From Pseudarthrobacter sp. NIBRBAC000502770 (GTDB taxonomy: Bacteria > Actinomycetota > Actinomycetes > Actinomycetales > Micrococcaceae): a DNA stretch of 64,000 nt. Positions 1 through 64,000 of the stretch are shown piece after piece. The position numbers were made by a program, and so were the translations under genes. The stretch is taken from contig NZ_CP041198.1 of the NCBI RefSeq assembly GCF_006517815.1, forward strand, positions 2,480,001 to 2,544,000, written 5' to 3'. Every line of letters starts with the position of its first letter. Position 1 is the stretch's first letter. Below the pieces are notes generated by a model. That model saw only the letters and a program-made list of their open reading frames with translations. It was not told where the DNA came from and did not search any database.

Positions 1-851
1 TCAACGGCCGGAGCGGAAGTGGCGCCCTGTTTCAGCGAGGGCTTCCCCACTGCCTTTGGTGCTTCCGGGAGCTCCAGCGGCTTCGGTTCGGGACGCTCGG
101 CCTTGGGAGCCTCAACATAGACGGGCTTGGGAACCTCTACGGGCTCCCATGGGGTGTTCAAGGGAACGGCAGGTGCGGACGCGCCTGCGCTGGTGTCGCC
201 GGCCGCAATGGCGACGGCGAGGGCTGCTTCCCGCAGCTCCACAGCGGTCAGTGGCTTGGCCTTCGGCTCTCCTGCCTCGGCGTCGAAAAGCGGGCTGTCA
301 CGCCGTGTGGGGGCGCTTTCGGGCTTCGGCGGGATTGCCTCGGCGGTGTCGGGACGGCGCGCCGGGGCGCTCATCGCGGAGCGGAAGGCGGCGTCCACCT
401 TCGCCTTGCGGTCACGGACGGCGAGCCAGCGCAGCAGTGCCACGGACGCAACCGTCAGCAGGGTGCAGGTAAGCGGAAGGGCGGGCGAACCGATGCCGAA
501 AAGAAGAATCACGCCGGAGATGAAGGCGGTGACGAGTGACAGCAGCCCCACGAGAGCCAACGATGTCCGGCCGTAGCGGATGCGGAACGGCGCCGCAGGT
601 GGAGTACTTGCAGTGCCGGCAGCGGATGCGGCGCTCTTCCTGGGTTCCATGGCTTTCTCCTGCTGGGCGGCGACGTTTCGGACCAGGCCGGACTGGGGGT
701 CCGGCCTCTCATCGGCGGGGGCGTCTGCGAGGAAATCGACGGCGGGCTGGAACTTTTGCCGGCGGTTCCGGAGGACGTAGGGGGCAACCCACACAATCCA
801 GAGCGCGACGGCAACCACAAGGATCACTGAGCTGCTAAGGGGGAAGTCCAC
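1..851 (-). CDS. Membrane protein with Pro-rich tail, Rv0996-like (3' end cut by window)
   Basis: The frame is open from a GTG at 851 to the window edge, 283 codons with no stop. Residues 6-27 form an N-terminal membrane helix followed by an Arg-rich stop. A soluble linker of about 65 residues follows, then two more membrane helices at about 97-119 and 124-142, and then a long Pro/Ala/Glu-rich, probably disordered tail. It is the last visible gene of a minus-strand set with galU and rimJ. That is the position of the transmembrane protein Rv0996 in M. tuberculosis and of the Glp-receptor-type membrane protein in corynebacteria. A division-site role is inferred from gene order only. No catalytic motif is visible. 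The true end lies outside the window. Confidence 0.7.
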   Translation of the reverse strand, partial: MDFPLSSSVILVVAVALWIVWVAPYVLRNRRQKFQPAVDFLADAPADERPDPQSGLVRNVAAQQEKAMEPRKSAASAAGTASTPPAAPFRIRYGRTSLALVGLLSLVTAFISGVILLFGIGSPALPLTCTLLTVASVALLRWLAVRDRKAKVDAAFRSAMSAPARRPDTAEAIPPKPESAPTRRDSPLFDAEAGEPKAKPLTAVELREAALAVAIAAGDTSAGASAPAVPLNTPWEPVEVPKPVYVEAPKAERPEPKPLELPEAPKAVGKPSLKQGATSAPAV

Positions 852-932
852 ACTCAAAACCGTATGAGCATCATGCCTGCTCAGGCCGCATTAGCAGCGG
901 TGTGTCGTGTCCGCATAGGCAAACCGTTGGAT

Positions 933-1553
933 TTATGACCGGCGCGATGCCAGCCACGGGCCCAGCAGGCCTTCCGGGACCTCTTCCGAGGTGAGCGCAA
1001 ACGACCTGTGGTCAGCCCATTTGCCGTTGATGTGCAGGAAACGGGGCCGGTAGCCCTCGTCCCTGAACCCCAGCTTCTCCACCACCCGCAGGCTCGGGCC
1101 GTTCTCGGGCCGGATGTTGATTTCCATCCGGTGCAGCCCGAGCGCCCGGAAGCAGTGGTCCGTTACCAGCGCCACGGATGTGGGGGCTATCCCGCGCCCG
1201 GCCCGGGACTGGTCCACCCAATAGCCCAACGTAGCCATCATCGCCGAACCCCAGACGATCGAAGACACTGTCAACTGGCCCACGATGGCCGGGCTCCGCA
1301 GACCCTGCCTCCACTCGGTGATGAGGAAGGGAAGCGCGGTGGCCTGGGCGGCCTGGATATTCAGGGACCGCACCATGTGCCGGTAGTCAGGAAGTCCGCC
1401 CTGCGGGTCCGGGTTGGAGGCCTCCCACGGCGCCAGCCACTCGCTGTTCCGGTACCGAACTTCGGTCCACTCTTTTTTGTCGCGGTACCGGATGGGCCGC
1501 AGGACCAGGTCGCCGCACTCAAGGGTGACCGGCCAGATGGTTCCAGTGCGCAC
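933..1553 (-). CDS. rimJ: GNAT acetyltransferase, RimJ-like
   Basis: A protein of about 206 residues of the GNAT fold, of the kind that acetylates N-terminal Ser/Ala of ribosomal proteins. The N-terminal strand has the RimJ pattern (GDLVLRPIRYRDKKEW), a WLAPWEAS segment follows, and the acetyl-CoA loop region contains RAGRGIAPTS. Near the C-terminus, HRMEINIRPENGPSLRVVEKLGF is typical of the RimJ/RimL group. I chose the GTG at 1553, 4 bases after the galU stop; an in-frame ATG at 1613 would overlap galU by 56 bases and add residues that do not look conserved. It is cotranscribed with galU. The exact protein substrate cannot be read from sequence. Confidence 0.85.
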   Translation of the reverse strand: MRTGTIWPVTLECGDLVLRPIRYRDKKEWTEVRYRNSEWLAPWEASNPDPQGGLPDYRHMVRSLNIQAAQATALPFLITEWRQGLRSPAIVGQLTVSSIVWGSAMMATLGYWVDQSRAGRGIAPTSVALVTDHCFRALGLHRMEINIRPENGPSLRVVEKLGFRDEGYRPRFLHINGKWADHRSFALTSEEVPEGLLGPWLASRRS

Positions 1554-1557
1554 GGCG

Positions 1558-2463
1558 CTACCGGGAAAGGCCGGCGGTGAAGCCCGGAAGCCATTCCCGC
1601 AGGCCCGGGCCAAGGTCCTCGCTGTCGATGGCCAGCTGGACGCAGGCCTTGAGGTAGCTCAGCTTGTCGCCGGTGTCGTAGCGGCGGCCACGGAACACCA
1701 CGCCGTACACTCCGTGCCCCTCGCCGTCACCGGTGGCCAGTTCCTGGAGGGCATCGGTCAACTGGATTTCGCCGCCACGGCCGGGCTTCGTGTGCTCGAG
1801 GACTTCGAACACGGCGGGGTGCAGGACATAGCGTCCGATCAGTGCAAGGTTGGACGGCGCTTCCTCGGGCGAGGGCTTCTCCACCAACCGGTTGACCCGA
1901 ACGTAGTCTCCGCCGTCGATCTCCTGGACGTCGGCGCAACCGTAGGCGCTGATCTGGGACGGTTCCACTTCGATGAGGGCGACGACGGACCCTCCGGTTT
2001 GGGCCTGCACGTCGATCATGGTGCTGAGGAGTTCGTCGCGGGCGTCGATGAGGTCATCGCCCAGCAGGACAGCGAAGGCTTCATTGCCCACATGCTGCTT
2101 TGCCCGGAGCACTGCGTGCCCCAGCCCGTGCGGATCGCCCTGCCGCACGTAGTGGATATCGCCCAGCTGGCTCGCTGCCTGAACGGACGCGAGCTTTTCG
2201 GTGTCGCCCTTTTCCCGGAGGGTCGATTCGAGGGATGGCACCCTGTCGAAGTGGTCCTCAAGGGCCCGCTTGTTGCGGCCGGTAATCATCAGCACGTCGC
2301 TGAGGCCCACGTGGACGGCTTCCTCCACGACGTACTGGATGGCAGGCTTGTCCACGACGGGAAGCATTTCCTTGGGCATAGCCTTGGTGGCAGGGAGGAA
2401 CCTGGTGCCCAGGCCCGCTGCGGGAATGACGGCTTTGCGGACTCTGGGATTACTGGTGTTCAC
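1558..2463 (-). CDS. galU: UTP--glucose-1-phosphate uridylyltransferase
   Basis: Makes UDP-glucose from UTP and glucose-1-phosphate for cell-wall glycans and storage sugars. The 301-residue length is normal for bacterial GalU. The nucleotide-binding signature near residues 13-30 (IPAAGLGTRFLPATKAMPKE) is intact, as are VDKPAIQYVVEEA, the LGDD metal/uridine segment near residue 135, and the VEKP motif. It starts at GTG 2463 and diverges from the 5-formyl-THF cyclo-ligase gene; rimJ follows 4 bases downstream. In M. tuberculosis a moeA-type gene sits between galU and rimJ, and it is absent here. Confidence 0.96.
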   Translation of the reverse strand: MNTSNPRVRKAVIPAAGLGTRFLPATKAMPKEMLPVVDKPAIQYVVEEAVHVGLSDVLMITGRNKRALEDHFDRVPSLESTLREKGDTEKLASVQAASQLGDIHYVRQGDPHGLGHAVLRAKQHVGNEAFAVLLGDDLIDARDELLSTMIDVQAQTGGSVVALIEVEPSQISAYGCADVQEIDGGDYVRVNRLVEKPSPEEAPSNLALIGRYVLHPAVFEVLEHTKPGRGGEIQLTDALQELATGDGEGHGVYGVVFRGRRYDTGDKLSYLKACVQLAIDSEDLGPGLREWLPGFTAGLSR

Positions 2464-2568
2464 CGGACTAATCTAACGTCAGCGTCAAGTATTTCAGTAA
2501 CTACCGATGCGACGGGCCGGCACCCGGGCTGCAGGCTGCGGACCACGGGGCGACGCAGGGAGGACAAC

Positions 2569-3189
2569 ATGCTGCAGGAGTCGAACGCCATCAAGGACGG
2601 GATCCGGGCCAGTCATCGCCGCAGGCGGGCAGGCCTCGCGCCGGCCCAGCTTGAAGCAGCGGGCCTGGCTCTGGCCACCCACGGGGACGCGTGGGCCGGA
2701 TCGGTAACGGAGGGCCGCCCTGGCATTGCGTGCGTCTACCTTGGCGTGGGCCAGGAGCCACCCACCCTGCCGCTGATCAACGCCCTGTACCGCAGCGGGC
2801 ACAAGGTCCTGCTGCCGGTGTGCGAACCCGCACGGGAGCTGAGCTGGGTTTTCTGGACGCCGGACACCGGCTTCGAACGCAGCAGGTATGCCCCCATTTT
2901 GGAGCCTGCGGGGCACCGCCATGGCCCCGAAACCGCGGGCGATGCGTCGGTGCTTTTTATTCCGGCCACAGCGGTGGACCTTGCCGGCAACAGGATTGGC
3001 CAAGGCGGCGGTTACTACGACAAATTCCTGGGGCACCTGGCCACGGCCGGGAAGGAAATCCCTTTGTCCGCTGTTATCTACGACGATGAATTACTGCCCG
3101 CCGGCAGCATCCCAGCAGAGGAGTTCGACAGGCCCGTTCCGGCCGTTCTTTCGCCCTCCGGGCACCGGCCCCTGTTCGGGGCGGCCTGA
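2569..3189 (+). CDS. 5-formyltetrahydrofolate cyclo-ligase
   Basis: A protein of 206 residues that converts 5-formyl-THF to 5,10-methenyl-THF using ATP. The family signature GQGGGYYDKFL is near residue 145, preceded by the FIPATAVD segment; the basic N-terminal helix IRASHRRRRAGL is also typical. The frame is open far upstream, over the antisense of galU, but the ATG at 2569 is supported by an AGGGAGG ribosome-binding site at 2557-2563. The next gene is the FmdB-like protein, the same order as Rv0992c-Rv0991c. It also serves the folate pool used by fhs later in the window. Confidence 0.93.
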   Translation: MLQESNAIKDGIRASHRRRRAGLAPAQLEAAGLALATHGDAWAGSVTEGRPGIACVYLGVGQEPPTLPLINALYRSGHKVLLPVCEPARELSWVFWTPDTGFERSRYAPILEPAGHRHGPETAGDASVLFIPATAVDLAGNRIGQGGGYYDKFLGHLATAGKEIPLSAVIYDDELLPAGSIPAEEFDRPVPAVLSPSGHRPLFGAA

Positions 3190-3212
3190 GCACACGGCCG
3201 GCGGCGCAGTGA

Positions 3213-3244
3213 TAGAATTAGCACTCAGGCCCTGCGACTGCTAA
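3213..3244 (+). promoter_or_regulatory. CIRCE (HrcA operator) with overlapping -10 box
   Basis: TTAGCACTC at 3218-3226, a 9-base spacer, then GACTGCTAA at 3236-3244. This is the CIRCE inverted repeat with one mismatch in the right arm. A -10-like TAGAAT at 3213-3218 abuts it, so HrcA binding would block transcription. It lies 55 bases upstream of the FmdB-type gene, which is therefore predicted to be heat-inducible together with groESL. Confidence 0.88.
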
Positions 3245-3299
3245 TGGTTAACCATGTGGCAGCACGGGACCTCTCGTTTGCCCAAGAGGAGGAGCACCA

Positions 3300-3572
3300 G
3301 TGCCAACATATGCTTACGCCTGCAAGGACTGCGGCCACGCCTTCGACATCGTGCAGTCGTTTTCGGACAGCAGCCTGACATCCTGCCCTGAATGCCAGGG
3401 CACGTTGCGCAAGAAGTTCAATAGCGTTGGCGTGGTCTTCAAGGGCTCCGGCTTCTACCGCACGGACTCCCGCGATTCCAAGGGCAGCTCCGTCTCCCCC
3501 GCCCCGGCTTCGGCTCCGTCCGCACCCGCTGCCGCCCCCGCCGCGGCGGCACCGGCAGCTGCCGCGAGCTAA
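3300..3572 (+). CDS. FmdB-family zinc-ribbon protein, Ruc (Rv0991c)-like
   Basis: A 90-residue protein. The N-terminal zinc ribbon has paired cysteines at residues 8/11 and 29/32 (CKDC and CPEC), then the conserved FNSVGVVFKGSGFYRTD segment, and then a Ser/Pro/Ala-rich disordered tail. In M. tuberculosis the syntenic protein Rv0991c (Ruc) is a redox-regulated chaperone under HrcA control; the same regulation is predicted here from the CIRCE element just upstream. It starts at GTG 3300 after a GAGGAGGAGC ribosome-binding site. Older 'FmdB regulator' names are not supported by anything visible. Family assignment is firm; the chaperone role is by analogy. Confidence 0.87.
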   Translation: MPTYAYACKDCGHAFDIVQSFSDSSLTSCPECQGTLRKKFNSVGVVFKGSGFYRTDSRDSKGSSVSPAPASAPSAPAAAPAAAAPAAAAS

Positions 3573-3591
3573 CGGGCAAATTCTTTCGACG

Positions 3592-3623
3592 GCGGCCGGC
3601 GCGTTCCAGCGCCGGCCGCTTTT
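3592..3623 (+). terminator. Rho-independent terminator of the FmdB-type gene
   Basis: Perfect 11-bp stem GCGGCCGGCGC / GCGCCGGCCGC with a 6-base loop, followed by TTTT at 3620-3623, 20 bases after the stop codon. Confidence 0.85.
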
Positions 3624-3681
3624 GTCCACATAGCCGCAGTCCCGGCTCCCGGGCGGTTGCGGCTACAGCTAGCGTGGGCGC

Positions 3682-4410
3682 ATGCCCCTATTCCCCCGCC
3701 GTGGCCGCACCGGCATCAGGTATCCAACGAACACTGGCGGCGTCGGCCGCAGCCCCGGGAAGCGTCCGCCTGCCGCCCGGCTCGCCGCCTGGCTGAACCG
3801 CAACCGCAGGCTTGCCGCTGCCCTGCTGCTGTCAGCAGCCGCCGCTGTCGCCGTCCAGCAGGTCACCCCCGCCCCGCTCTCCACAGCTACTGCGCTGGCC
3901 GCTGCCCGCGACCTGGCCGCGGGGACAGCGGTGACCGAAGCGGACGTGGCGCGGGTCCAGGTGCCGCCCGGCATGGTCGCCGATGGCTTCCTCCAGGATG
4001 AGGCCGCCGCCAAGGGCAAGCAGCTGGCCGCGCCGATGCGGAAGGGCCAACTTTTGTCCGATGCCCAGCTGGTGGGCCCTGGGCTCCTAGCAGGTACGCC
4101 GCCGGGGTCTGCCGCTGTGCCACTGCGAATGGCTGACCCTTCGTCCATCCAACTGGTCTCCCCCGGCCAGCTGGTCAATGTGGTGCTCACATCAGCCAAC
4201 GGGTTCGACCAGCAGGGTCCCTCCGAAGTATTGGCGTCCGCCGTCCCGGTACTGTGGACCTCCAACAAGGGCGGCCAGAGCGGACAATGGCTGGGTACCT
4301 CGGAGACGGATGGCCTCATCGTGGTGGCAGCCACGGCCGAACAATCATCCCGCCTGGCCGGAGCCTCCACCCAAGGCAGGCTGTTCTTTGTTTTGGTCGG
4401 CCCGCAGTGA
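3682..4410 (+). CDS. SAF-domain protein, CpaB/RcpC-like
   Basis: A 242-residue protein. A basic N-terminus is followed by one membrane helix at about residues 43-60, which anchors an extracytoplasmic domain. A SAF domain begins near residue 68 (ALAAARDLAAGTAVTEADV), with GQLLSDAQLVGPG after it. In Flp pilus systems such proteins (CpaB/RcpC) assemble at the secretin or periplasmic side, but no other pilus gene (secretin, TadA, Flp pilin) is nearby. The function is therefore open, and a cell-wall-associated accessory role is possible. It ends 11 bases from the convergent end of the large helicase-like gene. Confidence 0.72.
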   Translation: MPLFPRRGRTGIRYPTNTGGVGRSPGKRPPAARLAAWLNRNRRLAAALLLSAAAAVAVQQVTPAPLSTATALAAARDLAAGTAVTEADVARVQVPPGMVADGFLQDEAAAKGKQLAAPMRKGQLLSDAQLVGPGLLAGTPPGSAAVPLRMADPSSIQLVSPGQLVNVVLTSANGFDQQGPSEVLASAVPVLWTSNKGGQSGQWLGTSETDGLIVVAATAEQSSRLAGASTQGRLFFVLVGPQ

Positions 4411-4421
4411 CTTGGTGGCGG

Positions 4422-7400
4422 TCAGCCCCAGTGCGGCGGCTTCTGTTCCTTCAGCCACGCGTCGTGGTCCTCCTCGCGGTCACCCCAGCTGCGGGCATCG
4501 TCCTCCGCGGCCTTGGTGGGGAGGACCGCCCCGGTACCACCCGGAGCCGTCCGGGACGCTGGGGTGGCTGCGGCCGGCTCCGCAGGGACTCCGCCATCAG
4601 CTGCTGTTTCCGGCTGCCCGTTCACGTTCTCGTCCTGGCGCATCTCTTCCTCGCGGCCGTTTTCCTCAGGCCTGCCGTCTGCAGGCTTCTTTTCCTCAGT
4701 CATGGGGTCCGCCTCCTGGCGTCCACCGCCGCCGTCCCGTCCTGCGCCGGAATCCCGGGGCAGGTAGGAAGCCCCCGCGGCCGGCGCAGAATCAATTCCA
4801 TTGAGCGCCTGGTCAACGTCGTCGTCAAGGAACCCCACGGACTGGCTGGCGCGGCCCGGAAGCACCATCTTTTCCAGGCCCAGGTAGCCGGCAATGCGGT
4901 CCGCGCAGGACGAGGGGTCCGTGAAGACCTCGATGGTCCACAGAGGCATGTACCGCCAGCCGAGGCGTTCCAGCAGTTGCGGGCGCAGCCTGCTGCGCTC
5001 ACGCACGCTCATGGTGCGGTACTGCGCAGTTCCGTCGGACTCGATCGCTACGGGCCGCGGAATGTCGGAATCATCCTGGCCCATCGTGTTCAGGGGGTCC
5101 GCGGCCGCAACCACGTCAATGGCACCGTCGTATTGGTGCCAGACCCTGGCGCCACGGGCGCGCAAACGGTCGCCCAGGTCCGCCACCAACGGGTCCGCGC
5201 CAAGTGCCTGTTCACTGGCCGCAGCACGGGACGCGGGGGTACCGAGGTCAGTATTGCCGGAGATTTCCCGGTCCAAAAGCGCATACAGGTCCACCGCGCC
5301 GTGGGTAAGCCGGGTGTGGTCCAGGTCTTCGGGCCGGAAGCAGGTGAGCACGTGCAGGGAACGGCGGGCCCGGGTCATGGCCAGGGCGAACTTCTCCCGG
5401 CCGCCTTCAGCGGACAGCGGCCCAAAGTTGTGGAGCGCACGGCCGTGCGGGGTCCGCCCGAATCCGGGCGAGAAGATGACGTGGTCGCGGACCAGGCCCT
5501 GGGCGCGTTCCAGGTCCACCACGCGGAAGGACTCCGGGCCGGCGCCGAAGAACCCGGCCAGGCCCGGCTGGTTGGACAGCTGCAGCCTGATGGACTCGCC
5601 GATCCTGGCGGCGTGCCGCAGGCTGGCGGTAACGACCGCCAGGGAGGTCCGCGGACGCAGGCGGGCGTGTTCGAACACCAGCTCCACTACCCTGTTGACC
5701 TCCGCCACCACGGACTCCACACCCTCGTGGTCAGCGCTGGGAAGGCCGGTGCCGTCCGGCAGGTATTCCACCAGCAGGGACCGGTCCAAGCCCGTGGCTG
5801 ACTGGCCTTCGGGCAGACGTCGCAGGCCGCCGTCGTAAAAATTCTTGCTGAGCTGCAGGACCAGGTCCTCGTCCACTGCCCGGTACACCACGTTGAGCCG
5901 CCACACCGGCAGCACTGCAGAGAGCGCGGTGAATGCGCTCTCGACGCGGTGATGGGCGGGCTCTCCGGCGGCCAGCCGCTCCACCCCTACCGTGAACGTC
6001 CGCGGCGTGGCAATGCGGGGATCGCCGAACGCAATCACCTGCCGTGCCCGGGCAATGGAGGGCAGGACAGCCTGCAGCGAAGTGGCCTCGGCGTCAAGGA
6101 TGACGACGGCGTCAAAGTGCTGTTCGGCCGGTAGCAGTCCGGTCATCAGGTAGGGGCTGACCGACCACACCGGAACCAAGGTGCCTATCAGCTCCGGTGC
6201 CTGGGCAGTCAGGGACGCCAGGGAAACCCGGCCGTCCTTGAGCAGGCTGCGCAGGAGGGCTGCCTGGCGCGGCTGGGCAGAGATGGCTGTGCGCCACCGT
6301 TCCGCGAGGTCCCACCGCAACCGGGCGGCGCCGCTGGCAATATGCGCGTTGTCAGCCAGCCGGTACTCTGCCTCGAGCTGGCGGAGGGCATCGCCGTCGG
6401 ACATGGCCAGATAGTCGTCGCCGCTGATCATCGCTTCCAGGGCGGACTGCCACCAGGCCAGCTCCAGCTCCGCGGCGACGGATCGTTCCGGAACTTCCCG
6501 TTCGGCGAGGTCGGCAAGAAGTTCACCCAGCCCGTGTTCGCGCATGTTCTCGATGAGGAGCGTGCGTTCGGGCAGCGTCTTGAGCGTGTCGGTGTCCGCT
6601 ACCAGGCGTTCCAGGCGCTCCATCAGCTGCGCGTAGGGAACGGTGGAAAGTGCCCCGCCGTCCTCCGTGTGCCGCAGTGCCTCGCCTAGCTGTGCCAGCT
6701 CCTGGTCAAGGGACCGGTACATGGCAATCATCTCGGCCAGGCCTGAGGGAACAGCGGGATGGCGCTGCGTAGTGGCGTAGGCCGCCCAGAGGGCACGCTG
6801 TTCCTGGACCAGCACCAGGGACGAGTGCAGGTCGGCGATGTGGACACCCGGACGGACGTACTCCTTGGCCACCCGGCGCAGCCTGGAACGCTGCATGGCG
6901 GTCAGTTCAATGCCGCGCTCACGCCGCCAGGCGGACGGCGCCGTGGCGGAGATGAGGTCGGTCACCGGCCGGTCGAAGATGTCAGGGGTGAACTTGTCCA
7001 GGCTGCCGCGGACGGCCACCAGCAGTTCAAGCTGTTCGCCCCACTCGGCGAAGGATTCGCCCAGTCGGATTTCGGCGTGCTCCGCTACGGCGTCCATGCG
7101 GTCGCGCAGGGCGGGAAGGCTCTTGGCCACGGAGCGGACCAGGTCCTGGGCTTCCTCGGTTTCCTTGCGGGTCAGCAGCCTGGCGCCGTGCCACGGGCTG
7201 GTGGTGGCGGCCTTGCTGAAGCTGCCCAGTTCGGCCGCGCGGCGGAGGCGGCCGGCCAGTTCTTCACGGTCCCGGATGCTGTCCAGGACGCTTCGCTTGA
7301 GCCGGACGGTGGTGGCCGGCGCAGGGTGGATGGAGGTGAGTTCGGCAAGCGACTGCATGGCCTGGTAGGGCGAGCAGCCCCACCGCTCGCGGACGTTGTG

Positions 7401-8669
7401 GAGCGATGCCACGTGGTCCATGAGGGCATGCCGGTGTTCGGTCAGGGTGGTGTGGAGGTTTCCAAGCTGCGGTTCCAACGACTTTTCGTTGCGAACGATT
7501 GCCCGGACCAGTTGGCCCTTCAGCTGTTGGGCCGTGACGTTTCCGGTCAGCTGGAACAGGATGGATTCCAGTCCCAACGACTCCAGGTGTCCGGAGACCT
7601 CATTGAGGCTGGCGCGGCGGTCGCCCACCACCAGCACCGTCTTGCCGGCATCCACCAGCGCGCCGATGGTGTTAATGGCGGTCTGGGTCTGGCCGGTTCC
7701 CGGCGGGGTGCTGACCACCAGGGAGTCGCCCGCCCGGGCGGCGTCGACCACGTACTGCTGGTCCGTATCGGCGTCCAGCAGCAGCAGTTCGTCTTTGGGG
7801 TGCCGGTTGTCCAGGTGCGGGAAGCGGGACGGGTCCGGATCCTCAACATCTATCACTTCACCTCCGGCAGCGGTGGCCAGGGCGGAGACGATGGGGTTGG
7901 AATCGTTGATCCAGGGGTCGTCCAGGTTGCCGGACAGGTCGGCAAAGGTGGACACCAGCAGGTTGTGCTGGGTTTCGGCGCCGTGGATGGGCCGGATAAG
8001 GGTGGCCAGCCGGTCCAGGACGGGCTGGGGGTCGAACCGGGCGGTGCTGTAGGCCAGGCGGGTCACGGCATTGACGTCGAAAACGATCCCGTGGATGTTT
8101 TTCAGGTGCCGGACCAGGGCGGGATTGATCTGGGCCTGTTCGGTGAGTTGCAGTTCGAAGTCATCCTCTCCCGGCCGGACCGTGAGGGAGATGGCGGTCA
8201 GCATGACCGGAGCGGAGACGCGCTGGGGTTTGCCGCCGACGGCGGACGTCCACACTACGGTGCCTGCGGACAGGTACCCGGCATCGATGCCGCGGTCGTT
8301 GGCGAGTTCGAAGATCTTGGACCGGATGTTGCGCGACGCCCTGGCGGCCACGACATACTGCTGCCGGTCACGAATCAGGGTGGACAGGCGTGTGCGGCGC
8401 CCGGCCATGAGCTGGGCGAGGCCTGAGGGGTGCGCCGAAGTGAGGTCGATGGAACCTTCCGGCGTCTTGGTGAAGCGCAGCATCGTGTCCGCGCCGGTGA
8501 CGGGTTTGAGCCCGGAGAGCCATTTACGAAGCTCTTCGGAGCCTTCCGGGTGGCCTTGACCAACTGACACTTCTGCCTTCTTTTCTGCGTTTGCACGTGA
8601 CGCCCTGGACCATACCGGCATAGATTCGAGAGTAGCCGCTCCGGCGCCGGACTTGAGAGACCGCAACAC
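4422..8669 (-). CDS. Large SF1 helicase-like protein with C-terminal REase-like domain, motifs degenerate
   Basis: A 1415-residue protein (GTG at 8669; an in-frame ATG at 8621 would remove 16 residues). The layout is that of actinobacterial DUF4011-type helicases: N-terminal domain, SF1 RecA1 from about residue 310, long helical insert, RecA2, then a Vsr/DUF559-like nuclease region from about residue 1165 and an acidic tail. In Walker A (PPGTGQTQT) the invariant Lys is Gln327. The Walker B position reads LDAEA (Asp859-Ala860) instead of DEAS. In motif V, QGLVRD (from Gln1057) replaces QGxERD. The Arg-rich motif VI (MTRARRSLHV) and the GRTPHG segment are kept. The nuclease part retains AIDVV and IESDG (Glu1210). 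It may bind DNA or nucleotide without normal ATPase activity. It follows guaA on the same strand but beyond a strong hairpin. Confidence 0.8.
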   Translation of the reverse strand: MLRSLKSGAGAATLESMPVWSRASRANAEKKAEVSVGQGHPEGSEELRKWLSGLKPVTGADTMLRFTKTPEGSIDLTSAHPSGLAQLMAGRRTRLSTLIRDRQQYVVAARASRNIRSKIFELANDRGIDAGYLSAGTVVWTSAVGGKPQRVSAPVMLTAISLTVRPGEDDFELQLTEQAQINPALVRHLKNIHGIVFDVNAVTRLAYSTARFDPQPVLDRLATLIRPIHGAETQHNLLVSTFADLSGNLDDPWINDSNPIVSALATAAGGEVIDVEDPDPSRFPHLDNRHPKDELLLLDADTDQQYVVDAARAGDSLVVSTPPGTGQTQTAINTIGALVDAGKTVLVVGDRRASLNEVSGHLESLGLESILFQLTGNVTAQQLKGQLVRAIVRNEKSLEPQLGNLHTTLTEHRHALMDHVASLHNVRERWGCSPYQAMQSLAELTSIHPAPATTVRLKRSVLDSIRDREELAGRLRRAAELGSFSKAATTSPWHGARLLTRKETEEAQDLVRSVAKSLPALRDRMDAVAEHAEIRLGESFAEWGEQLELLVAVRGSLDKFTPDIFDRPVTDLISATAPSAWRRERGIELTAMQRSRLRRVAKEYVRPGVHIADLHSSLVLVQEQRALWAAYATTQRHPAVPSGLAEMIAMYRSLDQELAQLGEALRHTEDGGALSTVPYAQLMERLERLVADTDTLKTLPERTLLIENMREHGLGELLADLAEREVPERSVAAELELAWWQSALEAMISGDDYLAMSDGDALRQLEAEYRLADNAHIASGAARLRWDLAERWRTAISAQPRQAALLRSLLKDGRVSLASLTAQAPELIGTLVPVWSVSPYLMTGLLPAEQHFDAVVILDAEATSLQAVLPSIARARQVIAFGDPRIATPRTFTVGVERLAAGEPAHHRVESAFTALSAVLPVWRLNVVYRAVDEDLVLQLSKNFYDGGLRRLPEGQSATGLDRSLLVEYLPDGTGLPSADHEGVESVVAEVNRVVELVFEHARLRPRTSLAVVTASLRHAARIGESIRLQLSNQPGLAGFFGAGPESFRVVDLERAQGLVRDHVIFSPGFGRTPHGRALHNFGPLSAEGGREKFALAMTRARRSLHVLTCFRPEDLDHTRLTHGAVDLYALLDREISGNTDLGTPASRAAASEQALGADPLVADLGDRLRARGARVWHQYDGAIDVVAAADPLNTMGQDDSDIPRPVAIESDGTAQYRTMSVRERSRLRPQLLERLGWRYMPLWTIEVFTDPSSCADRIAGYLGLEKMVLPGRASQSVGFLDDDVDQALNGIDSAPAAGASYLPRDSGAGRDGGGGRQEADPMTEEKKPADGRPEENGREEEMRQDENVNGQPETAADGGVPAEPAAATPASRTAPGGTGAVLPTKAAEDDARSWGDREEDHDAWLKEQKPPHWG

Positions 8670-8710
8670 TGGGGCACGGGAAATTGCCGGGGAATTCGCT
8701 GGGAAAAGGC

Positions 8711-8744
8711 AGTGGCCGGCCTCCGCTGACGGAGGCCGGCCACT
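8711..8744 (-). terminator. Hairpin terminator after guaA
   Basis: Perfect 15-bp inverted repeat AGTGGCCGGCCTCCG / CGGAGGCCGGCCACT with a CTGA loop. On the minus strand it follows the guaA stop by 6 bases and is followed by GCCTTTTCCC. Confidence 0.85.
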
Positions 8745-8750
8745 AGGACG

Positions 8751-10340
8751 CTATTCCCACTCGATGGTTCCCGGCGGCTTGCTGGTAACGTCCAGCACCA
8801 CCCGGTTGACGCCGTCAACCTCGTTGGTGATCCGGTTGGAGATGCGGGCCAGCAGGTCGTACGGCAGGCGTGACCAGTCGGCGGTCATCGCGTCTTCGGA
8901 GGACACCGGACGGAGCACGATGGGGTGGCCGTAGGTGCGGCCGTCGCCCATGACGCCCACGCTGCGGACCTCCGCGAGCAGGACCACGGGCATCTGCCAT
9001 ACTTCGTTGTCCAGCCCGGCTGCGGTCAGTTCGGCGCGGGCGATGGCGTCGGCCTTGCGGAGCAGTTCCAGCCGCTCCTTGGTGATGTCGCCGACGATCC
9101 GGATGCCGAGGCCTGGGCCGGGGAACGGCTGGCGGCCGACAATTTCCTGCGGCAGGCCGAGCTGGGCGCCCACGGCACGGACCTCATCTTTGAACAGTGC
9201 GCGCAGCGGCTCAACGAGCTCGAACTGCAGGTCCTCAGGGAGGCCGCCCACATTGTGGTGGCTCTTGATGTTGGCTGCACCTTCGCCGCCGCCGGATTCG
9301 ACGACGTCCGGGTAAAGCGTGCCCTGGACCAGGAACTTGATCTTCTCGCCGTGGGCTGCGGCCTCGGCGATGATGGCCAGTTCTGCTTCTTCGAAGGCGC
9401 GGATGAACTCCCGGCCAATGATCTTGCGCTTGGTCTCGGGATCGCTGACGCCGGCCAGCGCGGACAGGAAGCGTTCCTGTTCGTTGGCCACGTACAGCTT
9501 CACGCCGGTGGCGGCCACGAAGTCGCGCTCCACCTGTTCGGCTTCGCCTTCGCGCAGGAGGCCGTGGTCCACAAACACGCAAGTGAGCTGGTCGCCCACA
9601 GCGCGCTGGACCAGGGCTGCCGCCACGGCGGAATCGACGCCGCCGGAGAGGCCGCAAATGACACGGGCATCCCCGATCTGCCGGCGGATGCGCTCCACCT
9701 GTTCTTCGAGGATGTTGCCGGTGGTCCAGTTGGGTTCGATCTTGGCGCAGTTGAACAGGAAGTTTTCGAGCACCTGCTGGCCGTAGGCGGAGTGCTTGAC
9801 CTCAGGGTGCCACTGCACACCGAAGAGGCCCTTTTCCTCGTTGGCGAAAGCGGCCACTTCCGCGCCCGCCGTCGTGGCCAGGACTTCGAAGCCTTCCGGC
9901 GCCCGGTGGACGGAGTCGCCGTGGCTCATCCAGGTCTTCTGGTGCTGGGGCATGCCCTCCAGCACGGAGCGCCCCTCGCCCAGGATGGTGGTTTCCGTGG
10001 ATCCGTACTCCCGCAGCCCGGTCTTGTCCACCTTGCCGCCCAGGGCGTTGGCCATGGCCTGGAAGCCATAGCAGATGCCAAAGACGGGAACACCCGCTTC
10101 GAAGAGGTCGGCACCCACGCTGGGGGCGCCGTCGGCATAGACGCTGGAAGGTCCGCCGGAAAGGATGATGGCGGCGGGATTCTTGGCCAGGAGCTGCTCG
10201 GTGGACCAGGTATGCGGAACCACTTCCGAATACACGTTCGCTTCCCTGACGCGGCGGGCAATCAGCTGCGCGTACTGGGCACCGTAATCAACAACCAGCA
10301 CCGGCTTCTGGGAAGTCTGGGATGCAGTGGGAGTAGTCAC
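8751..10340 (-). CDS. guaA: GMP synthase (glutamine-hydrolysing)
   Basis: A 529-residue protein that converts XMP to GMP with glutamine and ATP. The class I glutamine amidotransferase domain (about residues 12-205) has the GICYGFQ nucleophile motif and the QWHPEVKHS His/Glu pair. The ATP pyrophosphatase domain has the [13 protein letters not shown]-loop near residue 235. The C-terminal dimerisation domain ends in KPPGTIEWE, the classical GuaA terminus that contacts XMP. It works with guaB further along the same strand. The neighbouring order guaA ... guaB3 ... guaB parallels Rv3396c-Rv3411c. Confidence 0.98.
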
Positions 10341-10443
10341 CGTAATAGCCTACTTTGCGCCCTTGCACCGGCGCACCTTGAGAGGCCCGGCTGTGACGGA
10401 GCAGACGTCCGACGGCGGGTGGCCGGCGGGCGCGAGGCACGTT

Positions 10444-10950
10444 TCAGTAGCGCTGAGGTGCCTGCGGGTTGGCGGCCAGCTCGGCCTCCACCTCGGCGTG
10501 GAACTTCTTTTCGACGATGAAGGACAGGAACGGCACCACGCCGCCCAGTGCCAGCAGGACAAGTTTCAGGAACGGCCAGCGCATCAGGGACCAGAGCCGG
10601 AAGTTCGAGATCAGGTACACAACGTACATCCAGCCGTGGACGATCAGCACGGTGACGGAGACGTTCATGCCGTTGAGCACCCCCGCCGGTTCGGCGTCGG
10701 CAAACCCGAAGCCGAACGGGTGCCCGGTCACCGCGTTGGTCCCCCCGGCGAACAGGTACTGCCCGAAGCCGTAGCGTGCCACCAGTTCCGCACACAGCAG
10801 CAGGAGCATGGTGCCGGTGAGGTAGGCCATGACCTTGTAGAACTTCAGGGCCGACCGGATCTGGGCCTCGGTACCGCCGAAACGGCGTTTCTTCCCGGAG
10901 CTCTTGCCGGAGGCCTGCGATGAGGGGGTGGCCGGTTTCGGATCAATCAT
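10444..10950 (-). CDS. DUF3817 membrane protein
   Basis: A 168-residue protein. A Ser/Lys-rich cytoplasmic N-terminus precedes the DUF3817 core, with membrane helices at about residues 38-60, 96-113 and 123-145 (FYKVMAYLTGTMLLLL; HGWMYVVYLISNF). The core is typical of small actinobacterial integral membrane proteins of unknown role. Its ATG overlaps the SURF1 stop by 4 bases (10947-10950), so the pair is translationally coupled; linkage to SURF1 hints at a respiratory-membrane connection, but this is inference. Confidence 0.85.
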   Translation of the reverse strand: MIDPKPATPSSQASGKSSGKKRRFGGTEAQIRSALKFYKVMAYLTGTMLLLLCAELVARYGFGQYLFAGGTNAVTGHPFGFGFADAEPAGVLNGMNVSVTVLIVHGWMYVVYLISNFRLWSLMRWPFLKLVLLALGGVVPFLSFIVEKKFHAEVEAELAANPQAPQRY

Positions 10951-11825
10951 GGCTGTACCTTCTGCTGGTGCTGGTCAGGCTGCTGGTGCTGTTTGGCCTG
11001 CTGTGGAAGCTGGTGCTGTTCGTCGTGCCCGTCATCGTCGGCGTCGTCAAGGGCCTCCTCGAGGTCCCGGTGGTAGTCATCCTTGACCAGGCGCCACCAG
11101 ATGAAAAGCGCGAAGCCGGCGAAGACAACCCACTCGATGGAGTAGAAGAGGTTGAGCCAGTTGATGTGCTGGGCGGGCGGCTGGGGTCCGATGTCCAATG
11201 GAAGGAGGTTCCCTGGCACCGCGGAGGCGCTCACATCCTGGCCGCCCACCACCTCTGCGGTGGCGGAGACGAAGCCGGGATAGCTGCTCACCTCCCAGTA
11301 GTTGATGAGTTCCGCCACGGAGACGGCGGAGGCCTCCCCCGCTTTGGGTGCTTTCCCGGCCACCGGCGCTTCGGACGGCAGCAGCCGCCCGGTCAGTTCA
11401 ACAAGGCCCGACGGCGGTGCTGCCGCGTCCCCGGGTTCCGCGACCCACCCGCGTGCCACCGGGATCCAGGTCTGCGGTGAGGCGCCTGCACCGGCCAGGG
11501 CCGGGGCATCTTTGACGGCGAAGGCTGAAACGACCCAGTAGCCGGTCTTGCCGTCGTGGAGCCTGCCGGGAACCAGGACCTGCTTGTCCGGGCTGTACGT
11601 CCCCTGCGCGGTGACCATTTGGTCGGCAACGCTGCCGTGGAAGAATTCACCCGGCTGCAGGGTGGTGGTGAGTGGCTGTACCTGTTCAGTGGCGGGGTTG
11701 ACCGGAACCTCGGGCTGGGTGGAGCGGCCGAACTGCCACTGGCTCAGCAGCACGAAGACCCCGGAGAGAGCGATCGCGAAGATAAAGCCTGCGATCCATC
11801 GGGGCTTAAGGGCTGTTTTCCACAC
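10947..11825 (-). CDS. SURF1-family cytochrome oxidase assembly protein
   Basis: A 292-residue protein. One membrane helix lies near residues 11-29, followed by an extracytoplasmic domain and a second helix near residues 228-244 (EWVVFAGFALFIWW). This is the standard SURF1 topology. WQFGRSTQPE after helix 1, VLVPGRLHDGKTGYWVVSAF and the terminal WLNLFYSIEWVVFAGFALF region match the family. SURF1 proteins assist haem a insertion into aa3-type oxidases. The His-rich, Gln-rich cytoplasmic tail is an actinobacterial extension. It starts at GTG 11825 and DUF3817 follows with a 4-base overlap. Confidence 0.9.
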   Translation of the reverse strand: MWKTALKPRWIAGFIFAIALSGVFVLLSQWQFGRSTQPEVPVNPATEQVQPLTTTLQPGEFFHGSVADQMVTAQGTYSPDKQVLVPGRLHDGKTGYWVVSAFAVKDAPALAGAGASPQTWIPVARGWVAEPGDAAAPPSGLVELTGRLLPSEAPVAGKAPKAGEASAVSVAELINYWEVSSYPGFVSATAEVVGGQDVSASAVPGNLLPLDIGPQPPAQHINWLNLFYSIEWVVFAGFALFIWWRLVKDDYHRDLEEALDDADDDGHDEQHQLPQQAKQHQQPDQHQQKVQP

Positions 11826-11905
11826 GTCTTAACCGTACTTCGTACTTCTGTAGAACAACTAAACGCCAAGGGCGTCCGGGCTCGGAGGCGGGACCGGGGA
11901 GGCGC

Positions 11906-12394
11906 CTAGTGGTCGAAGAACACCAGGCTGGAGTTGATGAGCTCGGCGATTACTTCTGCGTCATAGGCACGCCGAAGCGACTCGCGGAATGACTCCTTGG
12001 AGAGTGACCGGGCCAGGGTGGCCAGGACTTCCAGATGGTCGGAGAACGAGCTGGCCGGGGTGGCGATCAGCAGGATGACCGTGGCGGGGCCGTCGGCGGC
12101 TCCGAAATCCAGCGCGTGGCCGTACTTGGCAATGCCGACGGCGATGGAGGTTTGCGATACGAACTCGCTGCGGGCATGCGGCAGCCCGATGCCGCCCGGG
12201 AGCCCCGTGGCCAGCTGATGCTCCCGGGCGTTGACGTTCTTCAGGAACCCGTCAAGATCCGAGATCCGCCCGGCGGCGTAGAGCCGCTCTGCCAGTTGGT
12301 TGGTGGCGTCGGTCTTGTCCTTCGCCTCCATTTCCAGGATCACCATGTCGGCGGTGGTCAGGTGGGCGTCATACGGGTCCAGTGGTTCCGCCAA
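11906..12394 (-). CDS. PTS EIIA-2 domain protein
   Basis: A 162-residue stand-alone PTS IIA domain of the fructose/mannitol type. The phospho-accepting His is in GLPHARSE, near residue 73, with the downstream SIAVGI and SDHLEVLATLA segments conserved. The start is a TTG at 12394 preceded by a good GAAGGG ribosome-binding site. It lies 38 bases downstream of glpD, likely in one transcript. No IIB/IIC transporter is present, so it could act in regulation or serve a distant permease. Confidence 0.88.
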   Translation of the reverse strand: MAEPLDPYDAHLTTADMVILEMEAKDKTDATNQLAERLYAAGRISDLDGFLKNVNAREHQLATGLPGGIGLPHARSEFVSQTSIAVGIAKYGHALDFGAADGPATVILLIATPASSFSDHLEVLATLARSLSKESFRESLRRAYDAEVIAELINSSLVFFDH

Positions 12395-12432
12395 GGCGTA
12401 TCCCTTCGGTCAGCAGTGGGGCGAACGGCCCC

Positions 12433-14172
12433 TCAACGCAAGGGCACGATGTCTTCCGCGCCCAGGCGGGCGGCGTCTGCGGATTCGTCGTCCGGCTGTT
12501 GCTGGCTAAGGCGTTCGGCCTCCACGCGGGCAAGGTAGTGGCGGACTTCGTTTTCACGCTGCGTGTCACTCCAGCCGAGGACGTCACCCATCAGTTTAGC
12601 GACAACGGGAGCGGCCGACACTCCGCGGTCCCAGGATTCGATGGAGATCCTGGTGCGGCGGGTGAGGACGTCCTGGACATGGCGGGCACCTTCATGGCTT
12701 GCGGCGTAGACCGCCTCTGCCTGCAAGTAATCGTCGGCGCCGGGGAGTGGCTCCGCCAGCTCCGGGTTCTGCTCAATAATGGCCAGGACCTCAGGCGTCA
12801 TGGAGCCGTACCGGTTGAGCAGGTGCTCGATCCGCGCCACGTGGACACCGGATTCCTCCGCGGTGCGGTTCCGGCGGTTCCAGGCCGCCCGGAAACCGCT
12901 GGCACCCAGCAACGGGATGGTCTCGGTGCAGCTCGGCGGGACCCGCTCATCCATGGTGCGGGTGGCCTCGTCGACGGCATCTTTGGCCATGACCCGGTAA
13001 GTGGTCCATTTTCCACCGGCAACCACCACCAGCCCGGGGACGGGGTGCGCCACGACGTGTTCGCGGGAGAGCTTGGCGGTGGAGTCGTTTTCGCCGGCCA
13101 GCAGGGGCCGCAGCCCCGCGTAGACTCCTTCGACGTCTTCCCTGGTCAGGGGCCGTTTCAGCACCTGGTTGACGTGTTCCAGGACGTAGTCGATGTCCTT
13201 GCTGGAAGCGGCAGGGTGGGCCTTGTCCAGGTGCCAGTCCGTGTCGGTGGTGCCGATGATCCAGTGCCGTCCCCACGGGATGACGAACAGGACCGATTTC
13301 TCGGTGCGCAGGATCAGGCCAACCGTGGACTGGAAGCGGTCGCGGGGCACCACAAGGTGGATGCCCTTGGAGGCGCGGACCTTCAGCTGGCCGCGGTCGG
13401 TGACCATGGCCTGGGTTTCGTCGGTCCATACGCCGGTGGCATTGATGACCTGTTTGGCGCGGATGCTGAACTGGCTCCCGTCTTCGCGGTTTTCCACTTT
13501 GGCACCGACCACCCGCTCGCCTTCGCGGAGGAAGTCCACCACTTTCATCTGGTTCACGGCATGGGCGCCGTAGTAGGCAGCAGTGCGGACCAGGTTGGCG
13601 CAGTATTTGGCGTCGTCCACCTGCCCGTCGTAGTACCGGATGGACCCCACGAATGCGTCGTCCTTCAGGCTGGGCGCGGCGCGCAGGGTGCCCCGCCTGC
13701 TCAGGTGCTTGTGGAACGGGACGCCGCGGCTGTGCCCACTGGAGATGGACATGGCGTCATAGAGGGCGATGCCGGCACCAACATAGGGCCGCTCGATGAA
13801 GGGTTTGGTCAGCGGATACAGGAACGGCACCGGCCGGGCCAGGTGGGGGGCAATCTCGGAGAGGAGCAGCCCGCGTTCCTGCAGGGCCTCCTTGACCAGG
13901 GCAAAGTCCAGCATTTCCAGGTAGCGCAAGCCACCGTGGATAAGTTTTGAAGACCGGGATGACGTCCCCGCAGCCCAGTCGCTTGCCTCGACGATGCCGA
14001 CGCTCAACCCCCGGGTCACGGCGTCAAGGGCGGCTCCCGTGCCGACGATGCCGCCGCCCACAATCAGGATGTCGAGTTCCTGGCCGGGTTCCGTGGTGGC
14101 GCGCAGCCGCTGGATGGATGCTTCCCTGGCTTCGGGGCCAAGGACCCCGCCGTTTGCAGGAACACTCTTCAT
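12433..14172 (-). CDS. glpD: Glycerol-3-phosphate dehydrogenase (FAD, aerobic)
   Basis: A 579-residue membrane-associated flavoprotein that oxidises glycerol-3-phosphate to DHAP, passing electrons to quinone. The FAD-binding GGGIVGTGAALDA is near residues 39-51, then the SRSSKLIHGGLRYLE signature, and ATGVWTD and GGKWTTYR further on. The C-terminal DAO_C domain is present. The N-terminal extension of about 30 residues is common in actinobacterial GlpD. It is followed by the PTS IIA gene. No glpK/glpF is in the window. Confidence 0.96.
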   Translation of the reverse strand: MKSVPANGGVLGPEAREASIQRLRATTEPGQELDILIVGGGIVGTGAALDAVTRGLSVGIVEASDWAAGTSSRSSKLIHGGLRYLEMLDFALVKEALQERGLLLSEIAPHLARPVPFLYPLTKPFIERPYVGAGIALYDAMSISSGHSRGVPFHKHLSRRGTLRAAPSLKDDAFVGSIRYYDGQVDDAKYCANLVRTAAYYGAHAVNQMKVVDFLREGERVVGAKVENREDGSQFSIRAKQVINATGVWTDETQAMVTDRGQLKVRASKGIHLVVPRDRFQSTVGLILRTEKSVLFVIPWGRHWIIGTTDTDWHLDKAHPAASSKDIDYVLEHVNQVLKRPLTREDVEGVYAGLRPLLAGENDSTAKLSREHVVAHPVPGLVVVAGGKWTTYRVMAKDAVDEATRTMDERVPPSCTETIPLLGASGFRAAWNRRNRTAEESGVHVARIEHLLNRYGSMTPEVLAIIEQNPELAEPLPGADDYLQAEAVYAASHEGARHVQDVLTRRTRISIESWDRGVSAAPVVAKLMGDVLGWSDTQRENEVRHYLARVEAERLSQQQPDDESADAARLGAEDIVPLR

Positions 14173-14235
14173 TGAACGCCTCCAGTGCCTCTAGTGCCGG
14201 TAGTAAACCCACACTACTTGCTCGTGGCGTGCTTG

Positions 14236-14263
14236 GGCAGGGCGGGCCAGCGCCCGCCCTGCC
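14236..14263 (-). terminator. GC-rich hairpin between guaB3 and glpD
   Basis: Perfect 12-bp stem GGCAGGGCGGGC / GCCCGCCCTGCC with a 4-base loop, 8 bases after the guaB3 stop. No T-run follows, so termination is likely but may be partial. Confidence 0.6.
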
Positions 14264-14271
14264 GCGGAGCC

Positions 14272-15408
14272 TTAGTTGCCGGCGTAAGGCGACACCACGA
14301 CGTCGACCCGCTGGAATTCCTTCAGGTCGGAATATCCGGTGGTGGCCATGGAGCGCCGCAGGGCGCCAATGAGGTTGGACGTGCCGTTGGTGTGGTGGCC
14401 GGGCCCAAAGAGGACCTCCTGCAGCGGGCCGACGGTGCCCACGTTGGCGCGGTCTCCGCGGGGCAGTTCGGTGTGGTGCGCTTCCTGGCCCCAGTGCCAT
14501 CCCTTGCCCGGTGCTTCTTCTGCCCGGGCCAAGGCACTCCCCAGCATGACGGCGTCGGCGCCCATGGCGATTGCCTTGACGATGTCGCCCGAGGTGCCCA
14601 TCCCGCCGTCGGCAATGACGTGGACGTAGCGGCCGCCGGACTCGTCCATGTAGTCGCGGCGGGCGGCTGCGACGTCGGAGATGGCGGAGGCCATGGGCGA
14701 GTGGATGCCCAGGGCGCGGCGGGTGGTGGTGGTGGCGCCGCCGCCGAAGCCGACCAGGACGCCTGCGGCGCCGGTGCGCATGAGGTGCAGCGCCGGGGTG
14801 TAGCCTGCTGCGCCGCCCACGATCACCGGGACGTCGAGTTCGTAGATGAACTGCTTGAGGTTCAGCGGCTCGTGGTCCTTGGAGACGTGCTCGGCGGACA
14901 CGGTGGTGCCGCGGATGACGAAGATATCGACGCCGGCCGCCAGGACGGTCTTGTAGTGTTCCTGGGTGCGCTGCGGTGTCAGTGACCCGGCAACGGTGAC
15001 GCCGGCCTCGCGGATCTCAGCCAGGCGGGAGGTGATGAGCTCCGGCTGGATGGGGGCCCGGTAAAGCTCCTGCATGCGCCCGGTCACGGCGGGGCTGTTG
15101 GTTTCGTCCTCCAGCGCCGCAATTTCGTCCAGGACCGACTGCGGATCCTCGTACCGGGTCCAGAGGCCTTCCAGGTCCAGCACGCCAAGGCCGCCCAGCT
15201 TGCCGAGGGCGATTGCGGTGGCCGGGGACATGGCCGAGTCCATCGGCGCGGCGATCACCGGCATCTCGAACTGATAGGCGTCGATCTGCCAGGAGACGGA
15301 GACGTCCTTGGGGTCGCGGGTGCGACGGTTGGGGACGATTGCAATGTCATCCAGGGAGTAGGCACGACGCCCACGCTTGCCACGGCCGATCTCGATCTCA
15401 TAAGTCAC
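14272..15408 (-). CDS. guaB3: GuaB3-family IMP dehydrogenase-like protein
   Basis: A 378-residue protein, TIM barrel without the CBS pair found in true IMPDH. The start MTYEIEIGRGKRGRRAYSLD is typical of the actinobacterial GuaB3 group. It includes a FMN/phosphate loop region (VIADGGMGTSGDIVKAIAMG) and the MLGSALARAEEAPG segment. The usual catalytic-loop Cys motif (GSICTT) of IMPDH is replaced around VGFGGGATTTTRRALG. GuaB3 proteins lack clear IMPDH activity, and some act as GMP-reductase-like enzymes; the role here is unresolved. In mycobacteria it is adjacent to guaB2, but here about 4.2 kb separates them. Confidence 0.93.
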   Translation of the reverse strand: MTYEIEIGRGKRGRRAYSLDDIAIVPNRRTRDPKDVSVSWQIDAYQFEMPVIAAPMDSAMSPATAIALGKLGGLGVLDLEGLWTRYEDPQSVLDEIAALEDETNSPAVTGRMQELYRAPIQPELITSRLAEIREAGVTVAGSLTPQRTQEHYKTVLAAGVDIFVIRGTTVSAEHVSKDHEPLNLKQFIYELDVPVIVGGAAGYTPALHLMRTGAAGVLVGFGGGATTTTRRALGIHSPMASAISDVAAARRDYMDESGGRYVHVIADGGMGTSGDIVKAIAMGADAVMLGSALARAEEAPGKGWHWGQEAHHTELPRGDRANVGTVGPLQEVLFGPGHHTNGTSNLIGALRRSMATTGYSDLKEFQRVDVVVSPYAGN

Positions 15409-15530
15409 TGCTCTAGGTTATCCCAGCGGCTTCGGTGAACTGGCCCGGCTGTGTCCGTCCGGGTAGCGCTGCCGGTTGGAGCGTTGCCATCGAAGGCGGA
15501 CCCGTCCTGGCCTCCCATTAGAGTGGCGTG

Positions 15531-16136
15531 ATGGGCGCACGCTGGATTTTCGACGGGCACATCGCCGGGATTGGCACTGCCTCCGGGCTGCGCACCGTCG
15601 TGGGCATCTGGCAGGACTCCCCCTTTGGTTCATTTGCCGATGTCATGGTGCAGCAGCCTTCGGGGCACCGGATGCTGCTGGCTCCCTCACCCGAAGTGGC
15701 TGGCTTCATATCGGCCACATACAGCTTTGACGAGGTACAGGTCGGGGAGGTTCACGCCTCGCTCGCCGGACAGGTGTTGACGGTCGACGCCGGCCCGCTG
15801 GCCATCCGGGCTGCCACCGGACCGCGTACCCTTCTCGGAACAGCGCTGCGGGCAGTGCCCCGGCGCCTTGCGGTCCATCCCCGGTGGCTCGCCGCGGTCA
15901 ATCCGCTCGCCGCCCTCGCGGCACCCGGCGCCCGCACGTACGGCACTGCCGGCAGCGGCAGGGCTGAGTTCTACGGGGTGACTGACCTGCACCACGTGAC
16001 CTCCGCCGTCGTCAGCTGGGAAGGATCCGACGCCGGGGCGCTGGCTCCCATCCGGCCCGCCGTCACGTTCGGCTTCAGCAGCGTGCCGCCGCGGCCAAGC
16101 CTTGCCCGTGTCCGAACCACAGTTGTGGAGGCATGA
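15531..16136 (+). CDS. Hypothetical protein, no recognised family
   Basis: A protein of about 201 residues (ATG 15531; a GTG at 15528 is immediately upstream), opposite in direction to its neighbours and divergent from guaB3. No membrane helix or signal peptide is evident, and no motif was recognised. The sequence alternates beta-like hydrophobic stretches, rich in Ala, Pro and Val. Codon use matches the neighbouring genes, so it is probably a real gene. Divergence from guaB3 means the 120-base gap 15409-15530 holds two promoters. Confidence 0.65.
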   Translation: MGARWIFDGHIAGIGTASGLRTVVGIWQDSPFGSFADVMVQQPSGHRMLLAPSPEVAGFISATYSFDEVQVGEVHASLAGQVLTVDAGPLAIRAATGPRTLLGTALRAVPRRLAVHPRWLAAVNPLAALAAPGARTYGTAGSGRAEFYGVTDLHHVTSAVVSWEGSDAGALAPIRPAVTFGFSSVPPRPSLARVRTTVVEA

Positions 16137-16148
16137 CGGGCAGCCGCG

Positions 16149-18008
16149 TCAGACTTCTTCAGGTTCATCGACCGTCAGCTGCGATTCGAACATCCTGAAG
16201 TAGCGGCCGCGCAGGGCAACCAACTCCTTGTGCGTGCCCTGCTCCACCACTTCCCCGTCCTCCAGCATGTACACGACGTCCGCCTTCTCGATGGTGGCGA
16301 GCCGGTGGCTGATAGCGATGATGGTGCTGCTGCGGTCCGCAAAGAGCCGGGTGAAGATGCGGTGCTCGGCGAGGGCGTCGATGGCGGAGGTGGGCTCGTC
16401 CATCACCATGAAGGACGCGTCCCGGTAGAAGTTCCTGGCCATGGCAAGGCGCTGCCACTGGCCTCCCGAAAGGCCGCTCCCCTTCCGCCCCCGTGGATCC
16501 TCCATCCAGTTGCTGACGTGGTTGTCCAGGCCGTTGGGCAACCTGTTGATGAATTCCAGGGCCTCCGCGTCCGAGGCCGCCCTGCGGATGCGTTCATCAT
16601 CCCGGGCCGAGTCGACGTCCCCGAAGTAGATGTTCTCGGCCGCCGTGGCGAACTCATACTTGAGGAACTCCTGGCTGAGCACGGCCAAGTGCCGGTGCCA
16701 GGAGGTGACGTCGACGGCGGCGAGGTCCACGCCGCCGAGCAGGACCTGGCCGGAGTCAGGCCGGTAGAGCCCGGCGAGGATGCGGATCAGCGTCGACTTC
16801 CCGGCCCCGTTCTCACCCACGATGGCGATGTGCTGGCCCCGCCGGATAGTGAGGCTGATGCCCCGGATGACTTCGATGTCGCTTCCGGTGTAGGTGAAGC
16901 GGATGTCCTTCAGCTCAATTTCCCGCGGGGCTTCCAGCAGCGGCGGGGCATGCTCAGAGTGCACGGGCATCGCCATGAACAGCTCGTAGTCCTTCAGGTT
17001 CGCGAGGTCTTCGTCAATGGAGCTGAGCGAGGACACCAGGTTATTGGCCGTGGACAATGCACGGCTGACGATCTGCTGTACGTAGAGGAACTGGCCCACC
17101 GGGGCTGCGCGGGCAATGATCTGCCCCACCACCCAAATCAAGGACACCACCTCGGCACCGTACTGCAGGGCGTCCGCAGCCAACTGCCTGGGAATGTACC
17201 GGCGCTGGTAGTCCAGCCGGCGACGCTCGTCCGCATCACGAAGGCGCGAGCGAAGGTCCATGAGGAAACTGACGATGCCGTAAAGCCGCATTTCGGCAAT
17301 GTGCTGCGGCCGGAGGAGGTTGGTCTCGATCATGCGGCGCTGGCGGCGTGAATCAACCTGCGTGTTCCAGTGCGCGATCTGCTCCCTGGACAGCTTGAAC
17401 TGCAGGTACACGCTGGGGACGATGGCCACCAGGACGATGACGGCGATCCACCAGCTGACCAGCAGCAGGGCGCCGATGGCCAGGATGACTGAGATCAACT
17501 GGGTGAAGATTGCTGCGATGCGGTCCAGGACGCGCGCATACGAATCCGAAAACCGTTTGGCACGGTCGTAGAGGTCCACTGTCTCCTTGTCGTCGTACCG
17601 CCAGAACTCGAGGGCAAGGAAGCGTTCGTACATCTGGTCACCGACGATGGCCCCCACCTTGAAGCTCATCAACTGCTGGATATACCGGTCGATGCTGTTG
17701 AAGGCGCCCCAGAAGAGACCCAGCGCGGCAGTGACGACGACGTAGACGATCGCAAGGCGCCCCGCCGCGGCGTCGCCCGCGTAGGCTGCCGCCAAAGCCG
17801 TGGTGGTGAGGGACGCGAAGTAGGTGGTGACCAGCGGCAGCACGGCCGAAATCAGCGAGCCAAGCACTTTCATGACCACCGCGCCCGGGGAGGCGCGGAA
17901 ACTCACCCGGAGAACCTGGGCCACGGCCTTGGCATAGGGACGCAGCGCCAGCCGCTTTTGCGGGTCGCGTTTAGGGGCCAGTTCCGCCGGATGGCGCGGT
18001 TGGGACAT
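16149..18008 (-). CDS. ABC transporter, fused permease-ATPase
   Basis: A 619-residue type I exporter half-transporter. The N-terminal membrane domain covers about residues 45-340 with six helices. The nucleotide-binding domain covers about residues 375-605, with Walker A GENGAGKST, the signature region GSGLSGGQWQRLAMAR, Walker B FMVMDEPTS and the H-loop AISHRLATI. Such fused proteins work as homodimers or pair with a second half. Substrate unknown; lipids, drugs or peptides are possible. It ends near the DUF222 gene and is not obviously part of a larger operon. Confidence 0.92.
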   Translation of the reverse strand: MSQPRHPAELAPKRDPQKRLALRPYAKAVAQVLRVSFRASPGAVVMKVLGSLISAVLPLVTTYFASLTTTALAAAYAGDAAAGRLAIVYVVVTAALGLFWGAFNSIDRYIQQLMSFKVGAIVGDQMYERFLALEFWRYDDKETVDLYDRAKRFSDSYARVLDRIAAIFTQLISVILAIGALLLVSWWIAVIVLVAIVPSVYLQFKLSREQIAHWNTQVDSRRQRRMIETNLLRPQHIAEMRLYGIVSFLMDLRSRLRDADERRRLDYQRRYIPRQLAADALQYGAEVVSLIWVVGQIIARAAPVGQFLYVQQIVSRALSTANNLVSSLSSIDEDLANLKDYELFMAMPVHSEHAPPLLEAPREIELKDIRFTYTGSDIEVIRGISLTIRRGQHIAIVGENGAGKSTLIRILAGLYRPDSGQVLLGGVDLAAVDVTSWHRHLAVLSQEFLKYEFATAAENIYFGDVDSARDDERIRRAASDAEALEFINRLPNGLDNHVSNWMEDPRGRKGSGLSGGQWQRLAMARNFYRDASFMVMDEPTSAIDALAEHRIFTRLFADRSSTIIAISHRLATIEKADVVYMLEDGEVVEQGTHKELVALRGRYFRMFESQLTVDEPEEV

Positions 18009-18048
18009 GGAATCAGCCTAGCGCCGGACTGGACATGAAAGACGGCCG

Positions 18049-19515
18049 CTAGCCAGCGAGACGCAGCACGAGTGCTTCCTCCAGAATGCTTCTTTGCCCT
18101 GGCAGGCTTCCTGGTGGCCAGTGGGTTGGTTCTGAATCCTGGTGTTCCGGGTTGTAGAAGCGCCCGGTGGGTGAGGTCCAGCCCGGTGGGTCCTTGCTCG
18201 TGGCCGGGCCCGGGGTCCATTGGCTGTGATGTTTGAGCCGATGATGCTTGCGGCAGAGCTGGGCCAGGTTGCTGACGTTGGTGGTGCCACCGTCTTGCCA
18301 CGCGGTGAGGTGGTCGGTTTCGTTGTCGGGGGTGCGGTTGGTGCAGCCGGGGAACGTGCATTGGGCATCGCGCAGCCTGATCCAGCGTTTGATGGCCCCC
18401 GTGAGCCGGTAGTTCTTCCTGCCGATCTCCAGGGGCGCCCCGTCCCGCGGGTCGACGAGGACCCGGTAGAACGACTCCGCCCCACCGGCGACGAGTTTCC
18501 GTGCCATCGATGCCGGGATCGGCCCCAAACCATCCAGCACTGCGGGTTCGTCAGTGAGGCCGAGGAGCGAGAACACGGGCACGGTGACCAGCACGTCGGC
18601 CCGTGGGGTGGGAATTTCAGCAAGGTCGGTGGCGGTTCCAGCCCCCAGCAACAGGGATGCGGCGATGTCGGGGCGGAGTTGCGTAAGCGTGCGGGGTTCG
18701 TTGGGGCCCTGGAGGCCGCGGGCGGTCGCGGTGGTCCGGTTCCAGATCGCGCACGCGGTATCGCCGGGAAGGTAGAGGGAGACCCAGGCCATGCCGTCCC
18801 GGTCCGGGGTGTATTCCATCCGACGGTCAGCCACCCCTTTCGCATGGCGCTTTTGGATCGATTCGGGGTGGTGGCGTTCCCGCCAGCCCCGGATCTTGGC
18901 CCGGAACCGGGACGGGACCAGTTCACCGGGCGCGGCACCCCGGGCCGGCTCGGACGTGGCGGGGTCGAAGAAGTGCGCCACCAGCCCGGCAGCCCCGACA
19001 GCGTCAAGGCCCTCGGTCTCGTCCGCGACGACGCGGGCGTGCTGCCAGGACATGGCCCCGGTGGACAGGGCCTGGAACACCGGCGGTAGGGAACAGATCC
19101 GGCGGGACTGCTCCACCAGCGCCCCGGCTGCGGCGGAGCTGATGGTGAGGACCCCTGCGATCTCCTCCACCACCGACATCTGCGCGTACGTGCGGTCCTG
19201 GACCGAGGCGTCCGGCGGGGTCATCGCCTCCTGGAACCCGGCGGCGTCGGCGGCGTCCCGTGCCTTCATCCCTGCAAGCTGCGCCTCCAGCCGGGACGTA
19301 AGCTCCAGCCGCTCCAACCGGATCTCATACCGCCGCTGCAAAACATCCACACCAGCACCGACACCGGCATCAACATCCAAACCAAATCCCAGGGAAGCGT
19401 CCTCCCGCTCCAGCGCATCCAGGGCAGCAACAGAGGCACGAACACCCTCCAACGCCACCGCAACACCACCGCCGATTCCCATACCCACATCATCCAGCGG
19501 GGGTCCGACATTCAA
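18049..19515 (-). CDS. DUF222 / HNH endonuclease domain protein (13E12 type)
   Basis: A 488-residue protein. An N-terminal DUF222 helical domain (about residues 70-310) is followed by a C-terminal HNH nuclease motif: CTFPGCTNR, then ETDHLTAWQDGG, then LAQLCRKHHRLKHH, giving the Zn Cys pair and the catalytic DH/HH residues. This is the actinobacterial family that includes the M. tuberculosis REP13E12 proteins. Members occur in many copies per genome. The start is uncertain: TTG 19515, or the ATG at 19482. It separates guaB from guaB3, which are adjacent in mycobacteria. Biological role unknown. Confidence 0.9.
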   Translation of the reverse strand: MNVGPPLDDVGMGIGGGVAVALEGVRASVAALDALEREDASLGFGLDVDAGVGAGVDVLQRRYEIRLERLELTSRLEAQLAGMKARDAADAAGFQEAMTPPDASVQDRTYAQMSVVEEIAGVLTISSAAAGALVEQSRRICSLPPVFQALSTGAMSWQHARVVADETEGLDAVGAAGLVAHFFDPATSEPARGAAPGELVPSRFRAKIRGWRERHHPESIQKRHAKGVADRRMEYTPDRDGMAWVSLYLPGDTACAIWNRTTATARGLQGPNEPRTLTQLRPDIAASLLLGAGTATDLAEIPTPRADVLVTVPVFSLLGLTDEPAVLDGLGPIPASMARKLVAGGAESFYRVLVDPRDGAPLEIGRKNYRLTGAIKRWIRLRDAQCTFPGCTNRTPDNETDHLTAWQDGGTTNVSNLAQLCRKHHRLKHHSQWTPGPATSKDPPGWTSPTGRFYNPEHQDSEPTHWPPGSLPGQRSILEEALVLRLAG

Positions 19516-19544
19516 GGACGAGAAGGGCTCCGCGGAGGAAAAGA

Positions 19545-19577
19545 AGAGGAGGCAAGGTCAAAAACCTTGCCTCCTCT
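19545..19577 (-). terminator. Terminator of guaB
   Basis: Perfect 13-bp stem AGAGGAGGCAAGG / CCTTGCCTCCTCT with a 7-base A-rich loop. On the minus strand it follows the guaB stop and leads into CTTCTTTTCC. Confidence 0.85.
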
Positions 19578-19591
19578 ATTCAGTCCTGTGT

Positions 19592-21250
<1,659 letters not shown>

Positions 21251-21329
21251 TTAGAACCTCGGCGCCGATCCCCCTATTCCACGCCGACAATGTGAGCAAC
21301 CCCACCCGCGGCCCGGCAGCCCGGATGGC

Positions 21330-23402
21330 TCAGCTCCAGCCGGTGGCAGCCAGCAGCCGCTGTTCGAACATGGGAATCATGGACTCGACATAGGTCCTGG
21401 TGAGGTGGTTGTCATCCTTGTAGACGTACACGTTCCCCACCACGGCCGGGCAGACGCCCCGTGCGCAGATGAAGTCGCTCATGTCCATCAGGTGAAGCCC
21501 CGGAAGCTTGCCGCGGTAGTTTTCCAGCGGCGACGGCTCCACCAGGGACTCGGCCAACGGCGGGTTGCAAGCCGGTGCGCCAGCCCCGTTCCGTTGGGCG
21601 CACTGCGGCATATTGAAGGTGAAGCGCGGGTTGTCCCGAATGCCCACGATCTCGATTCCCGCATCCGCGAACGGCTTCACACCATCGAGGTATCCCGGAA
21701 CCTCAGTTTCGAACGGGGCGTCCTCGTGGGTCAGCGACGCCACGGTGAACACGGCGTCCGGCCGGTGTTCCAGGACGTAGGCGGAGCTGGCGCGGTTGTA
21801 GGCGTTGCATTCGGCGTTCCTGGCGTCCGATTCGGCTCCGAAGCGGCAGGCAGGCATCAGCAGCGTTACCAGTTCCCAGCCACGGGCCGCTGCCACCGGC
21901 GCCAGGGCGGCGAGGTACTGCTGGGCGTGGGAGTCGCCCAGGACCACGATGCGCCGGGTGGCCGGTTCCTCCGGAAGCTCCTGCCGGCAGCCCTCCAGGA
22001 TGGGGTCGGCCGTGGCGTTGGCACCGGTGCAGGGCGAGTCGATGCCGGCCCAATCGTTGTCCAGGGCCGTGGGCCCGGGGATGGTGCGGGCTCTCGGCGC
22101 GGGCGAGTCTTCGTTCTCCGGGGTGAGCGCCAGCGCCCCGGGCGTGAGCTCCCTCGGTTGTGCCGCCGTCGCACTTTCCTCAGCGGTGAGTGATGTCTGC
22201 CAGACCGCGACGGGCCCGGCCAGGACAGCGCCACAGGCAACAACGACGACGGCGGTCCGCCACGTTCGGAGCTTGGGCCAGTGCCAGTCCCGCAACGGCT
22301 TTTCCACGAAGCGCGTGGTCAGGACGGCGAGGACGATGGCGGCTCCAACGATGCCGAGGCCCTGCATGAGGTTCGGCGCTTCGACGCCGGTGGCTGCGAG
22401 CGCCAGCACCAGGACGGGCCAGTGCCACAGATAAAGGGCATAGGAGTTGTCGCCCAGGGCCACGGCGGCCCGGCTGCTGAGCAGGCGGTCAACGCCGAAA
22501 GGGCTGCCGGTCTGCCCGGCGACGATGATCGCGGCGGCCGCAAGCGTAGGCCACAGTGCCACGTACCCCGGGAAGGACCGGTCAACGGTCAGCACCAGTC
22601 CGCAGGAAATCATCGCGGCCAGTCCGGCCCAGCCCAGGGCAATGCGCACCATGCGTCCGGGCCGCAGGTACGGCAGCGCCAGCGCCAGCAGGGAGCCCAG
22701 TGCAAACTCCCAGAGCCGGGCACGGGTGTCGAAGTAGGCGTAGGCCTGGTTGGTGGCTGTCTGGCCAACGGAGTAGGCCAGTGACACCGCGAAGACTGCA
22801 CCGAAAACCACGGCCAGCAGGCCGCGGTACGTCAGCCCTTGCAGGCGGGATACCCTGCGCAGCCCGGCCAGAACGGCTGCCGCGGCGGCAAAGACCAGCG
22901 GCCACAGGATGAAGACCTGCCCTTGGATGGACAGGGACCAGAAGTGCTGCAGCGGGCTGGCACCGGCGTGGTCCTGCGCGTAATAGTCCACAGATAAGTC
23001 CGCCAGGAGCCAGTTCTGGCTGTACAGCAGGGACGCCCAGGCCTGGTCCAGTACCTGCGGCCAGCGGCCCTGCGGCAGGATCAGCCAGGTGCCGGCGAGC
23101 ACGCCGAGGATCACCACGACGGCGGCTGGCAGCAGCCGCTTTAACAGGTGCAGCCAGTGCGCCGGCAGCTTGAAGGGTTTGCCTGACTGGGCTTTCCGGA
23201 CGAACGACAACGTGAGCAGGAAGGCCGAGATGAGCAGGAAGACATCGACTCCGCCGGACACCCGGCCCAGCCACACGTGGTAGGCCACCACCATCAGGAC
23301 AGCCAGCGCCCGGAGCCCCTGGACCTCCGGACGGAAAGTGGGCTTCCGCGGGCGTTCAGCGGGGCCGGATCCGGGTGCCTTCGGGGCTTCCGTTACGGAC
23401 AC
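21330..23402 (-). CDS. Acyltransferase-3 membrane protein with SGNH domain
   Basis: A 690-residue protein of the OatA/OafA type. The N-terminal acyltransferase-3 domain (about residues 24-370) has roughly ten membrane helices, the motif VQGLRALAVLMVVAYH with its conserved His, and SGGVDVFLLISAFLL. The extracytoplasmic SGNH hydrolase-like domain begins near residue 480, with the GDSHAQQ Ser block and the DDNHLTR Asp/His pair near the C-terminus. Such enzymes O-acetylate cell-wall or capsular sugars, moving acetyl groups across the membrane. Substrate unknown. It starts at GTG 23402 and stands alone. Confidence 0.93.
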   Translation of the reverse strand: MSVTEAPKAPGSGPAERPRKPTFRPEVQGLRALAVLMVVAYHVWLGRVSGGVDVFLLISAFLLTLSFVRKAQSGKPFKLPAHWLHLLKRLLPAAVVVILGVLAGTWLILPQGRWPQVLDQAWASLLYSQNWLLADLSVDYYAQDHAGASPLQHFWSLSIQGQVFILWPLVFAAAAAVLAGLRRVSRLQGLTYRGLLAVVFGAVFAVSLAYSVGQTATNQAYAYFDTRARLWEFALGSLLALALPYLRPGRMVRIALGWAGLAAMISCGLVLTVDRSFPGYVALWPTLAAAAIIVAGQTGSPFGVDRLLSSRAAVALGDNSYALYLWHWPVLVLALAATGVEAPNLMQGLGIVGAAIVLAVLTTRFVEKPLRDWHWPKLRTWRTAVVVVACGAVLAGPVAVWQTSLTAEESATAAQPRELTPGALALTPENEDSPAPRARTIPGPTALDNDWAGIDSPCTGANATADPILEGCRQELPEEPATRRIVVLGDSHAQQYLAALAPVAAARGWELVTLLMPACRFGAESDARNAECNAYNRASSAYVLEHRPDAVFTVASLTHEDAPFETEVPGYLDGVKPFADAGIEIVGIRDNPRFTFNMPQCAQRNGAGAPACNPPLAESLVEPSPLENYRGKLPGLHLMDMSDFICARGVCPAVVGNVYVYKDDNHLTRTYVESMIPMFEQRLLAATGWS

Positions 23403-23519
23403 TAGAACCCCTCACAACAGCCGCCAGCCAAAGCATCAAGCCTAGCCAACGCGCTGTCCAACAGCCAATCACGCCGCCGGTTCAGACTATGCTGGGCCCA
23501 GTCGTGGAAGGGAGCGGGC

Positions 23520-24488
23520 GTGGTTGTCCAGCTGCGGATTTGTGTGCCCGGGGAGCTGTCCGACGTGACCGTGCAGACCTGCCGCGACCAGCGTGGAACG
23601 GCAGAGGTCACTGTGGTCCGGGGTGCCTCCGTGGTGCCAGAGGGCGATGTCATTGAAGTCCTGGTCGCCCGGGAATCAGTGGAGGAACTTCTGGAGAAGC
23701 TCAGCATCCTGAAGGTCCGCGATGTTGGGTCCATTTCCATGTCCACACCCGAATTCGTGCTGTCCCGGAACGCCGACCAGGCTGAGCGCGCCGCCCCGGG
23801 TGAGGGCGCAGACGCCGTGATCTGGGAGGACGTCACCCGGCAGACCGGCGAGGACTCCCGTTTGACCTGGAACTTCCTTGCCTTCCTGGTCCTGGCAACC
23901 CAACTCGCCGGAATCGGTATTGTGACCGACTCCCCCATTGCCATTGTGGGCGCCATGGCAGTGGGTCCTGAGTTCGGGCCACTGGCCGCCCTCGCGGTTT
24001 CGATCGCCACCCGAAAGTGGAGGCTTGGCCGCCGTGCCGCAGTAGCCCTGGCCGTGGGCTTCCCGGTTGCGATGCTGCTGGCCGCACTGACGGCGTGGCT
24101 GTCGATCCCGCTGGGCCTCTTTCCGCGCGATGCCCTGGACAAAGGCTCGGCAGTGGAGTTCATCTACCACCCCGGCCCGTATTCGTTGATCGTTGCCATC
24201 CTGGCCGGAATCGCCGGGATGCTGTCCATCATCGGCCGCCGCTCGGCCGCCCTGATCGGTGTCTTCATCTCCGTGACCACCGTGCCGGCGGCCGGATACG
24301 TGGCGGTAGCTTTGGTACTGGGCGAATACCCGAAGGCTGCAGGCTCCGCGCTCCAACTGCTGCTCAACCTTGTAGGCATCGTGGTGGCCGCCGTTGCCGT
24401 CCTGCTCTTCTACCGCATGATCTCCAAGCGCCTGCCGGATGGTGAGGCCCGGACCCTACTGCGCCAGGGCAGCAGAAGCCGCAACTGA
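23520..24488 (+). CDS. DUF389 membrane protein
   Basis: A 322-residue protein. A soluble N-terminal ferredoxin-like part (about residues 1-115) precedes a DUF389 core of about six membrane helices. Characteristic segments are TWNFLAFLVLATQLAGIGI, SPIAIVGAMAVGPEFGPLAA and the later GIAGMLSIIGRRSAALIGVF. It starts at GTG 23520. DUF389 proteins are widespread membrane proteins without a settled function. It is convergent with the DNA ligase gene; only 20 bases separate the stops. Confidence 0.87.
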   Translation: MVVQLRICVPGELSDVTVQTCRDQRGTAEVTVVRGASVVPEGDVIEVLVARESVEELLEKLSILKVRDVGSISMSTPEFVLSRNADQAERAAPGEGADAVIWEDVTRQTGEDSRLTWNFLAFLVLATQLAGIGIVTDSPIAIVGAMAVGPEFGPLAALAVSIATRKWRLGRRAAVALAVGFPVAMLLAALTAWLSIPLGLFPRDALDKGSAVEFIYHPGPYSLIVAILAGIAGMLSIIGRRSAALIGVFISVTTVPAAGYVAVALVLGEYPKAAGSALQLLLNLVGIVVAAVAVLLFYRMISKRLPDGEARTLLRQGSRSRN

Positions 24489-24508
24489 CGGACAACGGTT
24501 CCTTTCGA

Positions 24509-26032
24509 CTACGGGCGCAGCAGGGAGCGGAGGGTCTGGATGGTGTCCGCTTCGGCCGGGGCCTTGTCCTCCCGGTAGCGCTTGACCCGGGCAAACCTCA
24601 AGGCGATCCCGCCCGGGTAGCGCGGCGACTGCTGCACGCCGTCAATGGCTATTTCGACGACGGTCTTCGGCTCAACCCATACGGTGCCGGCGGTGCGCCG
24701 CACCTCAGTTTCCTGGAACCTGGCCGTCTGCCAGCGCAGCAGTTCATCGGTAAGGCCCTTGAACGTCTTGCCCACCATCACGTAGCCGCCGGGTTCGCCG
24801 AAGTCGCCGCCGGGATCCAATGCCCCGAGGTGCAGGTTGGACAGCATCCCTGTCCGGCGTCCCGAGCCCCATTCGCAGGCAAGCACCACCAGGTCGTAGG
24901 TATGCACCGGCTTTACTTTCACCCAATTGGATCCGCGCCGGCCGGCGGCGTAGACCGAGTCGATCGCCTTCACCACCACGCCCTCATGGCCCGCGGCCAG
25001 CGCATCCTGCGAAACGCGCTCGGCGACGGCGGGGTCGGCGGTGACCTCCCCCGGGATCCGGTGTGCAGGGGCCACGCGGTTGAGGATGTCGATGCGGGTG
25101 GCCAGCGGTTCATCCAGCAGGTCACGGCCGTCGATGTGCAGCACGTCGAAGAACCAGGGGTGCAGCAGCGTCTCCCGGACTGCGCCTGCGCCAAAGCGGG
25201 ACATGGTTTCCTGGAAGGGCCGCGGGGCGCCCTCTTCATCCAGGGCGAGGGTTTCGCCATCGAGGATAATGTCCTGTACCGGCAACCCGCGGACCAGGTC
25301 CACCACCTCGGGCAGGCGGTGCGTTACATCGGCAAGGTTGCGGGTGAAGATGCGCACGTCGCTGCCGGACCGGTGCACCTGGATGCGGGCGCCGTCGAGC
25401 TTATATTCCACCGAAGCCTCCCCGGTGGCTTCAAGGGCCGCGCCCGCGCTGCCGGCGCTGGCCGCGAGCATGGGCTGCACCGGCCGGCCCACCACCAGGC
25501 CGACGGTGTCAAGTTCCGCGGGGGTGCCCGTCAGTGCAAGAAGCGCCGTACCGCCGAGGTCGCCGGAGAGCATGGCCGCACGCCGCACTGCGTCGACGGG
25601 CCGGTCCGAGGCGCGTGCGACGGCGTCCGTCAGCACTCCTTCCAGGGCGCCGGTGCGCAGTTCCCCAAGCAGGACGCCGGCGATGAACGACTGCTCGGGT
25701 TCGGTGGCGGCAGCCATGAGCATCCGGAGGATGGCGGCCCGTTCCGCACCCGACCCGCTGCCCGCTGTTGCCAGGAGCCGGTCCAGCGCGGCATCGAAAT
25801 CCGACACGGTGAGGCGTGGCTCCGCTGCCGGTTCCGCCTTGGCCGCAGCCACGGCGCTCCAGCCAACCCCAACCCGGCCCTGGCGGGGCTTGGCACTGAG
25901 CAAGCCCACCGCCGTCGGAATCTCCGCCGGTTCCAGCCGGCGCAGCAGGTGGGCCAGGGCGTCCACCTTTGCCAGCCGGGACCGGGTTGATGCGACGGCT
26001 TTAGTGGTTTCCACGAGCTCAAGGAGCAGCAT
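24509..26032 (-). CDS. ligB: ATP-dependent DNA ligase (LigB type)
   Basis: A 507-residue protein, the same size as M. tuberculosis LigB. An N-terminal helical DNA-binding domain is followed by the adenylation domain with the nucleophile motif EYKLDGARIQVH. Motif III is DIILDGETLALD, motif IV GHEGVVVKAID and motif V NWVKVKP. A C-terminal OB fold ends near RFARVKRYREDKAP. The ATG at 26032 gives the typical MLLLELVETTKAVA N-terminus; 11 more in-frame codons upstream are not family-like. Probably an accessory repair ligase beside the NAD-dependent LigA. Confidence 0.95.
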   Translation of the reverse strand: MLLLELVETTKAVASTRSRLAKVDALAHLLRRLEPAEIPTAVGLLSAKPRQGRVGVGWSAVAAAKAEPAAEPRLTVSDFDAALDRLLATAGSGSGAERAAILRMLMAAATEPEQSFIAGVLLGELRTGALEGVLTDAVARASDRPVDAVRRAAMLSGDLGGTALLALTGTPAELDTVGLVVGRPVQPMLAASAGSAGAALEATGEASVEYKLDGARIQVHRSGSDVRIFTRNLADVTHRLPEVVDLVRGLPVQDIILDGETLALDEEGAPRPFQETMSRFGAGAVRETLLHPWFFDVLHIDGRDLLDEPLATRIDILNRVAPAHRIPGEVTADPAVAERVSQDALAAGHEGVVVKAIDSVYAAGRRGSNWVKVKPVHTYDLVVLACEWGSGRRTGMLSNLHLGALDPGGDFGEPGGYVMVGKTFKGLTDELLRWQTARFQETEVRRTAGTVWVEPKTVVEIAIDGVQQSPRYPGGIALRFARVKRYREDKAPAEADTIQTLRSLLRP

Positions 26033-26115
26033 GGCACCATCCTGCCACGGGCACTGCACCGGCACCCTGGATCGGAGTACTGGACAGCGTGCAGGCGCGG
26101 GTCCACAATGTGCGC

Positions 26116-26718
26116 GTGGGGATCATCGTGGCAAACCTGTTCATCACCCTCGACGGCGTGTACCAGGCGCCGGGCGGCCGTGAAGAAGACCCTGAAGGCG
26201 AATTCGCGTTCGGCGGCTGGCAGGCGCCGGTGTCCGACGACGAGGCCGGCGCCTCGATAGCGGACGAGATCAGCCGGATGGATGCCCTCCTCCTCGGCCG
26301 GAAGACCTACGACATCTTTGCGTCCTACTGGCCCCACCAGTCCGGTGACATAGCCGATGCCCTCAACCGGGTCCCCAAGTTCGTTGTCTCCGGCACAATG
26401 GCGGACCCGGACTGGGCCGGCACCACTGTCCTGCCGGATGCCGCGGCCGCGGGCGGCCTACGGGACGGGTTTGGGCAGATCCATATGTTCGGCAGCGGGG
26501 TACTGATCCGGTCCCTCATGGCGGCCAATGTGCTGGACCGGCTCCATTTCTGGCTGTATCCGGTGGTCCTGGGCCAGGGAAAGCGCCTGTTCGGCACTGG
26601 AACGGTGCCCTCCACCTTCACGCTGGCCGAGCCGGCCCGCAGCTTCCCGAAAGGGGCGGTCTCGCTGGTGTACGAACGCGGAGGAGAAGTGCAGACGTCC
26701 GAGATGGCCGCAACCTAA
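26116..26718 (+). CDS. Dihydrofolate reductase-family (RibD C-terminal-like) protein
   Basis: About 200 residues of the RibD_C/DHFR-like fold seen in YyaP/YwjB-type proteins. The N-terminus VGIIVANLFITLDGVYQAPGG, the central LLGRKTYDIFASYWP and VLPDAAAAGGLRDGFG, and the C-terminal HFWLYPVVLGQGKRLF are all typical. It likely binds NADPH, but the substrate is unknown and it is not the housekeeping folate enzyme. Several GTG starts are possible (26089, 26110, 26116); I chose the one closest to the family start. Confidence 0.85.
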   Translation: MGIIVANLFITLDGVYQAPGGREEDPEGEFAFGGWQAPVSDDEAGASIADEISRMDALLLGRKTYDIFASYWPHQSGDIADALNRVPKFVVSGTMADPDWAGTTVLPDAAAAGGLRDGFGQIHMFGSGVLIRSLMAANVLDRLHFWLYPVVLGQGKRLFGTGTVPSTFTLAEPARSFPKGAVSLVYERGGEVQTSEMAAT

Positions 26719-26792
26719 CCTCGCTTCGCTCGGCCAGGGACCCTGGCGGCGTGGGCCCAGCAACCTAGCCTGGCATCCTGTGAAGGGCATGA

Positions 26793-26828
26793 AAAAGGCT
26801 GGCCCGGCAGATGCCGGACCAGCCTTTT
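26793..26828. terminator. Bidirectional terminator downstream of groEL
   Basis: AAAAGGCTGG-C-CCGGCA pairs with TGCCGG-A-CCAGCCTTTT (one internal mismatch). The A-run and T-run on either side give a terminator on both strands, serving groEL (minus) and the DHFR-like gene (plus). Confidence 0.88.
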
Positions 26829-26854
26829 CAGCGGAAAGCCGCTAAGGTGCAGCC

Positions 26855-28477
<1,623 letters not shown>

Positions 28478-28543
28478 TCAAAGACAGAAACCCCGCACTG
28501 CCGGCCAGCATGAGCATGGCCGGCAGCACGGGGATCCGAAGAT

Positions 28544-28837
28544 TTACTTGACGACGATTGCCAGGACGTCGCGGGCGGACAGCACGAGGTACTCGGTGCC
28601 GCCAGTCTTGACTTCAGTTCCGCCGTACTTGGAGTAGATGACGACGTCGCCAACTGCTACGTCAACGGGAACGCGGTTGCCATCTTCGAAGCGGCCGGGG
28701 CCAACTGCAACAACTTCGCCTTCCTGCGGCTTCTCCTGTGCGGAGTCCGGGATGACCAGGCCGGAAGCCGTGGTCTGCTCGGCTTCGAGCGGGCGGACAA
28801 CAATACGATCCTCAAGAGGCTTAATAGAGACCGACAC
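28544..28837 (-). CDS. groES: 10-kDa co-chaperonin
   Basis: A 97-residue GroES lid subunit. The start [20 protein letters not shown] is followed by the mobile loop [19 protein letters not shown] that contacts GroEL, and the roof segment later. It is 78 bases upstream of groEL and is controlled by the two CIRCE elements upstream. Confidence 0.98.
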
Positions 28838-28947
28838 TCGGACCTCTCCTTTTCGTCAGCAAATTCGTGGACTGGAAAGCTTTCCGCCGTAGCTGGCAAA
28901 CCGTCGTCGCGGTGCCGGCAGCAGCCTGGCTGGCAGCTCTTCATGTG

Positions 28948-28974
28948 TTAGCACCCTCCTAGGGAGAGTGCTAA
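28948..28974 (-). promoter_or_regulatory. CIRCE element 1 upstream of groES
   Basis: TTAGCACCC, 9-base spacer, GAGTGCTAA: one mismatch to the CIRCE consensus. It is 110 bases upstream of the groES ATG and is the binding site of the HrcA repressor. Confidence 0.92.
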
Positions 28975-28993
28975 TGAAGACTCTATGTAAGGG

Positions 28994-29020
28994 TTAGCAC
29001 TCGGTCAAGGTGAGTGCCAA
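28994..29020 (-). promoter_or_regulatory. CIRCE element 2 upstream of groES
   Basis: TTAGCACTC, 9-base spacer, GAGTGCCAA: one mismatch in the right arm. It starts 46 bases from CIRCE element 1, so two HrcA dimers may bind around the promoter between them. Confidence 0.9.
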
Positions 29021-29123
29021 CGTTTCGTCATGGGCGTACACCCTCTGGCGCCCGACGGCGGTGGGCCGCCGGGGATGGTAGGCACCCCATCCCGGCAGCC
29101 CGGGTGGTCGGTGCCCCGCGTCG

Positions 29124-29504
29124 TCACCGGCCCAGGTCGTCGAAGTCCACGTCCTCGCCGCCCTCGGCATCGCCGTCGTCCTGGTTCCGTCCCCTGTACA
29201 GCACCCAGCCGGACACTGCCGCGGCGAGGAGCGCAGCAACGAGGAAGAAGATGCTCCCGGCCCGCGCGCCGTCGTACAGCCCTCGGATGTCCCTGGCCTC
29301 CTGGGTGTTGTCCTGGACGTTTTTGCCGCCCACCGAATAAACGGTCGCGTTGAAGGTGTCCAACAGGAAGATGATCACCATCAATGCGATGCAGACCACG
29401 GCCACCACGGCGGCGGCAATCAGGACGGGACGGGCGAACCTGGCCGGCCCGTGGTCCCCCGGTTCGTGGTCATCGGGCTCGCGGGGGGCTGCGCTCTCAT
29501 CCAT
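29124..29504 (-). CDS. Small two-helix membrane protein
   Basis: A 126-residue protein (ATG 29504). An acidic, Asp/Glu/Pro/His-rich cytoplasmic N-terminus (20 residues) precedes membrane helix 1 at about residues 27-48. An extracytoplasmic loop of about 35 residues follows, then helix 2 at about 83-102 and an acidic tail (GGEDVDFDDLGR). No family recognised. It diverges from the THUMP-like methyltransferase gene; the starts are only 54 bases apart. Confidence 0.75.
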   Translation of the reverse strand: MDESAAPREPDDHEPGDHGPARFARPVLIAAAVVAVVCIALMVIIFLLDTFNATVYSVGGKNVQDNTQEARDIRGLYDGARAGSIFFLVAALLAAAVSGWVLYRGRNQDDGDAEGGEDVDFDDLGR

Positions 29505-29558
29505 GGATTCAACAGTATCCGCATCCCGCGCATGCACTCCTCCACTAGGCTGGAACCC

Positions 29559-30797
29559 ATGGCTCACGCTCCCCAGGACCAGATGGCACAGGACCAAATC
29601 GCACCGTTGCTGACCCCGGAGGGCTGGGAGTTGCTGGCGTCCCTGGGCCCATACCGCGATGAGGACTCGTTCGAGCTCAACGCTGCACTCCGGAAGGCAG
29701 GTCACCCTGCAGGACTCGTCTCGGCCGTCCTGACGCAATCGCGGCTGCGCACCAGGGCGGATTCCAAATTCGGCGAATTCGCCCGGCAGATGCTTTTCAC
29801 GCAGGCTGGGTTGGAACAGGCCACGCGCCTGAGTGTCGCCGCCCACCACGCCCGGCGGTTCGCGGCCGCCGGGATCAGCCACGTGGCGGACCTTGGCTGC
29901 GGCCTGGGCGCGGACTCCCTGGCCCTGGCCTCCCTGGACCTCAACGTCACTGCCGTCGAAATGGACGAAACCACCGCGGCCTGCGCCACCGTGAACCTCA
30001 TCCCCTTCCCCAACGCCACGGTGGTGCATGCCGACGCCTCGTCCGTCCCCCTGGACGGGATGGACGGCGTCTGGCTGGACCCGGCCCGGCGGGTCACCTC
30101 CAGCTCCGGCACCAAGCGGATCTGGGACCCTGAGGCATTCTCGCCGCCGTTGTCCTTCGTGGAGTCACTGGCTGCCCAGGGCAAGGCCGTGGGCGTGAAG
30201 ATGGGCCCGGGCATGCCGCACGAGTCCGTGCCTGCGGGCTGCGAGGCGCAGTGGGTGTCGGTGGCCGGCGACGTCACGGAGGTGACCCTGTGGTTCAACG
30301 GCGTTCGCCGGCCCGGAGTCCGCCGCGCCGCGTTGGTCCTGGGGCCGCAGGCACCTGCGGAGTTGACCAGTGCCGAGGACTTCGGCGCGGGCCCTGCCGC
30401 GCCGGTGGGCCCCGTGGAGGGGTACCTGTATGAACCGGACGGCGCCGTGATCCGTGCCGGGCTGGTGGCGGACGTGGCGCTGCAGCTCGGCGGCCACCTG
30501 GTGGATGAACACATCGCCTACATCTGCGCGCCCAGGCTCCTGGCCACCCCGTTCGCCCGTGCCTACAAGGTCCTGGAGGTCATGCCGTACAACGTCAAGG
30601 CGCTCAAGGCCTGGGTAAAGCAGGAGGGCATCACCGTGCTGGACATCAAGAAGCGCGGCACGGCGGTCACTCCGGAAGAGCTGCGGAAGCAGCTGCTGCC
30701 CGGCGGAAAGAACGCGAAGAAGGGCGGTAGGACGGCCACCCTGGTCCTGACGCGCATCGGCGAGGACCGGGTGGCCATCGTGGTGGAGCCCGCCTGA
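29559..30797 (+). CDS. SAM-dependent methyltransferase with THUMP-like C-terminal domain
   Basis: A 412-residue protein. An N-terminal helical part precedes a class I methyltransferase fold, with SAM motif I HVADLGCGLGADSLALA near residue 109 and the acidic residue in VTAVEMDETTAAC. A post-motif WLDPARR segment follows. The C-terminal THUMP_like region begins near YNVKALKAWVKQEGITVLDIKKRG. This domain pair suggests an RNA substrate, but target and position are unknown. The ATG at 29559 is the first good start. Confidence 0.88.
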   Translation: MAHAPQDQMAQDQIAPLLTPEGWELLASLGPYRDEDSFELNAALRKAGHPAGLVSAVLTQSRLRTRADSKFGEFARQMLFTQAGLEQATRLSVAAHHARRFAAAGISHVADLGCGLGADSLALASLDLNVTAVEMDETTAACATVNLIPFPNATVVHADASSVPLDGMDGVWLDPARRVTSSSGTKRIWDPEAFSPPLSFVESLAAQGKAVGVKMGPGMPHESVPAGCEAQWVSVAGDVTEVTLWFNGVRRPGVRRAALVLGPQAPAELTSAEDFGAGPAAPVGPVEGYLYEPDGAVIRAGLVADVALQLGGHLVDEHIAYICAPRLLATPFARAYKVLEVMPYNVKALKAWVKQEGITVLDIKKRGTAVTPEELRKQLLPGGKNAKKGGRTATLVLTRIGEDRVAIVVEPA

Positions 30798-30805
30798 CGC
30801 ACGCC

Positions 30806-31624
30806 TTACTGGGCGCGCATGAAGTCCTCGGCCGCCCGCACTTGGTCCGGCGTGGGACGCACGCCCGTGTACAGGACGAACTGCTCCAGCGCCTGGATGG
30901 TGGCCACCTCGGCCCCCGTGATCACTGGTTTGCCGGCCACACGGGCGGCGCGGATCAGCGGTGTTTCGGCGGGCAGCGCCACCACGTCGAACACCAGGCG
31001 GGCCGCGTCGATGGCTTGGGCAGGGAAAGCCATTGTGTCAGCTTCCGCGCCGCCCGCCATGCCGATCGGGGTGACGTTGATGATCAGGTCAGCCGTCCCG
31101 CCGTCGAGCGCTGCACGCCACTGGAAGCCATACTGGTCCGCCAGCGCACGCCCGGCGGCCTCGTTCCGGGCGATGACGGTGACGTCCCGGAATCCTGCGT
31201 CCCGGAGGGCTGCAACGGTGGCCTTGGCCATGCCGCCGGCGCCCTGCACCAGCACCGAATAGTCGGTAGGGACTTCATTGGTGGCGAGGAGCTGTTCGAT
31301 GGCGGTGTAGTCCGTGTTGTACGCCTTGAGATGCCCGTCCGTGTTCACGATGGTATTTACGGAGTCGATGGCCTTGGCGGAGGGGTCCATCTCGTCCACC
31401 AGCGCGATGACGTCTTCCTTGTAGGGCATGGAGATGGCACAGCCACGGATGCCCAGCCCGCGGACACCCGCGATGGCCTGTTCGAGGTTGGTGGGCGCGA
31501 ACGCCTTGTAGATCCAGTTCAGGTCCAGCTGCCCGTAAAGGTGGTTGTGGAACCGGGTCCCGTTGTTGCTGGGACGGGCCGAGAGCGAGATGCAGAGGGT
31601 CATGTCTTTATTCAGAATGGGCAC
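30806..31624 (-). CDS. Shikimate dehydrogenase-like protein (HI0607/SDH-L type)
   Basis: A 272-residue protein with the AroE fold but a variant substrate loop, SLSARPSNNGTRFHNHLY, instead of the AroE pattern with Ser-x-Ser-Pro. The catalytic Lys (SMPYKED) and Asp (YNTDYTAI) positions are kept, and the nucleotide-binding glycine loop is QGAGGMAKATV. This matches the SDH-L subgroup typified by Haemophilus HI0607, which shows weak shikimate activity; its true substrate is uncertain. It is not part of an aromatic-acid operon here. Confidence 0.85.
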   Translation of the reverse strand: MPILNKDMTLCISLSARPSNNGTRFHNHLYGQLDLNWIYKAFAPTNLEQAIAGVRGLGIRGCAISMPYKEDVIALVDEMDPSAKAIDSVNTIVNTDGHLKAYNTDYTAIEQLLATNEVPTDYSVLVQGAGGMAKATVAALRDAGFRDVTVIARNEAAGRALADQYGFQWRAALDGGTADLIINVTPIGMAGGAEADTMAFPAQAIDAARLVFDVVALPAETPLIRAARVAGKPVITGAEVATIQALEQFVLYTGVRPTPDQVRAAEDFMRAQ

Positions 31625-31666
31625 CAGACCATTAAAGCGTTCCTGCGGGCATGCGCGGCCAGGGGC

Positions 31667-33385
31667 TCAGGGGCAGCCGGTTCCGGCCGGGAAGGGCCCG
31701 ACGGCGGCGGGCAGCTTTCCCGGGGCCGGGGCCTTCCCTGCCAGTACGGCGGCCAAGGCGTCGAAGGCGGCATCGGTTCGTCCGTACAGTGCCAGCTTCA
31801 CCGGGGCGCTGGACCCCTGGAGTAGCCAGGGGGCGTCGAGGGACACGGCGATGTCCCCGCCCGCCGGTTTGCCGCCGAATCCGATGAGGTTGACCACCGG
31901 CCCTGATCCCACGGCAATCCCGGCGCGCGCGGCGGCGGCTTCAAAACGTTCCCGGTCCCCCGGTCCCCCGCCGGCCACCCGCACGGAGCCGGGAACCAAG
32001 GGTCCGCTGCAGGGGCCGGAGACAACCGTGACGGCCGACGCCGAGACCTGGGCCGACAGCGCAGCCCCGCTTCCTGCCGGAGCACCCGCGCCCGGGGTAC
32101 CGGCAGGCGGCGTGGTGCGGGCATGCCAGATCATCATGGTGGCCACGCGCTGCGCTGCCTCATCCAGGCGTGCGGCGGGAAGGGTCCCGGCGGCCAGGGC
32201 CTGGACGATGGCGGCGTGCGCCTGCTCCACGTCCGCAGGCATCAGCAGCAGGTCGGCGCCGGCGGCCAGTGCTTTCACTGCAGCGGCGCCGGCCGGGTAC
32301 TGGTTCTCGACGGCGCCCATGTTGAGGGCATCGGTCACGGCCACGCCCTTGAAGCCCAAACCCCTGAGCGCCGCGTAGCTCGGTGCGGAGAGCGACGACG
32401 GCACACCAGGTTCCAGCGCAGGCACGGCGATGTGCCCGGTCATGACGATGGGCAGGCCCGCAGCGACGGCAGCCTCGAAGGGTTTCCAGTCCCGGCCCCG
32501 CAGCACGTCGAGGCCTGCCGGCTGGACGGGGAGGCTGAGGTGGGAATCCGCCGTTACCGAGCCGTGCCCGGGAAAGTGCTTGACGGTGGGGAGCACCCCT
32601 GCGTCCAGCATGCCCTGGGAGAAGGCCGTTCCCTGGGCTGCCGCCGCAGCAGGGTCAGAGGACATGGAACGGGCACCGATGGTGGGGTCCGAGGGGCCGA
32701 CCGTCACGTCCGTGTCCGGCGCGAAGTCGAGGTCGAAGCCCAACGGCACCAGCTCGCCGGCCAGGGCTTTGCCCGCCTGGCGGGTCAGTGCCTGGTTGCC
32801 GGCCGCGCCGTAGCTCATGGGCGTGGGCCATTCGGTGAGGGGCTGCCCCAGGCGTGCCACCGCTCCGCCTTCCTGGTCTACGCTCATGATCCCCGGCCAA
32901 CGCCGGCCGTCTGCCGCAACAGCCTGCTGCAACCGCTGGTTCACGGCACCCATTCCGGGCACGTCCACCTGGCCCCGTGGGTCGCGGGGCACGTTGTCCC
33001 CCATGATGATGGACCCTGCCAGGTGGAGGCGCTGGATGAGCGCCGCCTGCGCCTCCACCTGGTTGCCCTTGAAGAACGGGAGCAGGACCTGCCCGGCTTT
33101 CTGCTCGGGCGACATGGCCGCGACGGCCGCCGCCGCGGCGTCCTGGTCCCGCTGCTCCGGCCCCCACCCCAAGGGCCGGGAACCCGGATCAGGTGACGGG
33201 GAAGCCAAAGGGGGCGCCGGCGTCGTACTTGCTGATGCGGACGGGGACACCCCGGTGGGCGGCGCGGACGACGACGGCGGGGCGGCGCCCGGGGAGGCCG
33301 AGCAGGATGCCAGCGCCAGTGCGGAAAGGGCGACGAGGAGGGGGACGGATTTGGCAGGACTATGACGCGGGGGGAACGGTGCCAT
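31667..33385 (-). CDS. Glycoside hydrolase family 3 lipoprotein, NagZ-like
   Basis: A 572-residue protein. The lipoprotein signal ends at LALASC (Cys near residue 28) and a Ser/Pro/Thr-rich linker follows. The GH3 domain (about residues 80-420) has the NagZ motif KHFPGHGSVTADSH and the Asp nucleophile region VTDALNMGAV. The C-terminal part, about 150 residues, is a second domain of less clear identity. NagZ-type enzymes remove N-acetylglucosamine from muropeptides; surface anchoring fits wall turnover. It diverges from the carboxylate-amine ligase gene. Confidence 0.9.
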   Translation of the reverse strand: MAPFPPRHSPAKSVPLLVALSALALASCSASPGAAPPSSSAPPTGVSPSASASTTPAPPLASPSPDPGSRPLGWGPEQRDQDAAAAAVAAMSPEQKAGQVLLPFFKGNQVEAQAALIQRLHLAGSIIMGDNVPRDPRGQVDVPGMGAVNQRLQQAVAADGRRWPGIMSVDQEGGAVARLGQPLTEWPTPMSYGAAGNQALTRQAGKALAGELVPLGFDLDFAPDTDVTVGPSDPTIGARSMSSDPAAAAAQGTAFSQGMLDAGVLPTVKHFPGHGSVTADSHLSLPVQPAGLDVLRGRDWKPFEAAVAAGLPIVMTGHIAVPALEPGVPSSLSAPSYAALRGLGFKGVAVTDALNMGAVENQYPAGAAAVKALAAGADLLLMPADVEQAHAAIVQALAAGTLPAARLDEAAQRVATMMIWHARTTPPAGTPGAGAPAGSGAALSAQVSASAVTVVSGPCSGPLVPGSVRVAGGGPGDRERFEAAAARAGIAVGSGPVVNLIGFGGKPAGGDIAVSLDAPWLLQGSSAPVKLALYGRTDAAFDALAAVLAGKAPAPGKLPAAVGPFPAGTGCP

Positions 33386-33489
33386 CAGTACGATGCTACC
33401 CCTGCACTAGACTTGAACCACCCGTTCCCCTGCCGGCAGCAGCCTGTGAGCGGCTTCAGCCAGCGGCAAACCGGACAGTAAGGAAACGT

Positions 33490-34641
33490 GTGAAGATCGA
33501 CTTCGCGTCATCGAGGCAGTCAACCCTCGGTGTTGAGTGGGAGCTTGCCCTGGTGGACGGAAAGACGGGCGAGCTCGCTTCCGTGGCCAACCAGGTGCTC
33601 CGCGGCGTGGCTTCCCGCCACCCCGAGCTCAACGAAGACGACGAACATCCGCACATCAAGCAGGAACTGCTGCTCAACACGGTGGAACTGGTCACCGGGA
33701 TCTGCGAAACGGCCGCCGAGGCCAAGGAGGACCTCAACAGGTCCGTCGCTGCGGTGCGTGAAATCACCGATCCCATGGGCGTGGAGCTGTTTTGCGCCGG
33801 CAGCCACCCGTTCAGCCCCCCGCAGCTGCAGCCCGTGACGGACAAGGAGCGCTACGCCAAGCTCATCGACCGGACCCAGTGGTGGGGCCGGCAGATGGTC
33901 ATCTATGGCGTCCACGTCCACGTGGGCCTGGACCGCCGGGACAAAGCCCTTCCGGTCCTGGACGGCCTGGTCAACTACTTCCCGCACTTCCAGGCGCTCT
34001 CCGCATCCAGCCCGTTCTGGGGCGGTGAGGACACCGGATACGCCTCGCAGCGTGCTTTGATGTTCCAGCAGCTTCCCACCGCGGGCCTACCCTTCCAGTT
34101 CACGTCCTGGGCGGAGTACGAGTCCTATGTCCAGGACATGTTCACCACGGGCGTCATCGACACCATCTCGGAGATCCGGTGGGACATCCGGCCGGTGCCC
34201 GCCCTGGGCACCATCGAGATGCGGATCTGCGACGGCCTGGCCACCCTGGAGGAAGTGGGGGCCATTGCGGCGCTCACTCAGTGCCTGGTGGATGAGTTCT
34301 CCACCACCCTGGACAACGGCGGCACCATCCCCACCATGCCGCCGTGGCACGTCCAGGAAAACAAGTGGCGGGCTGCCCGGTACGGCCTGGACGCCATCAT
34401 CATCCTTGACGCCGCGGGCAAGGAGCAGCTGGTCACCGACCACCTGCTGGAGACCCTGAACCGGCTTGAACCGGTCGCGGCCAAGCTGCGCTGCTCCGAC
34501 GAACTGGCCGACGTCGAGAAGATCATCAGCCGCGGCGCCGGGTACCAGCGCCAGCGCCGGGTGGCTGCCGAGAACGGCGGGAACCTGCAGGCCGTGGTGC
34601 TGGACCTGGTCAAGCAGATGCGCAACGGCCCCACCGCCTGA
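33490..34641 (+). CDS. Carboxylate-amine ligase, GCS2/YbdK family
   Basis: A 383-residue ATP-dependent ligase of the glutamate-cysteine ligase type 2 family. Visible features are TLGVEWELALVD with the Mg-binding Glu pair near residues 14-16, HPHIKQELLLNTVEL, GVHVHVGLD and the substrate-loop region IRWDIRPVPALGTIEMRICD. Family members include weak glutamate-cysteine ligases. Since this organism makes mycothiol (mshA is present), classical glutathione synthesis is unlikely. It starts at GTG 33490 after AAGGAA. Substrate unknown. Confidence 0.9.
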   Translation: MKIDFASSRQSTLGVEWELALVDGKTGELASVANQVLRGVASRHPELNEDDEHPHIKQELLLNTVELVTGICETAAEAKEDLNRSVAAVREITDPMGVELFCAGSHPFSPPQLQPVTDKERYAKLIDRTQWWGRQMVIYGVHVHVGLDRRDKALPVLDGLVNYFPHFQALSASSPFWGGEDTGYASQRALMFQQLPTAGLPFQFTSWAEYESYVQDMFTTGVIDTISEIRWDIRPVPALGTIEMRICDGLATLEEVGAIAALTQCLVDEFSTTLDNGGTIPTMPPWHVQENKWRAARYGLDAIIILDAAGKEQLVTDHLLETLNRLEPVAAKLRCSDELADVEKIISRGAGYQRQRRVAAENGGNLQAVVLDLVKQMRNGPTA

Positions 34642-34653
34642 CATGCTCCTGCC

Positions 34654-34729
34654 GAAGTGGGGCACTTCGACACGGACACGCCGGCCGCCATCGTGATGTA
34701 CGACGGCGGAGCCCGCCAAAGTGCCCCGC
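34654..34729. repeat. Inverted repeat between convergent genes
   Basis: GAAGTG-GGG-CACTTC at 34654-34668 is a short palindrome. The related AAGTGCCCCGC at 34719-34729 can also pair with it. It lies in the 118-base gap between the carboxylate-amine ligase and tsaD stops and could act in termination. No gene was seen in the gap. Confidence 0.4.
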
Positions 34730-34759
34730 GACGGTTCGCTTTCGCCCGTCCCTGTGCCG

Positions 34760-35851
34760 TCAGGCCGGCAGCGAGACCGAGGTGACGGGCATCGAGGAGT
34801 CCGGGGCGAAGCCGATGCCGCTTGGGTCGGCGCCGGCCATCACCAGCTGCGCGCCGAGGGCGGCTACCATGGCGCCGTTGTCCGTGCACAGGTCCAGCGG
34901 CGGGACGTGCAGGCGGATACCGGCGGAGGCGCAGCGTTGCCCGGTCAGCTCCCGCAGGCGGGAGTTTGCCGCTACGCCGCCGCCCAGCAGGACATCCTTG
35001 ATGCCGTGCTCCCGGCAAGCCAGAACCGCTTTGGAGGAGATCACGTCCACCACGGCTTCCTGGAACGCCGCGGCAATGTCGGCCACGGGAATCTCTTCGC
35101 CGCGGGCCTCGAACTGCTCTACGCACCGTGCCACGGCCGTCTTGAGTCCGCTGAAGGACCAGTCGTACCGGTGCGGGCCGGGTTCATCGGCCGTGCCCAT
35201 ATATTTCGGCTGGCTGAGGCCCCGGGGGAAGCGGATCGCCTTGGGATTGCCGGTGCGGGCCACCTTGTCGATGGCCGGTCCCCCGGGGTAGCCCAGGCCC
35301 AGGATGCGCGCCACCTTGTCGTAGGCCTCGCCTGCGGCGTCGTCGATGGTGGAGCCCAGGAGCTGCACGTCGCTGGTGATGCTGTTGATCCGCAGGATTT
35401 CGGTGTGGCCGCCGGAAACCAGCAGGGCTCCGAGGTTCTCCGGCAGCTCCTGCCTGCGGCCGGTGGCACGGTCGTCCAGGAGTCCGACGCCAACGTGCGC
35501 CACCAGGTGGTTGATGGCGAACAGGGGTTTTCCGGTGGCCACGGCGAGCGCCTTGGCGGCGCACACGCCCACCATCAGCGCGCCGGCAAGCCCAGGTCCG
35601 GAGGTTACGGCGATGGCATCCACCTCGTCCAGGGTCACGCCGGCGTCGGCCAGGGCCTGTTCGAGGGTGGGAACGAAAGCATCGAGGTGGGCCCGGGAGG
35701 CGATCTCGGGGATGACTCCGCCGAAACGGACGTGCTCGTCCATGGAGGAAGAGACCGTATTCGTCAGGAGGGTGGTGCCACGCACGATGCCCACGCCGGT
35801 TTCGTCGCAGGACGATTCGATGCCCAGCACCAGGGGCTGCGTACGGTTCAT
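34760..35851 (-). CDS. tsaD: tRNA t6A37 threonylcarbamoyltransferase TsaD
   Basis: A 363-residue ASKHA-fold enzyme that transfers the threonylcarbamoyl group to A37 of ANN-decoding tRNAs, acting with TsaB and TsaE. The start [17 protein letters not shown] is the signature N-terminus. Metal-binding histidines lie in INHLVAHV near residue 117, and [10 protein letters not shown] and the C-terminal CTDNGAMVA with its conserved Asp are intact. Its start overlaps the rimI stop by 4 bases. It is the last gene of the alr-tsaE-tsaB-rimI-tsaD set. Confidence 0.97.
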
Positions 35852-36366
35852 GCCTGGCCTGCTTCCGTTGCTTCGTGTCCGTCAGTTTCAGGCGCGGCCA
35901 GCTGGAGCCGCATGATGAGGGCGTCCACGCCGTCGCGGTAATACCGGGGGCGGATGTGGATCTGTTCGAAGCCGAACCGCACGTAGAGCTGTTGTGCCCG
36001 AGGGTTGTCGGCCCGGACCTCAAGAAGGACGTCAGCGGCGCCGCGGTGCCGGGCCTCGTCGATCAGCTGCGTGAGGAGCGTGCTGCCGATGCCGCGCCCC
36101 TCGTGCTCGGGGACGACGGCGATGGTCTGGACGTCAGCGATGGGCTCGATGCACATCAGCCCGGCGTAGCCCACGATGCCACCCGTGGTCTCCGCCACCA
36201 GGTAGCGCCGGGTCTCCGGCTGGGAGAGTTCGTCCAGGAACATCTGGACTGGCCACGCGTCAATGGGGAAGAGCTTGTGTTCCAGTGCGCCGACGGCGGG
36301 AATATCGTCCAGCGTCATGTCGCGGACGGTGACGTCAGCCGCGCGTGGGTCCGGGGTGGTGCTCAC
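35848..36366 (-). CDS. rimI: Ribosomal protein S18-alanine N-acetyltransferase
   Basis: A 172-residue GNAT protein. The acetyl-CoA site reads [21 protein letters not shown]; the core strand [29 protein letters not shown] is the classic RimI C-terminal region with its conserved Glu and Tyr. RimI acetylates Ala1 of S18, and in actinobacteria it is often genetically tied to TsaB/TsaD, as here. It starts at GTG 36366, overlapping the end of tsaB by 4 bases. Confidence 0.95.
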
Positions 36367-37034
36367 AATGCCCGCTTCCGTGGTCCGGGCACCTGGGCAT
36401 CGGATTCGCGCAGGTACAGGGGGGTGGAGTCCAGCAGGGTGTGTCCCGACGCCAGCCGGGCCAGGGCGAACTGGCCGAGATAGAGGGCATCCGGCTGCTC
36501 CGCGGCGAAATCCGGATGGGCCCGGAGCACATCGGCGTAGAGTCCCGCGCCGGCGCCGAAAGCAGGCAGGTCCGGGAGGTCAGACGCGAACCCGACGTGG
36601 GGGCCGTCCTCCAACACGGGCAGCTGTCCGTCAGCCAAGCTGTACCGGGCCCAGTAGACCTCTTTGCGGCGGGCGTCGGTCACCACCAGGAACTCGGCGA
36701 CGGCGGCGGTGGACTCGGCAACTTCCAGGGCCATCGCGTCCAGGCTCACCAGTCCGTGCAGCGGCTTTCCCCACACATAGGCCAAGGTGCGGGCGGTGGC
36801 GATGCCGGAGCGAAGGCCGGTGAACGGACCAGGACCAACCCCCACTGCCAGGGCGTCCACATCCTGCCCGGTCACGCCCGCGGACGCCAGCATGGCGTGG
36901 ATTCCGGGGGCAAGCACCTCGGCATGGCTGCGGGTGTCCTCCGTGGCAAAGCTGGCCAGCACGCTTTCGGGGGCATCGTCGGTGACCAGCGCTGCGCTGG
37001 CCACGGCCGACGTGTCAATGGCGAGGATCAGCAT
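36363..37034 (-). CDS. tsaB: tRNA t6A synthesis scaffold TsaB
   Basis: A 223-residue inactive ASKHA paralogue that bridges TsaD and TsaE. The start MLILAIDTSAVASAALV and the segment GVGPGPFTGLRSGIATARTLAY are diagnostic. The C-terminal part diverges, as in other actinobacterial TsaB. It overlaps the tsaE stop by 7 bases. Confidence 0.95.
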   Translation of the reverse strand: MLILAIDTSAVASAALVTDDAPESVLASFATEDTRSHAEVLAPGIHAMLASAGVTGQDVDALAVGVGPGPFTGLRSGIATARTLAYVWGKPLHGLVSLDAMALEVAESTAAVAEFLVVTDARRKEVYWARYSLADGQLPVLEDGPHVGFASDLPDLPAFGAGAGLYADVLRAHPDFAAEQPDALYLGQFALARLASGHTLLDSTPLYLRESDAQVPGPRKRAL

Positions 37035-37615
37035 GCCGCTCCCCCGTCCGGTCCGGCCAGTGCGGGGAAGTCCGCCCAGCGGGGACCGTAGCCACGCACG
37101 ACGATGGTCCGGGGCTCGTCGGTGTCTTCGGCGTCGAAGTCCAGGCTTCCTGGGGTGGCCGCCGGGGTGGCCCCGAGCCCGATGGCACGGTGCAGGTCGA
37201 TCTCGAGCCGGCTGTCGCTCAGGTGCTCCACGCGCTCATGTCCCCACTCGACCACCGTCACCGATGAATCCATGGTGTTTTCGAGGTCGATGTCGTCAAT
37301 CTCCGCCGCCGACCCAAGGCGGTAGGCGTCCACGTGCACCAGGTCCGGGCCGCCCGGGCGGGGGCCGTCCGGGAGGTTGGGGTGGATCCGGACCAGGACG
37401 AACGTCGGCGAGATGATGCCCGGGCGGACGCCCAGGCCTTCGCCCAGACCTTGGGTGAAGGTGGTTTTCCCGGCACCCAGCTCGCCGGACAGCACCAGCA
37501 GGTCCCCGGCCTGCAGCACCTCCGCCAAACGGGCGCCGAACGCGTGGGTCTGTTCCGCCGTCGTCGCCGTGAAGGTCTTTTCCCAGTTGGCGGTCAGTTC
37601 GTCCGGCGCGCTCAT
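37028..37615 (-). CDS. tsaE: tRNA t6A synthesis ATPase TsaE
   Basis: A 195-residue P-loop ATPase. Walker A SGELGAGKTTFTQGLG is near residue 43, and the HVDAYRLGSAAEIDDID segment contains the TsaE Walker B-like acidic positions; VEWGHERV follows. The ATG at 37615 overlaps the alr stop by 4 bases. It drives turnover of the TsaB-TsaD complex. The C-terminal extension of about 35 residues carries DAEDTDEPRTIVVRGYG. Confidence 0.94.
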   Translation of the reverse strand: MSAPDELTANWEKTFTATTAEQTHAFGARLAEVLQAGDLLVLSGELGAGKTTFTQGLGEGLGVRPGIISPTFVLVRIHPNLPDGPRPGGPDLVHVDAYRLGSAAEIDDIDLENTMDSSVTVVEWGHERVEHLSDSRLEIDLHRAIGLGATPAATPGSLDFDAEDTDEPRTIVVRGYGPRWADFPALAGPDGGAAC

Positions 37616-38850
37616 GCCGCTCCGGCCTTGCCGGGCGCGCCGGCCATGGCCTGGCCGCTGCCAGCGGATTCGTCCTCGTTGATGAAGCGGCGGGGTACGC
37701 GCGGACTGATCCTGGTCACCACCTCGTAGTTGATGGTCCCGGCGGCGCGCGCCCATTCGTCAACGGTGGGTCCGCCGTCGGCACCGTTCCCGAACAGCTC
37801 CGCTTCCGCGCCCTGCAACGCCGCCCCGGATGCCTCGGCACCGAGGTCGATGACCATCTGGTCCATGGCGATCCGCCCCACCACGGGATAGGTCTTCCCG
37901 GCCACCCGGACTGGGCCGCCGGTGGCCACGCGCGGGACGCCGTCGGCATAGCCCAGCGGGATCAGTGCCAGGGTGCTCGCTTCCCGGGTGCGGTAGTGGA
38001 GGCCGTAGGAGACGCCCTGTCCCGCGGGCACCTCCTTGCACTGCGACACCAGTGTGCGCAGCGTCATGGCGGGCCGGAGGCCGAGCTCGGCCGAGGTCGT
38101 CCCGTCGAACGGTGAAAGCCCGTAAATGCCCAGGCCCACGCGGACCATGTCGAAGTGGGTGTCCGGGCGGGAAAGGGTGGCGGGGGTGTTGGCCAGGTGC
38201 CGGACCTCAGGGTCCACGCCCGCGTCCTCGGCAATGGCAAGGGCCTCCCGGAATGCGGCCACTTGCTCATCGGTTTCGGGCCGCTCCGGCTCATCAGCCA
38301 CGGCGAGGTGGGAGAAGATGCCCACCACGCGCAGCAGTCCCTGGTCCTGGTACTCCACAGCCTCCCCCACCAGGCGGTCCCAGGCTTCTGGCGTGGCGCC
38401 GTTGCGGCCAAGCCCCGTGTCCACCTTCAGGTGGATCCGTGCGGGGCGTTCCTGCTCACGGGCCGCAGCCACGATGCGTTCCAGCTCCCACCCGGAGCAG
38501 CCAATGTCGACGCCGGCAGCCACGGCGGCGCCAAAGTTGCTGTCGGCGGTATGCAGCCAGGCGAGCAGGGGCGCATCGATGCCGGCGGCGCGGAGCGCGA
38601 GGGCCTCGGAAATGTGCGCCACGCCCAGCCAGGACGCGCCTGCCTGCAGGGTTGCACGGGCCACCGGGACCGCGCCGTGCCCGTACGCATCGGCCTTGAC
38701 CACGGCCATGACTTTCGCGGGGGAAGCGGCGGCGGCAAGCCGGCGGACGTTGTGCCGGATGGCCTCCAGGTCGATCACGGCGGACCGCTCATGGTGGGGG
38801 TCCGGCCCGGAGGCAGCGCTGAATTCACCGGTTCTTGCGGGGTAGGTCAC
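37612..38850 (-). CDS. alr: Alanine racemase
   Basis: A 412-residue PLP enzyme that makes D-alanine for peptidoglycan. The PLP lysine is in AVVKADAYGHGAVPV near residue 50. The second catalytic residue (Tyr) is near GVSYGLHYRT, and RIAMDQMVIDLG follows. It starts at GTG 38850, first gene of the overlapping alr-tsaE-tsaB-rimI-tsaD operon. The C-terminal tail after FINEDE is a short Gly/Ala-rich extension. Linkage of alr to tsaE is common in actinobacteria. Confidence 0.96.
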   Translation of the reverse strand: MTYPARTGEFSAASGPDPHHERSAVIDLEAIRHNVRRLAAAASPAKVMAVVKADAYGHGAVPVARATLQAGASWLGVAHISEALALRAAGIDAPLLAWLHTADSNFGAAVAAGVDIGCSGWELERIVAAAREQERPARIHLKVDTGLGRNGATPEAWDRLVGEAVEYQDQGLLRVVGIFSHLAVADEPERPETDEQVAAFREALAIAEDAGVDPEVRHLANTPATLSRPDTHFDMVRVGLGIYGLSPFDGTTSAELGLRPAMTLRTLVSQCKEVPAGQGVSYGLHYRTREASTLALIPLGYADGVPRVATGGPVRVAGKTYPVVGRIAMDQMVIDLGAEASGAALQGAEAELFGNGADGGPTVDEWARAAGTINYEVVTRISPRVPRRFINEDESAGSGQAMAGAPGKAGAA

Positions 38851-38905
38851 CTGACTGATTCTAGTGCGGGCACTTCGCGCCGAATAATCGGGCGTCCGGA
38901 GCTCC

Positions 38906-39997
38906 TCAGGCGTCGGAGAGATGCGCGATGGTGGCGGCCGCGCGGCGCTGGGCGGCGAGGGGGACGTCCTCGATGATTTCCGCGAGGAATCCGAAGCGGC
39001 GCAGCCACTGGCTCATCTGCCGTTCCGGGCGGGCGTTGGCGCGCTTCCACCAGTCGGCGATGTCCCCCCAGCCAGGGGCGGCCAGCGATCCGCCAACCTC
39101 CTGCACAGCCAGCGAGGCGCACAGGTTGGCGAAACGCAGCCTGTCCCCCAGCGGCCAGCCGGCCAGGGTACCCACGATGAACGCCGCGTCGAAGCAGTCG
39201 CCGGCTCCGGTGGGATCGTGCGCCTTGACCGGAAGCGACGGGACCCATTCCTCTTCCCCGGTTTCCGAGTCCACGGCCATGGCGCCCTGCGCTCCCAGGG
39301 TGACCACCGCCACCGGCACGCGGTCCGCCAGTGCGTAGAGGGCACTCCACGGATTGTCCTTGCCGGTGAATGCCATGGCCTCGCGCTGGTTGGGCAGGAA
39401 GGCGTAGAAGTACTGCAGGTTTTCCAGCCGCACCGGAGCCCACTCCCCACTGGGATCCCATCCGACGTCACCGAACAGGCGAACTCCTGCGCCGTGGGCG
39501 GCCCGGGCCCACGGTTCAATTTCCATGCCGACCTCCGCGATGCCGGCGAGCGCCTGGGGCGGGCTTCCGATCAGCTCGGAGTTGGTCACCGGCGCAGAGT
39601 GGCCATGGGTGACCATGGAGCGGTCCTGGTCCACGCAGAGGGAGATGGTGACCGGCGAGTGCCAGCCCGGGACGCGGCGGGAGAGGCTGAGGTCCACGTG
39701 TTCCTGGCTGGAGAGGATCTTCCAGTTGAAGTCACCGTAGCCGTCGTCCCCGAAAGCCGCCGCCAGCCCGGTCCGCAGTCCCAGCCGCGCCGCGGCGATG
39801 GCCTGGTTGGCCACCCCGCCGGGACAGCTGCCCATGCCGTCGCTCCAGATTTCCGTGCCGGGTTCGGGCCCGTGCGGCAGGCCGGTGAAGATGATGTCCT
39901 GGAAGACGGTCCCGGCCAGCAGCAGGTCGAATCCAGGTTCCGCCGGCGAGCGGACAGCGGCCAGCGGATCGAAGCGGCGGGCTGGCATGGCGTCCAT
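38906..39997 (-). CDS. PfkB-family carbohydrate kinase
   Basis: A 363-residue ribokinase-like fold. The PfkB signature DPTGAGDCFDAAFIVGTLAG near residue 262 carries the catalytic Asp, and the N-terminal Gly-rich motif is GSCPGGVANQAIAAARLG. No extra domain is visible. It diverges from the GH4 gene (starts 92 bases apart), so a link to metabolism of a phospho- or aryl-glucoside is possible. Sugar specificity cannot be told from the sequence. Confidence 0.9.
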   Translation of the reverse strand: MDAMPARRFDPLAAVRSPAEPGFDLLLAGTVFQDIIFTGLPHGPEPGTEIWSDGMGSCPGGVANQAIAAARLGLRTGLAAAFGDDGYGDFNWKILSSQEHVDLSLSRRVPGWHSPVTISLCVDQDRSMVTHGHSAPVTNSELIGSPPQALAGIAEVGMEIEPWARAAHGAGVRLFGDVGWDPSGEWAPVRLENLQYFYAFLPNQREAMAFTGKDNPWSALYALADRVPVAVVTLGAQGAMAVDSETGEEEWVPSLPVKAHDPTGAGDCFDAAFIVGTLAGWPLGDRLRFANLCASLAVQEVGGSLAAPGWGDIADWWKRANARPERQMSQWLRRFGFLAEIIEDVPLAAQRRAAATIAHLSDA

Positions 39998-40088
39998 GAG
40001 CGCAGGATACGCCGTGGGGCAGGGGCTCCGGTAGGGGCTTAGGAAGCGGCCTGGACAGGGTGTCGGAGGCTGGTCCTAGACTGCATCC

Positions 40089-41501
40089 ATGCGGCTTCTG
40101 ATTGCCGGCGGCGGGGGTTTCCGGGTGCCGTTGATATACCGGGCGTTGGTGTCTGGGCCCTTTTCCGGGCTGGTCACGGAGTTGGTGCTGCACGACGTCG
40201 ATCCCGCCCGCCTTGACGCCGTCACCGCTGTGCTGCGCAGTATGCCCACAGGACAAGGTGCGCACCTTCCGGTGGATGCCACCACCGATCTTTCCGCGGC
40301 CCTCCCCGGTACCTCCATGGTGTTCGCCGCGATCCGGCCCGGTGGGACGGCGGGCCGCGTGGCAGATGAAAAGGTGGCACAGGACCTCGGGCTGTTGGGC
40401 CAGGAAACCACGGGGGCGGGCGGGATTTCCTACGCTTTGCGGACCATCCCGCACATGGTGGACCTTGCCCGGCTGATGCGCGAGCGCTGCCCGGACGCGT
40501 GGCTGGTCAACTTCACCAATCCGGCCGGGATGGTCACCGAGGCGCTGCGCCCCGTCATGGGGAACCGGGTCATTGGGATCTGCGACTCTGCGGGCGGCCT
40601 GGTGCAGCGGGCCGCGCGGGCTGCCGGTGTGCCCTTGCCGGCGGGACGGCTCGACGGCGTGGGGTACTACGGGCTGAACCACCTGGGCTGGTTGTACCGG
40701 CTGGAGTCCGGCGGAAGGGATATGCTCCCAGGCCTTCTGGCGGACACCGCGGCGCTGCAGTCCTTCGAGGAGGGCCGGTTGTTCCCGCAGCCGTTCCTTG
40801 CCGGGCTGGGCCTGCTCCCCAACGAGTACCTGTATTACTACTACCAGGGCGAGGCCGCCCGGCAGGCAATGCAGGCCATGGCGGGCACGCGCGGGCAGAC
40901 GATCCACAGCCAGCAGCAGGAGCTGTATCCCCGGCTTGCCGCGGCCGGCCCGGACGCCTACCGGCTGTGGGAGGCAGCGCGCCGGTCCCGCGAAGAGGGA
41001 TACCTGGCCGAAGCCCGGGGTGCCGGCGAGCCCCGGAGCGAGGAAGACCTCGCCGGCGGCGGCTATGAGCGTGTTGCCCTCGCCGCCATGCGCGCCCTCG
41101 CCGGCGGCGGAGGCACGCAACTGGTCCTCAACACTGTGAACGCCTTGCCGGCAGCCCCGGCACCCGGGCGCGCCGGTGCTACCCCGTCCCCGCCCCAACC
41201 TGCCATTCCCGGCCTGCCGGCGGACGCCGTCGTCGAGGTCCCCTGCACTGTCACCGAGGCCGGCGCCGTCCCGCTGCCCCAGCAAACCCCGGCGGAACCG
41301 CAGCTGGGCCTGCTCCGGCGGGTCAAGGAGGTGGAGCGGCTCGTTGTCGTGGCTGCGGGCGCCGGCAACCGGGAGGCGGCCGTCGAAGCCTTTGCCCGGC
41401 ACCCGCTGGTGGATTCGGCGGACCTGGCCGTGAAGCTGATGGCCCGGTACGAGCGGGCGTTTCCGGATCTGGGGAAGATGTGGGAGGGCGGCGGGCGTTA
41501 G
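40089..41501 (+). CDS. Glycoside hydrolase family 4, 6-phospho-beta-glucosidase-like
   Basis: A 470-residue NAD- and Mn-dependent GH4 enzyme. It has an N-terminal Rossmann glycine motif (LIAGGGGFRVPLI), NFTNPAGMVTEAL near residues 139-151, the metal site GICDSAGG with its Cys, and GLNHLGWLY with the second metal ligand His. The family cleaves phosphorylated glycosides by oxidation-elimination. No PTS permease for such sugars is in the window. A Pro/Ala-rich segment near residues 355-380 looks like a lineage insertion. Confidence 0.88.
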   Translation: MRLLIAGGGGFRVPLIYRALVSGPFSGLVTELVLHDVDPARLDAVTAVLRSMPTGQGAHLPVDATTDLSAALPGTSMVFAAIRPGGTAGRVADEKVAQDLGLLGQETTGAGGISYALRTIPHMVDLARLMRERCPDAWLVNFTNPAGMVTEALRPVMGNRVIGICDSAGGLVQRAARAAGVPLPAGRLDGVGYYGLNHLGWLYRLESGGRDMLPGLLADTAALQSFEEGRLFPQPFLAGLGLLPNEYLYYYYQGEAARQAMQAMAGTRGQTIHSQQQELYPRLAAAGPDAYRLWEAARRSREEGYLAEARGAGEPRSEEDLAGGGYERVALAAMRALAGGGGTQLVLNTVNALPAAPAPGRAGATPSPPQPAIPGLPADAVVEVPCTVTEAGAVPLPQQTPAEPQLGLLRRVKEVERLVVVAAGAGNREAAVEAFARHPLVDSADLAVKLMARYERAFPDLGKMWEGGGR

Positions 41502-41577
41502 GGGAAGGAGTAATGTTTTATCGGATGTGCACTGAGCCGGCACCCCTGACACGCGCCGGCGGCCGGAAGGAGGTCCC

Positions 41578-42843
41578 GTGGCACTGATCCGCAGGGTCGC
41601 TTTGCTTTCCCTCCACACCTCCCCCATGGAACAGCCCGGCTCCGGTGATGCAGGCGGAATGAACGTCTATATCCGCGAGCTGGCCTCGGCGCTGGCCGAG
41701 GCAGGTGTGGAGGTGGAGATCTTCACGCGCGCCACCTCAGCCGACCAGCCCGCCGTCGAGCATCCCGACCCCGGGGTGTGCGTTCACAACGTCCTGGCCG
41801 GCCCGCCCCGGAAGATCCCCAAGGAGGAGCTGCCCGGGCTGCTCCACGCCATGGTCGCGGAAATTGAGCAGATCCGCCGCCGCCAGCCGCACGGCCGTTA
41901 CGACGTCATCCACTCCCACTACTGGGTGTCCGGGATCGCCGGGCTGGAGCTGTCCGAGCTGTGGGGCGTGCCGCTGGTGCACACCATGCACACCATGGCC
42001 AAGGTCAAGAACCTGCTGCTGGAATCCGGTGAGCAGCCTGAGCCCCGGCGCCGCGAACTTGGCGAGCACCGCATCGTGGACGGCGCGGCCAGGCTCATCG
42101 CCAACACCAGCTCTGAGGCCGCCGAACTCGTCTCCCACTACGGCGCCACCTACGACCGAATCGACATCGCCCCGCCCGGCGTGGACCTCGCCACGTTCAC
42201 TCCCGCCTTCCGGGCACGGTCCAGGGCCGGGCACGGCGTCAGCCCGGAGACGTTCCACTTGGTTTTCGCCGGCCGCATCCAGCGCCTGAAAGGCCCCCAG
42301 GTCCTGGTCAAGGCCGCGGCGCTGCTGCGCAAACGCCGCCCGGACATTGACCTGCGCGTCACCATCCTGGGCGCTTTGAGCGGCAACAAGGAGTTCAACC
42401 TCCGCTGCCTGGTGGCGGAGGCGGGAATGGACGACGTCGTCACGCAGCTTCCGCCGGTGAAGGCCCCCGAGCTGGCGTCCTGGTTCCGCGCGGCCGACGT
42501 TGTGGTGATGCCTTCCTTCAGCGAATCCTTCGGGCTCGTGGCACTCGAGGCCCAGGCCTGCGGCACGCCTGTGGTGGCCACCCGGGTGGGCGGCCTGTCC
42601 CGCGCCATCTTCCACGGCCGGACCGGGCTCCTGGTGGACGGCCACCACGCAGCCGACTGGGCCGATGCCCTGGAGGCCCTCTACGACGACCCCGCCACCC
42701 GTGAGGACCTGGGCCGGGCCGCTGCCATCCGGGCCCAGAACTCCGGCTGGCAGCGCACTGCCGCCATCACGCTGGAAAGCTACCATGCCGCCGTCGACAA
42801 CTTCGTGGGCCGCCGCCTGGCCCCGGCGGTTCCCGCGTCCTGA
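41578..42843 (+). CDS. mshA: Glycosyltransferase family 4, D-inositol-3-phosphate GlcNAc transferase-like
   Basis: A 421-residue GT-B enzyme, the first step of mycothiol synthesis: UDP-GlcNAc plus 1L-inositol-1-phosphate. The MshA N-terminus is evident: RVALLSLHTSPMEQPGSGDAG, GGMNVYIRELASAL, and DVIHSHYWVSGIAG, HTMHTMAKVKN. The donor site has FAGRIQRLKGPQVLV, SFSESFGLVALEAQACGTPV. It starts at GTG 41578, 3 bases after an AAGGAGGT ribosome-binding site. ino1, which makes its inositol phosphate, lies 3.4 kb away. Confidence 0.9.
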   Translation: MALIRRVALLSLHTSPMEQPGSGDAGGMNVYIRELASALAEAGVEVEIFTRATSADQPAVEHPDPGVCVHNVLAGPPRKIPKEELPGLLHAMVAEIEQIRRRQPHGRYDVIHSHYWVSGIAGLELSELWGVPLVHTMHTMAKVKNLLLESGEQPEPRRRELGEHRIVDGAARLIANTSSEAAELVSHYGATYDRIDIAPPGVDLATFTPAFRARSRAGHGVSPETFHLVFAGRIQRLKGPQVLVKAAALLRKRRPDIDLRVTILGALSGNKEFNLRCLVAEAGMDDVVTQLPPVKAPELASWFRAADVVVMPSFSESFGLVALEAQACGTPVVATRVGGLSRAIFHGRTGLLVDGHHAADWADALEALYDDPATREDLGRAAAIRAQNSGWQRTAAITLESYHAAVDNFVGRRLAPAVPAS

Positions 42844-42944
42844 AGCCCTTTTCCGTGGTGACGTCGGAACCGCGTGCCGTTGGGGCTGCGTGCTGTTAGC
42901 TTAGGGGCAGGTACCGGCGCCGGCCGGTGCAGGAAAGGACAAGG

Positions 42945-44621
42945 ATGTCTGCTCTCCCTTCTGATCTTGAGATAGCCCGCGCTGCGCGGATCCGGCCCAT
43001 CGAGGAGATCGCGGCGGCCGCAGGCATCAACCCTGGCGCACTGGAACAGTACGGCCGCTACAAGGGGAAGATCGACCCCACACGCCTCGATGCGCCCCCG
43101 CCGGCCGGGAAGGTGGTGCTGGTTTCGGCGATGTCTCCCACCCCGGCCGGCGAGGGAAAGTCCACCACCACCGTTGGCCTGGCAGACTCGCTGGCCCGTG
43201 CCGGCCACAAAGTCATGATCGCCCTGCGGGAACCGTCCCTGGGCCCCGTGCTGGGCATGAAGGGTGGCGCCACCGGCGGCGGCTACTCCCAGGTGCTGCC
43301 CATGGACGAGATCAACCTGCACTTCACGGGCGACTTCCACGCCATCACGTCCGCCAACAACGCCCTGATGGCCTTGGTGGACAACCACATCTACCAGGGC
43401 AATGCTTTGAACATCGATCCGCGCAGGATGACCTTCAAGCGGGTTCTGGACATGAACGACCGCGCCCTGCGGGAGATAGTGATCGGCCTGGGTGGCCCCT
43501 CCCAGGGCGTGCCCCGGCAGGACGGCTTCGACATCACCGTGGCATCAGAGATCATGGCCGTCTTTTGCCTGGCGACGGACATCACCGACCTTCGCGAGCG
43601 CCTGGGCCGGATCACCTTCGGGTACACCTATGACCGGACACCTGTCACCGTAGCCGATTTGGGGGTCCAGGGCGCCCTGACCCTGCTGCTGAAGGAAGCC
43701 ATCAAACCGAACCTCGTGCAGACCATTGCCGGTACCCCGGCGCTGGTGCACGGCGGCCCGTTCGCCAACATCGCGCACGGCTGCAATTCGCTCATTGCCA
43801 CGCAGACCGCCCGGCGCCTGGCGGATATCGTGGTGACCGAGGCCGGATTCGGCGCAGACCTCGGGGCAGAGAAGTTCATGGACATCAAGGCCCGGATCGG
43901 CGGCCTGGCACCCTCCGCCGTCGTGGTGGTGGCAACCGTCCGCGCCTTGAAGATGCAGGGCGGCGTAGCCAAGGCCCGGCTGACCCACCCGGACCTGGCG
44001 GCGCTGGAAGCAGGTGTGGTGAACCTCCAGCGACACATCCACAACGTGGAGAAGTTCGGTGTCACGCCCGTGGTTGCCATCAATCGGTTCTCGTCCGATT
44101 CCGCAGAGGAGCTCGACTGGCTGCTTGCCTGGTGCGCGGCCGAAGGTGTCCCGGCGGCCGTCGCAGACGTGTGGGGCCGGGGCGGTGGCGGGGACGGCGG
44201 TGACGAACTGGCTGCCCTGGTGGCCGGGGCAGTGGCCGGCCCCAACAGTTTCCGGCACCTCTATTCGCTGGGGCTGTCGGTTGAGGACAAGATCAGGACC
44301 ATCGTCCAGGAAATCTATGGCGCCGACGGCGTGGACTTCTCCGTGCCCGCGTTGAAGCGGCTTGCCGACATCGAGCGGAACGGCTGGAGTTCGCTGCCCG
44401 TGTGCATGGCCAAGACCCAGTACTCGTTCACTGACGATGCCTCCCGGCTGGGCGCCCCCAAGGGGTTTACCATCCACGTCCGCGACCTGCTGCCCAAGAC
44501 CGGCGCCGGGTTCATCGTGGCCCTCACCGGGGCCGTTATGACCATGCCGGGCCTCCCTGCCGTCCCGGCTGCGCTGCGCATGGACGTTGACGCGGACGGG
44601 AATCCAGTGGGCCTCACCTAA
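42945..44621 (+). CDS. fhs: Formate--tetrahydrofolate ligase
   Basis: A 558-residue protein making 10-formyl-THF from formate, THF and ATP. The P-loop-like region [20 protein letters not shown] is near residue 68, and the family signature continues through [20 protein letters not shown] and [11 protein letters not shown]-terminal KTQYSFTDD and [17 protein letters not shown] are also typical. The ATG at 42945 follows AGGAAAGGACAAGG. The downstream repeat array begins within 5 bases of the stop codon. Confidence 0.97.
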
Positions 44622-44625
44622 CCCC

Positions 44626-44950
44626 ACGCCCCATCACCTTCCGCCCCCAACTCACCAACGCCCCATCACCTCCCGCCCCAACTCACCAACGCCCCATCAC
44701 CTCCCGCCCCAACTCACCAACGCCCCATCACCTCCCGCCCCAACTCACCAACGCCCCATCACCTCCCGCCCCAACTCACCAACGCCCCATCACCTCCCGC
44801 CCCAACTCACCAACGCCCCATCACCTCCCGCCCCAACTCACCAACGCCCCATCACCTCCCGCCCCAATTCACCAACGCCCGATCACCTCCCGCCCCAACG
44901 CACCAACGCCCTATCACCTCCCGCCCCCAATTCACCAACGCCCTATCACC
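44626..44950. repeat. Left repeat array: 11 copies of ACGCCCCATCACC-type core
   Basis: Core copies start at 44626, 44658, 44689, 44720, 44751, 44782, 44813, 44844, 44875, 44906 and 44938: spacing 31 bp throughout, with 32 bp at each end. Inner units are near-identical, drift is confined to the ends (CCCG and CCCT variants). Read on the minus strand the core is GGTGATGGGGCGT, and the spacer contains a second, weaker G-rich half-unit GGTGAGTTGGGGCGGG. The array fills most of the 400-base gap between fhs and the nuclease-like gene. Period 31 is not a multiple of 3, so it is not a coding repeat. Confidence 0.97.
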
Positions 44951-44973
44951 TTGAAACCATCCAGGTCTGTTCC

Positions 44974-44982
44974 TGTGGATAA
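44974..44982 (-). promoter_or_regulatory. DnaA-box-like site
   Basis: TTATCCACA on the minus strand, an exact match to the DnaA box consensus, between the left array and the nuclease-like gene. One such 9-mer may occur by chance in a window this size, so the call is weak. Confidence 0.3.
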
Positions 44983-45021
44983 CTCCTGCAGGGGTCTAGC
45001 CTCATACGCCAGAATGCCAGC

Positions 45022-45981
45022 ATGCATAAGCGCGCTGATCTACCGTCGACCCTGGCAAGCTCTCCGTTCACATACGACTCGGCGGTGACTGCCGGTGTGT
45101 CAGCGAAGCGGCTGCGGAAGGATGACGTGGTCCACGTCAGCAGGCGGTTGTACCGCCCCTCGACTTGGAGCTTCGAGTTGGAAGGCGCGGCACGGGTCCT
45201 CTCCGAAGTTTCGCCAGGTGCGTGGGTTTCGCACGTCACAGCTGCGCGTTTGCACTGTCAACTGCTTCCCGCGTGGCTGTCGGATTCAACTGAACTGCAT
45301 ATGAGCAAACCGAAGCATTTGCCGCAGGTGCGCCGGAAAGGTGTGGTTGCCCATAAGGTCATTGCCAGTGCCGACGAAATCGAAACTGTCGACGGTATCC
45401 GCATCAGCACTCGTTCCCGAACCTGGCTCGACTTGGCCCGGCGGCTGTCGCTGGCTGAGCTGGTCTGCCTTGGAGACCAAATCATTCGCATCCCTCGAGC
45501 GGAGTTTGAAGCCAGGTCACAGCCCTTTGACACATTGGAGGGTCTCAGCGCTCTAGTCAGCCGGCACCCTAATCTTCAGGGGGTCGTGCGTGCCCGGGAA
45601 GCTTTGGAGCTGATGCGGGTCGGCGCTGATTCGGCACCGGAATCGATGCTGCGGCTGGCAATGCTTGACGCGAACCTGCCAGACCCTGACCTGCAGATCG
45701 CACTTCGACCGAATGACGCAGCTTCCCCTACTGCCGACCTGGGCTACCGTCACCGGCGCCTTGCAGTCCAGTACGACGGCGGTCACCATCTTCTTGAGGC
45801 TCAGCGATTGAGTGATCGACGGCGCGACAAAGCCTTCGAATCAGCTGGGTGGACGGTTCTGGTATTCACCAAGGACGATGCCACGGACGGTTTTCAACGA
45901 GCTGTGGCGGCAATCAAACGACACCTTCACACGGCGTGGATTGACCAATCCTACTCGGCCGGTTTTGCCGGAAGCGGGTGA
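45022..45981 (+). CDS. AbiEi-like N-terminus plus DUF559/Vsr-like nuclease domain protein
   Basis: A 319-residue protein. The N-terminal third resembles the winged-helix AbiEi antitoxin domain (SAVTAGVSAKRLRKDDVVHVSRRLYRP), and the next part the AbiEi C-terminal domain (VSHVTAARLHCQLLP). The last 90 residues resemble DUF559/Vsr-type nucleases: ADLGYRHRRLAVQYDGGHHLLE, then DRRRDKAFESAGWTVLVF. The usual Glu before the Asp-Gly is Gln here. No toxin partner gene is adjacent, so a standard toxin-antitoxin role is doubtful. Ribosome-binding site weak; codon use is less GC-biased than that of the flanking genes. It is the only gene within the repeat-bounded unit. Confidence 0.83.
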   Translation: MHKRADLPSTLASSPFTYDSAVTAGVSAKRLRKDDVVHVSRRLYRPSTWSFELEGAARVLSEVSPGAWVSHVTAARLHCQLLPAWLSDSTELHMSKPKHLPQVRRKGVVAHKVIASADEIETVDGIRISTRSRTWLDLARRLSLAELVCLGDQIIRIPRAEFEARSQPFDTLEGLSALVSRHPNLQGVVRAREALELMRVGADSAPESMLRLAMLDANLPDPDLQIALRPNDAASPTADLGYRHRRLAVQYDGGHHLLEAQRLSDRRRDKAFESAGWTVLVFTKDDATDGFQRAVAAIKRHLHTAWIDQSYSAGFAGSG

Positions 45982-46047
45982 AAACAAAACTCCACCGCCG
46001 CCTCCAAAATCGCAGCCGCTGTGTTTACGCTCCTCAGGGGACGGGAA

Positions 46048-46187
46048 GTGATGGGGCGTCCCGAAAAAGCCGGCAAAAGGTGATGGGGCGTTTCGGGAGA
46101 GTACGCAGGAAGTGATGGGGCGTCCCGAAAAAGCCGGCAAAAAGTGATGGGGCGTCCCGGAAAAGCCGGCCGGAAGTGGTGGGGCGT
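46048..46187. repeat. Right repeat array: 5 copies of GTGATGGGGCGT core
   Basis: Cores start at 46048, 46080, 46112, 46144 and 46176, exactly 32 bp apart; the last copy reads GTGGTGGGGCGT. Spacers (20 bases) 1, 3 and 4 are CCCGAAAAAGCCGGCAAAA-like; spacer 2 differs. The core is the complement of that in the left array, with unrelated spacers. The rest of 45982-46253 holds no gene. Confidence 0.95.
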
Positions 46188-46197
46188 ATTAACGCAG

Positions 46198-46232
46198 GAC
46201 GCTCCCCCACCCGGTGAGGGTGAGGGAGCGTC
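46198..46232 (-). terminator. Terminator of ino1
   Basis: GACGCTCCCCCACCC pairs with GGGTGAGGGAGCGTC (one internal mismatch) around a GGTGA loop, 22 bases beyond the ino1 stop on the minus strand. Confidence 0.75.
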
Positions 46233-46253
46233 CGGGCACCGGGAAAAGACGGT

Positions 46254-47339
46254 TTAGCGCTCCAGGTCGCCGCGGATGAAGGCCTCGACCTTCTCGCGGG
46301 CGAGGTCGTCGTTGAACTGCTCCGGCGGGGACTTCATGAAGTAGCTGGAGGCGGAGAGCAGCGGGCCGCCGATGCCGCGGTCCAGGCCGATCTTCGCGGC
46401 ACGGATTGCATCGATGATCACGCCGGCGGAGTTGGGGGAATCCCAGACCTCCAACTTGTACTCCAGGGACACCGGGGCGTCGCCGAAGTTCCGGCCTTCA
46501 AGGCGCACGAAGGCCCACTTGCGGTCATCGAGCCACTGGACGTAGTCCGACGGGCCGATGTGCACGTCCTTGGCAGCCAGCTCGGCTTCAACGTTGGAGG
46601 TCACGGCCTGGGTCTTGGAGATCTTCTTGGATTCCAGCCGGTCACGCTCCAGCATGTTCTTGAAGTCCATGTTGCCGCCGACGTTCAGCTGGTAGGTCCG
46701 GTCCAGGGTGACGCCCCGGTCCTCGAACAGCTTGGCCATCACGCGGTGGGTGATGGTGGCACCGATCTGGCTCTTGATGTCGTCGCCCACGATCGGGACA
46801 CCAGCGGCGGTGAACTTGTCAGCCCACTCCTTGGTGCCGGCAATGAACACGGGCAGGGCGTTGACGAAGGCCACGCCGGCGTCGATCGCAGCCTGGGCGT
46901 AGAACTCGGCGGCCCGCTGGGAACCGACCGGGAGGTAGCAGACCAGGACGTCAGCCTTGGCGTCCTTCAGGGCCCGGACCACGTCGACGGGCTCTTCGGT
47001 GGACTGCTCGATGGTCTCGAGGTAGTACTTGCCCAGCCCGTCCAGGGTGTGGCCGCGCTGGACCGTTACGCCCGTCGGAGGGACGTCGGCGATCTTGATG
47101 GTGTTGTTCTCGCTGGCCAGGATGGCATCGGAAAGGTCAACGCCGACCTTCTTGCCGTCCACATCGAACGCGGCGACAAACTCAACGTCACCCACGTGGT
47201 ACTGGCCAAACTCAACGTGCATCAGGCCCGGGATGGTTTCGGCCGGGTCGGCGTCCTTGTAGTAGTGGACGCCCTGCACCAGCGAGGCGGCGCAGTTGCC
47301 CACGCCAACGATTGCAACACGGATGGGATGTGAAGACAC
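46254..47339 (-). CDS. ino1: Inositol-3-phosphate synthase
   Basis: A 361-residue NAD-dependent enzyme converting glucose-6-phosphate to inositol phosphate. The actinobacterial form starts [34 protein letters not shown], the [14 protein letters not shown] substrate loop, [16 protein letters not shown] and the core [25 protein letters not shown] with its catalytic Lys residues are intact. It supplies MshA (mycothiol) and phosphatidylinositol. It is minus-strand with its own terminator and a palindrome about 75 bases upstream. Confidence 0.97.
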
Positions 47340-47413
47340 GGAACTCCTTTGGGGACAAACGTCAGCCGGCCTGGTTGGCCTCCGAGTAATGGACGACGGC
47401 GGCCGGCTGGCTT

Positions 47414-47429
47414 GGCGCCGCGCGGCGCC
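47414..47429. promoter_or_regulatory. Perfect 16-bp palindrome upstream of ino1
   Basis: GGCGCCGCGCGGCGCC, a complete palindrome 75-90 bases upstream of the ino1 start codon. It could be an operator; no known consensus was matched. GC-rich palindromes also arise by chance in this genome. Confidence 0.35.
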
Positions 47430-47444
47430 ATTTCATACTACCCA

Positions 47445-47485
47445 ACACAGCGGGACCGGCCGTTGTTCCGCCGGTCCCGCTGTGT
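47445..47485 (-). terminator. Terminator of the glgX-treY-treZ-AKR operon
   Basis: Perfect 16-bp stem ACACAGCGGGACCGGC / GCCGGTCCCGCTGTGT with a 9-base loop, beyond the aldo/keto reductase stop. Confidence 0.85.
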
Positions 47486-47503
47486 AATGAAAACATGTGT
47501 GCC

Positions 47504-48544
47504 TTAGGCGTCCTGTTTCCAGAGGTTGATATCGGATTCCACGGCAAACTCGTCAATCGCGTTCAGTTCATCGCCGGAGAAGTCGAGGTTGTTGATGGCG
47601 GACAGGGTGTCCTCCAGCTGCCGGACGCTTGAGGCGCCCACCAGGGCCGAGGTGACGGGTGAGCCCTTGGGCTGGTCCCGCAGGATCCAGGCGATGGCCA
47701 TCTGGGCCAGGGACTGCCCGCGGCCCTCGGCGATCTTCCGCAGTCCGCGGACCCGGTCCAGTTTCTCCTCCGTGATCAGGCCCTGGTCCAGGGATTTCTG
47801 CTGCGCCGCCCGGGAGTCTTCCGGGATGCCGTGGAGGTAGCGGTCCGTGAGCATCCCCTGCGCCAGGGGCGAGAAGGCGATGGACCCGGCACCCACCTGG
47901 TCCAGCACCTCGTACAGGTTGGGCGAGCCGTCCTCTGTCCACCGGTTCAGCATGGAGTAGCTGGGCTGGTGGATAAGCAGCGGCGTCCCGAGTTCCTTGA
48001 GGATGCGGGCGGCCTCGAGGGTCTGTTCGGGGGTGTAGGAGGAAATTCCCGCGTACAAGGCCTTGCCGGAGCGGACAGCGTAGTCCAGGGCGCCCATGGT
48101 TTCCTCCATGGGCGTCTCGGGATCCGGCCGGTGGCTGTAGAAGATGTCCACGTAGTCCAGGCCCATCCGCTGCAGGGACTGGTCCAGGCTGGAGATCAGG
48201 TACTTGCGGGAACCCCATTCGCCGTAGGGGCCGGGCCACATGTAGTAGCCGGCCTTGGTGGAGATGACCAGTTCGTCGCGGTAGGGCTTGAAATCATCCC
48301 GCAGGTGGCGGCCGAAGTTGGTTTCGGCCGATCCGGCGGGCGGGCCGTAGTTGTTGGCGAGGTCGAAGTGGTTGACGCCTAGGTCGAACGCACGGCGGAG
48401 GATGTCCCGCTGTTCCTCGAAGCGCTTGTCGTCACCGAAGTTGTGCCACAGGCCCAGGGAGATAGCCGGGAGCTTGAGCCCGCTGCGGCCCACCCGGCGG
48501 TAGGGCATGGTTTCATAGCGGTTGTCCGCTGCTGCGTAGGTCAT
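47504..48544 (-). CDS. Aldo/keto reductase, MgrA/YghZ-like
   Basis: A 346-residue TIM-barrel reductase of the L-glyceraldehyde-3-phosphate reductase type (MgrA/YghZ). The catalytic Tyr is in [15 protein letters not shown]; Lys and His lie in [10 protein letters not shown] and [13 protein letters not shown]. The NADPH-binding C-terminal segment is [12 protein letters not shown]. Its start overlaps the treZ stop by 4 bases, so it is the last gene of the glgX-treY-treZ operon. Its place in a trehalose pathway is unexplained; detoxifying reactive carbonyls is one possibility. Confidence 0.92.
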
Positions 48545-50328
48545 GCGTTCTGTCCCTCCTGTTGGGTTGCGATGATCGCGGCACTCCAGGGCGCCATGGC
48601 CAGTGCCCCGCCGTCCAACCCGGTTCCGTCGTCGGTAGCCAGCAGGACGCTGCCGGAACCGTCCAGCCGGACCTTGGCGTCGGAGAAGTTCACCAGCACC
48701 TCGACGGAACCGCGCCGGAACCGCAGCCAGCCGGCGTCGTCGTCGAACGAAACGTCGGTGCCGCCGAAGCCAAGCCCGGCCAGGTCCGGATGGGAGCGGC
48801 GCAGCGCCGTCAGGGACCGGTACAGCTCCAGGAGCCGCGCGTGGTCACCCGTGGAAGCCTCGGCCCAGTCCAGCTTGGAGCGGCGGAAGGTTTCCGGGTC
48901 CTGGGGATCGGGCACGACGGCGGGATCCCACCCCATGCGCTCAAACTCCCTGATGCGCCCTTCCGCGGTGGCCTTGCCGAGCTCAGGTTCGGGGTGCGAG
49001 GTGAAGAACTGCCACGGCGTGGAGGCCCCGTATTCCTCGCCCATGAACAGCATGGGCGAGAACGGCGAGGTCAGCGTGAGCACCGCGGCCACGGCCAGCT
49101 GCCCGTAGGACAAGGACTGGGAGAGCCTGTCCCCCGTGGCCCGGTTGCCGATCTGGTCGTGGTTCTGGTTGCAGACCACCAGCGCCGCCGGGTGCACCAG
49201 CGAGGCGTTGATGGGGCGTCCGTGGTGCCGGCCGCGGAAGCTGGAGTAGCTGCCGTCGTGCAGGAACCCGTCCTTGAGCACCTTGGCCAGCACGGCCAGG
49301 GAGTCGAAGTCGGAGTAATAGCCGGTGGTTTCGCCGCTGACGTTGACGTGCACCGCGTGGTGGAAGTCGTCGCTCCATTGGCCGGCCAGGCCGTACCCGT
49401 TGGCGTCCCGGGGGTAGATCAGGCGCGGGTTGTTGAGGTCCGATTCCGCGATGAGGGTCTTGGGCAGCCCGGTTTCAGCCGAAATGGCGTCGCCCAGGGC
49501 CCCTAGGTCCTCCAGGATGTGCACGGCCCGCTCGTCCCGCAGCGCGTGCACCGCGTCCAGGCGGAGGCCGTCCACGTGGTAGTCACGCAGCCACAGGGCG
49601 GCGTTGTCCAGGATGTATTCGCGCACCACGTCCGAGCCGGGGCCGTCCAGGTTTACGGAATCGCCCCAGGTGTTGGCGTCCCCCTGCTTGAGGTACGGGC
49701 CGAACTTGGGAAGGTAGTTGCCGCTGGGTCCCAGGTGGTTGTACACCACGTCCTGGATGACGCCGAGCCCTGCCGCGTGGGCGGCGTCGACGAACCGCTG
49801 GTAGGCGGCAGGTCCGCCGTAGCCCTCGTGCACGGCGTACCACTGGACACCGTCGTAGCCCCAGTTGTGGGTGCCGTTGAATCCGTTGACCGGCAGCAGT
49901 TCCACGAAGTCGATGCCCAGGTCCGCCAGGTAGCCCAGCTTGTCCACGGCGGCGTCCAGGGTTCCTTCGGGGGTGAAGGTGCCCACATGGAGTTCGTAGA
50001 TCACGGAGCCCTGCAGGTCCTTGCCGCCCCAGCCGGAGTCCTGCCACGCGTAGGCGGCGGGATCGTAGGTGCGGGACAGTTTGTGCACGCCGGCGGGGAG
50101 CCGGCGCGACCGCGGATCCGGGATGGGGGTGCTGTCCCCGTCCAGCAGGTAGCCGTAGTCGACGTCGCCGCCGGCCGGGGCGTCGGGCGCAGTCCACCAG
50201 CCTTCAGAGCCGGGCGCGGTCTCCTTTTTTTGCATCGGGTACTGCCGGCCGTCGGCCAGCAGTACTACCGATGCAGCTTCCGGCGCCCACACGTCGAAGC
50301 GCTCGGGTCCTGCGTTGACCAGGGTCAT
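48541..50328 (-). CDS. treZ: Malto-oligosyltrehalose trehalohydrolase
   Basis: A 595-residue GH13 enzyme that releases trehalose from maltooligosyltrehalose made by TreY. The N-terminal CBM48/E-set domain ([17 protein letters not shown]) precedes the barrel; [11 protein letters not shown] and the [12 protein letters not shown] nucleophile Asp follow, then [10 protein letters not shown] with the acid Glu and [10 protein letters not shown] with the transition-state Asp. The ATG at 50328 overlaps the treY stop by 4 bases. Confidence 0.96.
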
Positions 50329-52655
50329 GCCTTTTCTCCATCCACGGGTACCAGCAGGGCCACGGGGTAGGTACCCAGCACTTCGGACACCGAAACCTGC
50401 CCAGGACCGTGGCTGGTACCGGTGAGTTCGTCGCGCATGGCAGCGGAAAGCTCGACGGCGGTGTCCCGCCACCCACCGGCGGCTTCCAGGCCGGCGGGCA
50501 GCCGGGTAGCCAGGGTCACCGCGCCGGACGAGGCTGCCGAGGTGCCGCGGGAAAACACGAGCAGGTGCCCTGCGGCCGGCCCGGTGGCCTCGAGCGGGGT
50601 GTAGCCCTGGAACAGCTCCGGCCGGTCCCGGCGAAGGCGCAGGGCCCGGGAAGTGACCAGCAGCTTGCTCGCCTCCGTGCCCGCGTCCGGCAACTCACCG
50701 TCGTCGAGCTTTGCCAGCTCTGCCTGCCGTGCGGCGAAGTCCACGGGCCGGCGGTTGTCCGGGTCGGTCAGCGACCGCTCCCAGAACTCGCTGCCTTGGT
50801 AGACGTCCGGCACGCCCGGCATGGTGAGCTGGACCAGCTTCGCGGACACCGAATTCGCGGCCGAGAAGGCGTCGATGCGGGCCACGAAGTCCCCCACGAC
50901 CTGGGCCACCTGGGCGTCGTCGAAGACTGCGTCGACGGTGGCTTTTACCGCAGCTTCGAAGTCCTCGTTGGGATCGGTCCAGGTGGTGGAGTTGCCGGCC
51001 TCCCTGGCTGCCTTTTCCGCATAGCCCTGCAGCCGCTCCCGGCTTGCAGGCCAGGCGCCGACGATCGCCTGCCACAGCAGGTTCTCGTACGGCCCGTCCG
51101 GAATCGGCGCCAGTCCGCGGAGCGCCCCCAGCGTTTCCGCCCACTCCTGCGGCAGTTCGGCGATGACCGAGATCCGGGCCCGGGCGTCCTCGCTGCGCTT
51201 GGTGTCGTGGGTGGACAGGGTGGTCATGGACAGCGGCAGTTCCTGTTGGCGCCGCTGCATGCGCTGGTGGAATTCCTCCGGTGCCACCGCGAACTCGGTG
51301 GGCTCGGCACCCACCTCGGTCAGGGTGCCCAGGCGGGTGTAGCGGTAGAACGCCGTGTCCTCCACGCCCTTGGCCATGACCATGCCGGAGGTCTGCTGGA
51401 AGCGGACGGCGATGGGGTTGGCGGGGTCCAGCAGCAGCGGCAGGAGGGTTCCCACCGCTACGTCCAGGTCCGGCCGGTGCGCCGCGGCGGACTCGCAGGC
51501 TTCCTTGAGGACGTCGGCTCCCACCGGCAGGTAGGACCGGTAGACCGGGAAGGACGCGATGATCTCCGCGATGGCGTCGGCTGCCTGGTCCACCGTGATC
51601 CCGTGGGACTCGGGGACCAGCCGGGCCAGGCGCAGCACCTCGGAGCGCAGGATGCCGTCGGCGATCATGCGCTTGGTGCCGCGGATCATCTCGGCGTAGT
51701 CGGCGGCCCCGGACGTTCCCCGCAGGGAGGCGTCCAGTGCGTCCAGGGCCTGCTGCCCTGCGGGGTCCACGAAGACCCGGTCCACGTCCGCCAGTGCGTC
51801 GTAACCGGTGGTCCCTTCGCAGGCGAAGTCCTGGGGCAGGACTTCGCCCGGTTCCAGGATCTTCTCCACCAGGACGTACGCGCCACCGCTGAGGTCCTTG
51901 AGCCAGCGGAGGTAGCCGGCGGGGTCGGCCAGCCCGTCCGGGTGGTCCACGCGGAGACCGTCCACCAGGCCTTCGGTGAACCAGCGGCCCACCTCGGCAT
52001 GGGCCTTCTCGAAGACGGACGGCTCTTCCACCCGGATGCCGGCGAGGGTGGTGACCGCGAAGAAGCGCCGATAGTTCAGCTCGGCATCGGCACGGCGCCA
52101 GTCCATGAGCTGGTAGTGCTGGCGGCTGTGGACGTCCTGCGGGGAGTCACCCTCGCTGTACGTGCCCTCGGCCAGCGGGAACCGGTGGTCGTAGTAGCGG
52201 AGCTCGCCATCCTTGACCTCGAGCTTGTCCAGGTCGGCGTCCGAGCCGAGCATCGGCAGCCGGACCTTTCCGCCGCCCAGGTCCCAGTCGACGTCGAACG
52301 CTTCGGCGTACGGCGATTCGCGGCCTTCCTTGAGGAGGGACCACCACCACGGGTTCTGTACCGGGGTGGCAACGCCCACGTGGTTGGGCACGATGTCCAC
52401 CAGGACGCCCATGCCGTGCTCGCGGGCAGCCCTGGAGAGGGCCAGCAGGCCTTCCGGGCCGCCGCGGTCCGGGTCCACCGCGGAGGGGTCCGTCACGTCG
52501 TAGCCGTGGTCCGAGCCCTTCTCCGCGGTGAGGATGGGCGAGAGGTACACCCAGTCCACGCCGAGGTCCTTCAGGTACGGGACCTTTTCGGCGGCGTCGA
52601 AGAGGGTGAAGCTGCTGCGGATCTGCAAACGGTAGGTGGAAACCGGGGTCCTCAT
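50325..52655 (-). CDS. treY: Malto-oligosyltrehalose synthase
   Basis: A 776-residue GH13 enzyme that isomerises the reducing end of maltodextrins to a trehalosyl unit. The start [20 protein letters not shown] is typical. [24 protein letters not shown] with the nucleophile Asp, [12 protein letters not shown] with the Glu acid, and [14 protein letters not shown] are conserved. It lies between glgX/treX and treZ with 4-base overlaps at both ends, so the three are translationally coupled. Confidence 0.96.
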
Positions 52656-54910
52656 GCCGTGGCGTCCTCGTCGGTGCCCGTTGCCCTTGCCTCGCTCGCC
52701 TCCGCAGCCTTGGTCTGGGCCTCCACCATTTCCTCCTGGGCTTCCTCGTGCTCGGCCATGGAGGCCAGGGACGCGGCTGCGGAAGTGTCCACTTCAGCTT
52801 CGGGGCCGGAGTAGGCGCGCAGGACCACCATGGACTTCGCATCCAGGGTCAGGGTGGCCCCGGCCTTGAGCGGCTCGTAGGCGTCGGCCTGGGCGGCGGT
52901 GTCGACCAGGACCTCCCAGTACTGCGAGTACTCGTCGGACGGGACGCAGAAGTCCACATCCTCGTCGTGGGCGTTGAAGGCCATGAGGAAGCTGTCATCA
53001 GTGATCCTGCGGCCGCGCGCGTCCTGTTCCTGGATGCCGTCACCGTTGTAGAACACGCCGATGGTCCGGCCGAAGCCGCTCCCCCAGTCCTCCGGCAGCA
53101 TTTCGGTGCCATCGGTCTTGAGCCAGACAATGTCCGGCAGCTTCTCGCCTTCGCCACGGCGCACCGGGCGGCCGTCGAAGAAGCGGCTGCGGCGGAACGT
53201 GGGGTGGTCGTGGCGGAGCTTGTTCACGAAGGCCGTGAACTCCACCAGCGGCTGGTCCATGGCTTCCCAGTGCACCCAGCTGAGCTCGGAGTCCTGGCAG
53301 TACGTGTTGTTGTTGCCCTGCTGCGTGCGGCCCAGTTCGTCGCCGTGGAGCAGCATGGGCACGCCCTGGGAGAGCAGCAGCGTGGCGATGAAGTTCCGCT
53401 GCTGCCGGGCACGGAGGGTCAGCACCTTCTCGTCGTCGGTGTCCCCCTCCACGCCGCAGTTCCAGGAACGGTTGTGGGATTCGCCGTCGTTGTTGCCTTC
53501 GCCGTTGGCCTCGTTGTGCTTCTCGTTGTAGGAGACCAGGTCCCGCATGGTGAAGCCGTCGTGGGCGGTGACAAAGTTGATGGAGGCCACCGGGCGCCGG
53601 GCGGAGCTCTCGTACAGGTCGGCGGAGCCGGTCAGGCGGGAAGCGAACTCGCCCAGGGTGGAGGGCTCGCCTCGCCAGAAGTCACGGACGGTGTCGCGGT
53701 ACTTGCCGTTCCATTCCGTCCACTGCGGCGGGAAGTTGCCCACCTGGTAGCCGCCGGGTCCAACGTCCCACGGCTCGGCGATCAGCTTCACCTGGGAAAC
53801 TACCGGGTCCTGCTGGATGAGTTCGAAGAAGGTGGAGAGCTTGTCCACGTCGTAGAACTCGCGGGCCAGAGTGGAAGCGAGGTCGAAGCGGAAGCCGTCC
53901 ACGTGCATCTCGGTAACCCAGTAGCGCAGGGAATCCATGAGCAGCTGCAGGGAGTGCGGGTGGCGCACGTTGAGCGAGTTGCCGGTGCCCGTGTAGTCCA
54001 TGTAGTGCTTGAGGTCGTTGTCCACCAGCCTGTAGTAGGCCTGGTTGTCGATGCCCTTGAAGGACAGCGTGGGGCCCAGGTGGTTGCCTTCGGCCGTGTG
54101 GTTGTAGACGACGTCCAGGATCACTTCGATGCCGGCGCGGTGCAGGTCGCGGACCATGGCCTTGAATTCCTGGACCTGGTGCCCCACGTCGCCCGTGGAG
54201 CTGTAGGTGTTCTGCGGGGCGAAGAAACCGATGGTGTTGTAGCCCCAGTAGTTGTTGAGGCCCTTCTCTTCCAGGGTGCCGTCATTGACGAACTGGTGGA
54301 CCGGCATGAGCTCGATGGCGGTGACGCCGAGCTTCTTCATGTGCTCGATCACGGCGGGGTGGGAAACGCCGGCGTAGGTGCCGCGCTGCTCCTCGGGGAT
54401 CTCGGGGTGCAGTTCGGTGAGGCCCTTGACGTGGGCTTCGTAGATCACCGACTGGTGGTACGGGATCTTCAGCTGGCGGTCGCCGTCCCACTCGAAGAAC
54501 GGGTTGATGACCACGCCGTGCATGGTGTGCGGCGCGGAATCGGCGTCGTTGCGGGAATCAGGATCGCCGAATTCGTACGAGAACAGCGCGGGGTCCCAAT
54601 CGATTTGGCCCTGGATGGCCTTGGCGTAGGGGTCCATGAGCAGCTTGTTCGGGTTGAACCGGTCACCGCTGGCGGGGTTGTACTGACCGTGCACCCGGTA
54701 GCCGTACTTCTGGCCGGGCTGGATGTGGGGCAGGTAGCAGTGCCACACGTAGCCGTCCACTTCGGTCAGCTCGATCTTGGTTTCGGTCAAGTCATCGGCC
54801 AGGAGGCAGAGCTCGACCCGCTCCGCCCGTTCGCTGAACAGGGCGAAATTGGTGCCGGTGCCGTCAAAGGTAGCTCCCAGCGGGTAGGCAGTTCCAGGCC
54901 AGACTTCCAT
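52652..54910 (-). CDS. glgX: Glycogen debranching enzyme (GlgX/TreX)
   Basis: A 752-residue GH13 isoamylase-type enzyme. An N-terminal CBM48 domain ([18 protein letters not shown]) is followed by the barrel with [23 protein letters not shown] (nucleophile), [15 protein letters not shown] (acid Glu) and [13 protein letters not shown]. It debranches glycogen to supply linear chains to TreY. The ATG at 54910 has a GAGGAG ribosome-binding site; another at 54946 lacks one. The C-terminal tail of about 40 Ala/Glu-rich residues is coiled or disordered. It leads the trehalose operon. Confidence 0.95.
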
Positions 54911-54979
54911 CGTGCTCCTCATTATTTGGTCAGCAGCAGACGGCATTGGAACGCCCCTGCTGCTGGTGCGAACTAATGC

Positions 54980-56563
54980 CTACCGTAGTGGTTGGCTGTG
55001 ACTATTACGTTTCCAGGCTCCATATTTACTAAGCATGCTGACTTTACCCCAAATTTCGGGTAGGGCTTCCGCAACACGTCCCGCGGTGATCGGGCCCCCG
55101 GACACGGACGCCGACGCCGCCGTCCCGGCCTGGCCGTGCAGGGCAGCACCCAGCGCTGCGATGGCGGCCCACCGCGCGTCGGCGCCGATGCCCAACGCAC
55201 TGAAACGCCCGTCGTCGTCCCCTGCCTGGGCGAGCAGCGCACCGATGACGCCGGCCAGCACATCCCCGCTGCCGGCCGTGGCGAGCCAGGGCGTGCCGTC
55301 CGCCTGGCTGAAAATGGCGCCCTGCGGTGCAGCTACAAGCGTTGTGGCGCCTTTGAGCAGGACGGTAGCCCCGGTGCGCTCTGCCGCGCTGCGCACGGCT
55401 GCCAGCGTTCCCGCCTCCACCGCTTCACGGTCCTCAGGGTGGCCCAGCCGCTGGAACAACGATGCGAGTTCCCCGGCGTGCGGGGTCAGCACCACGTGCG
55501 GGGGCAGGACGGCGGGGAGCGCCGGCAACGCCCCGGCGTCGGCTACCACGGGAAGGCCGGACGCGATCGCGTCCCGTGCCCGGGTCAGTTGATCGCGGTC
55601 CCCCGGCCCCAGGCCGGAGCCCACCAGCCAGGCCTGCACGCGGTTTCCAGCCACGGTCCCGGTGCTGCAGACAACCTCGGGGCACGACCGGCGGACCAGG
55701 TCTGCCACCGACGGCGGCCCCAGGTACCTGACCATGCCCACTCCCGCGGCAAGGGCGCCGCGGCAGGCGAGCACCGCCGCGCCGGGGTAGTCCTCGGAGC
55801 CCGCCACCACGCCCAGCACGCCGCGGGAGTATTTCTGGGCCCGCCGGGACGGGTGGGGCAGGAGGCGCGCCATGTCAGCGTCCTCGAGCCGGCGCAGGGA
55901 GGGCTCCGGCAGGTGCGTCTCGATCCCGATGGGCACCACCAACACCCTGCCCGCGTGGTCCGCGCCGGGATCGGCGAGCAGGCCGTTCTTCGCTCCGCCG
56001 AACGTGACCGTCAGGTCTGCCGGGAGGATGGGTGCGGCGGCCTCGCCGGTGTCCGCGTCAACGCCGCTGGGAAGGTCGCACGCCACCACAAAGCCGCGGC
56101 GGTGCGCGTCAGTTACAGCCTGGACGAGGGCTGCGGCGCTCCCCCGCAGGCCGCCCTTGGCGCCGGTTCCCAGCACGGCATCAATCACGACGTCGGCCCG
56201 GGCGGCTTCCTCTGCCAGATCCGGAAGTCCCGCGTCCGTGAGCCGATGCACCCTGCCGCCGGCGCGCTCAAGTGCGGCCAGGCCGGCCGAATGGGCCGCG
56301 TCCCCGGTCAGCACCGCCGTCGTACGCATTCCCCGGGCGGCCAGGAAGGCGCCGGCGAACAGCCCGTCGCCGCCGTTGTTGCCCTTGCCTGCCAGCACCA
56401 CCACGCGGGCGCCGTTCAGGCGGCTGCCGCGTGAGTGAAGTTCATTGACGACGGCGTTGGCCAGGCCGTGCGCGGCGCGCTGCATGAGCACGTCCCCCAG
56501 TCCGTCGGCGAGGAGTGGCTCCTCGGCGGCCCGGACCTGCGTTCCGGTGTAGGCGCTGATCAT
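54980..56563 (-). CDS. nnrD: Bifunctional NAD(P)H-hydrate epimerase / ADP-dependent dehydratase
   Basis: A 527-residue fusion that repairs hydrated NAD(P)H. The N-terminal YjeF_N epimerase covers about residues 1-215 (VVLAGKGNNGGDGLFAGAFL; IDAVLGTGAKGGLRG). The C-terminal ribokinase-like dehydratase covers about residues 230-500 (VLTPHAGELASLF; LKGATTLVAAPQG; ATAGSGDVLAGVIGALLAQ). It lies next to acpS and glmS, as in other actinobacteria. The N-terminal domain is sometimes called nnrE. Just 15 bases separate it from acpS. Confidence 0.95.
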   Translation of the reverse strand: MISAYTGTQVRAAEEPLLADGLGDVLMQRAAHGLANAVVNELHSRGSRLNGARVVVLAGKGNNGGDGLFAGAFLAARGMRTTAVLTGDAAHSAGLAALERAGGRVHRLTDAGLPDLAEEAARADVVIDAVLGTGAKGGLRGSAAALVQAVTDAHRRGFVVACDLPSGVDADTGEAAAPILPADLTVTFGGAKNGLLADPGADHAGRVLVVPIGIETHLPEPSLRRLEDADMARLLPHPSRRAQKYSRGVLGVVAGSEDYPGAAVLACRGALAAGVGMVRYLGPPSVADLVRRSCPEVVCSTGTVAGNRVQAWLVGSGLGPGDRDQLTRARDAIASGLPVVADAGALPALPAVLPPHVVLTPHAGELASLFQRLGHPEDREAVEAGTLAAVRSAAERTGATVLLKGATTLVAAPQGAIFSQADGTPWLATAGSGDVLAGVIGALLAQAGDDDGRFSALGIGADARWAAIAALGAALHGQAGTAASASVSGGPITAGRVAEALPEIWGKVSMLSKYGAWKRNSHSQPLR

Positions 56564-56578
56564 GCGGCGGGGGCCTGG

Positions 56579-56926
56579 TCAGCCTTCGGCCAGGACCGTG
56601 GCCGTGGCGATGCCGCCGTCGTGGCTGATGGACAGGTGCCAGCGCTTGACGCCCTTGGCCTCGGCCACCGCAAGGACCGTTCCCTTGACCTGGACGGTGG
56701 GCCCGTTGCTGTCCAGGCCGATCCAGCAGTCCTGCCAGTTCATGCCGGCGGGCGCACCGAGGACCTTGGCCACCGCTTCCTTGGCGGCGAACCGGGCGGC
56801 CAGGGACCGGGTGTTCAGTTCCCGTTCCGCGGGAACGAACAGGCGGTCCCGCAGACCCGGCGTCCGCTCCAACTGCCGCCCGAACCGCTCGATGTCTACT
56901 ACGTCTACCCCGATGCCAACGATCAT
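56579..56926 (-). CDS. acpS: Holo-[acyl-carrier-protein] synthase
   Basis: A 115-residue phosphopantetheinyl transferase that activates acyl carrier protein with CoA. It has [14 protein letters not shown] with the Mg-binding Asp at the N-terminus and [15 protein letters not shown] in the middle; [19 protein letters not shown] ends the protein. An ATG at 56935 gives three more residues; I chose 56926 because it places the family start MIVGIGVD first. It precedes nnrD. Confidence 0.95.
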
Positions 56927-57140
56927 GGGTGCCATTCTACGGTGGCGGCTGCAGCGGGAAGGCTGGTGCGCGCCGGTCATTCGGGCTGTCCGCCATCAGC
57001 GGAAACGCGTGACTTTTGGGGCGATCTTGCGGAGCGCACGCCGGGAACCGGGGGCTCCGGGGCCGGGGCGGCGTAAAAGTTACACAGATCCGCTCGGCCC
57101 CAGGTATCAACGTTCTTCCATTTGCTGGAGATAATGCCCT

Positions 57141-57650
57141 ATGGACAACTCGAAAGGCTCCCAGGCGCCACGGAGGAGAAGACCTTGGCGAAGGGTTTTC
57201 AAAGGAGTCCTGATCGCACTCGCCGTCATCGCTGCTCCGTTTTTTGCGTTGCAGGCGTCGTACGTGTTGGGAACGGCCCGGATGGTGTCACTCGCCGACA
57301 GGCTCCATCCGTTGGCCGGGTGGGAACCGGATGGTGAAAACGTCAGCGGCGGGTTCTTCTGCGTCCCTGTCGCTGTGCCTTGCGACAGCATGTGGCGCCA
57401 GTATAGGACTCAGCAACCCCCTACTCCCTCCGCCATCCGCCAACTAACCGTGGCGGCGGGGCTGGACGGGAAAGTGGACGGGGACTGTGAAACGTCTCCC
57501 CTTCCTCCGAATGTCACCGGAATGTACACAGCATGCAGCGCAGCCGGAGTGTTGGACGGCTATGACGTTGAGGTTCGGGTGCTGAAGTTGGCGGAGAACG
57601 ACCCGGAACGGATCATCCAGTTCCGGCTAGGCAGCATCAAAAACCGCTAG
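57141..57650 (+). CDS. Hypothetical secreted or membrane-anchored protein
   Basis: A 169-residue protein. The basic N-terminus (RRRRPWRR) and a hydrophobic helix at about residues 20-45 form a signal anchor. The extracytoplasmic part has four cysteines (FFCVPVAVPC, DGDCETS and YTACSAA), compatible with two disulfides. Family not recognised. The ATG at 57141 follows GGAGAT. Codon bias is weaker than in the flanking housekeeping genes. It is convergent with glmS across a shared terminator. Confidence 0.72.
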   Translation: MDNSKGSQAPRRRRPWRRVFKGVLIALAVIAAPFFALQASYVLGTARMVSLADRLHPLAGWEPDGENVSGGFFCVPVAVPCDSMWRQYRTQQPPTPSAIRQLTVAAGLDGKVDGDCETSPLPPNVTGMYTACSAAGVLDGYDVEVRVLKLAENDPERIIQFRLGSIKNR

Positions 57651-57659
57651 GCAAAACAG

Positions 57660-57688
57660 AGACCCCGGGTCGTTGTGGCCCGGGGTCT
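57660..57688. terminator. Bidirectional hairpin between hypothetical gene and glmS
   Basis: Perfect 10-bp stem AGACCCCGGG / CCCGGGGTCT with a 9-base loop, between convergent genes. An A-run lies just before it, giving a T-run for glmS on the minus strand. Confidence 0.85.
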
Positions 57689-57702
57689 GCGTTCTATAGG
57701 GT

Positions 57703-59595
57703 TTATTCGACCGTGACGCTCTTGGCGAGGTTGCGGGGCTGGTCCACGTCGTAGCCCTTGGCTGCGGCGAGTTCCGCGGCGAAGATCTGCAGCGGGACGG
57801 TGGTCAGCAGGGGCATCAGCAGGGTGGGGGTCTCGGGGACGTAGAAGACGTACTCGGCGTAGGCCTTCACGGCCTCGTCGCCTTCCTCGGCGATGACCAG
57901 GGTCCGGGCGCCGCGGGCACGGACTTCCTGGATGTTGGAGACCACCTTGGAGTGCAGCGAGTCACGCCCGCGCGGGGACGGGACCACGACGAACACGGGC
58001 TGGCCTTCATCGATCAGGGCGATGGGGCCGTGCTTGAGCTCACCGGCGGCGAACCCTTCGGCGTGGATGTACGCGATCTCCTTGAGCTTCAGCGCGCCCT
58101 CGAGGGCCACGGGGTAGCCTACGTGCCGGCCCAGGAACAGCACTGACTTCTCCTGCGCCATAGACCGGGCCAGTTCACGCAGCGGGCCGGCGTTGTCCAG
58201 GATGGTCTGGATCTTGGCGGGGATCTTGTTCAGGTCCGCCAGTACGTCCTTGATCTGGCCGGAGAAGATGTTCCCGCGCAGCTGCGCCAGGTACAGGCCC
58301 AGCAGGTACGCGGCCGTGATCTGGGCCAGGAACGCCTTGGTGGACGCCACCGCGATCTCCGGGCCGGCGTGCGTGTACAGCACGGCGTCGGACTCACGCG
58401 GGATGGTGGAACCGTTGGTGTTGCAGATGGAGATGGTCTTGGCGCCCTGTTCGCGGGCGTACCGGACGGCCATCAGGGTGTCCATGGTCTCGCCGGACTG
58501 GCTGATCGAGACCACCAGGGTGTTCTGGTCCAGGATCGGATCCCGGTAGCGGAACTCGTGTGCCAGCTCCACTTCGGTGGGGATCCGGCACCAGTTCTCG
58601 ATCGCGTACTTCGCCACCATGCCGGCATACGCGGCGGTGCCGCAGGCCAGGACGATGATCTTGTTGACCTGCTTCAGCAGCTCCGGGTCGATCCGCAGCT
58701 CATCCAGGGTCAGCTTGCCCTTGATGTCCGAACGTCCCAGCAGGGTCTGCGCCACGGCGTCGGGCTGGTCGTGGATTTCCTTCTCCATGAACGAGGAGAA
58801 GCCGCCCTTTTCCGCGGAGGCCGGGTCCCAGTCCACGTGGTATTCCTTGCCCTGGGCCGGGTTGCCGTAGAAGTCGGTGATCTCCACCGTGTCCGCGGTG
58901 ATCGTGACGATCTGGTCCTGGCCCAGCTCCACCGCGCGGCGGGTGTAGTCGATGAACCCGGACACGTCCGAACCCAGGAAGTTCTCCCCCTCGCCCAGGC
59001 CCACCACCAGCGGTGAGTTGCGGCGGGCGGCCACGACGACGTCGGGCTGGTCCGCGTGCACAGCCAGCAGCGTGAAGGCGCCCTCCAGGCGCTGGCAGGC
59101 GAGCTCCATCGCCTTGGTCAGGCCGCCGTTGGCGGTGTCCCCGCCCAGCTTGTTCCGCAGGATGTCTGCCAGCAGCGCGGCAGCGACCTCGGTGTCCGTC
59201 TCGGACAGGAACGTCACGCCCTTCTCCAGCAGCTCCAGCTTGAGCTCGGCGAAGTTTTCGATGATGCCGTTGTGGATCACGGCGAGCTTGCCGCCATCAG
59301 CCAGGTGCGGGTGCGCGTTGCGGTCCGTCGGCCCACCGTGCGTGGCCCACCGTGTGTGGCCAATACCGGTCAGCGCCTCCGGCAACGGCCGGGCCTCCAG
59401 CTCGCCAATCAGGTTGCTCAGCTTCCCGGACTTCTTCCGCGACTCGATAGCACCCTGGGACACCACAGCCACACCGGCAGAGTCATAACCGCGGTACTCC
59501 AGGCGGCGGAGCCCCTCAAGGACAACATCCAACGCACTGTGACCATTAACTGCACCGTCCACGGAACGGCCTACGTAACCCACGATTCCACACAT
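57703..59595 (-). CDS. glmS: Glutamine--fructose-6-phosphate aminotransferase
   Basis: A 630-residue protein making glucosamine-6-phosphate, the entry to UDP-GlcNAc. The N-terminal nucleophile Cys2 is in MCGIVGYVG. The glutaminase domain covers about residues 1-245, and two SIS domains about 300-600 ([40 protein letters not shown]). The C-terminus [11 protein letters not shown] is the standard GlmS end. No riboswitch-like leader was recognised. It works with glmM at the window end. Confidence 0.97.
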
Positions 59596-59730
59596 AGGGA
59601 CAAGACTATCGGGCGCGTGGCACTTGTTCTAAACCGGAGGACCGCGATGCAGCGCCCCCGTGACAGGTGCCGCCGCGCTGAACAGGGGCGTCATTTCGCG
59701 ATGGGCCGGGCGGGGGGCAGAATCTTTAGC

Positions 59731-60696
59731 GTGACTTCGCAACGCAATGAAGCGAACGGGGAGGGTGCCTCGCCGTTCGTGGAGCTGGACCGGCATACCT
59801 GGTCCCGGCTCGCAGCCCAGATGGAACAGCCCCTCAACGAAGAGGACGTGCTGCGCCTTCGCGGGCTCGGCGACCCCTTGGACATCAAGGAGGTCAGTGA
59901 CGTCTACCTGCCGCTGTCACGGCTCCTGCACCTGTATGTGGAGGCTGCCGGGCAGCTGCACGCGGCCACCACCACCTTCCTTGGCGAGCAGACCCAGCGC
60001 ACCCCCTTCGTGATCGGCGTGGCCGGCTCGGTCGCGGTGGGCAAGTCCACCATCGCCCGTGTGCTGCGGGAAATGCTGCGCCGCTGGCCGGGCACCCCCA
60101 ACGTCGAGTTGATCACCACGGACGGTTTCCTCTACCCGCTGGCCGAGCTCAAGCGCCGGCAACTGCTGGACCGCAAGGGGTTCCCGGAATCCTATGACCG
60201 GCGGGCGCTGCTGCGCTTCGTGAGCGAGATCAAGGGCGGCGCCGAGGAAGTCCGGGCGCCCTGGTATTCGCACGTCACGTACGACATCGTGCCCGGCAAG
60301 GAAGTGGTGGTCCGCCGCCCGGACGTGCTGATCGTCGAGGGCCTGAACGTCCTGGCCCCGGCCCGCCCCCGGCATGACGGCCGGCAGGGCCTGGCCCTGA
60401 GCGACTTCTTTGACTTTTCCATCTACGTGGACGCGAAGACCTCCTATATCGAGGAGTGGTACGTGGACCGGTTCCGGAAGCTGCGGAGCACCGCGTTCGC
60501 GCAGCCGGAGTCCTATTTCCACCGCTACGCCACGCTCTCCGACGATGAGGCAGAGAACACCGCCAGGGACATTTGGAAGCGGATCAACGAGCCCAACCTG
60601 GAGGAGAACGTGCTGCCTACCCGCGGCCGGGCGCAGCTGGTGCTGACCAAAGACGCGGACCACTCCATCCGCCGCATGCTGCTCCGGAAGGTTTAG
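59731..60696 (+). CDS. coaA: Type I pantothenate kinase
   Basis: A 321-residue P-loop kinase, first step of CoA synthesis. Walker [19 protein letters not shown] is near residue 95, then [15 protein letters not shown], and the [24 protein letters not shown] segment of the pantothenate site. I chose GTG 59731, which matches the length of mycobacterial CoaA; an ATG at 59701 is also in frame. It diverges from glmS. Only 5 bases separate its stop from the VanY gene. Confidence 0.95.
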
Positions 60697-60701
60697 CACA
60701 G

Positions 60702-61559
60702 GTGTGCTACGAATGCGGGTCGCACAGCCGCCGCAGCTTTACGCGCTTCCTCGCTGCGGGGGCCGGGCTGACTGTCCTGTCCGCCTGCACGCCTGAGGCA
60801 CCCAAGGCGGCGTCGTCGTCGTCCGCTGCTCCGTCCCCCTCCCCCTCCCCTGCGGCCGCCACCGCGTCAGCGGGCCCGACGGCGGACGCGGCCACAGTGG
60901 GCCAGCCGCCTGAGGCGCCGTCCCCCACACCGTCGCCATCGGCAGCTTTGGCACGGCAGTTTTCGCTCGATGATCCGGCGAGCCCCTGGGTCATCGTGAA
61001 CAAGCACCGGCCCCTGAAGCCGGCCGACTATGTGCCTGCCGACCTGGTGCGTCCCACCGTCGCCATTTCCGCCGCAGGTGAGGCGGCGCTGCTGAACAGC
61101 ACCACGGCAGCAGCGGCCGAGGCGATGTTCGCGGCGGCCGCGCAGGACGGTGTGGCGATGGTCCTGGCCAGCGGCTACCGTTCGTACAGCACGCAGGTGA
61201 CCACCTACAACGGGTACGTCGCGGCGCGCGGACAGGCCGACGCCGACACCGCCAGCGCGCGGCCCGGCCACTCGGAGCACCAGACCGGGTGGGCGTTCGA
61301 CATAGGGGACGGCGGGGGCGCCTGCAGCTTCCAGCCGTGCTTCGCGGAGCAGCCTGCGGCCACGTGGGCGAAGGCGAACGGGCACCGGTTTGGATTCGTG
61401 GTGCGCTACCCGTGGATGCTGCATCCCATCACGGGGTACTACTACGAGCCCTGGCACCTGCGGTATGTGGGGGTTGAGGCGGCAACGGACATGCTGAACC
61501 GCGGCATCGGTACGCTGGAGGAATACTTCGGGCTGGAAGCGGCACCGGGATACCCGTGA
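60702..61559 (+). CDS. Tat-exported VanY-type D,D-carboxypeptidase lipoprotein
   Basis: A 285-residue protein (GTG 60702). The N-terminus carries SRRSFTRFLAAGAGLTVLSAC: a twin-arginine signal with a lipobox (LSAC), so a folded, lipid-anchored enzyme is predicted. A Ser/Pro/Ala-rich linker of about 50 residues follows. The VanY/LAS domain has SGYRSYSTQ, the zinc motif SEHQTGWAFDIGD and the last ligand in PWHLRYVG. It cleaves the terminal D-Ala of peptidoglycan stems. Odd feature: the signal is preceded by a Cys pair (CYEC). Confidence 0.9.
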   Translation: MCYECGSHSRRSFTRFLAAGAGLTVLSACTPEAPKAASSSSAAPSPSPSPAAATASAGPTADAATVGQPPEAPSPTPSPSAALARQFSLDDPASPWVIVNKHRPLKPADYVPADLVRPTVAISAAGEAALLNSTTAAAAEAMFAAAAQDGVAMVLASGYRSYSTQVTTYNGYVAARGQADADTASARPGHSEHQTGWAFDIGDGGGACSFQPCFAEQPAATWAKANGHRFGFVVRYPWMLHPITGYYYEPWHLRYVGVEAATDMLNRGIGTLEEYFGLEAAPGYP

Positions 61560-61651
61560 ACGTTCCGCACGCCAATCCGGTTCCCAAGACGCGATAAGAA
61601 TTTACCGCCGCGTTATCTGAAGCACTCCCTCCGTGGGCTAGCGTGGGTCCC

Positions 61652-62056
61652 ATGCTGACAGGATTCAAGAATTTCATTATGAAGGGCAACGTCGTAGACC
61701 TTGCCGTCGCTGTTGTCATGGGTACTGCCTTCGGCGCGGTTGTAACCGCGCTGGTGAACAAGGTGCTCATGCCGTTCATTGCAGGGCTTGTGGGATCGCC
61801 GAACTTTGACAGCTTCGCCAAGGTGGACTTCAACGGCAACGCCGTGGAGTTTGGCGTCCTGCTAACCGCGATAGTCAACTTCCTGCTGATTGCCGCCGCC
61901 ATCTACTTTGTGGTGGTCATGCCCATGAACCACATGATCGAGCGCCGCAACCGCCGTCTCGGCATCAACCAGGACGTCAAGGAAGAATCTGCCGAGGACC
62001 CGCATATCGCCCTGCTGACCGAAATCCGTGACTCCCTCCAGAGCCGGAATATCTGA
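61652..62056 (+). CDS. mscL: Large-conductance mechanosensitive channel
   Basis: A 134-residue homopentameric channel that releases solutes upon hypo-osmotic stress. The start MLTGFKNFIMKGNVVDLAVAVVMG and helix 1 give the pore-lining segment, and helix 2 is AIVNFLLIAAAIYFVVVMP. The cytoplasmic C-terminal helix EDPHIALLTEIRDSLQSRN is typical. I chose ATG 61652; a GTG at 61643 is also in frame. It is followed by a strong terminator. In mycobacteria mscL lies near the Rv0985c-Rv0992c region, so its position here is not conserved. Confidence 0.96.
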   Translation: MLTGFKNFIMKGNVVDLAVAVVMGTAFGAVVTALVNKVLMPFIAGLVGSPNFDSFAKVDFNGNAVEFGVLLTAIVNFLLIAAAIYFVVVMPMNHMIERRNRRLGINQDVKEESAEDPHIALLTEIRDSLQSRNI

Positions 62057-62072
62057 CCCCGTATCCGCCCCG

Positions 62073-62112
62073 CAACTGTGGCCCGTCTCCTGATGGAGGC
62101 GGGCCACAGTTG
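62073..62112 (+). terminator. Terminator of mscL
   Basis: CAACTGTGGCCCG pairs with CGGGCCACAGTTG; the inner TCTCC / GGAGG pairs too (one G-T), giving an 18-bp stem with a TGAT loop, 16 bases after the stop codon. It is nearly identical in its central part to the hairpin at 63018-63057. Confidence 0.85.
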
Positions 62113-62311
62113 GTTGCAGATGTTAGCGGTTAGTTGGGTCCCGCGTTGTCGTGACTACCTGCGGGTCTTGCTCAGGATCGGGGCAATTTATGGGAAATTT
62201 ACGCCATTAGGTCCCCTTGTCCTATTAGGCTCAGTGCACCGCAGCCTCATTGGGGAGGCCGTGGAACCGTGGCTGCAGATGTTGGGTCTGCAACTCTCTG
62301 GAAGGCTTTTG

Positions 62312-62974
62312 ATGAAACTTCGCCAGCAGTCAACGTCAATTGACATTGAACGGGTAATTCTCGTCCCGATAATGGCGCTCTTGTTATTGTGGGCGGTCTC
62401 CGCACTGTTTTCGGGCTCGAAGGTCGCTTCGTCCTCTGCCCTCGTCACCGGGTTGCACGTCTCCTACCAAGTCCTGATGACCGTCTTTTATCTGATGGCG
62501 GTCTACTTCCTTTTGACCAGGAACTCTGCAAGCGCCCGGAGCGGGCGGATTGCTCCCACAGTCGCGGCCTACGTCGGAACCTTCCTGCCTTTCCTGCTCG
62601 CGTTTGCCGGCGGGACGGAAGTATCTGACGGTCTGGCACTTTTTTCGGTGGCCCTCATGACCCTGGGAATGGTCTTTACTGTCTGGTCCCTGATGACGCT
62701 TGGCAAGAGTTTCGGCGTGGAGCCCCAGGTAAGAACGCTCGTACAGCATGGCCCCTACCGGCTGATCCGCAACCCTCTTTACGTTGGAGAGATGATCACC
62801 CTGATCGGGGCTGTGTGCTTCAGCCCCACTCTGCTGAAGACGGCGATCCTTGTGGCACTGGCAGCCGTTCAGGCATACCGGGCAATTCAAGAGGAGCAGC
62901 TGCTGGCGGAAAACGTGCCCGAATATGCCGCATACAGGCTGCGGACTGCGCGGTTCGTGCCCGGCCTGTTCTGA
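62312..62974 (+). CDS. ICMT/PEMT-like membrane methyltransferase
   Basis: A 220-residue protein with about five membrane helices. The C-terminal signature HGPYRLIRNPLYVGEMI and RAIQEEQLL is that of isoprenylcysteine carboxyl methyltransferase/phospholipid methyltransferase families. Bacterial members act on unknown lipids or small thiols. The ATG at 62312 has a GAAGG ribosome-binding site; the frame is open further upstream across the hairpin but without coding character. Base composition is clearly lower in GC than its neighbours and it lies between two near-identical hairpins, so recent acquisition is possible. Confidence 0.86.
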   Translation: MKLRQQSTSIDIERVILVPIMALLLLWAVSALFSGSKVASSSALVTGLHVSYQVLMTVFYLMAVYFLLTRNSASARSGRIAPTVAAYVGTFLPFLLAFAGGTEVSDGLALFSVALMTLGMVFTVWSLMTLGKSFGVEPQVRTLVQHGPYRLIRNPLYVGEMITLIGAVCFSPTLLKTAILVALAAVQAYRAIQEEQLLAENVPEYAAYRLRTARFVPGLF

Positions 62975-63017
62975 CCCTGCTGATGGTCCCGGAAACCGCT
63001 TGGCAGGTCCCCCAGCG

Positions 63018-63057
63018 AAATGTGGCCCGTTTCCCTTTCGGGAGGCGGGCCACATTT
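63018..63057 (-). terminator. Terminator between ICMT-like gene and glmM
   Basis: AAATGTGGCCCG pairs with CGGGCCACATTT, and the inner TTTCCC with GGGAGG, around a TTTC loop. It serves glmM (minus) and possibly the ICMT-like gene (plus). Confidence 0.8.
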
Positions 63058-63066
63058 CTTTGGCTT

Positions 63067-64000
63067 CTAGTTTGCGGCGAGCTCCAGCGCGAGTTCGGTC
63101 CGGACCACCTGTGCGAGGTGTTCGGCAATGGACTGGGCCGTCTCTTCGTCCGCCGCCTCCACCATCACACGGACCACCGGCTCGGTGCCGGAGGGGCGGA
63201 GCAGGACTCGTCCGGTGTCACCCAGAGCGGCTTCCGCTGCCGCCACGGCCTGGGCCAGTACCTCGCTGCTGCCCACCCTGCTGCGGTCAACACCCTTGAC
63301 GTTGATGAGTACCTGCGGGAGCTTGGTCATGACCGTGGCGAGCTCCTTGAGCGGCTTCCCGGTCAGGGCCACCTGTGCTGCGAGCTGCAGGCCGGTAAGG
63401 AGCCCGTCGCCGGTAGTCGCGTGGTCGGAGAAGATCACGTGGCCGGACTGCTCGCCGCCCAGGTTGTAGCCGCCGTCGCGCATTCCTTCGAGGACGTACC
63501 GGTCCCCCACGGCTGTTTCCATAATGGTGATCCCGGCGTCACGGAGGGCGATCTTGAGGCCCAGGTTGCTCATGACGGTGGCCACGAGGACATCGTCCTT
63601 GAGCTTGCCGGCCTTCTTGAGCGCGACGGCGAGGATGGCCATGATCTGGTCGCCGTCCACCTCGTTGCCTTCATGGTCCACGGCCAGGCAGCGGTCAGCA
63701 TCGCCGTCGTGGGCGATGCCCAGGTTGGCGCCGTACTTGATGACGGCGTCCTTGAGCGGGCCGAGGTGGGTGGAACCAACACCGTCGTTGATATTCAGTC
63801 CGTCAGGATCCGCGCCGATGACGATGACGTGGGCGCCGGCGTCCTTGAAGAGCTGGGGCGAGCAGCCGCTGGCGGCACCGTTGGCGCAGTCCAGTACCAC
63901 GGTGAGGCCGTCCAGGCGGTGCGGCAGGGTGCGGAGCAGGTGGACGATGTAGCGGTCCTCCGCATCCGAGAAGCGCTGGATGCGGCCGACGTCGGGGCCG
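63067..64000 (-). CDS. glmM: Phosphoglucosamine mutase (5' part outside window)
   Basis: The C-terminal 310 codons or so; the frame stays open to the window edge. The visible part covers the end of domain 2 ([12 protein letters not shown]), the metal-binding loop [13 protein letters not shown] in domain 3, the sugar-binding [19 protein letters not shown], and the phosphate-binding loop [15 protein letters not shown] in domain 4. It converts glucosamine-6-phosphate to glucosamine-1-phosphate, next after GlmS. The active-site phospho-Ser lies outside the window. Confidence 0.96.

Follow-up and report, generated by a model that had tools for sequence, protein, structure and literature searches.

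A DUF559 gene in the window (the whole 64,000-nucleotide stretch of Pseudarthrobacter sp. DNA analyzed here) lies between two opposed arrays of one repeat core. We found that, in soil bacteria of the Arthrobacter group, such arrays accompany many close homologs of this gene (clade A below) and none of the other DUF559 genes with which we compared them. Judged from these and other sequence comparisons, the gene and its repeats probably form a single system that works like REP elements with their RAYT enzyme.

The window locus and its protein

The left (upstream) array (44626..44951) begins 4 bp past the stop codon of fhs and holds 11 units with a 31/32-bp period, each with the core GTGATGGGGCGT on the − strand (eight exact cores and three with one mismatch). 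The array looks like a recent local expansion, since eight of its 10 steps are 31 bp and its units are nearly identical. In a close relative (G035), the same position holds three cores in tandem. The right (downstream) array (46048..46187) holds five units at 32-bp steps with the core on the + strand, of which four are exact and one has a single mismatch. The window as a whole contained 21 core matches with up to two mismatches against 10.4 expected, a number reached in none of 100 shuffles. Between the arrays there is a single open reading frame, the DUF559 gene (45022..45981, + strand; 319 amino acids), and its neighbors are the genes for formate–tetrahydrofolate ligase (fhs) and, on the other strand, inositol-3-phosphate synthase (ino1). 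A first-pass annotation of this DNA had described 11 and five opposed core copies around one gene that fills the fhs–ino1 gap and lacks a toxin partner. All of this held up on reanalysis; fhs and ino1 adjoin the gene, and no AbiEii toxin gene lies beside it. We also noted a gene for MshA, the first glycosyltransferase of mycothiol synthesis, upstream of fhs (41578–42843) and near ino1, which is of the mycothiol type.

The protein joins an AbiEi-like N-terminal part to a Vsr/EDxHD-type nuclease part, and its earlier description as AbiEi/DUF559-like was borne out for both halves. The AbiEi-like region (residues 16–141; 45067..45444, + strand), which we propose as the DNA-recognition part, was detected with PADLOC (PDLC02249, E = 4.5e-10), and a Pfam scan of the window protein gave no AbiEi match. 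DUF559 (PF04480) matched residues 241–302 with 26.4 bits against a gathering cut-off of 20.6. The nuclease part spans residues 207–302 (45640..45927, + strand). Residues E207, D239, D252, H256, and D265 were invariant across 47 homologs, in which the E, D, H, and D of the Vsr/EDxHD signature are present as E207, D239, H256, and D265; we take these four to be the catalytic residues of the nuclease part. A profile of the 47 sequences gave a weak match over residues 242–309 to PDB entry 3r3p (“Mobile intron protein”; E = 0.09), presumably an EDxHD/Vsr-type homing endonuclease. Judging from dN/dS values of 0.11–0.14 in five pairs, two of which include the window gene, the DUF559 gene is evidently under purifying selection.

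Dispersal, variation, and spacing of the core

The exact core GTGATGGGGCGT occurred 60 times in the window's genome; one copy stands alone within a called gene, and all others belong to 16 array sites (the window being one). The dispersed arrays of the clade-A type are gene-less and mostly intergenic among these 16 sites, nine of which have closely spaced head-to-head cores (− then +) and a 32-bp step. According to crude gene calls, the genes that flank the 16 sites are convergent, divergent, or co-directional; one site (S11) overlaps a called ORF that is possibly spurious. The first-pass annotation had held that a link would be refuted if arrays were no rarer at a distance from such genes than next to them. 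Fifteen of the 16 sites do lie elsewhere, which does not decide the matter because REP-like dispersed repeats look the same.

All 16 sites were within ∼1.45 Mb of dnaA (3778184), with 13 on one arm and three on the other (a count that ignores relatedness among sites), and the far third of the chromosome had none. Outside the 16 sites, an array with another core type (GTGAGCGGGCGT and GTGATCGGGCGT) was observed at G000:C2:37689–37764 in the same genome. Many of the array sites are orthologous in other species. In G035, the same array with its flanks is present twice in opposite orientation (G035:C1:3818–3892 and 2747029–2747103), owing to a duplication or an assembly effect. Pseudarthrobacter phenanthrenivorans SWC37 (L128) carries two successive copies of an array and its flank, suggesting amplification of the array plus neighboring DNA; in the window's genome that site adjoins ribosomal-protein genes (named by eye). 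Array units are homogenized among themselves and have no unique spacers, which rules out a CRISPR.

A species-level scan with an exact tandem pair returned 34 stretches, of which 33 were in Pseudarthrobacter/Arthrobacter records. The sole other match came from Mycobacterium gordonae (L102); its unit is 16 bp long, and we discarded it as unrelated. A general tandem pattern, consisting of GTGANNNNGCNT twice at 32 bp, was present in 107 of 121 same-genus genomes, and the same pattern read backwards, used as a control, gave three matches in all. The variable bases of the general core are lineage-specific. At one orthologous site, marked by aminotransferase and response-regulator genes (named by eye), the core is GTGAGCGGGCGT in G017, GTGAGAGAGCGT in G020, GTGATGGAGCAT in G006 and G029, and GTGATAGCGCAT in G010. 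In a family-wide draw, the general pattern was found in 31 of 245 genomes (15 of the 18 from this genus, 11 from genus g24, and five others); the last five had a single match each, which is near chance because the backward control also gave three matches. Genus g24 (e.g., G243, G284, G322, G332, and G341) is rich in the pattern, with 28–44 matches.

The left array had no match in phages or plasmids, and viral contigs had no match to three tandem general cores; 70 stretches of viral contigs fit a peptide pattern, none of which encodes a relative of the DUF559 protein. A search of seven loci against Rfam returned only tRNAs, with one sub-threshold match in the window region. Array-less orthologous sites, compared by eye, gave no clean boundary and established neither an insertion footprint nor a target duplication.

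We recorded the distinct steps between neighboring cores of equal variable bases at all fetched loci. Tandem steps were 32 bp (257), 31 bp (13), 33 bp (3), and 64 bp (28); all other values occurred once or a few times. Head-to-head steps were concentrated at 15/16 bp (5), 18 bp (4), 24/25 bp (20), 35/36 bp (10), and 46/47 bp (48, of which 41 came from clade C), with longer ones at 57 bp (3), 66/67 bp (2), 78/79 bp (3), and 111/112 bp (2). A period of 10.5 bp fit the 55 steps outside clade C with R = 0.82 (best period 10.65 bp), with orthologous sites counted repeatedly. In the window's genome alone, nine sites gave R = 0.85 at 10.5 bp (Monte Carlo p = 0.0004) and do not separate periods of 10.0, 10.5, and 11.0 bp (R of 0.83, 0.85, and 0.91). 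The 18-bp steps fall off the ∼10.5-bp ladder. The ladder suggests that protein units may sit on one face of the helix.

DUF559 clades, their repeats, and putative recognition residues

The association between arrays and genes was assessed in 116 DUF559 loci, comprising those among the matches listed and loci fetched around ino1. Clade A was defined as proteins with at least 58% identity to the window protein, all others having 55% or less, a cut-off chosen after seeing the gap. Tandem arrays lay within 1 kb of the gene at 55 of 83 clade-A loci and at 0 of 33 other loci. A first reading based on the single exact core, according to which gene and arrays were unrelated, was overturned by the general core. 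Arrays flanked the gene on both sides at 25 of the 55 loci, upstream only at six, and downstream only at 24. Orientation at clade-A loci was uniform, with all 101 upstream tandem cores on the − strand and all 149 downstream tandem cores on the + strand. When single cores within 300 bp were counted, upstream cores were − at 47 of 83 clade-A loci and + at 0 of 83, and downstream cores were + at 60 of 83 and − at 14 of 83; at least one core was on the expected side within this distance at 70 of 83. There were counter-cases: 28 of the 83 loci had no tandem array within 1 kb, 13 lacked any core within 300 bp on the side where it was expected, and G108 has a clade-A gene and zero tandem matches.

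The association was present at the fhs–ino1 site itself, where arrays accompanied 37 of 52 clade-A genes and 0 of 22 genes of other clades (Fisher p = 5e-9, relatedness uncorrected), and at the remaining sites (18 of 31 versus 0 of 11); at least three chromosomal sites harbor clade-A genes. We inferred an fhs DNA tree with a quick method (73 rows, five of them with under half of the columns). Protein type at fhs–ino1 switches at least 18 times on this tree, and in 13 supported independent pairs, arrays went with clade A in five to nine and against it in none (median p = 0.008). Inside clade A, the presence of arrays showed little clustering along the protein tree (19 changes, compared to a minimum of 18 and a mean of 23 in 200 shuffles).

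At the level of whole genomes, those with a clade-A protein (n = 82, partial matches included) had a median of 27 tandem matches and a single zero, versus a median of two and 13 zeros in the 39 genomes without a clade-A protein among the matches listed. With relatedness allowed for, 12 pairs gave a mean of 6.4 in the same direction and 0.1 against (median p = 0.031). More than three tandem matches were found in 17 of these 39 genomes, including G043 (118), G028 (46), G025 (24), G032 (19), G094 (18), G026 (17), and G120 (10). Arrays in genomes without a clade-A protein among the matches listed must be relics or have another driver. The fhs–ino1 site of G023 has no DUF559 gene and, as read by eye, two CTGATAGAGCGT cores 32 bp apart plus a degenerate opposed core, a gene-less and partly decayed array that is unlisted by the automatic scan, which requires GTGA.

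Other DUF559 clades have repeats of their own. Clade B, found mostly at fhs–ino1, and clade C, found at another site, are flanked by palindromes of ∼60 bp, with the cores TGATAGNGCAAC and GTGACCCCGCGTTG in clades B and C. Within 300-bp B/C flanks, the distance between two 9-bp cores was 46 in 35 of the 36 pairs separated by 10–130 bp (45 in the other), and 11 pairs at any distance in this range were counted in 400 kb of control DNA. Dispersal of these palindromes elsewhere was sparse (400 kb of five genomes). Comparison of distinct B and C elements (40 and 47) showed that the two arms of an element covary; position 7/57 of the B element, for instance, was paired at 0.68 versus 0.37 when shuffled. 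An exact inverted repeat of length 12 or more lay beside the gene at 30 of 33 B/C loci (25 downstream, 18 upstream) and at eight of 83 clade-A loci; control genes from the window's genome, a set near arrays, had one downstream in 24 of 164 cases and upstream in eight of 164. Words of length 14 or more common to both 250-bp flanks were found at 30 of 83 clade-A loci and one of 156 controls, at 19 of 33 and 21 of 27 loci in B/C, at all six clade-D loci, and in six of eight plasmid-collection records (one extra locus was dropped for a short flank). The search of the plasmid collection yielded eight places in all. Each of four Tsukamurella loci among them had its own flank-shared word, and an inverted repeat lay close to the gene at two of these four. 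Three tandem copies were present upstream in Arthrobacter ERGS1:01. The DUF559 gathering cut-off was passed by one B and one Tsukamurella protein among those scanned and failed by one C and one D protein. A Nonomuraea homolog (L300) had neither a shared flank word of 14 nor an inverted repeat close to the gene. The other DUF559 genes of the window's genome (L021–L023) had no tandem arrays; inverted repeats were seen near the distant DUF559 genes L021 and L022 and not near L023.

Two positions in the AbiEi-like region, residues 102 and 112 (Q and K in the window protein; codons 102–112 at 45325..45357, + strand), covary with core bases family-wide. Out of 179 variable columns, they ranked first and second in normalized mutual information with core bases 5–6 (relatedness uncorrected). 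GAGA cores went with [SAFP]-T at these two residues in 22 of 22 cases (the F coming from a badly aligned fragment), GGGA with E-T in six of seven, GGAA with E-S (1/1), and GCGG and GCGC with G-R in 10 of 11, the exception being the partial, misaligned protein of G009. GCGA cores were divided between G-R (2/5) and the [AS]-T typical of GAGA (3/5). The remaining types were GCAA with A-S (1/1), GTGA with G-T and S-T, TGGG/TGGC with Q-K (3/3), and CCGG with A-K (1/1). The clade C core CCCC went with [RC]-R (9/9), the clade B core TAGN with [PQ]-T in 20 of 21 (Q-R in the other), and two further palindromes paired CAGG with P-T and GAGA with A-R. The proteins of G030 and G042 belong to a mostly GC-type protein clade, yet have S102/T112 together with GAGA arrays, like distant GAGA proteins.

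Independent pairs for this residue–core relation numbered four and two, with none against, too few for significance. Core type changed 15 times on the protein tree versus a minimum of 25 in 200 shuffles, a result that linkage alone could give. The unlinked agreement between flank cores and distant cores is a stronger check than this clustering. The flank core matched the distant core listed most often in 14 of the 16 genomes in which both were seen (G000, G035, G071, G020, G059, G051, G055, G065, G104, G087, G039, G017, G030, and G105), with TGGC and TGGG taken as one, likewise GCGA and GCGG in G065, and with one or two distant sites each among those listed for G017, G030, and G105. In G001 and G079, the flank core was unlike most listed distant cores. 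The covariation of the core with residues 102 and 112 backs the earlier suggestion that the protein may recognize the repeats, and we consider it very likely that it does.

Known systems, proposed mechanism, and alternatives

Excerpts from two papers on REP/RAYT systems (PMC3116915, PMC3733652) describe an enzyme gene that lies between copies of its own palindrome, inverted pairs dispersed without a gene, a repeat sequence tied to the enzyme, and intergenic and 3′-end sites. Like these REPtrons, the DUF559 gene has repeats of its own beside it (55 of 83 clade-A loci; an inverted repeat at 30 of 33 other loci), and gene-less, mostly intergenic copies of clade-A arrays are dispersed (60 exact cores, 16 sites). 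In contrast to them, the DUF559 system has a Vsr-type nuclease in place of a Y1/HUH enzyme, and a GTGANNNNGC core in 32-bp phased tandem arrays; the element sequences, read by eye, have no GTAG tag at the hairpin foot. The Y1 (HUH) tyrosine transposase (PF01797) was found in none of 20 genus genomes and in five of 14 control genomes. This absence from all 20 genomes speaks against a RAYT as the driver of the arrays and places the DUF559 system outside the REP/RAYT family. The first-pass analogy, a RAYT-like partnership built on a different nuclease, gains support from the clade-A-specific arrays and from the absence of Y1 in 20 of 20 genomes.

We propose that the AbiEi-like part of the protein would bind the core GTGANNNNGC[GA]T, that residues around 102 and 112 would help to set its variable bases, and that copies of the protein would occupy one helix face both next to each other and in head-to-head pairs. 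The Vsr-type nuclease part would then nick or cut at or near the repeats so occupied, and as the cut DNA is repaired or copied, new intergenic arrays would be seeded and old ones expanded. A complete element would be the gene between its − and + arrays, and gene-less head-to-head arrays would be dispersed partial copies. That the nuclease drives the spread of the repeats, as RAYTs would by analogy, has about an even chance of being right: we infer cutting from the conserved nuclease residues, and propagation through cut and copied DNA from the dispersal of arrays, their local growth, and the alternation at fhs–ino1.

Recognition of the repeats could also serve autoregulation, with an AbiEi-like repressor using the flanking repeats as operators, dispersed arrays acting as a regulon or as decoys, and the nuclease acting elsewhere. 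The AbiEi-type domain, the recognition covariation, cores phased like protein sites, and a repeat that many B, C, and D loci have upstream, near −110 to −133, would all suit a repressor. However, a second copy of the repeat lies downstream, and its first core shares bases with the stop codon at 11 of 83 clade-A loci; by crude gene calls, distant arrays adjoin ordinary genes of every orientation; and array growth would be left unexplained. We regard autoregulation as unlikely.

Quite improbable is a reading in which the repeats serve the host as terminators or as gyrase or nucleoid sites and the DUF559 gene is merely one neighbor of many. Arrays are conserved at orthologous sites between species, several in the window's genome lie between convergent genes (crude gene calls), and the four palindromes tested (one B element, one C element, and two clade-A centers) fold strongly as single strands, as such a role would have it. 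But at one and the same site, arrays come with clade A and none with clade B, every examined protein clade has its own repeat, and spacers of 3, 13, and 23 nt on the helical ladder are unexpected for RNA hairpins. Arrays could act as transcription terminators in a side role, which would leave the clade-specific sequence and the helical spacing unexplained. Least probable of all is another mobility enzyme with the DUF559 gene as its passenger, for which the many arrays without a clade-A protein among the matches listed speak (e.g., 118 matches in G043) and against which stand the Y1 transposase in 0 of 20 genomes, the covariation of protein residues with the core, and the recurrence of the pattern with other DUF559 clades and sequences, including Tsukamurella.

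The reading of gene and repeats as a RAYT-like system can be set beside other known elements. REP-like repeats without a RAYT, compared here by description only, share the lack of a RAYT, and the available excerpts name no enzyme partner. Within the same bacterial group, REP-like palindromes, which may differ from the repeats described here, have been counted by RepRanger in Arthrobacter livingstonensis (PMC12306157); the terms RAYT, endonuclease, and DUF do not occur in that text. According to excerpts of another paper, EDxHD/Vsr nucleases have been described in phage introns (PMC12350094). The window family resembles EDxHD/Vsr homing endonucleases through its weak profile match to 3r3p, and differs from them in that the window gene lies outside an intron or intein and has its own flanking repeats and an AbiEi-like recognition part. 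The AbiEi-like N-terminal region is shared with the antitoxin of AbiE toxin–antitoxin systems, and known AbiEi proteins bind inverted repeats; unlike those systems, the window gene has no adjacent AbiEii, and a nuclease domain is added. In the openly licensed PMC literature, we found no description of a DUF559/AbiEi–repeat system, and searches with core sequence strings gave papers that were unrelated, by title, among the matches listed; an earlier description is possible, since subscription journals were outside the scope of the search.

At its broadest, our tentative proposal, to which we give slightly less than an even chance, is that AbiEi–DUF559 proteins may be a widespread second class of bacterial repeat-driving enzyme that has no relationship to RAYTs. 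They would be Vsr/EDxHD nucleases whose specificity code can be read, with a palindrome of its own for every clade, and would make and move dispersed intergenic repeats, lining up in the Arthrobacter group on helically phased tandem arrays. To our knowledge, DUF559 is a family without a settled role, and its members gain a testable partner in the repeat that flanks the gene. These results suggest that the owner of REP-like repeats can be an enzyme that is not related to RAYTs, a point relevant to REP families without a known transposase. The two residues that change with the core offer an entry to a protein–DNA recognition code and to how dispersed repeats alter their sequence in concert.
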